A stretch of DNA of 21,492 nucleotides from a virus. Shown piece after piece: positions 1-21,492 of this stretch. The stretch is taken from IMG/VR virus record IMGVR_UViG_3300037882_002434, positions 1-21,492 of that record; one strand, 5' to 3'. Under the pieces are notes generated by a model. The model ran no database searches. It saw nothing but the letters and a program-made list of their open reading frames with translations, and had not been told where the DNA came from. The position numbers and the translations under genes are program-made. Positions within the stretch are counted from its first letter, which is position 1. Each line of letters begins with the position of its first letter.

Positions 1-591
1 CCCGGCAAAGCGACACCCCCCCCCGTCACAGTGACACCCCCCCCCCGTCACAGTGACACCCTAACCGTAATAGAACCGTCAATGAACCGTATTGATACTG
101 ACGTATCAATATACGCGCGCGATAAAAAATCGGAAAAAGCAAAAAAGCAACACGCGCCAGCACAACAGCCCGACGACGTTTCAGACCAAGTCTGGATTGG
201 GTTCGTCGCTTGGCGGGACAGTATCAACGCACCCCTCACCGCAAACGCACTCAAAGGCATCCGCACGCAAGCTCGAAAAGCCCAATGGACAATCGAGGAG
301 GCATTGGCCGAATGCGTCAGACGGGAATGGCGGGGGTTCAAAGCAATTTGGATTGAGAGGGAGCAAAGCGATGCAGACGACACTGGGAAAAGCCCTTACT
401 ATCGTACACCAGGCCAAAGACGTGCAACAGAACGCAGCACCATCGCCGATGGTTTTACACAAGGAATCGCTGACGACCATGCAACTCTCTGTGCTTCAAG
501 GCAAAGAGCCGAAGGATGGTTGGACCCAAGATCAAATCAACGCGATAGCGCCAATCTTGGCGATGATCCCATGCGCATTGCCAGTCGGTGA
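1..591 (+). CDS. Phage replication initiator-like protein, C-terminal part (5' end outside window)
   Basis: The frame is open from base 1, so the gene starts upstream. After a Pro/His-Ser-Asp-Thr-rich linker and a Lys-rich stretch comes a segment (codons at about 171-355) of the form VW-x2-F-x2-WR, AP-LT, AL-x-GI, EAL-x-EC, REW-GFKA-W. I know this signature from the C-terminal end of phage helix-turn-helix replication proteins (lambda O-like in role), which bind the origin and recruit helicase. The N-terminal DNA-binding domain is not in the window. Two poly-C tracts in the linker make the upstream frame uncertain: the HSDT repeat fits frame 3 before the 10-C tract and frame 1 after it. The last 220 nt overlap the next gene, so the true functional end could be near 371 if a frameshift lies there. 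Family assignment is from remembered similarity; the frame after base 47 is clear. Confidence 0.6.
   Translation, partial: PGKATPPPVTVTPPPRHSDTLTVIEPSMNRIDTDVSIYARDKKSEKAKKQHAPAQQPDDVSDQVWIGFVAWRDSINAPLTANALKGIRTQARKAQWTIEEALAECVRREWRGFKAIWIEREQSDADDTGKSPYYRTPGQRRATERSTIADGFTQGIADDHATLCASRQRAEGWLDPRSNQRDSANLGDDPMRIASR
16..57. repeat. Poly-C / GTCACaGTGAC tandem repeat
   Basis: A run of 9 C (16-24) is followed by the palindrome GTCACaGTGAC (25-35), then 10 C (37-46) and the same palindrome again (47-57). The base run at 9-15 (agcgaca) looks like the degenerate end of an earlier unit, so the array probably extends upstream. The repeats code for the HSDTPP-type linker of the replication protein. 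Unequal C counts shift the reading frame between units. Confidence 0.85.
58..153. other. Candidate replication origin inside the replication gene
   Basis: Directly after the palindromic repeats come three AACCGT hexamers at 63, 74 and 85, exactly 11 bp apart (about one helical turn). Next is a dyad with 9-bp perfect arms (90-98 and 103-111, spacer TGAC), and then an A-rich stretch (121-153). Iterons plus a dyad plus an A/T-rich unwinding tract inside the initiator gene is the layout of the lambda ori in gene O. The sequence elements are seen directly; origin function is inferred. Confidence 0.45.
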
Positions 592-1000
592 GGACGAAGA
601 CATCACTTTCTGCCTGACACGTTTGTCCATGCTTAAACGCAGAACCGACGACGCATTGGTGGGAAAAATCCGTGGCAGAATTTACCGGATGATCTTTATG
701 GAATATCCGTATCAGGCCGTAAACGATGTTGTTGATCAGCTGGCACGTACTGACGCATGGTTACCAACCGAGGGCCAACTCCGGTCTTTGCTCGACTTAT
801 GGCTACACCCCGACAAGGCGCTCATAAACCGCGCATATATGATAATCCATTTTGGCAAACGGGCAGCACCAGAACGCATACCCGCACAAAAGAAAAGCCT
901 GCAGCCGCTGGACATCGCCAACATGCCGAGCGAATTGATCAGCCTTGGTCTCAAGGCGGGTATCCTCATCACTGTCGAAGGAAAGGTAACCGAAGCATGA
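371..1000 (+). CDS. Hypothetical phage protein, possible replication/helicase-loader partner
   Basis: A 209-aa protein if it starts at ATG 371, which has a GAGAGGGA-like Shine-Dalgarno about 8-13 nt upstream. The reading frame is open further upstream (from 92), but that part is low-complexity and overlaps a better gene. The central segment, with LGRIYRM-like and VVDQLART-x2-WLPTEGQLRSLLD residues, resembles phage proteins that follow the initiator and are sometimes described as helicase-loader-like. This match is weak and remembered, not tested. It overlaps the preceding frame by 220 nt, which is unusually long. If the overlap is an error, a later start (ATG in the PMVLHKES region, about 437) would still leave a full helical core. 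Its stop shares ATGA with the next gene. Confidence 0.55.
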   Translation: MQTTLGKALTIVHQAKDVQQNAAPSPMVLHKESLTTMQLSVLQGKEPKDGWTQDQINAIAPILAMIPCALPVGEDEDITFCLTRLSMLKRRTDDALVGKIRGRIYRMIFMEYPYQAVNDVVDQLARTDAWLPTEGQLRSLLDLWLHPDKALINRAYMIIHFGKRAAPERIPAQKKSLQPLDIANMPSELISLGLKAGILITVEGKVTEA

Positions 1001-1158
1001 ACAAAGACAATTTTCGCAGAGACATGGCCTTGAAACACGTTATTCGCCTCAAAAGTGATCGGGCATCACCGCGTTCCAATGGCGAAATAGCCGAAAAGGC
1101 TGCGCAATACTCTGGATCATCCAAAGCCGAAGTGCTGAAATGGATGGGAGTAGCATAA
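997..1158 (+). CDS. Small basic hypothetical protein (53 aa)
   Basis: Starts at the ATG of the ATGA overlap with the upstream gene and ends in TAA overlapping the next ATG. The protein is basic in its N-terminal half (NFRRDMALKHVIRLKSDR) and has a helical C-terminal half, NGEIAEKAAQYSG then SKAEVLKWMG. The spacing of these helices could allow a small DNA-binding fold, but I recognise no family. Coupling on both sides, with no intergenic space, is the main reason to call it real. Confidence 0.6.
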   Translation: MNKDNFRRDMALKHVIRLKSDRASPRSNGEIAEKAAQYSGSSKAEVLKWMGVA

Positions 1159-1316
1159 TGGCCGAACCTGCACACATGTCAGCCGCGTGTCATGGCGGCG
1201 AAGTCTTAACAATCCAAGGCCGATCTGCCAAGTTCACTGTCCGAAATCGCAACCGGGAAATTGTTGCCCGTGTTCTGGCCGAGCGGCAGAGGCAGGCCAC
1301 GGAGGCAAAGCAATGA
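1158..1316 (+). CDS. Small basic hypothetical protein (52 aa)
   Basis: ATG at 1158 overlaps the TAA of the upstream gene, and its TGA (1314-1316) overlaps the ATG of the XRE regulator. The translation begins MAEPAHMSAACHGGEV and ends in an Arg/Gln/Ala-rich helix (VARVLAERQRQATEAKQ). No family is recognised. It fills an otherwise empty slot between two coupled genes, which supports it as a real short phage gene. The same bases are open in another frame as an N-terminal extension of the XRE regulator, but that extension has no supported start. Confidence 0.55.
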   Translation: MAEPAHMSAACHGGEVLTIQGRSAKFTVRNRNREIVARVLAERQRQATEAKQ

Positions 1317-1657
1317 CCATCAGCAAAATGACACCTGTGAATCCTCTCGGCGACCGCATTCGCAGTCTGCGCAAAGAAAAGGGTTTAACGCTTGACCAGC
1401 TTGCGAAGCAAAGCGGATCGAGCAAGAGCTATATTTGGGAGCTGGAGAACAAGAACCCTTCGCGACCCTCTGCCGAAAAGCTAGCGAAAATTGCTGATAA
1501 GCTGGGGACTACCATGGAATTCTTGTTTCAGGGGGAAGCTTCTCAGGAACAGGCAGCTGACGCTCATTTTTATCGTAGCTATCAAAAGATGGATGAGCCG
1601 ACGAAAGCTAAGATTAGGCAGATAATTCAACTGTGGGGTGATAGCCGTGCCCTGTAG
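1313..1657 (+). CDS. XRE/Cro-C1-type transcriptional regulator
   Basis: A 114-aa DNA-binding protein. Residues about 12-70 form a classic HTH_XRE domain: GDRIRSLRKEKGLTLDQLA, then the recognition helix SGSSKSYIWELEN, then PSAEKLAKIADKLG and the closing EFLF. The C-terminal tail (FYRSYQKMDEPTKAKIRQII) looks like the short helical extension found in many small phage and alphaproteobacterial XRE proteins. The start at 1313 is supported by GGAGG about 7-11 nt upstream and by the ATGA overlap with the preceding gene. Sitting inside the DNA-metabolism operon rather than divergent from a cro-like gene, it may act as an operon autoregulator. The longer frame starting at 1187 adds only non-conserved sequence. 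Confidence 0.9.
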   Translation: MTISKMTPVNPLGDRIRSLRKEKGLTLDQLAKQSGSSKSYIWELENKNPSRPSAEKLAKIADKLGTTMEFLFQGEASQEQAADAHFYRSYQKMDEPTKAKIRQIIQLWGDSRAL

Positions 1658-1880
1658 CCACTTCACCCTGCCAAATGGAGCGCGGGGGATTGTCTGTACT
1701 CGCGGGCGAGGGAGGCAATGCCAATGTGGCAACCGGTCAACACTTCTGTGCGACTGGAAGGTGCCCAGCAAACATTCCGGCACTTGTGATGCGGAACTAT
1801 GTGCCAAGTGCACTACCAGTCCGGCACCTGACAAAGATTTGTGCCCCAAACATGCCGAAGAGTGGCAGTCCCGCAAATGA
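1647..1880 (+). CDS. Cysteine-rich zinc-binding-type phage protein
   Basis: A 77-aa protein from GTG 1647, overlapping the end of the XRE gene. Cysteines at 3, 17, 25, 27, 35, 47, 52, 55 and 66 and His69 form C-x-C, C-x4-C-x2-C and CPKH patterns that suggest one or two zinc sites. The motifs LLCDWKVP, SGTCDA and CTTSPAPDKDLCP match a small protein that I recognise from phages and prophages next to recombination genes, with no known function. The alternative GTG at 1638 would add three residues. The stop overlaps the RusA-like start (ATGA). Confidence 0.75.
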   Translation: MPCSHFTLPNGARGIVCTRGRGRQCQCGNRSTLLCDWKVPSKHSGTCDAELCAKCTTSPAPDKDLCPKHAEEWQSRK

Positions 1881-2332
1881 CAGTCACAGCAGCCAAGCGG
1901 CGCAAAAAGAGCCACCAGCGCCCTCCACCACAGCCAGTCGATGATCTGCTGGGCGATTTGCGGCACGTTGGCCAGGTCGTCTTGCCGTACCCGCCATCCT
2001 GCCTGTCGCCTAACAGTCGAGTGCAATGGTTCGTATCATCACCAGTGCGCAAGAAATACCGCCGGACGTGCTGGCTGCTCGCGCTGGAAGCTGGATTATC
2101 TGTGCCAGACTACGCAGGTGCTGATGGCAAGATCGCAGTGCGGCTGGATTTCTTCCCGCCGGACCGCAGCGCACGTGACGATGACAACGCCGAAGCCAGC
2201 TTCAAATCTGGCCGGGATGGGGTGGCTGATGCCATGCGTTGCGACGATGCGCGGTTTCGCACGATTAAAGTGCTGCACGATGAGCCGCGATCATGTGTGG
2301 TGTTTAGCTTGATAGAGGATACTCACCAATGA
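1877..2332 (+). CDS. RusA-like Holliday junction resolvase
   Basis: A 151-aa endonuclease of the RusA fold, expected to cut four-way junctions in replicating or recombining phage DNA. The conserved PYPPSCLSPNSRVQW block is at residues 37-51, and a substrate-binding core follows. The acidic metal site appears as RDDDN (100-104) with Asp118 in GVADAM, then DDARF (123-127). RusA family members use three Asp residues at equivalent places, plus a Lys (here probably Lys110). The first 35 residues are a basic extension (KRRKK). ATG 1877 is chosen because it forms an ATGA overlap with the preceding gene; an upstream ATG at 1841 lies deep inside that gene. The following SNase gene overlaps by 4 nt, suggesting a nucleic-acid-processing pair. 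Confidence 0.85.
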   Translation: MTVTAAKRRKKSHQRPPPQPVDDLLGDLRHVGQVVLPYPPSCLSPNSRVQWFVSSPVRKKYRRTCWLLALEAGLSVPDYAGADGKIAVRLDFFPPDRSARDDDNAEASFKSGRDGVADAMRCDDARFRTIKVLHDEPRSCVVFSLIEDTHQ

Positions 2333-2685
2333 TTGACCTTGTCACTGCCATGCTGCTGTGCGCTGCGCCAACCGCACACGATGGCGACAATCTGCGCTGC
2401 CGTGGCGTCGGTGACAACATGCGCATTGCAGGTATCGACGCCCCCGAACTGGGCAAGTGCCCGCGCAATCGAACGTGCGCACCTGGGGACGGCATCGCAA
2501 GCAGAAATAAGCTGCGGCAGTTGCTGGCCATAGGTCCGATCCGCTACCGTGTGATTGACACAGACCGATATCGCCGCCCCGTAATCATAGTTTTCAACGG
2601 GCGTGGCAATGTCGCCTGCCAGATGATCGCCAGCGGTTACGCCATTTACAAGCCGCAATGGAACGGCTGGGCAGCACGCTGCTAA
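2329..2685 (+). CDS. Thermonuclease (SNase-like) family protein 1
   Basis: A 118-aa member of the staphylococcal nuclease-like family, which cleaves DNA or RNA with a calcium-dependent Arg/Glu/Arg site. HDGDNLRC (17-24) corresponds to the DGDT strand, MRIAGIDAPE (31-40) provides Arg32 and Glu40, and DTDRYRRPV (77-85) provides the second Arg (about Arg83). ASGYAIY is the usual closing motif. The N-terminus is only weakly hydrophobic, so it probably stays in the cytoplasm. It is shorter than typical nucleases of this family. It is coupled to the RusA-like gene by ATGA and closes the early operon. A second, secreted family member is encoded at 18693-19160. Confidence 0.85.
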   Translation: MIDLVTAMLLCAAPTAHDGDNLRCRGVGDNMRIAGIDAPELGKCPRNRTCAPGDGIASRNKLRQLLAIGPIRYRVIDTDRYRRPVIIVFNGRGNVACQMIASGYAIYKPQWNGWAARC

Positions 2686-2764
2686 CCGGCTATCTAAAAA
2701 TATCTGTTTCCGATAGAAAAAAAATCGATTATGCCTATCGCCAATGGATACAGGGGGAATGACG
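2686..2764. promoter_or_regulatory. AT-rich intergenic gap, possible promoter before the structural block
   Basis: This is one of the few non-coding gaps. It is AT-rich against a GC-richer background, has an A8 tract (2717-2724) and a 6-bp inverted repeat CGATAG (2711-2716) / CTATCG (2735-2740). GATTAT (2727-2732 region) could be a -10 box, but I see no convincing -35. It marks the change from DNA-metabolism to virion-type genes, where a promoter or regulator site is expected. It ends in AGGGGGA (2752-2758), the ribosome-binding site of the next gene. Confidence 0.3.
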
Positions 2765-3205
2765 ATGAGTATTGCAGATCATGTGGAATTGCTTCAGAAA
2801 CTGGCCAATCAAGGCGTGCGCATCGAGCAAGGTCCGGCGCTCATCAGCGCAATTGCCACCGCCGAAAACCTGAGCGATCTTGTCACAGCGCCACATTACC
2901 ACGCACCCCGATCAGCTACACAAGCCGAAATCGACGCGCCCGACATCGAGACGACCAATGACGGCATGAAGATTGCTCGCGATGCGCTGGGGGCCGTCAT
3001 CGACCTGGGCAAAACATTCACATACCTTGACCATCTTCAAAAGGCCAAGCCGTTTGTGTACTGGTTGTTCAACCTTGTGGGCCTGACCAAAGACGAAGAG
3101 GCAACCCGTGATAAGAGCCTTGGCGACAAAATCTGGCGCGAAGTAGGTTCGTTCGACAATATCGCGGACGCAATCAAAGCCGCGTCGAAACTCGTAAAGG
3201 AATAA
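2765..3205 (+). CDS. Hypothetical phage protein (helical, 146 aa)
   Basis: The start at ATG 2765 (MSIADHVELLQKLANQG) is chosen because AGGGGGA lies 6 nt upstream; ATGs at 2744 and 2759 are in frame but lie before or against that site. The protein is mostly helical and charged: an N-terminal helix, a linker with APHYHAPRSATQAEIDAPDIE, a middle helix (MKIARDALGAVIDLGKTF), a hydrophobic stretch KPFVYWLFNLVGL and an amphipathic C-terminal helix (IADAIKAASKLVKE). I recognise no family. It is the first gene of the structural block and lies 6 nt before a virion-type gene, so a virion or assembly role is possible. Confidence 0.7.
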   Translation: MSIADHVELLQKLANQGVRIEQGPALISAIATAENLSDLVTAPHYHAPRSATQAEIDAPDIETTNDGMKIARDALGAVIDLGKTFTYLDHLQKAKPFVYWLFNLVGLTKDEEATRDKSLGDKIWREVGSFDNIADAIKAASKLVKE

Positions 3206-3211
3206 GCAGAC

Positions 3212-3598
3212 ATGGCCAATCTGAATGACAACGTGCTCGATAACGGACTGGCATCGCTTAAGGCCGGTGCATCACACATCTACATTTGTAGCCAAGAGCC
3301 TGCCACTTTCACACAAGCATCGTCGACTTATGCGCTTGGTGTCAAAAACTTTGGAGCAGGCGCAGTGTTTCCCAGCGCGATTGCAGCTGGCACGCCATCC
3401 GGTCGCAAGCTGGATACAGCTGCCGTTGCCGATGGTGTCATCACCACAACCGGCACCGCGACACACTATGCGATTGTATCGACCGCAGCCAGTCGCCTCG
3501 ATGTGTCAAATTCATTGACCAGCAGCCAAGTCGTCACAGCCGGTAACCCATGGACCATGGCGTCGCTGCCTGTGCGTCTTGCCAATCTTGGCGGCTGA
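3212..3598 (+). CDS. Phage virion-associated protein (small beta-rich family)
   Basis: A 128-aa protein with AAGGAA as its Shine-Dalgarno (about 3196-3201). The order of motifs is DNVLDNGLASL near the start, IYICSQEPATFTQA with ALGVK, then SGRKLDTAAVADGVIT, GTATHYAIV, and a final TAGNPWTMASLPVRL. This pattern matches a short conserved protein found in many phages and prophages of Proteobacteria beside tail or fibre genes. Its function is not known; the beta-rich, Ser/Thr-rich composition fits a structural part. It is followed after 2 nt by the next gene. Confidence 0.75.
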   Translation: MANLNDNVLDNGLASLKAGASHIYICSQEPATFTQASSTYALGVKNFGAGAVFPSAIAAGTPSGRKLDTAAVADGVITTTGTATHYAIVSTAASRLDVSNSLTSSQVVTAGNPWTMASLPVRLANLGG

Positions 3599-3600
3599 TA

Positions 3601-4425
3601 GTGGCGCTCTCACAGGCCAATTTTCAGAATGAAATAGGCGATGCTCTGGCAAACCGGAGCACGCGCGCAGTCATCGACAAAGCGTCGATAGCAAGTCAGG
3701 TGGCGGGCGGTTTATGCTCAATGTGGCGTGCGACAGGCGTTCCTGGCCAGGGAGCGATCCCAGCCGCCGCCGCGATATGCACCAGTACGACCACTGGTGC
3801 GGTGAGGTTTGCCAATCAGGTCGCGCCAATGACCAGCTATCTGGCATGGGCCTATTACGTGGCTTCTTCGGTGGGCCAAGCAACCGAAATACATGACCGT
3901 CTGGCGCACATGGGTGGACTCAATGGCACGCTGATAACAGCACAGGCGGTAAATATAGATTTGTCGACCAACGGGCTACCAGCTAGTCGGAGGGGTGATG
4001 ACAACTACAGCGATGTGATGTGGTGGCTGGAGTGGTACATCGCAACTGGTGCCACAGGCGTAAACGCAACCGTCGCCGTGGTTTATGACGACGGATCGAT
4101 TGGCAATATCGTGGTGCTTGTGCCTGCAAACACTGCCGCCGGCCGAATGCTGCCAATCATCACGGCTGTGCCTGGCCGGTTCATTCGAGCAATCACCAAT
4201 GTTACCTTATCTGCAACGACTGGCATCGCGGGTAACTTCGGCGTGACGGCCACTCGCCAACGTACAGGGCTTGAGAACGACGTTGGCAGCAAAGGTAAAT
4301 CATTCACATGGGCGATGCTTGGCGTGCCGGAAATCCCCAACGATAGCTGCCTGTTCTTCGTGTTGCCGTGCATTACAACGTCCACAGGCACTATTCGAGG
4401 GCAGGCGAAAATCGCGCACGTCTGA
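3601..4425 (+). CDS. Phage structural protein (beta-rich, conserved in alphaproteobacterial phages)
   Basis: A 274-aa protein beginning at GTG 3601 (MALSQANFQNEIGDAL), two bases after the previous stop. Recognisable stretches are ATEIHDRLAHMGGLNGT, DVMWWLEWYIATGATG with VAVVYDDGS, PANTAAGRMLPII, and the Ser/Thr-rich VTLSATTGIAGNFGVT. I recall this set from conserved but uncharacterised phage proteins next to fibre-repeat genes like the one that follows. It is probably a virion surface or tail-fibre component. The frame is open further upstream (3550), but that would overlap the preceding conserved gene in another frame. Confidence 0.7.
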   Translation: MALSQANFQNEIGDALANRSTRAVIDKASIASQVAGGLCSMWRATGVPGQGAIPAAAAICTSTTTGAVRFANQVAPMTSYLAWAYYVASSVGQATEIHDRLAHMGGLNGTLITAQAVNIDLSTNGLPASRRGDDNYSDVMWWLEWYIATGATGVNATVAVVYDDGSIGNIVVLVPANTAAGRMLPIITAVPGRFIRAITNVTLSATTGIAGNFGVTATRQRTGLENDVGSKGKSFTWAMLGVPEIPNDSCLFFVLPCITTSTGTIRGQAKIAHV

Positions 4426-4427
4426 CG

Positions 4428-5846
4428 ATGAGTACTGATCGCAGGCAATTATGGCCACCCGAACTTGACGTTACCGGCACGCTGACATCTAATACGCTGG
4501 TTGATCAGCTGATTGCGTCGCTTTACGCACCCGCGTCTTCTCCTTCCGGTCCTGTTGCACTGACAGGTTCATCTGTTGTGTCTGCTGCACCAATCGTTGC
4601 ACAAGGGTGGATCAGTGCCGCAACCGTTGTCGTCGGTCAGGCCGTTACCGCATCTGCGCCATCTGTGTTGTCCGGTTCAGTTGGACAGCGACATAATACG
4701 GTTGGGCAAAGCACAGCCAGTGGATCGCCAGCGGTGGCGGTTTCTTTTGTTGGCCAAAGCCATCTTATTGCTGGCCAATCGGTTGCGTCGTCTGCATCCA
4801 TCGCGGCGACAGCGGGTATTGTTCAAGCCCATGCGGTATCGGGCGCATCAAACAGCAATATAGTTCCAGCATTAGCAACAGGGGCAATTGGTCAAGGCAA
4901 CGCTTTCACTGGCCAATCTTTGAGCAGTGTTGCACCAGCATTGGTCGCAGCGACGTTCGGCCAACGGCACGGCATTGCCGGGGCTTCGGTTGCCAGCACT
5001 ACGCCTGTTGCGTTGTTAAGCACCATTGGCCAGCGCCATGCTGTGGGAGGGCAGGGTGTTTCGGGATTGGTACCAAGCCTGCAATCCGCCACCGTTGGCC
5101 AACGCCATGCAGTTGCTGCATCTGCCACATCAACAACCGCGCATATCACCGCCACTGCGGTAATCGCGCAATCTCACATATTGGCCAGCAGTGCGACCGA
5201 TACGACGGCCAGTTCGGCTGGGCTGGGACAGATTGCCACCGTCGCTATACTGGTAGGTTCTCCAATCAGCACGACGGCACCCGCCGTCGCTGGTGCAACA
5301 ATCCGCACACCAGCCGTTCTGTCAGCCAGCGGAATCGCAACACCCGTGCCAATGGCTGGGCAGTCACCTATCATAACACCCACTGCGTTGGTGGGGCAGA
5401 ACATCGCCATCGGATTGCCGTCATCGGGCCTCGCTATCGTTCGTCTTGTGCAGGCGCTGGGTGCTCCTGCTGGTGTCGCATCATCGCCACCATTTGCCGT
5501 GCTTGCCCAGATTGGTCAGCACCATATACTGACCAGCCGTGATATAGTGCCCCAAAGTCCAGCAGTTGGTCGCCCGCACCTGACACAACAACATGCGCTG
5601 GACGCGGTACCCGTTTCCACTGCTATGACACCGGGCGCTCCGGCAGTATTTGCGCAGATGCTGCTGTCTATTGATGCGGCGTCCCGCACTGCCGATGCGA
5701 CAGAGAGCGAACGGGCCGTCGAAATACATACAGACGGTTCGTTTGCAGCGTCGATGCTTAACGATGATCTGCGCGGCATATTTATTGGTGACACGTCATC
5801 TGCTGCTGCCACAATCTCGGACGAGCAGCGGTCGGTTTCAGTTTGA
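4428..5846 (+). CDS. Tandem-repeat fibre-like phage protein (472 aa)
   Basis: ATG at 4428, two bases after the previous stop. Residues 1-50 are an N-terminal head (RRQLWPPELDVTG, LVDQLIASLYAP). Residues 85-268 are eight units of exactly 23 residues with consensus (V/I)GQRH-x3-GQS-x2-S-x2-PAL-x2-AT. Looser units flank this on both sides (about 55-84 and 269-410). The C-terminal 60 residues are acidic and non-repetitive (IDAASRTADATESERAVEIHTDGS), perhaps a trimer tip or attachment domain. Similar GQxHxL repeats occur in phage proteins of Alphaproteobacteria; fixed-length Gly/Ser/Ala repeats suggest a regular beta-solenoid or fibrous stalk. It contains no cysteine. Function as a fibre is inferred from composition and neighbours. 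Confidence 0.75.
   Translation: MSTDRRQLWPPELDVTGTLTSNTLVDQLIASLYAPASSPSGPVALTGSSVVSAAPIVAQGWISAATVVVGQAVTASAPSVLSGSVGQRHNTVGQSTASGSPAVAVSFVGQSHLIAGQSVASSASIAATAGIVQAHAVSGASNSNIVPALATGAIGQGNAFTGQSLSSVAPALVAATFGQRHGIAGASVASTTPVALLSTIGQRHAVGGQGVSGLVPSLQSATVGQRHAVAASATSTTAHITATAVIAQSHILASSATDTTASSAGLGQIATVAILVGSPISTTAPAVAGATIRTPAVLSASGIATPVPMAGQSPIITPTALVGQNIAIGLPSSGLAIVRLVQALGAPAGVASSPPFAVLAQIGQHHILTSRDIVPQSPAVGRPHLTQQHALDAVPVSTAMTPGAPAVFAQMLLSIDAASRTADATESERAVEIHTDGSFAASMLNDDLRGIFIGDTSSAAATISDEQRSVSV
4680..5231 (+). repeat. Eight tandem 69-bp coding repeats
   Basis: Units start at 4680, 4749, 4818, 4887, 4956, 5025, 5094 and 5163. Each encodes 23 residues and begins with a (V/I/F)xQxH/N-type motif. 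DNA identity between units is low, so the repeat is old and held by protein-level selection rather than recent duplication. GGCCA-type bases recur at the GQ codons. Confidence 0.85.
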
Positions 5847-5864
5847 TACGAGCGGAGAGACTAT

Positions 5865-6182
5865 ATGCTAAGAACAGTTCGCCTAAAAACCAAGCGCGCA
5901 GGCGAGCGCAAGGATTACCCGCTAAATTACGCAAAGGCTTTGCGCGTTGATCGCCGCGATGTGGGCGACCAGCTAATCACGGGTGCGCATCCTGACCCAA
6001 GCAAGCACCCGACTGTCACCGTCATTGATGGCGATGTAATTGTCGATGCCTTTGGCGTCGTCGGAACCTCACTTGTTATTTGGCTGTCTGGAGGCACCCA
6101 ATTATCGCAGATCGACGTCACAGTATCCACCGCCCAAGGCAGGCGGTATGTGCAGCGCTGCATCCTGCCAATCGTGCCGTAA
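5865..6182 (+). CDS. Phage fibre-tail adaptor-like protein
   Basis: A 105-aa beta-rich protein with GGAG about 10 nt before ATG 5865. The pattern is a Lys-rich N-terminus (RLKTKRAGERKDYPLNYAKAL), VTVIDGDVIVDAF, the very typical VIWLSGGT, and a final strand VTVSTAQGRRYVQR. The WLSGGT...V-T...GR-x-R pattern is what I recall from small proteins annotated as phage fibre-tail adaptors. It probably folds as an Ig-like beta sandwich linking fibre to virion. It is the last structural gene before the terminase pair; 14 nt separate it from the next gene. Confidence 0.65.
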   Translation: MLRTVRLKTKRAGERKDYPLNYAKALRVDRRDVGDQLITGAHPDPSKHPTVTVIDGDVIVDAFGVVGTSLVIWLSGGTQLSQIDVTVSTAQGRRYVQRCILPIVP

Positions 6183-6196
6183 GAATTGCGCACCCA

Positions 6197-6787
6197 GTGC
6201 CCAGACCTAAGGCAGCCAAAAAACGCGCCGAACTTGACGACAAAATGAAGCACTTCATCGTCACGCAACTGGCGATGTACCACACCCGCGGTGAAGTATG
6301 TGACATGGTGCGCGACGAGTTCGGCAGCGATTTAGATATGGGTGATCGCGGCAGCAGAACATATGGCGACCGTGTGCGCGTTTATGACGCGGACTGCACG
6401 TATAGTTCAGGCAAACTGTCCGAGCGGTGGCGCACGTTGTTTTGGGAGACACGCAATCAGTATTTAAGCAATATCGCTAAGCATGCTGTGGCGCATAAAG
6501 CTGTACGATTGCGTAGTCTCGGGCGGATGGCGGGCAAGGCAGAAGACGAAGGCGATTACGCATTGGCAGCCAAGATGCTCGAGCAGGCAGCCAAAGAGGT
6601 TGGCGGGGTCTTCACCAATGAATCAGTCGTCAACCAGCAGGTATCTCTCTCTGGTTCTATCACACACGGGATTGCAGCAATGAGCGAAGATGAACGTCGG
6701 CTAGCACTTGAGGACCGCCTGAACGAAGCTATATTGCGCCTGCCTGCGCCTAAAATTGAGAATACTGACCCGGAAGGCGGACGGTGA
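6197..6787 (+). CDS. Terminase small subunit-like protein (DUF2280 type)
   Basis: A 196-aa protein from GTG 6197. The core matches DUF2280: KHFIVTQLAMYHTRGEV, then VRDEFG, a variable segment with YDADCTYSSGKLSERWRTLF, HKAVRLRSLGRMAGKAEDEG, and ALAAKMLEQAAKEVGGVFTN. Members of this family sit directly before large terminases and are taken to be the DNA-recognition subunit that selects packaging sites. The first helices probably form a helix-turn-helix. The C-terminal 50 residues, with MSEDERRLALEDRLNEAIL, are likely the oligomerisation or TerL-contact helix. An N-terminal Lys/Arg run (RPKAAKKRAE) precedes the domain. No good Shine-Dalgarno is seen before 6197, so the start is uncertain; the upstream extension to 6080 overlaps a conserved gene. 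Confidence 0.8.
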   Translation: MPRPKAAKKRAELDDKMKHFIVTQLAMYHTRGEVCDMVRDEFGSDLDMGDRGSRTYGDRVRVYDADCTYSSGKLSERWRTLFWETRNQYLSNIAKHAVAHKAVRLRSLGRMAGKAEDEGDYALAAKMLEQAAKEVGGVFTNESVVNQQVSLSGSITHGIAAMSEDERRLALEDRLNEAILRLPAPKIENTDPEGGR

Positions 6788-6791
6788 CGTT

Positions 6792-7604
6792 GTGCAGGCT
6801 GTTGACCGCATTCTTGAGCGTATAGCAACCAAGTCCCGCGCGCTTGGCGTGGCTATGCCGGACCCGGCCGCGCTGATCGGCACGCTGAGCAATGACGACG
6901 TGGAAGCATTGCTTGCCGAAATACTGGTCGATGAAGAGCGGGCCATGTTTAACAAGTTTGCCGACCTGTTTCCAGACGATGGCCCGTATCGGCGCGAACT
7001 GTATAAAAAGCACCTGCGGTTCTTCTCGGAGGGAAAGCGGCGCCGCGAACGATTATTTTTGGCTGGCAACCGCACGGGCAAGACAGTGGCCGGTGGATAT
7101 GAAGCGACAAGCCACCTGACTGGCGATTATGCGCATTGGTGGGAAGGGCGCGAGTTTCGCAAACCGATCCGGGCATGGGTGGCAGGCGACACGAACGAGA
7201 CGACGCGCGACATTCTCCAACAGCTGTTGCTTGGCAACATCTGCTATGACGGCCCTCTGAAGGGCGTAGACGGCTCCGGCCTGATACCTCGCGCAAACAT
7301 CGGTCGACCGATCTGGAAGACTGGTGTGCAGAACATGGTTGATACTGTCCCGATCAAGCACAAGAGCGGCGGATGGTCGACATTGGGGTTCAAGTCCTAC
7401 GATCAAGGGCGGCGGGTGTTTCAAGGGACCGCCAAAGAATTGATCTGGCTTGACGAAGAGGTGCCAGAAGATGTGTACAACGAATGCCTCGTCCGGACAG
7501 CCACCACACGCGGAATTCTTATCCTGACCTTCACTCCGTTGATGGGCATCACCAAGCTGGTCGACGATTTTCTGTCAGATGCTGGTGGGTCTGCAATTTT
7601 CTGA
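6792..7604 (+). CDS. Terminase large subunit, ATPase part (N-terminal fragment of split TerL)
   Basis: Packaging motor ATPase domain, 270 aa from GTG 6792; TTG 6756 is also possible but lies inside TerS. It has a Walker A motif AGNRTGKT (residues 91-98), a Walker B motif LIWLDEE (197-203) with the catalytic Glu following Asp, and the coupling motif LTFTPLMG (225-232). The pattern VAGDTNETTRDIL and LGFKSYDQGRRVFQGTAKE is characteristic of TerL proteins found with DUF2280 small subunits. The frame hits TGA at 7602-7604 in the linker between the ATPase and nuclease domains. The nuclease half continues in another frame from about 7667. No conserved ATPase motif is missing, so this half should fold. 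Whether it acts as a separate subunit or is joined to the second half is the main question. Confidence 0.9.
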   Translation: MQAVDRILERIATKSRALGVAMPDPAALIGTLSNDDVEALLAEILVDEERAMFNKFADLFPDDGPYRRELYKKHLRFFSEGKRRRERLFLAGNRTGKTVAGGYEATSHLTGDYAHWWEGREFRKPIRAWVAGDTNETTRDILQQLLLGNICYDGPLKGVDGSGLIPRANIGRPIWKTGVQNMVDTVPIKHKSGGWSTLGFKSYDQGRRVFQGTAKELIWLDEEVPEDVYNECLVRTATTRGILILTFTPLMGITKLVDDFLSDAGGSAIF

Positions 7605-7666
7605 TCTAGCATAATCTATAAACTATCGATATGGGATAGTTTATTGGCCACGGGGGTGCAGGGTTT
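7602..7666 (+). other. Interruption in the terminase gene (hairpin, stops in all frames)
   Basis: The interval begins with TGA right after a TTC codon and ends at TTT just before the second half of TerL. All three frames carry stops: TGA 7602, TAA 7612, TAA 7619 and TAG 7637. A perfect 10-bp stem (7618-7627 with 7635-7644, 7-nt loop) sits in the middle. GGGGGTG (7652-7658) is a good Shine-Dalgarno, 8 nt before TTG 7667. Imperfect direct repeats (7584-7604 and 7652-7673) flank the hairpin. Confidence 0.8.
7618..7644 (+). other. Perfect 10-bp stem-loop inside TerL interruption
   Basis: Left arm ATAAACTATC, loop GATATGG, right arm GATAGTTTAT. It is AT-rich and has no U-run after it, so it does not look like a terminator. 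It lies 14-16 nt after the TGA and 22 nt before the second TerL reading frame. Confidence 0.85.
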
Positions 7667-8419
7667 TTGTCTGAAACAGCAACATTTTTGAGGTCTTCAC
7701 GCGCGGTCGTCATGTGCGGCATGGATGATGTTCCACATTTGCACGCCACAACCAAAGAAGAAATCCTTGCATCGACCCCGCCACATCTGCGCGCCAGCCG
7801 CAAAGATGGTACTCCGTCGCTTGGGGCCGGAGCAATATATCCGATAGAGCCAGCAAACTTCACCGTCGCGCCATTCAGCATTCCGGAACACTGGAAACGG
7901 TCATATGGCTTTGATGTCGGATGGAATGTCACCACGGCGATCTTTGGTGCAATCGATCCGGATACCGACATTGGCTATCTGTACTCGGAGCACTACCGCC
8001 GTGAAGCCCAGCCATTAGTGCACGCAGCGGGTATTAAACTTCGCGGCGACTGGATACCAGGTGCCATAGACCCGGCTGCGCGTGGACGTGCACAGAAGGA
8101 CGGCGAGAACTTGCTGTCGATATACCGCAGCCTTGATCTGAAACTTACGCCTGCCGACAATGCAGTGGAGGCTGGGTTGTTTGCGGTCTGGGAAGATTTG
8201 AGCATTGGCCGCCTCAAAGTGTTCTCGAACATGACAAATTGGCTGCGCGAGCATCGACTGTACCGCCGTGATGAAAACGGCAAGATCGTCAAAAAGGACG
8301 ATCACTGCATGGATGCCACTCGGTATTGGCGAATGACCGGTCGCCGCATAGCAATCACCCGCCCATTTCAAAAGCAGGTACCGCAGATATTTCGCGGCGA
8401 CGCCAGAATAGGATATTAA
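7667..8419 (+). CDS. Terminase large subunit, nuclease part (C-terminal fragment of split TerL)
   Basis: A 250-aa C-terminal half of the packaging terminase, an RNase H-like endonuclease that cuts concatemers. It starts with the linker segment AVVMCGMDDVPHL and IPPH-like TPPHLRASRKDG-PSLGAGAIYP, which in intact homologues follows the ATPase domain directly. The metal-binding acids are probably Asp83 (GFDVGWN), Asp135 (GAIDPAARG) and Asp216 (HCMDATRY). QKDGENLLSIYRSL and TPADNAVEAG are further family signatures. TTG 7667 is the first start in this frame after the last stop (TAG 7637-7639), with GGGGGTG 8 nt upstream; ATG 7712 would cut into the conserved linker. The domain is complete, so the split has not damaged the fold. 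Confidence 0.9.
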   Translation: MSETATFLRSSRAVVMCGMDDVPHLHATTKEEILASTPPHLRASRKDGTPSLGAGAIYPIEPANFTVAPFSIPEHWKRSYGFDVGWNVTTAIFGAIDPDTDIGYLYSEHYRREAQPLVHAAGIKLRGDWIPGAIDPAARGRAQKDGENLLSIYRSLDLKLTPADNAVEAGLFAVWEDLSIGRLKVFSNMTNWLREHRLYRRDENGKIVKKDDHCMDATRYWRMTGRRIAITRPFQKQVPQIFRGDARIGY

Positions 8420-8422
8420 CCA

Positions 8423-10759
8423 ATGGCTGACACTGTTTTCGCTGATGAATTTGCGCAGGCTTATGATGCCCGCGAGCAAGAGCAGCAGGAAGGCGTACGC
8501 CGGGCACGAGTGCGCGAAGCTGCGACGTCGATCATTGCTAGGCTGGAAACCATAGCCAACGACCATGTTCGCCGCCGTCGGCCAATTGAATTAGTGTGGC
8601 TGTCCGCTTTGCGTGCCTACCACGGTAGGTATGACGACGTCGTAGAGCGTGAGTTGATGGCAGCAGAACGAGCGGGGAAGCCGCGTGCGCGGGCCTATGT
8701 GAAGCTGGCACGGGCTAAATCAGACGCATGGGAAGCCCGGATGTTTGATCTGTTGTTCCCGTCTGATGAAAAGAACTGGGGTATTGAGGAAACGCCAGTG
8801 CCTCTGCTGACCGATGGGTCAAAGCAGGCGTTGGCGCAGGCACTGGCGGCGGAGCAGCAAGCGATGGATGCCACTCAAGCCGCCAATGCAGCGGCACAGG
8901 CGGGGCAATCGCCCGACGCGCATATTGCAGAGGCGGCCATGAGTGGTGCGCAGTTGGTTGAGGCCCGCACGCAGGCGCAGCAGCTGCAAGATGAGGTTGA
9001 TGAGGTCCGCAAGCGTGCGGAGTTGATGCAAAAGGAAATCGAAGACCAGTTCATTGAGTGCGACTATCCAAAACGGGCACGCGATGCAATCCGCAATGGC
9101 GTCAGATTGGGTATCGGCGTGCTCAAGGGGCCGCTGGTGGCCAACCGGCCCGCGCGCAGATGGGCCAATGTCGGTGGTGCGCACCAATTGCAACACTCGC
9201 CCGATCAGCGACCAGAGGTGCGCTCGATTGACCCGTGGAACTTCTTTCCGGACGATAGCGCCACATCAATGGAAGATGCAGAGTTTACCTTTGAGCGCTA
9301 TTTTCCCGGAAAGCAGACGTTACGGCGTCTGGCCCGCACACTGAACTTCGACACCGATTCGATTGCAGAATTGCTCAAAGAAGGACCGACAGCAGGACTA
9401 GGCGAAACCGAGTTTCTGACCAGCCTGCGCGCAGTGTCAAACGACTATGACGCCGAGATAAGCGGACGGTATTTGATGTGGGAGTATAACGGCCCACTGG
9501 AGACCGTGGAGATTGCCACCCTCTTAGAAGCGGCCGGCGAAAGCGAGCGCGCCGCCGAGATGCTGCGCGATGAAGACCCGATGGCCGAAAACATGGTCAC
9601 CATGCACTTTTGCCAAGGCCGACTGCTCAAACTTGCCGACCAGTACGTCATGGACAGCGGAGAGACACTTTACAGCACGTTCGCATTTGCGCCTGGCGAG
9701 GCATCAATCATGGATGCATCCGGTGTGCCTGGCTTAATGCTCGACAGTTTGCGCGTACTAAACGGTGCATGGCGAATGATGATTGACAACGGAGCCATGT
9801 CTGCATTGCCGCAGGTTGTTCGCGACCGCCGCCGAATTGTCGGTGCAGATGGAGATAACGAAATACGCCCGGGCAAATTGTGGGATGTGGTTGGCGAGAG
9901 CATGCCACACGAATCGCCTCCTTTCCAAGTGTTTAACATCGTCAACAATCAGGGTGCGCTGGCTGGAATCGTGGAGATGGCGCTTAAGTTCATTGATGAA
10001 GAAACCAGCCTGCCGCTCATATCGCAGGGCGAACAAGGGTCGCATATCACGCAGACAGCAAGCGGAATGTCGATGTTGTTCAACAGCGCCAATGTCATTT
10101 TCCGTCGTGCAGTCAAATGCTGGGACGACGATATGACAACGCCCGTTGTTCGACGTTTCTACGACTGGAACATGCAATTTAACCCGAAGGAAGAAATTAA
10201 GGGCGACATGCAGATCAAAGCCGTCGGGACAAGCGTACTGCTGGTCCGCGAAATGCAGGCCCAGAACCTATTGATGATCGCGCGCGACTGGTCTGTGCAC
10301 CCGGTGTTATCGCACGCTCTGAAAAGCGGTGGTTATGCTGCTGCCCGTGCAGCTGTGCAGTCAATGAGCATGGGGCCGACGTCTATAATGGTGAGCGAAG
10401 ACGAGTTCGAGGAGAACCTTAAAAATTTGGCAGCATCCGCCAGCGAACAGATGTCGCCCGACGTCATGCGCGCGCAGGCAACAGTGCAGGCCGCGACGAT
10501 CCAAGCCGAGAGCCGCCAAAAATCTGATGAAACCGCCAAGGAAATTGCGATGCTGCGTCGCGAAACAGAGTTGATTCAATTGGCACAGCAGAACAACATG
10601 ACACTGGAGGCACTGCAAGCCAAGCTGGCGATGCACAAAACAGAGATGGACAGCAAAGAGCGAATCTTTGCCGCAGAAGCCGCCATTCAGTCCGAGGCAC
10701 GCGAGCAGGCGGCAGCCCTTGGCCAGCAAGCACCTGGTGGCGGGGGCGGCACACTATGA
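8423..10759 (+). CDS. Portal protein
   Basis: A 778-aa protein directly after TerL, the usual position and a fitting size for a large portal (P22-like portals are about 725 aa). It forms the dodecameric ring for DNA entry. Residues about 80-110 (ARAYVKLARAKSDAWEARMFDLLFPSDEKNW) and 260-300 (PWNFFPDDSATSMEDAEFTFER) match the portal core of phages with DUF2280 terminases. An inserted Ala/Gln-rich coiled coil spans about 140-215. LISQGEQGSHITQTASGMSML (about 532-552) fits the stem region, followed by VVRRFYDWNMQFNP. The last 120 residues are a Gln/Met-rich coiled coil, perhaps a barrel, ending in Gly-rich residues. AGGAT precedes ATG 8423. Its stop is coupled by ATGA to the next gene. Confidence 0.85.
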   Translation: MADTVFADEFAQAYDAREQEQQEGVRRARVREAATSIIARLETIANDHVRRRRPIELVWLSALRAYHGRYDDVVERELMAAERAGKPRARAYVKLARAKSDAWEARMFDLLFPSDEKNWGIEETPVPLLTDGSKQALAQALAAEQQAMDATQAANAAAQAGQSPDAHIAEAAMSGAQLVEARTQAQQLQDEVDEVRKRAELMQKEIEDQFIECDYPKRARDAIRNGVRLGIGVLKGPLVANRPARRWANVGGAHQLQHSPDQRPEVRSIDPWNFFPDDSATSMEDAEFTFERYFPGKQTLRRLARTLNFDTDSIAELLKEGPTAGLGETEFLTSLRAVSNDYDAEISGRYLMWEYNGPLETVEIATLLEAAGESERAAEMLRDEDPMAENMVTMHFCQGRLLKLADQYVMDSGETLYSTFAFAPGEASIMDASGVPGLMLDSLRVLNGAWRMMIDNGAMSALPQVVRDRRRIVGADGDNEIRPGKLWDVVGESMPHESPPFQVFNIVNNQGALAGIVEMALKFIDEETSLPLISQGEQGSHITQTASGMSMLFNSANVIFRRAVKCWDDDMTTPVVRRFYDWNMQFNPKEEIKGDMQIKAVGTSVLLVREMQAQNLLMIARDWSVHPVLSHALKSGGYAAARAAVQSMSMGPTSIMVSEDEFEENLKNLAASASEQMSPDVMRAQATVQAATIQAESRQKSDETAKEIAMLRRETELIQLAQQNNMTLEALQAKLAMHKTEMDSKERIFAAEAAIQSEAREQAAALGQQAPGGGGGTL

Positions 10760-10998
10760 GCAACATTGAATGGAACGCCGTTGTTGCTGAATGCGAGGCC
10801 ATCATATCTACGTCGCTCGAGGCGCTTGAGCGCGGCGGCGATGTCAGCATGGATATCACGCACCGTGGGCGAATCCAGGCCGCGCGGCGCATCTTGCGCA
10901 TGGGCACCTCAGTAGCGCCCACTGAACAATCACCGCAGCATGGTGAACATATTTCCGGATTTATGCCAGCGGCATCCCCCAGACCATTATTCATCTGA
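10756..10998 (+). CDS. Small helical hypothetical protein between portal and scaffold
   Basis: An 80-aa protein starting in the ATGA overlap with the portal stop. The first 50 residues are helical with an acidic/basic pattern (WNAVVAECEAIISTSLEALERGG, then RIQAARRILRMG). The remainder is Pro/Ser-rich and probably disordered. No family is recognised. Its place between portal and scaffold suggests a head-assembly accessory role. Translational coupling to the portal gene supports expression. Confidence 0.65.
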   Translation: MSNIEWNAVVAECEAIISTSLEALERGGDVSMDITHRGRIQAARRILRMGTSVAPTEQSPQHGEHISGFMPAASPRPLFI

Positions 10999-11015
10999 TG
11001 AAAGGCTATTGACCA

Positions 11016-11966
11016 ATGAGTAAAGATTTGTCATCTACTGCACCATCTTCTTTGGAAGATAGCGAAGACTTCGACGCTGCATTCGATCAGCTTGCGAATG
11101 ATCGCGATGGCCGAGACGGGCAAACCCCGGAGCCGCCAGCGCCATCAAACCCAGGCACGGATATGGCAGATGTGAACGCCCCCGACAGCGCTGCTGTTGG
11201 CGATATCCAGTCGGCACAGCATGAATCTGCCCCGTCGGACACAAATCAAGCAGATGATATCTGGGCGGGTGCGCCCGCTCATTTGCGCGAAGCCTATGAG
11301 GCCCAGCGCCGTGACGCGGAACAGAACGCATTCAAGGTCGCAAGACTGTCCAAGCAGGTATCGGTTCAGGACCGGCAATTGCACTCGATTCAACGTGGCG
11401 CAAGTGACGGCGACCGGAAGGCCAGCGCTAACCAAGTAAAAGCGCTGTTGAACGGGGAACAGATGACGCAGTTTAAGGATGACTATCCTGAAATTGCCGA
11501 TGTCTTCCTTCCTGTCATGCAAGCCCAAGCCGACGAACTGAACCGTGTGCGGGAACAGACGCTAACGATTGAGCAGGTGCAGGAAGGCCAAGACCTTCAA
11601 GTACAGTTTGATACATTCCGGCAGCTGGTGCCCGACTATACCGAATTGGCAGGCCGCGCCGAACTGGCCGACTGGGTAGCCACCCAACCGCGCCACATTC
11701 GCGAGGCATATGGCCGCAACGCCGAGAATATCGTCGATGCCGAAGAGGCAGCCGACGTGCTGAACCGCTTCAAGCAAACGCTTGGCGAAAGCACCCAGGA
11801 CACCGCTTCGACGCCAAAAACCGATCCACGCCGCGCGCGCCAGATGGAGGGGGCACGATCTGTACGAACACCGGGGTTCTCGCCGTCCGCGACCGGAATA
11901 TCCGATGATTTTGATACAGCGTTCGACCAGTTGGCAAAGCAACGCGAGGCACGACGTAAACGCTAA
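11016..11966 (+). CDS. Scaffolding-like protein
   Basis: A 316-aa acidic, helical protein directly before the major capsid gene, the usual place of a scaffold that shapes the procapsid. The N-terminal 80 residues are acidic and disordered (Asp, Pro, Ser). Residues about 83-270 are mainly helical, with APAHLREAYEAQRRDAEQNAF and ALLNGEQMTQFKDDYPEIADVF followed by a coiled-coil stretch. The C-terminus is basic (QREARRKR), as in scaffolds that bind the capsid through an end helix. Odd feature: the motif DFDAAFDQLA near the N-terminus (about residues 18-27) recurs as DFDTAFDQLA just before the C-terminal basic tail. AAAGG at 11001-11005 may serve as its Shine-Dalgarno. No protease is seen nearby, so removal of the scaffold is not explained. 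Confidence 0.75.
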   Translation: MSKDLSSTAPSSLEDSEDFDAAFDQLANDRDGRDGQTPEPPAPSNPGTDMADVNAPDSAAVGDIQSAQHESAPSDTNQADDIWAGAPAHLREAYEAQRRDAEQNAFKVARLSKQVSVQDRQLHSIQRGASDGDRKASANQVKALLNGEQMTQFKDDYPEIADVFLPVMQAQADELNRVREQTLTIEQVQEGQDLQVQFDTFRQLVPDYTELAGRAELADWVATQPRHIREAYGRNAENIVDAEEAADVLNRFKQTLGESTQDTASTPKTDPRRARQMEGARSVRTPGFSPSATGISDDFDTAFDQLAKQREARRKR

Positions 11967-12012
11967 ATCTTGGTCGTAGGCAGGTAGGCCTTCGACTCAA
12001 AAGGAGAATAAA

Positions 12013-13008
12013 ATGCCTATTTCATCTTATGGCGACATCAGCCAGCGTACCGCCGTCCATGCAATGATGGATTATCTCGACTATGTGCATCCGCGCATTA
12101 TTCTCAACAAGTTCGGGCAAACACACAAAATCCCGAAAAACAAGGCGCAGACCATCAAGATGCGTCGGCCAGTACCGTTTGCGGTGTCGACCGTGCCCAT
12201 CGTTGAAGGCGTAACGCCTAACCCACACGGCATCACCTATGAAGACGTTCAAGTATCACTGGCGCAGTATGGCGACCTGGCTGGGCTCACCGATGTGGTG
12301 CAGGATCTGTCGGAAGACCCAGTGCTGCAGCATATGGTGAAGCTGTCGGGTGAAAACGCAGCAGCGGTCATCGAACAGGTAACGTACGGAGTTGTGCGCG
12401 GCGGCACCAACGTGATCTATGCCAACGGTGCGAACCGCGCGGCGGTCAACACCAAGGTGACACTGGCCAAACAGCGTGCGGCGACCAAGTTTTTGGCGCG
12501 GATGAAAGCTCGCAAGATCACCGAAATCTTGAGCGCATCGCCCAATATTGGCACTGAACCGGTGGAGGCAGCCTATGTGGCTGTGTGCCATACCGATCTT
12601 GGCCCCGATATCAGAGATATGCCGGGGTTCGTGCACGTCAGTGAGTATGGCAACCGCAAGCCTTTGTGCGATGAAGAGCTGGGGTCCGTTGACGATGTGC
12701 GTTATGTGCTGAGCGAAGACCTCGCTCCGTTCATCAACGCAGGTGGCGCAGCAGGCGGCTTAGTGGATTCCACTGGTGGCGCAAATGCCGATGTCTATCC
12801 GATCATCATCTTTGGTAAGGAAGCCTTTGGCACAACGCCACTTAAAGGTTCGGAAGCGGCCCGCGTGTACGTTCACAACCCCGATCAGTCTGACAAGGCA
12901 GACCCGATCGCTCAACGCGGCTTTGTGGGTTGGAAGGCCTACTTTGCAGCACTGATCCTCAATCAGGCATGGCTCATTCGCATGGAAGTAGCGGCAACTA
13001 AGCTGTAA
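12013..13008 (+). CDS. Major capsid protein, N4-gp56 family
   Basis: A 331-aa HK97-fold shell protein. The N-terminus (SYGDISQRTAVHAMMDYLDY, then HPRIILNKFGQTHKIPKNK and KMRRPVPF) and the following EGVTPNPHGITYEDV, QYGDLAGLTDVVQDL are typical of the N4-gp56 family. The C-terminal region has IIIFGKEAFGTTPL, DPIAQRGFVGWKAYFAALILNQAWLIRMEV, also conserved. It has the strongest ribosome-binding site in the window (AAAAGGAGAATAAA before ATG 12013), consistent with the most abundant virion protein. It lies 46 nt after the scaffold and is followed by a structured gap at 13009-13084. Confidence 0.93.
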   Translation: MPISSYGDISQRTAVHAMMDYLDYVHPRIILNKFGQTHKIPKNKAQTIKMRRPVPFAVSTVPIVEGVTPNPHGITYEDVQVSLAQYGDLAGLTDVVQDLSEDPVLQHMVKLSGENAAAVIEQVTYGVVRGGTNVIYANGANRAAVNTKVTLAKQRAATKFLARMKARKITEILSASPNIGTEPVEAAYVAVCHTDLGPDIRDMPGFVHVSEYGNRKPLCDEELGSVDDVRYVLSEDLAPFINAGGAAGGLVDSTGGANADVYPIIIFGKEAFGTTPLKGSEAARVYVHNPDQSDKADPIAQRGFVGWKAYFAALILNQAWLIRMEVAATKL

Positions 13009-13084
13009 TAATCCTGACGATCAGGGTGGGGAGCGGGAAACTGCGCCCTGCCCTGTCGAATGTTGCCACGAAAGGAACGCTACC
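13009..13084 (+). promoter_or_regulatory. Structured gap after capsid gene (overlapping hairpins)
   Basis: A small hairpin (CCTGA 13013-13017 / TCAGG 13021-13025) overlaps a longer one whose left arm 13022-13031 pairs with 13046-13055 (10 bp, two G-U pairs, 14-nt loop). They share bases, so they cannot form together. No U-run follows, so a classic terminator is unlikely; mRNA processing or attenuation is possible. GAAAGGAACG just before 13085 is the next ribosome-binding site. Confidence 0.4.
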
Positions 13085-13495
13085 ATGGCCAAGACAACAA
13101 GCATCAAAGACTCTGTAACAACATCACCTGAAACTTCCGAAAAGACTGTGATTTTTGCAGGCGCGACCGCCGACAGCCCCATCACCGGATCAATCAACCT
13201 TAAAAACTTTTCGTTTGCCCGCAACAAGCCTGTGCGCGTGACAGACGATCAACTTGCAATCATTGATCGCGACGTGTTTCCCTATACGATTGTGGACAAG
13301 CCGCGTTCGACCAAAAATCCGGTCGATGCATCAACAGATTCCTCTTCATCTCTCGCGGCAAAGGGGGCCAGCGATGACGGAGAAGGGGATGGCGTTGGCA
13401 CAGTAAATGCCACGCCCGGGGGTGACGACGTAACGAGCGAGGCTGATGCTTCGAAACCGGGCGACGTCACCTCCACCACAACAAGCGACGGCTAA
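13085..13495 (+). CDS. Hypothetical capsid-adjacent protein (136 aa)
   Basis: An ATG 13085 start with AAAGGAA upstream. The N-terminal 80 residues may fold (KTVIFAGATADSPITG, FSFARNKPVRVTDDQLAIIDRDVFPYTIVD). This resembles short accessory proteins found after capsid genes, possibly involved in decoration or head completion, but I do not recognise a named family. The C-terminal 50 residues are disordered, rich in Ser, Thr, Asp and Gly. It is flanked by a hairpin-containing gap on either side, so its expression may be set independently from the capsid. Confidence 0.65.
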   Translation: MAKTTSIKDSVTTSPETSEKTVIFAGATADSPITGSINLKNFSFARNKPVRVTDDQLAIIDRDVFPYTIVDKPRSTKNPVDASTDSSSSLAAKGASDDGEGDGVGTVNATPGGDDVTSEADASKPGDVTSTTTSDG

Positions 13496-13501
13496 TACCA
13501 T

Positions 13502-13530
13502 AGGGGTCTCCATCGCACGGCGACCCCTTT
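13502..13530 (+). terminator. Probable intrinsic terminator
   Basis: A 7-bp perfect stem, AGGGGTC (13502-13508) with GACCCCT (13522-13528), 13-nt loop, followed by TTT and a C-run. It lies in the gap after the capsid-adjacent gene. The short T tract suggests partial termination, which would lower the expression of downstream tail genes relative to capsid. Confidence 0.55.
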
Positions 13531-13573
13531 CCCCCAAAAACCTGATTTACCCCTAACAACACGGAGAACACCA

Positions 13574-14104
13574 ATGGGCATGACCACTATTCCCCTAAAC
13601 GATGCAGACGCCAGTCAGTTGCGAGAATATGCCGAAAGCATTGGGCTTGAGGTTAAGCTGGGCAGCAAGAAGAGCGATATCATCAATATGCTGATGATGG
13701 CCTCTCCAGAAATTGCGAGCATTGATGTTAATGACGGTGTGACTGATGACGCTCCGAAGGCCGCTCCTGTCAAAATGGGTGTACGCGGTGCCGTGCCGAC
13801 ATGCGTTATCGAAATTCAGAAGCCAGCAGGTGAAAACGCCGAACATTGCGCGTTTCTTGGCCACAATGGCCGTGGTTACCAGATTAACTTCGATGTTGAG
13901 GTCGAGATACCCTATTACTTGCTTAACGTGTTAAAAGACGCCCGCCAGGTAATCGTAACACAGGAACCAGGCCCAAACCCGCTTCAAGTTGTGACCCGCA
14001 CGCGCGAACGCTCTGCCTACTCGTATAGCGTGATTACGCCACCTGATGCTGCCCTTGTCAAAGAATGGGAAGCCCAGACCTCCAGCCAGTTCAGTCCTGC
14101 ATAA
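13574..14104 (+). CDS. Hypothetical head/connector-region protein with HeH-like N-terminus
   Basis: A 176-aa protein with GGAG (13563-13566) 7 nt before ATG 13574. Residues about 11-42 (ADASQLREYAESIGL, then GSKKSDIINMLM) resemble a HeH/LEM-like or SAP-like helix-extension-helix, often found in small phage head proteins. The rest is beta-rich, with AVPTCVIEIQKPAGE, FLGHNGRGYQINFDVEVEIPYYLLNVL and VTRTRERSAYSYSVI. The second part resembles proteins that I recall in the capsid-adaptor interval of N4-gp56 phages without known function. A role in head completion or neck is a guess from position. Confidence 0.65.
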   Translation: MGMTTIPLNDADASQLREYAESIGLEVKLGSKKSDIINMLMMASPEIASIDVNDGVTDDAPKAAPVKMGVRGAVPTCVIEIQKPAGENAEHCAFLGHNGRGYQINFDVEVEIPYYLLNVLKDARQVIVTQEPGPNPLQVVTRTRERSAYSYSVITPPDAALVKEWEAQTSSQFSPA

Positions 14105-14131
14105 CGGCTGGACGAGGAAGCCGCCGCGACG

Positions 14132-14812
14132 ATGCGAACCTTTCTGCAACTTTGCAACGACGTGGAGCGCGAAAGCGGCACTGTTGGCACGGGTGCGGGT
14201 CTGATTGATGTGTCGGACCCGCCAACACCGCGTCAACGCAAGATTGTCGAATGGACTGCAAATGCATGGGTGATGATCCAGCAAGCCCGGCCCGACTGGT
14301 CGTTCTTGCGCTCGGATTTCGAAACCTTGATTGTGCAAGGCGTCGACCGCTACGACCCGGTTGAGGATTTGGACATTGAGCGCTTTGGTGCATGGCTTGA
14401 TGTCAATCATGGCGGATTGACCATCTACAGCGCAGCGGCGGGTGGCAAAGCGCAGGAAAGCGAATTGTGCAAGATCAGATTCCCCCAATGGCGCGATTCT
14501 TATGACCGTGGTCAGCCAGTCGCCAGCCGTCCGGTGGTCTATGCCATATCGCCGCAGCAGCACATCTGTTTTGGAAATACGCCTGATGCCACCTATTATG
14601 TGCGCGGTCAGTACCGCATGGCACCACAGCAGCTGGTCGATAGCGCCGATCTGGTTGAAATCCCTAGTGGGTTCGAGAGCATCATTGTGTGGAAGGCTGT
14701 TCTGCTACTGGCACAGCATGATGAAGGTCCGGTGCAGGTTGCTACATCGCGTTCCAACTATGCTGACATGTTCGCGTCGCTTGTAAGAGCGCATACTGGG
14801 GTTTGGTCGTAA
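14132..14812 (+). CDS. Head-to-tail adaptor protein
   Basis: A 226-aa protein beginning MRTFLQLCNDVERESGTVGTG and continuing with RQRKIVEWTANAWVMIQQARPDWSFLRSDFET. This opening (FL-x-LC, then a helix with the WxNxAW-x-xIQ-x-RPDW pattern) is the hallmark of phage adaptor proteins that dock under the portal in short-tailed phages. The middle has a beta domain (ERFGAWLDVNHGG, VVYAISPQQHICFG, ATYYVRGQYRMAPQQL) and the C-terminus is a helix (IVWKAVLLLAQHDEGP, SNYADMFASLVRAHTG). GAGGAAG (14114-14120) lies 11 nt upstream of the ATG. It overlaps the next gene by TAATG. Confidence 0.8.
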   Translation: MRTFLQLCNDVERESGTVGTGAGLIDVSDPPTPRQRKIVEWTANAWVMIQQARPDWSFLRSDFETLIVQGVDRYDPVEDLDIERFGAWLDVNHGGLTIYSAAAGGKAQESELCKIRFPQWRDSYDRGQPVASRPVVYAISPQQHICFGNTPDATYYVRGQYRMAPQQLVDSADLVEIPSGFESIIVWKAVLLLAQHDEGPVQVATSRSNYADMFASLVRAHTGVWS

Positions 14813-16926
14813 TGGCTGATCGCCAGCGCTTCTTTGCCATGGCAGGCGGCCTTGATCAGGTCAGCCCAGCCCTTGGCATGTCGGCTGGCCGGGTGCGCGC
14901 ATCCATGAATTATGAGCCGGTCGTCGAAGGATATGCCTGCTGCGATGGCTATGAACGCTACGACGGGCGCGCGGCACCGTCACAGGCAACAGTTGACCTG
15001 CTAGAATACACGGCGGGGCAGGGCGGTTTGTCTGCGGGTGATATTATCATAGGTTCGCTGTCTGGCGCGACAGCCGTCGTACTTGTCAACAGCGTGCCTG
15101 ATGCTGGTACATGGGGTGCTGGGACCGCGTCCGGTTCGGTGGCGCTAATCAATGTCGTTGGACAATTTTTGATTGGCGATACAATCAGTCGCGCCGGAGT
15201 AATTATTGCAATCGCCGCCAGCACATCTGCAAAGATCAATCCATTTGCAGACGCACGCAACACCGCACTGGCTATCGAGGCGCAGGAAATTCGCCGCAGC
15301 CTCATCACGAAAGTGCCCGGCGATGGCCCGGTTCTCGGTGGGTTTGATCTGGACGGTACAATCTTTGCAATCCGGAAGGTCGCAGGCGCTGCAAGTGCCG
15401 CGCTGTGGCGTGCCACTCTCAACGGCTGGGTGGCGGTACAGGAGACGCGCCGTCTGCCGTTTTCGGCCGGAATAGTCGAGCCGGAAGAGGGTGACGTTAT
15501 TCGCGGTGTTGTTGGCAACGCCACCGCAACTATCGCGCGTGTTGTTCGCCAATCCGGCGACTGGGGTAGTACGGCAGCGGGTTATCTGGTCGTTACCGGG
15601 CAGGTACTGCAATTTCAGGCTGAGACGCTGATGGTCGGAACCACGACGATTGCCAGCGCGGCGAGTGGTTCAACACTGGTGTCTCTGCCCGCAACGGGAC
15701 GTTATCGATTCATCCGGCACAATTTCTACGGAAAGCCAGGTGCGCTGCGCGTATATGCTGTGAACGGTGTGGGCCGGGCGTTCGAGTTCGACGGGCAGGT
15801 CATCGCACCAATTGAGACAGGAACAACGGTTGATGCGCCGACACACGTAGCAGAACATGCCGGACATCTGTGTTTGGCGTTCGCAGGTGGTTCACTACAG
15901 GTGTCGAACCCAGGCCAGCCGTTGATATGGAGCGGCGAGACAGGTGCCGCTGAATTTGCGCTGGGCACTGAAATCACTGATCTAGTATCTGCCACAAACA
16001 CGGCGCTGGCGATCTTTGGGGATCAGCGCATTTCGATATTAAGTGGAAGCGACGTTGATACGTTTCAACTCGAAACGCTGACGGAATTGGACGCCGGTGC
16101 CAAAAACGACACGGCACAGCGCTTTTTGGGGCAGACCGTGTATTTTGATCGTCGTGGACTGCGTTCTCTGTCGGCATCGCAAGACTATGGCAATTTCCGT
16201 ACTGGCGTCATGTCCGAACTGGTTGAGCCGCTCATACGGGCCAAGCGCAATCAGGGCACAGTGCCGGTCGGTTCGGTTATGGTGCGCAGCAAGTCGCAAT
16301 ATCGCCTGCTCTGGAGCGATGGCAGCGGGATCAACTTGTTCATGCGGGGGCGGGATGCTGAAATCATGCCGTTTGAACTAGGCGACCTGCGTGCGACCTT
16401 CGTGTTCTCTTGCGAACTGTCTGACGGTACCGAAGCAATTATCGCAGGCGGCGAGGATGGCTATCTATATCGGCTCGACATCGGTTGCAGCCACGATGGC
16501 GAGCGTATCAATGCTTTTTGCATGATGGCGTTTACACATCTGGACATGCCAGGCGTCATTAAGCGCTTTCAGGCGGCCACGATAGAGCTCAACGCCAGTC
16601 CGCAGACCAATTTGAGCATGTCCATGCAATTTGACTATGCCGATGGCGGCACCCCTGCCGATGGCCAGATTGATTTCAGTATGCTGGCGGGTGGCGCTCG
16701 CGAATTCATCGTGACGGGCGGTGGCGGACTGTGGGATGCAATAAACTGGGACAGTTTCTATTGGTCGCAGCCTGCCGAAGGTGAGGCTCGGACATACCTT
16801 GATGGCATTGGGCGTAATGCGTCGCTAATCATCGCTTCGCGGCGCACGCGAATTGAGCCACCGCACATATTGCGCTCCTACAGCATCTCTTATGGCCTGC
16901 GCGGCGGGCGAAAGGGAATGTTGTGA
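14812..16926 (+). CDS. Large tail/nozzle-type structural protein (704 aa)
   Basis: Starts at ATG 14812 inside the TAATG overlap (MADRQRFFAMAGGLDQVSPAL). It follows the adaptor and precedes the tail-tip gene, where short-tailed phages have the nozzle or hub protein (gp10-like in P22). Two related beta modules are seen at about residues 75-135 and 215-272. Both have GD-x-I-x-G, G-x-ATA, a GxWG turn and a (T/V)GQ-x-L/F strand. The middle (about 330-520) has repeated strands such as LRVYAVNGVGRAFEFDGQVI, HLCLAFAGGSLQVSNPGQPL and DLVSATNTALAIFGDQRISIL that could form a beta propeller. The C-terminus, with DAINWDSFYWSQP and SYSISYGLRGGRKG, is typical of the family. The link to P22 gp10 is by position and size only. 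Confidence 0.7.
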   Translation: MADRQRFFAMAGGLDQVSPALGMSAGRVRASMNYEPVVEGYACCDGYERYDGRAAPSQATVDLLEYTAGQGGLSAGDIIIGSLSGATAVVLVNSVPDAGTWGAGTASGSVALINVVGQFLIGDTISRAGVIIAIAASTSAKINPFADARNTALAIEAQEIRRSLITKVPGDGPVLGGFDLDGTIFAIRKVAGAASAALWRATLNGWVAVQETRRLPFSAGIVEPEEGDVIRGVVGNATATIARVVRQSGDWGSTAAGYLVVTGQVLQFQAETLMVGTTTIASAASGSTLVSLPATGRYRFIRHNFYGKPGALRVYAVNGVGRAFEFDGQVIAPIETGTTVDAPTHVAEHAGHLCLAFAGGSLQVSNPGQPLIWSGETGAAEFALGTEITDLVSATNTALAIFGDQRISILSGSDVDTFQLETLTELDAGAKNDTAQRFLGQTVYFDRRGLRSLSASQDYGNFRTGVMSELVEPLIRAKRNQGTVPVGSVMVRSKSQYRLLWSDGSGINLFMRGRDAEIMPFELGDLRATFVFSCELSDGTEAIIAGGEDGYLYRLDIGCSHDGERINAFCMMAFTHLDMPGVIKRFQAATIELNASPQTNLSMSMQFDYADGGTPADGQIDFSMLAGGAREFIVTGGGGLWDAINWDSFYWSQPAEGEARTYLDGIGRNASLIIASRRTRIEPPHILRSYSISYGLRGGRKGML

Positions 16927-18359
16927 CCGTCCCATCACCATGGTACAATCCGCGCAGCATCGGTATTGGCACACCCGCATCGTCCGACTGGATGAACCGC
17001 GAGTTTGGCAAAATTAGAGCCGCGTTTGATCAACTGCCTGCGCCGTCTGCAATCGGTGCGTCGCTTGGCTTGCCCAATTTCACATGGATAGCATGGGCCG
17101 ACAGCGCCGATGGAACACAAAACTTTTCGACGGTGGCGGCTGGGCAGCGTAGCTATGTCGGGTTTGCCCCAAACAGGACTGTAGCGCAGCCTGGGCAATC
17201 GCCAGAAGACTATTCGTGGCAGAGAGTGCGCGGCGCGCCTGGTGCCAGCGCCCTCGGCTTGGTGCTGCAATACTCAATTGATGGATTGTCCGGCTGGCAC
17301 TCGCCTTATGCCGCTGGAGATCGTTTCTGGAAGCAGTCTGTAGACGGCGGGCTGACGTTCAGCGCACCGGCGCGTTTAAGCGCCGCCACATTGGCCGAAC
17401 TGGATTTGGCGGCATCGCTTGCCATCGCTGCTGCTGGTGCAAATATCATCAGCCTGCAAACGGCAGTGGGCGCGCTTAATGCATCAATTATCAGTGAGGC
17501 ATCGACCCGCCTAACGAACGACAGTGCGCTTTCTTCACTGATCACCGCAGTAAACGCTTCTCTGGGTCAGGCCAACGCAAATATCACCAGTGAGGCTAGT
17601 ACTCGCGCGGCGGCTGACGCCGCCAACGCCACACAGATCAGCACGGTATCGACAGCTCTTAACAGCAGCGTCGCATCTGTCACTGCGTTGCAGACATCAG
17701 TGAACGGAGTCATGGCCAAAGCGTCGCTAAAGCTTGACGTGAATGGCCGGGTCATTGGCTGGGAAGCGATCAACGGCGCATCAGGCGGTATCTTCAAATT
17801 CACCACGGACAGCTTTATCATTGAAAGCGTCGACGGGCAGTATCAGCCGTTCCGTGTCGTCGATAACAAAGTGTTGATTAAAAGTGCGACGATTGAAGAT
17901 TTGTCAGTTGGCACTACAAAGCTGGCCGACAACGCTTTGTCTGACAGCAAGCAATTCTATGCTGATTTCGGTGGGCATCGGCAGGCGGTGTTCAATTACA
18001 ACGAGTGGTACAATGTGGCAGATGCTGCCGGGACCGTGGCGCAAATAACGCTCAACACCGGAATGGGTGCGACCGGCCAGCGTGTTCTGATCGATGCGCT
18101 TATGACCTTGGCACGTGACGGCAGCGACGACGACAACACCTGCTGGCGCATTGTGCGCTCGGATAACGTTGCGCTTGGGCAAACCTATACCAACGTGCAA
18201 ATCAGCAACAATCGACGGCAATACCCCTTTGCCTTTTTTGATGATGACGTTTTACCAAGCGCAGCATTGACATACCGTCTGCAATACATGTGCCTCCCCT
18301 CGGATGGTCGCCCCTATTTTCACAATGTTTCACTGCGTGCGGTAGTGTTGAAAAAATGA
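16923..18359 (+). CDS. Tail tip/fibre protein with GpJ-like (DUF1983-like) module
   Basis: A 478-aa protein from GTG 16923 (GTGA overlap with the upstream stop). Its parts are: an N-terminal anchor (TVPSPWYNPRSIGIGTPASSDWMNREF); a domain of the kind WIAWADSADGTQNFS, GFAPNRTVAQPGQSPEDYSWQRVRG (about 54-104); a second copy-like module YSIDGLSGWHSPYAAGDRFWKQS (116-140); an Ala/Ser coiled coil with repeated EASTR (about 155-250); then KASLKLDVNGRVIGWEAI through FRVVDNKVLIKSATIEDLSVGTTKLADNAL (about 255-330). That last segment is the C-terminal host-specificity module of lambda GpJ-like proteins. The final 140 residues are a beta-rich domain, probably for receptor binding. Its stop overlaps a possible start of the holin-like gene. 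Confidence 0.8.
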   Translation: MTVPSPWYNPRSIGIGTPASSDWMNREFGKIRAAFDQLPAPSAIGASLGLPNFTWIAWADSADGTQNFSTVAAGQRSYVGFAPNRTVAQPGQSPEDYSWQRVRGAPGASALGLVLQYSIDGLSGWHSPYAAGDRFWKQSVDGGLTFSAPARLSAATLAELDLAASLAIAAAGANIISLQTAVGALNASIISEASTRLTNDSALSSLITAVNASLGQANANITSEASTRAAADAANATQISTVSTALNSSVASVTALQTSVNGVMAKASLKLDVNGRVIGWEAINGASGGIFKFTTDSFIIESVDGQYQPFRVVDNKVLIKSATIEDLSVGTTKLADNALSDSKQFYADFGGHRQAVFNYNEWYNVADAAGTVAQITLNTGMGATGQRVLIDALMTLARDGSDDDNTCWRIVRSDNVALGQTYTNVQISNNRRQYPFAFFDDDVLPSAALTYRLQYMCLPSDGRPYFHNVSLRAVVLKK

Positions 18360-18379
18360 AAAAGGGGCGCAAAATTGTA

Positions 18380-18700
18380 ATGTGGTACGAATATATAGCG
18401 GATTTTGTTTCCGAAAATATCAAATCTATGGCCATTATGGCTGGCACCATTGCTGGTTTGATGGCTGCATTAAGCAAGTCGCTGCATAACGGTGTAATTC
18501 CCAGCGCAAGCTGGTGGGCTGCGCGTGTCTGCTCGGTCCTGTTCTTCGCAATTACAGCTTCGTGGATTGCTGAAATAGGCGCGATGCGTCCCGTGGGGGT
18601 CGCATTCCTGACGTCAATACTTAATTTCTTGGGTTTTTCGGCGCTTGAAATTATTGAGCGGCGGGCCAAACGCGTAATTGAAGGCAAAGAAGATGTATAG
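18380..18700 (+). CDS. Holin-like membrane protein
   Basis: A 106-aa protein if it starts at ATG 18380, with AAAGGGGC (18361-18368) upstream; ATG 18356 (overlapping the previous stop) would add eight basic residues, MKKGRKIV. Three hydrophobic stretches are visible: SMAIMAGTIAGLMAAL, WWAARVCSVLFFAITASWIAEIGA and PVGVAFLTSILNFLGFSAL. The C-terminus is charged (EIIERRAKRVIEGKEDV), as in many holins. It lies in a cluster with an M15 peptidase, so it is a good candidate for the membrane pore that releases the endolysin. No named holin family is recognised. Confidence 0.65.
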   Translation: MWYEYIADFVSENIKSMAIMAGTIAGLMAALSKSLHNGVIPSASWWAARVCSVLFFAITASWIAEIGAMRPVGVAFLTSILNFLGFSALEIIERRAKRVIEGKEDV

Positions 18701-19160
18701 AGCACTAATCGCTCTGGCGCTGCTGTTTGCATTGCCCGCGCCATGCATCGCCAAAGACTGGAAGGCGGCGTTTGCGCGGGTCAAAGATGGCGATACCGTG
18801 CTGCTGCTCAGTCATACAGTGTTCGATTTGCCCGTATCGATCAGGCTAATCTCGTCAAGCGGTGGAATTGATACACCTGAAAAAGACGGGCCATGCGCAG
18901 CCGAGCGCGAAGGGGCTGCAAGGGCAGCCGAGTTTACGCGAGATTTGATCGAGCGCGGCGGAATGCAAGGCACACTGCGCGGTGTGCGGGTCGATAAATA
19001 TGGCGGACGATATCTGGCGCAGATCATTGTGCGGGTCGACGGCAAATCTATCAATATTGGTGACGAGCTGCTGCGCGCCAAATTGGCTGTAATTTACAAC
19101 GGCGGTACGCGGCGTGACTGGTGCACACCGAACCTGCCTTTCCAAGGGGAAGCACAATGA
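18693..19160 (+). CDS. Secreted thermonuclease (SNase-like) family protein 2
   Basis: A 155-aa nuclease with a clear Sec signal peptide (MYRALIALALLFALPAPCIA; cleavage likely after Ala20). The SNase core has KDGDTVLLL (31-39), Arg51 in SIRL, IDTPEKDG with Glu63, and DKYGGRYLAQI with Arg106, matching the catalytic Arg/Glu/Arg set. A four-residue Ser/Gly insertion (ISSSG) separates the usual RLxGIDTPE block. It may degrade host or competing DNA in the periplasm, or act after lysis. ATG 18693 overlaps the end of the holin-like gene. The stop is coupled by ATGA to the M15 peptidase, so all three may be expressed as one lysis unit. Confidence 0.85.
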   Translation: MYRALIALALLFALPAPCIAKDWKAAFARVKDGDTVLLLSHTVFDLPVSIRLISSSGGIDTPEKDGPCAAEREGAARAAEFTRDLIERGGMQGTLRGVRVDKYGGRYLAQIIVRVDGKSINIGDELLRAKLAVIYNGGTRRDWCTPNLPFQGEAQ

Positions 19161-19618
19161 AGCTGTCACCGAATTTCACACTGGCCGAAATGACTGCAAG
19201 TGCAACAGCGCGTAGCATTGGTGATCCAAATATTCCTGGACCCAAGCAAATATTGTCCTTGCAAACTTTATGCGAAAAAATATTGGAACCTGTGCGCTGC
19301 GCATTCGGCAAGCCTGTGCGTGTAAGCAGCGGCTATCGTTCCCGCCGCACCAACGCTGCTGTTGGCAGCAAAGAAACGTCGCAGCATAGGCTGGGAGAGG
19401 CGGCTGACATTGAAATCGAAGGGGTCACCAATGCGCAACTCGCGATTTGGATACGCGACAACCTGAAATTTGATCAGTTAATTCTTGAAGCGTATCGGCC
19501 CGGCGTTGCAGGATCGGGCTGGGTGCACGTGTCGTATGGTCCCCGCATGCGCCAAAAAGTCATGACAATGCGCCTTGGATCGCACGGACCAGTTTACACC
19601 AATGGTATAAATCCGTGA
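19157..19618 (+). CDS. Peptidase M15A-type endolysin
   Basis: A 153-aa zinc peptidase that cuts peptidoglycan cross-links. KLSPNFTLAEMTASATAR is the typical opening. The zinc site is His77 and Asp84 in SQHRLGEAADIE, with His124 in WVHVSY; SSGYRSRRTNAAVGS is the conserved block before it. There is no signal peptide, so it needs the holin-like protein upstream. AAGGGGA about 7-12 nt before ATG 19157 and the ATGA overlap support this start. It is one of the most certain calls in the window. Confidence 0.92.
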   Translation: MKLSPNFTLAEMTASATARSIGDPNIPGPKQILSLQTLCEKILEPVRCAFGKPVRVSSGYRSRRTNAAVGSKETSQHRLGEAADIEIEGVTNAQLAIWIRDNLKFDQLILEAYRPGVAGSGWVHVSYGPRMRQKVMTMRLGSHGPVYTNGINP

Positions 19619-19845
19619 CCGCGTCGCCCGATATCATCAAAATGGCATTGCGTCTGTTGACCGTCATCGCGGTCCTAGTCCTGTTGCTATCGGCGTGGCT
19701 TGTGTACCTCCAGCCGGATGGCGTTGGCGGGTATCTGACAGGCACAATGGCTGTTCTTCAATTGGTTATTTCGCGGGTGGGTGAGGCTATTCGCGCATCA
19801 AAAGACACCGAAATTCAACAACCCTCAACCGAAAATGGAGAATGA
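19615..19845 (+). CDS. Small membrane protein of the lysis region (76 aa)
   Basis: Starts at GTG 19615 within the GTGA overlap with the endolysin stop. One strong membrane segment is at residues about 10-32 (ALRLLTVIAVLVLLLSAWLVYL). A second, weaker hydrophobic helix follows at 38-56 (GYLTGTMAVLQLVISRVG). The tail is charged and polar. It may be a second holin, an antiholin or a spanin subunit; no lipobox is visible and no family is recognised. Confidence 0.65.
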   Translation: MTASPDIIKMALRLLTVIAVLVLLLSAWLVYLQPDGVGGYLTGTMAVLQLVISRVGEAIRASKDTEIQQPSTENGE

Positions 19846-19847
19846 AT

Positions 19848-20060
19848 ATGGGCTGGTTTGGTAATCTGATTTTGAAATTCGCGCGCAAAGGCAACCCAGT
19901 TCGCGAAGTGGTGGAAAGTGTGGGCGAACGCGTCCTGCCAAAAGCTGCAATCGATGCAATCGATGCAGCAGATCGATTGGGTGTTGACAAGGTGATTGAA
20001 AAGAAACTGCGCGGCAAGCCAAAGCCACCGCGTAATCGGGACGCTCGCGAAACGCCATGA
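19848..20060 (+). CDS. Small basic hypothetical protein (70 aa)
   Basis: ATG 19848 is chosen because GGAG (19837-19840) lies 7 nt upstream; ATG 19842 would add two residues and form an ATGA overlap. The N-terminus is amphipathic (MGWFGNLILKFARKG), the middle helical (VREVVESVGERVLPKAAIDAIDAADRLGVDKVIEKKL), and the C-terminus Lys/Arg/Pro-rich. No family is recognised. It lies between two membrane proteins, so it could contact the membrane or be a lysis accessory. Confidence 0.55.
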   Translation: MGWFGNLILKFARKGNPVREVVESVGERVLPKAAIDAIDAADRLGVDKVIEKKLRGKPKPPRNRDARETP

Positions 20061-20173
20061 AACACAATCGCCCTATCGTTACAGTGTTGAGGCATCCATT
20101 CGCGTTTGTATTCGGTGTGATAGTCGTCGCGGCCATTTTTGTCCTTATGGTGCGATGGGCAACCAGTGCTTGA
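20057..20173 (+). CDS. 38-aa single-pass membrane microprotein
   Basis: ATG 20057 overlaps the preceding stop (ATGA), and its TGA (20171-20173) overlaps the next start. The translation is basic at the N-terminus (MKHNRPIVTVLRHP) followed by one membrane helix (FAFVFGVIVVAAIFVLMVRW). Its tight coupling to both neighbours makes it credible despite its size. It could be a pinholin-like or holin-regulator protein; that is a guess. Confidence 0.6.
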   Translation: MKHNRPIVTVLRHPFAFVFGVIVVAAIFVLMVRWATSA

Positions 20174-21492
20174 TGACCATTGCACTGTTCAAACCCAACG
20201 AGCATCCTGTTGCTCACGCGCGGCGTCTAAACGAACTTGCCCGGCAAGTATCGTCGGCTGGTGATGCGGCAGAACATGCCGACGCAGCCGCGATCATCCG
20301 GCAAGACGTGCTGGCGGCCCTCGCGTCGGTTCAAGGTCAAGCACAGACCGCTGGAAACATATTGCAGCAGGTGCAATCTGCCCAAAGCGCAATCAATGGG
20401 ATTGCATCAGACATTGATATTCAGTCGGAGGCAATCACTTTAGCCAATGCTGCGGTGGATGCTGCTGTGGCGCACATCGACACGATTCAAGGCCAGATAG
20501 ATGCAGCATTCAATCAAGTGGGCACAGCGAAGGCCGCAGCAATCGCCGCAGCTAATGACAGCCTCCAGCATGCGCAATCGTCGGCTGGAAGCGCCTTGTC
20601 AGCCAGTGCGCAAGTGGCTATCGTCACACAGAAGGCAACAGAGTCCGAGTTATCAGCGGCAGCATCGCAGGCCCAATACAATCTGGCACGATTGCAGGCA
20701 AATGATGCGCGTACCAGCGCACAGGCGTCTGGCCTGACCGCGACGTTTTCGGGGGTGTCTTCAACCGAATCAGGCACCAGCGCACAAGCAGCACGCCAGT
20801 CGGAATTGAATGCCGAAGTTTCAGCTACCGCCTCATTGGCGAACGCCACCGCGACGGCTTTGGATGCCAGCTTGGTTATCGCGGTTCAAACAGCCGTTCA
20901 GCAATTGGCTAGTAGCGCCACGATCAGTGCCAATACTGCGCAGAGCAAAGCAGCGGACGCCGCCAATTCGGCATCTGCATCGGCGCAGTCGGCGAGCACT
21001 GCACAAAGCGCAAGCGGTGCATCCGGCGCATCCGCGACAGCCGCAGAAGTCAGTAAGCTTGGTGCCATATCTGCCAATGCCACCGCACAGACAGCAGCAC
21101 AGGTAACACAGGCTAATGTCGCAACTACTGATGCAGCAAAGGCTACGGCAGTGGCTGCATCTAACTTATCGGCCACCTATAGGGATGCGGCAGCAGGCAG
21201 TGCAACAGCGGCGGCGGGAAGCGCGGGAACGGCAACTACACAGGCCGGCATTTCCACGACTAAAGCCGCCGAAGCGACGGCTTCTGCGTCCACAGCCACT
21301 ACACAAGCTGTATTAAGCTCGAATTTTGCAACAAATAGTTCCAACAAAGCAACTGAGGCCACCGGCAGTGCTACAGCTGCGCAGGGAAGTGCTGGGACAG
21401 CTGCCGCTCAAGCGACAATTGCGACAACAAACGCTACTACGGCATCCTCCGCTGCCAGCACAGCTACAACAGCCAGTAATTTGTCAGCCACC
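20173..21492 (+). CDS. Ala/Ser/Thr/Gln-rich fibre-type protein (3' end outside window)
   Basis: Starts at ATG 20173 (shares its A with the previous TGA) and is open through the end of the window, at least 440 codons. The first 20 residues (MTIALFKPNEHPVAHARRLN) look like a short anchor. The rest is long coiled-coil helix dominated by Ala, Ser, Thr and Gln, like the shaft of some tail-fibre or tail-needle proteins. A longer repeat begins near the end: GSATAAxGSAGTA recurs 168 nt (56 codons) apart at 21196 and 21364, and a SNLSAT motif recurs at 21160 and 21475. The receptor-binding tip should lie beyond the window. Position after the lysis genes is common for the last fibre gene of a phage late operon. 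Confidence 0.75.
   Translation, partial: MTIALFKPNEHPVAHARRLNELARQVSSAGDAAEHADAAAIIRQDVLAALASVQGQAQTAGNILQQVQSAQSAINGIASDIDIQSEAITLANAAVDAAVAHIDTIQGQIDAAFNQVGTAKAAAIAAANDSLQHAQSSAGSALSASAQVAIVTQKATESELSAAASQAQYNLARLQANDARTSAQASGLTATFSGVSSTESGTSAQAARQSELNAEVSATASLANATATALDASLVIAVQTAVQQLASSATISANTAQSKAADAANSASASAQSASTAQSASGASGASATAAEVSKLGAISANATAQTAAQVTQANVATTDAAKATAVAASNLSATYRDAAAGSATAAAGSAGTATTQAGISTTKAAEATASASTATTQAVLSSNFATNSSNKATEATGSATAAQGSAGTAAAQATIATTNATTASSAASTATTASNLSAT

Follow-up and report, generated by a model that had tools for sequence, protein, structure and literature searches.

A P22-like phage large terminase carried by two genes, with a predicted break inside the ATPase domain

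The window analysed here is a linear virus record of 21,492 bases, a single metagenome record. Two open reading frames at 6792–7604 (270 aa) and 7667–8419 (250 aa), at the coordinates given by an earlier, sequence-only reading of this DNA, lie between a DUF2280 gene and a portal-like gene and encode the two parts of a large terminase subunit (TerL). The locus contains the following features.

6080–6787, + strand: DUF2280 protein adjacent to TerL (PF10045, E 4.9e-21; phrog_546); start tentative
6792–7604, + strand: TerL chain 1 (PF03237 Terminase_6N), ASCE ATPase core with Walker A, Walker B and coupling motif, lacking the last strand and lid
7071–7085, + strand: P-loop, with cis-arginine R94 (7071–7073) and K97 (7080–7082)
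7452–7457, + strand: Walker B, D221 and E222, invariant in split N halves
7533–7538, + strand: coupling motif, T248 and P249, invariant in split N halves
7605–7666, + strand: 62-nt spacer between the chains, with stops in all frames and no Rfam match
7618–7644, + strand: 10-bp perfect inverted repeat with a 7-nt loop (arms 7618–7627 and 7635–7644), no T run after it
7667–8419, + strand: TerL chain 2, with the last ATPase strand, lid, linker and RNase H-like nuclease (PF17289 Terminase_6C from aa 81); start at TTG 7667 or 7688
7700–7810, + strand: predicted ATPase-domain remnant opening chain 2, with strand RAVVMCGM from 7700 and lid helices at about 7745–7807, mapped from the model of an intact relative
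7913–8314, + strand: candidate metal-binding Asp residues of the nuclease, D76 (7913–7915), D128 (8069–8071) and D209 (8312–8314), numbered from TTG 7688
8423–10759, + strand: portal-like protein directly 3' of chain 2 (phrog_332, E 2.2e-24; phrog_1216 portal, E 8.7e-4)

Judged by its position, the DUF2280 protein is probably the small terminase subunit. Chain 1 matched PF03237 with an E-value of 1.1e-15, covering only positions 1–153 of the 215 in the profile. A search of the PDB with the N-half sequence alone returned no match, whereas a structure search with the AlphaFold2 model of chain 1 (pLDDT 93.0, pTM 0.86) retrieved the ATPase of P74-26 TerL (Z 15.9). Across 52 split N halves, the P-loop lysine (K97), the Walker B DE pair and the coupling TP pair form invariant columns, and R94 is nearly invariant. 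Pfam, invariant residues and the structure match thus agree on the P-loop, Walker B and coupling motif of an ASCE core. Chain 2 matched PF17289 (E 1.1e-7), and the C-half profile matched the P22 nuclease (4dkw, E 1.1e-35) from profile position 42. D76, D128 and D209 are invariant columns in 54 split C halves, and together with these two matches they identify an RNase H-like nuclease with metal-binding Asp residues. The sequence-only reading had assigned all Walker and coupling motifs to the first frame and three candidate Asp residues to the second; the residues mapped as it described.

The two domains do not lie on one polypeptide. Stops occur at TGA 7602 in one frame, TAA 7612 in another, and TAG 7607, TAA 7619 and TAG 7637 in the third; each frame is closed within 7602–7637, so a single indel cannot rejoin the halves, in agreement with the earlier claim. 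The spacer contains no endonuclease gene in its 62 nt. The RNA fold energy of the whole spacer was not significant (z −0.86), and therefore the 10-bp stem has no statistical support except as a perfect repeat. Chain 2 had been credited with its own Shine-Dalgarno sequence and a TTG start: GGTG is indeed found 8 nt 5' of TTG 7667, but TTG 7688 fits the start position of the relatives better. Either codon may be the start.

The split had been described as falling exactly between the ATPase and nuclease domains. This placement was wrong; the models put the break about 45 residues N-terminal to that border, within the ATPase domain, at the loop that precedes the last strand and lid. Modelling covered the window N half alone and an intact relative with a one-ORF TerL (L210). 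In structure alignments, the window N half ends at approximately residue 200 of P74-26 TerL (ATPase domain to 255), at 189 of D6E, 306 of T4, 165–171 of Sf6 and 216 of HK97. The L210 model (pLDDT 91.6) matches the P74-26 ATPase domain over residues 31–290 and the P22 nuclease domain over 288–471. The break maps to its loop 234–248, between helix 228–233 and strand 249–254, and not to the domain border at 288–290; lid-like helices follow the strand at 264–273 and 276–284. Terminase_6N spans residues 65–299 of L210, and five of six C halves weakly matched the tail of this profile (E 0.002–0.13), whereas the window's own C half gave no such match. A separate profile search found three C-half segments matching the tail. 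The D6E ATPase construct comprises residues 1–234, with the linker at 230–241 (PMC5727402). Model alignments, Pfam span and construct limits all lead to the conclusion that the ATPase domain ends on chain 2. With the break inside that domain, the halves should complement each other structurally, as an ASCE core and a lid-nuclease chain and not as an ATPase subunit and a nuclease subunit. In Sf6, the P-loop residue Arg24 toggles to lid Glu187 (PMC7617512); by analogy, the equivalent arginine (R94) and the lid would here be on separate chains.

Both halves were run by tblastn against related loci, which came from viral contigs, genomes of bacteria and named phages. Both halves were present at 231 of 267 loci; 79 of the 231 were split and 152 intact (the counts include duplicates, and the queries favoured split forms). 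At the other 36, the fetched stretch contained no N half. Once C-half duplicates at 95% were removed, 184 rows remained: 61 split, 23 lacking an N half and 100 intact, one of these (L009) being relabelled as a frameshift. Such ratios are no prevalence estimates: most queries were split proteins, and one search was represented by the best 80 of 585. Among 62 split representatives, 56 loci were usable after removal of L009 and L032 (frameshifts) and of four with an N match below 150 aa; 92 of 99 intact representatives entered the pair, Mantel and tree work. Split forms were found in contigs titled Sphingopyxis, Novosphingobium, Azospirillum, Kushneria, Chromohalobacter, Halomonas, Vibrio and others, and the window N half matched once in each of the bacterial genomes searched (10/10). 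Dozens of independent records share the break, as do bacterial genomes and a complete circular phage; this recurrence refutes an assembly error, and on this comparison of sequences the split is real. Some split loci may nevertheless have decayed, for example L092, with an IS110-like transposase at the junction, and the frameshifted L032 and L009.

Stop-to-start distances in the 56 non-redundant split loci were exactly −4 nt (ATGA type) in 16 and zero or less in 18; a further 11 were 1–150 nt, 12 were 151–400 nt and 15 exceeded 400 nt. The second gene starts with ATG (38 loci), GTG (9) or TTG (8), no start being found in one. A Shine-Dalgarno-like match of at least 4 nt preceded the C start in 22 of the 56, compared to 21% of random positions.

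On a tree of the joined N and C alignments (136 rows, 12 divergent intact rows omitted), the clade of the window (SH-aLRT 99) comprises 17 rows. Intact close relatives, named in the sequence-only reading as evidence that would count against it, did not turn up: all 17 members are split and none is intact. Parsimony requires at least 17 changes between split and intact forms on this tree, and starred branches force at least 4 of these. The tree of C halves (184 rows) places the window in a 19-row clade (SH-aLRT 93) with 15 split rows, no intact rows and four without an N half. Three of these four have an N half 3.9–5.8 kb upstream, and L224 lies near a contig end. In the 9.2-kb contig L008, the N half (7888–8694) and the C half (1366–2106) are 5.8 kb apart, with the DUF2280-position gene adjoining the N half and the portal-like gene adjoining the C half; the N halves of L190 and L221 are approximately 3.9 and 5.3 kb upstream, respectively.

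With pairs of saturated dS, which give no value, set aside, the median NG86 dN/dS in 23 split pairs was 0.193 for the N half (maximum 0.44) and 0.146 for the C half (maximum 0.31). The corresponding medians in 109 intact pairs were 0.188 and 0.196. These values indicate that both halves are under purifying selection, with the catalytic residues kept. N and C distances correlated with a Mantel r of 0.60 in split loci, 0.83 in intact loci and 0.45 in split loci with gaps above 400 nt, the sets and fragments differing between these values; the lower split value could reflect looser coupling of N and C. Searched with the Terminase_6N and Terminase_6C profiles, the complete circular genome MW202785.1 (40,038 b), which originates from Manatee Spring, gave a single match to each, located in the split genes, and no intact TerL copy. 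The Manatee Spring paper used DNase- and chloroform-treated particles (PMC8388828), and MW202785.1 may stem from that study, the accession being absent from its text.

The junction is variable. Overlapping split loci have nothing between the halves, and the others have spacers or whole genes, up to 5.8 kb. Junction contents include small ORFs with no assigned function, genes resembling the Thoeris anti-defence gene Tad2 (L269, 6371–6778, − strand; L076, 2274–2732) and HNH genes (L193 and L240, the L193 matches being below Pfam cut-offs). Further junctions carry a beta-helix protein just below cut-off (L134), a tail-fibre-like protein (L133), virion-protein-like genes (L269) and the transposase of L092. 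Loci of Kushneria, Litchfieldella, Halomonas and Chromohalobacter whose halves are 72–83% identical have gaps of −4, 253, 226 and 1094 nt, which shows that the junction gains and loses genes. In the close relatives L019 and L020 the halves are separated by 234 and 731 nt, respectively, a 731-nt junction being noted for L020 and L025; the additional sequence apparently contains several small ORFs, some of which resemble each other.

Clade-wide inheritance, purifying selection, the kept catalytic residues and the lack of an intact copy in MW202785.1 make a functional two-chain terminase well supported in evolutionary terms. The two-subunit proposal of the sequence-only reading thereby receives strong comparative support, except for its division into an ATPase subunit and a nuclease subunit. 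We consider it probable that the window represents a P22-like (Terminase_6) phage or prophage lineage in which TerL is permanently two genes, with the chains assembling into a working motor. Chain 1 would supply the ASCE core of the ATPase and chain 2 the last strand, lid, linker and RNase H-like nuclease. The chains would join non-covalently as chain 2 docks its strand and lid onto the chain 1 core. Docking would tether the nuclease to the motor, and the ATP site would be completed by the lid of another polypeptide; a pentameric motor would then package and cut DNA as usual. The 4-nt stop/start overlap (16/56 split loci) would couple translation, and elsewhere other genes have come to insert at the junction.

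A more far-reaching version, possible but rather doubtful, is a heteromeric packaging motor in which the core ring and the lid-nuclease are separate subunits and each ATP site is closed by the lid of the other chain. The lid-nuclease might then be exchanged between phages or be present in other than a 1:1 ratio, the break would have arisen repeatedly, and the junction would be an insertion site for Tad2-like, HNH and virion-protein genes.

Rejoining of the halves into a full-length TerL by an intron, translational bypass or programmed frameshift appears unlikely. It has a parallel in Jug phages, whose terL is also in pieces, split by a group I intron, but there RNA splicing restores one protein (PMC12363816). 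The 10-bp stem of the window spacer could be read in the same direction, and 4-nt overlaps could in principle allow frameshifting. However, an Rfam scan covering the window and nine split relatives (ten sources) found no intron and only one tRNA, and none was found at the window junction at E up to 1; a 62-nt spacer is also too short for a group I intron. The gaps of the relatives, which range between −4 nt and 5.8 kb and contain unrelated genes, further oppose rejoining, as does the second gene starting at a constant place with ATG, GTG or TTG.

We give little credence to the idea that one half alone matters, the core acting by itself or together with a protein of the host, while the nuclease half is a free enzyme off the motor. 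The kcat of the D6E ATPase rose from 7.8 to 457.7 per min once the nuclease was removed (PMC5727402), so an ATPase can work without a tethered nuclease. However, that construct (1–234) kept its lid, whereas here the lid is on chain 2 and the core alone would lack it. Both halves are equally conserved, and the isolated P22 nuclease has reduced or absent activity (PMC7617512), which also argues against this idea. That the two ORFs are debris of a dead TerL, whether misassembled or recently inactivated by a lesion in one phage, might be suspected in a single 21.5-kb metagenome record when L009 and L032 look like frameshift artefacts, but the recurrence of the break, the wholly split clade and the low dN/dS render it highly improbable.

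Arthrobacter cluster AY phages (BillyTP genes 2 and 3) also have TerL in two consecutive genes, as found in the window; theirs overlap and are annotated as ATPase domain and nuclease domain (PMC11920828, PMC12820723). Their TerL family is different (PHROG 19179/21277, PF20441). The AY nuclease gene encodes 198 aa with the first DG-type Asp at residue 15, which places the AY cut at the domain border, whereas chain 2 here includes the ATPase strand and lid, and residue 76 is its first Asp. The present split differs from that of AY in its site, in its TerL family and in its probable need for structural complementation. Intact P22-like TerL proteins (EBPR podovirus 1, Chlorobiaceae phage CV-1-33 and others) are 46–54% identical over the two halves, and their loci have the small subunit gene before and the portal after, as in the window, but with one ORF. 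Insertion of a homing endonuclease left the NrdA gene of phage Aeh1 in pieces, the essential enzyme being made from two polypeptides. Two loci here resemble it in having HNH genes between the halves; the enzyme is different, and most junctions lack an endonuclease. PMC5679792 was considered as a split-terminase precedent and rejected, its two separate genes being lysis genes. No earlier report of a break inside the ATPase domain was found in the literature searched, in which subscription journals were thinly covered.

Isolated domains of T4 gp17 retain enzyme activity but not packaging, which makes the natural split case a real question. In packaging models, the core that hydrolyses ATP is coupled to the lid and nuclease within a single chain (T4 electrostatic, Sf6 lid; PMC5727402, PMC7617512). 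A motor naturally cut between core and lid would mean that the covalent link is dispensable, and it would offer a ready system to add, remove or mix lid-nuclease subunits. For annotation, a TerL search expecting one long ORF misses or discards split phages, and TerL trees built from full-length proteins drop them.

Elsewhere in the window, a 492-aa protein with degenerate GQ-rich repeats and no PHROG match is encoded at 4368–5846, upstream of the probable small terminase gene; a similar-looking repeat protein is encoded between the TerL halves of L269 (2113–4419). A long repetitive ORF rich in Ala, Ser and Thr (19996–21492), without a Pfam match, runs off the window end. The window also encodes two different staphylococcal nuclease (SNase)-like proteins, at 2329–2685 and 18678–19160 (PF00565, E 7e-5 and 5e-6, respectively).
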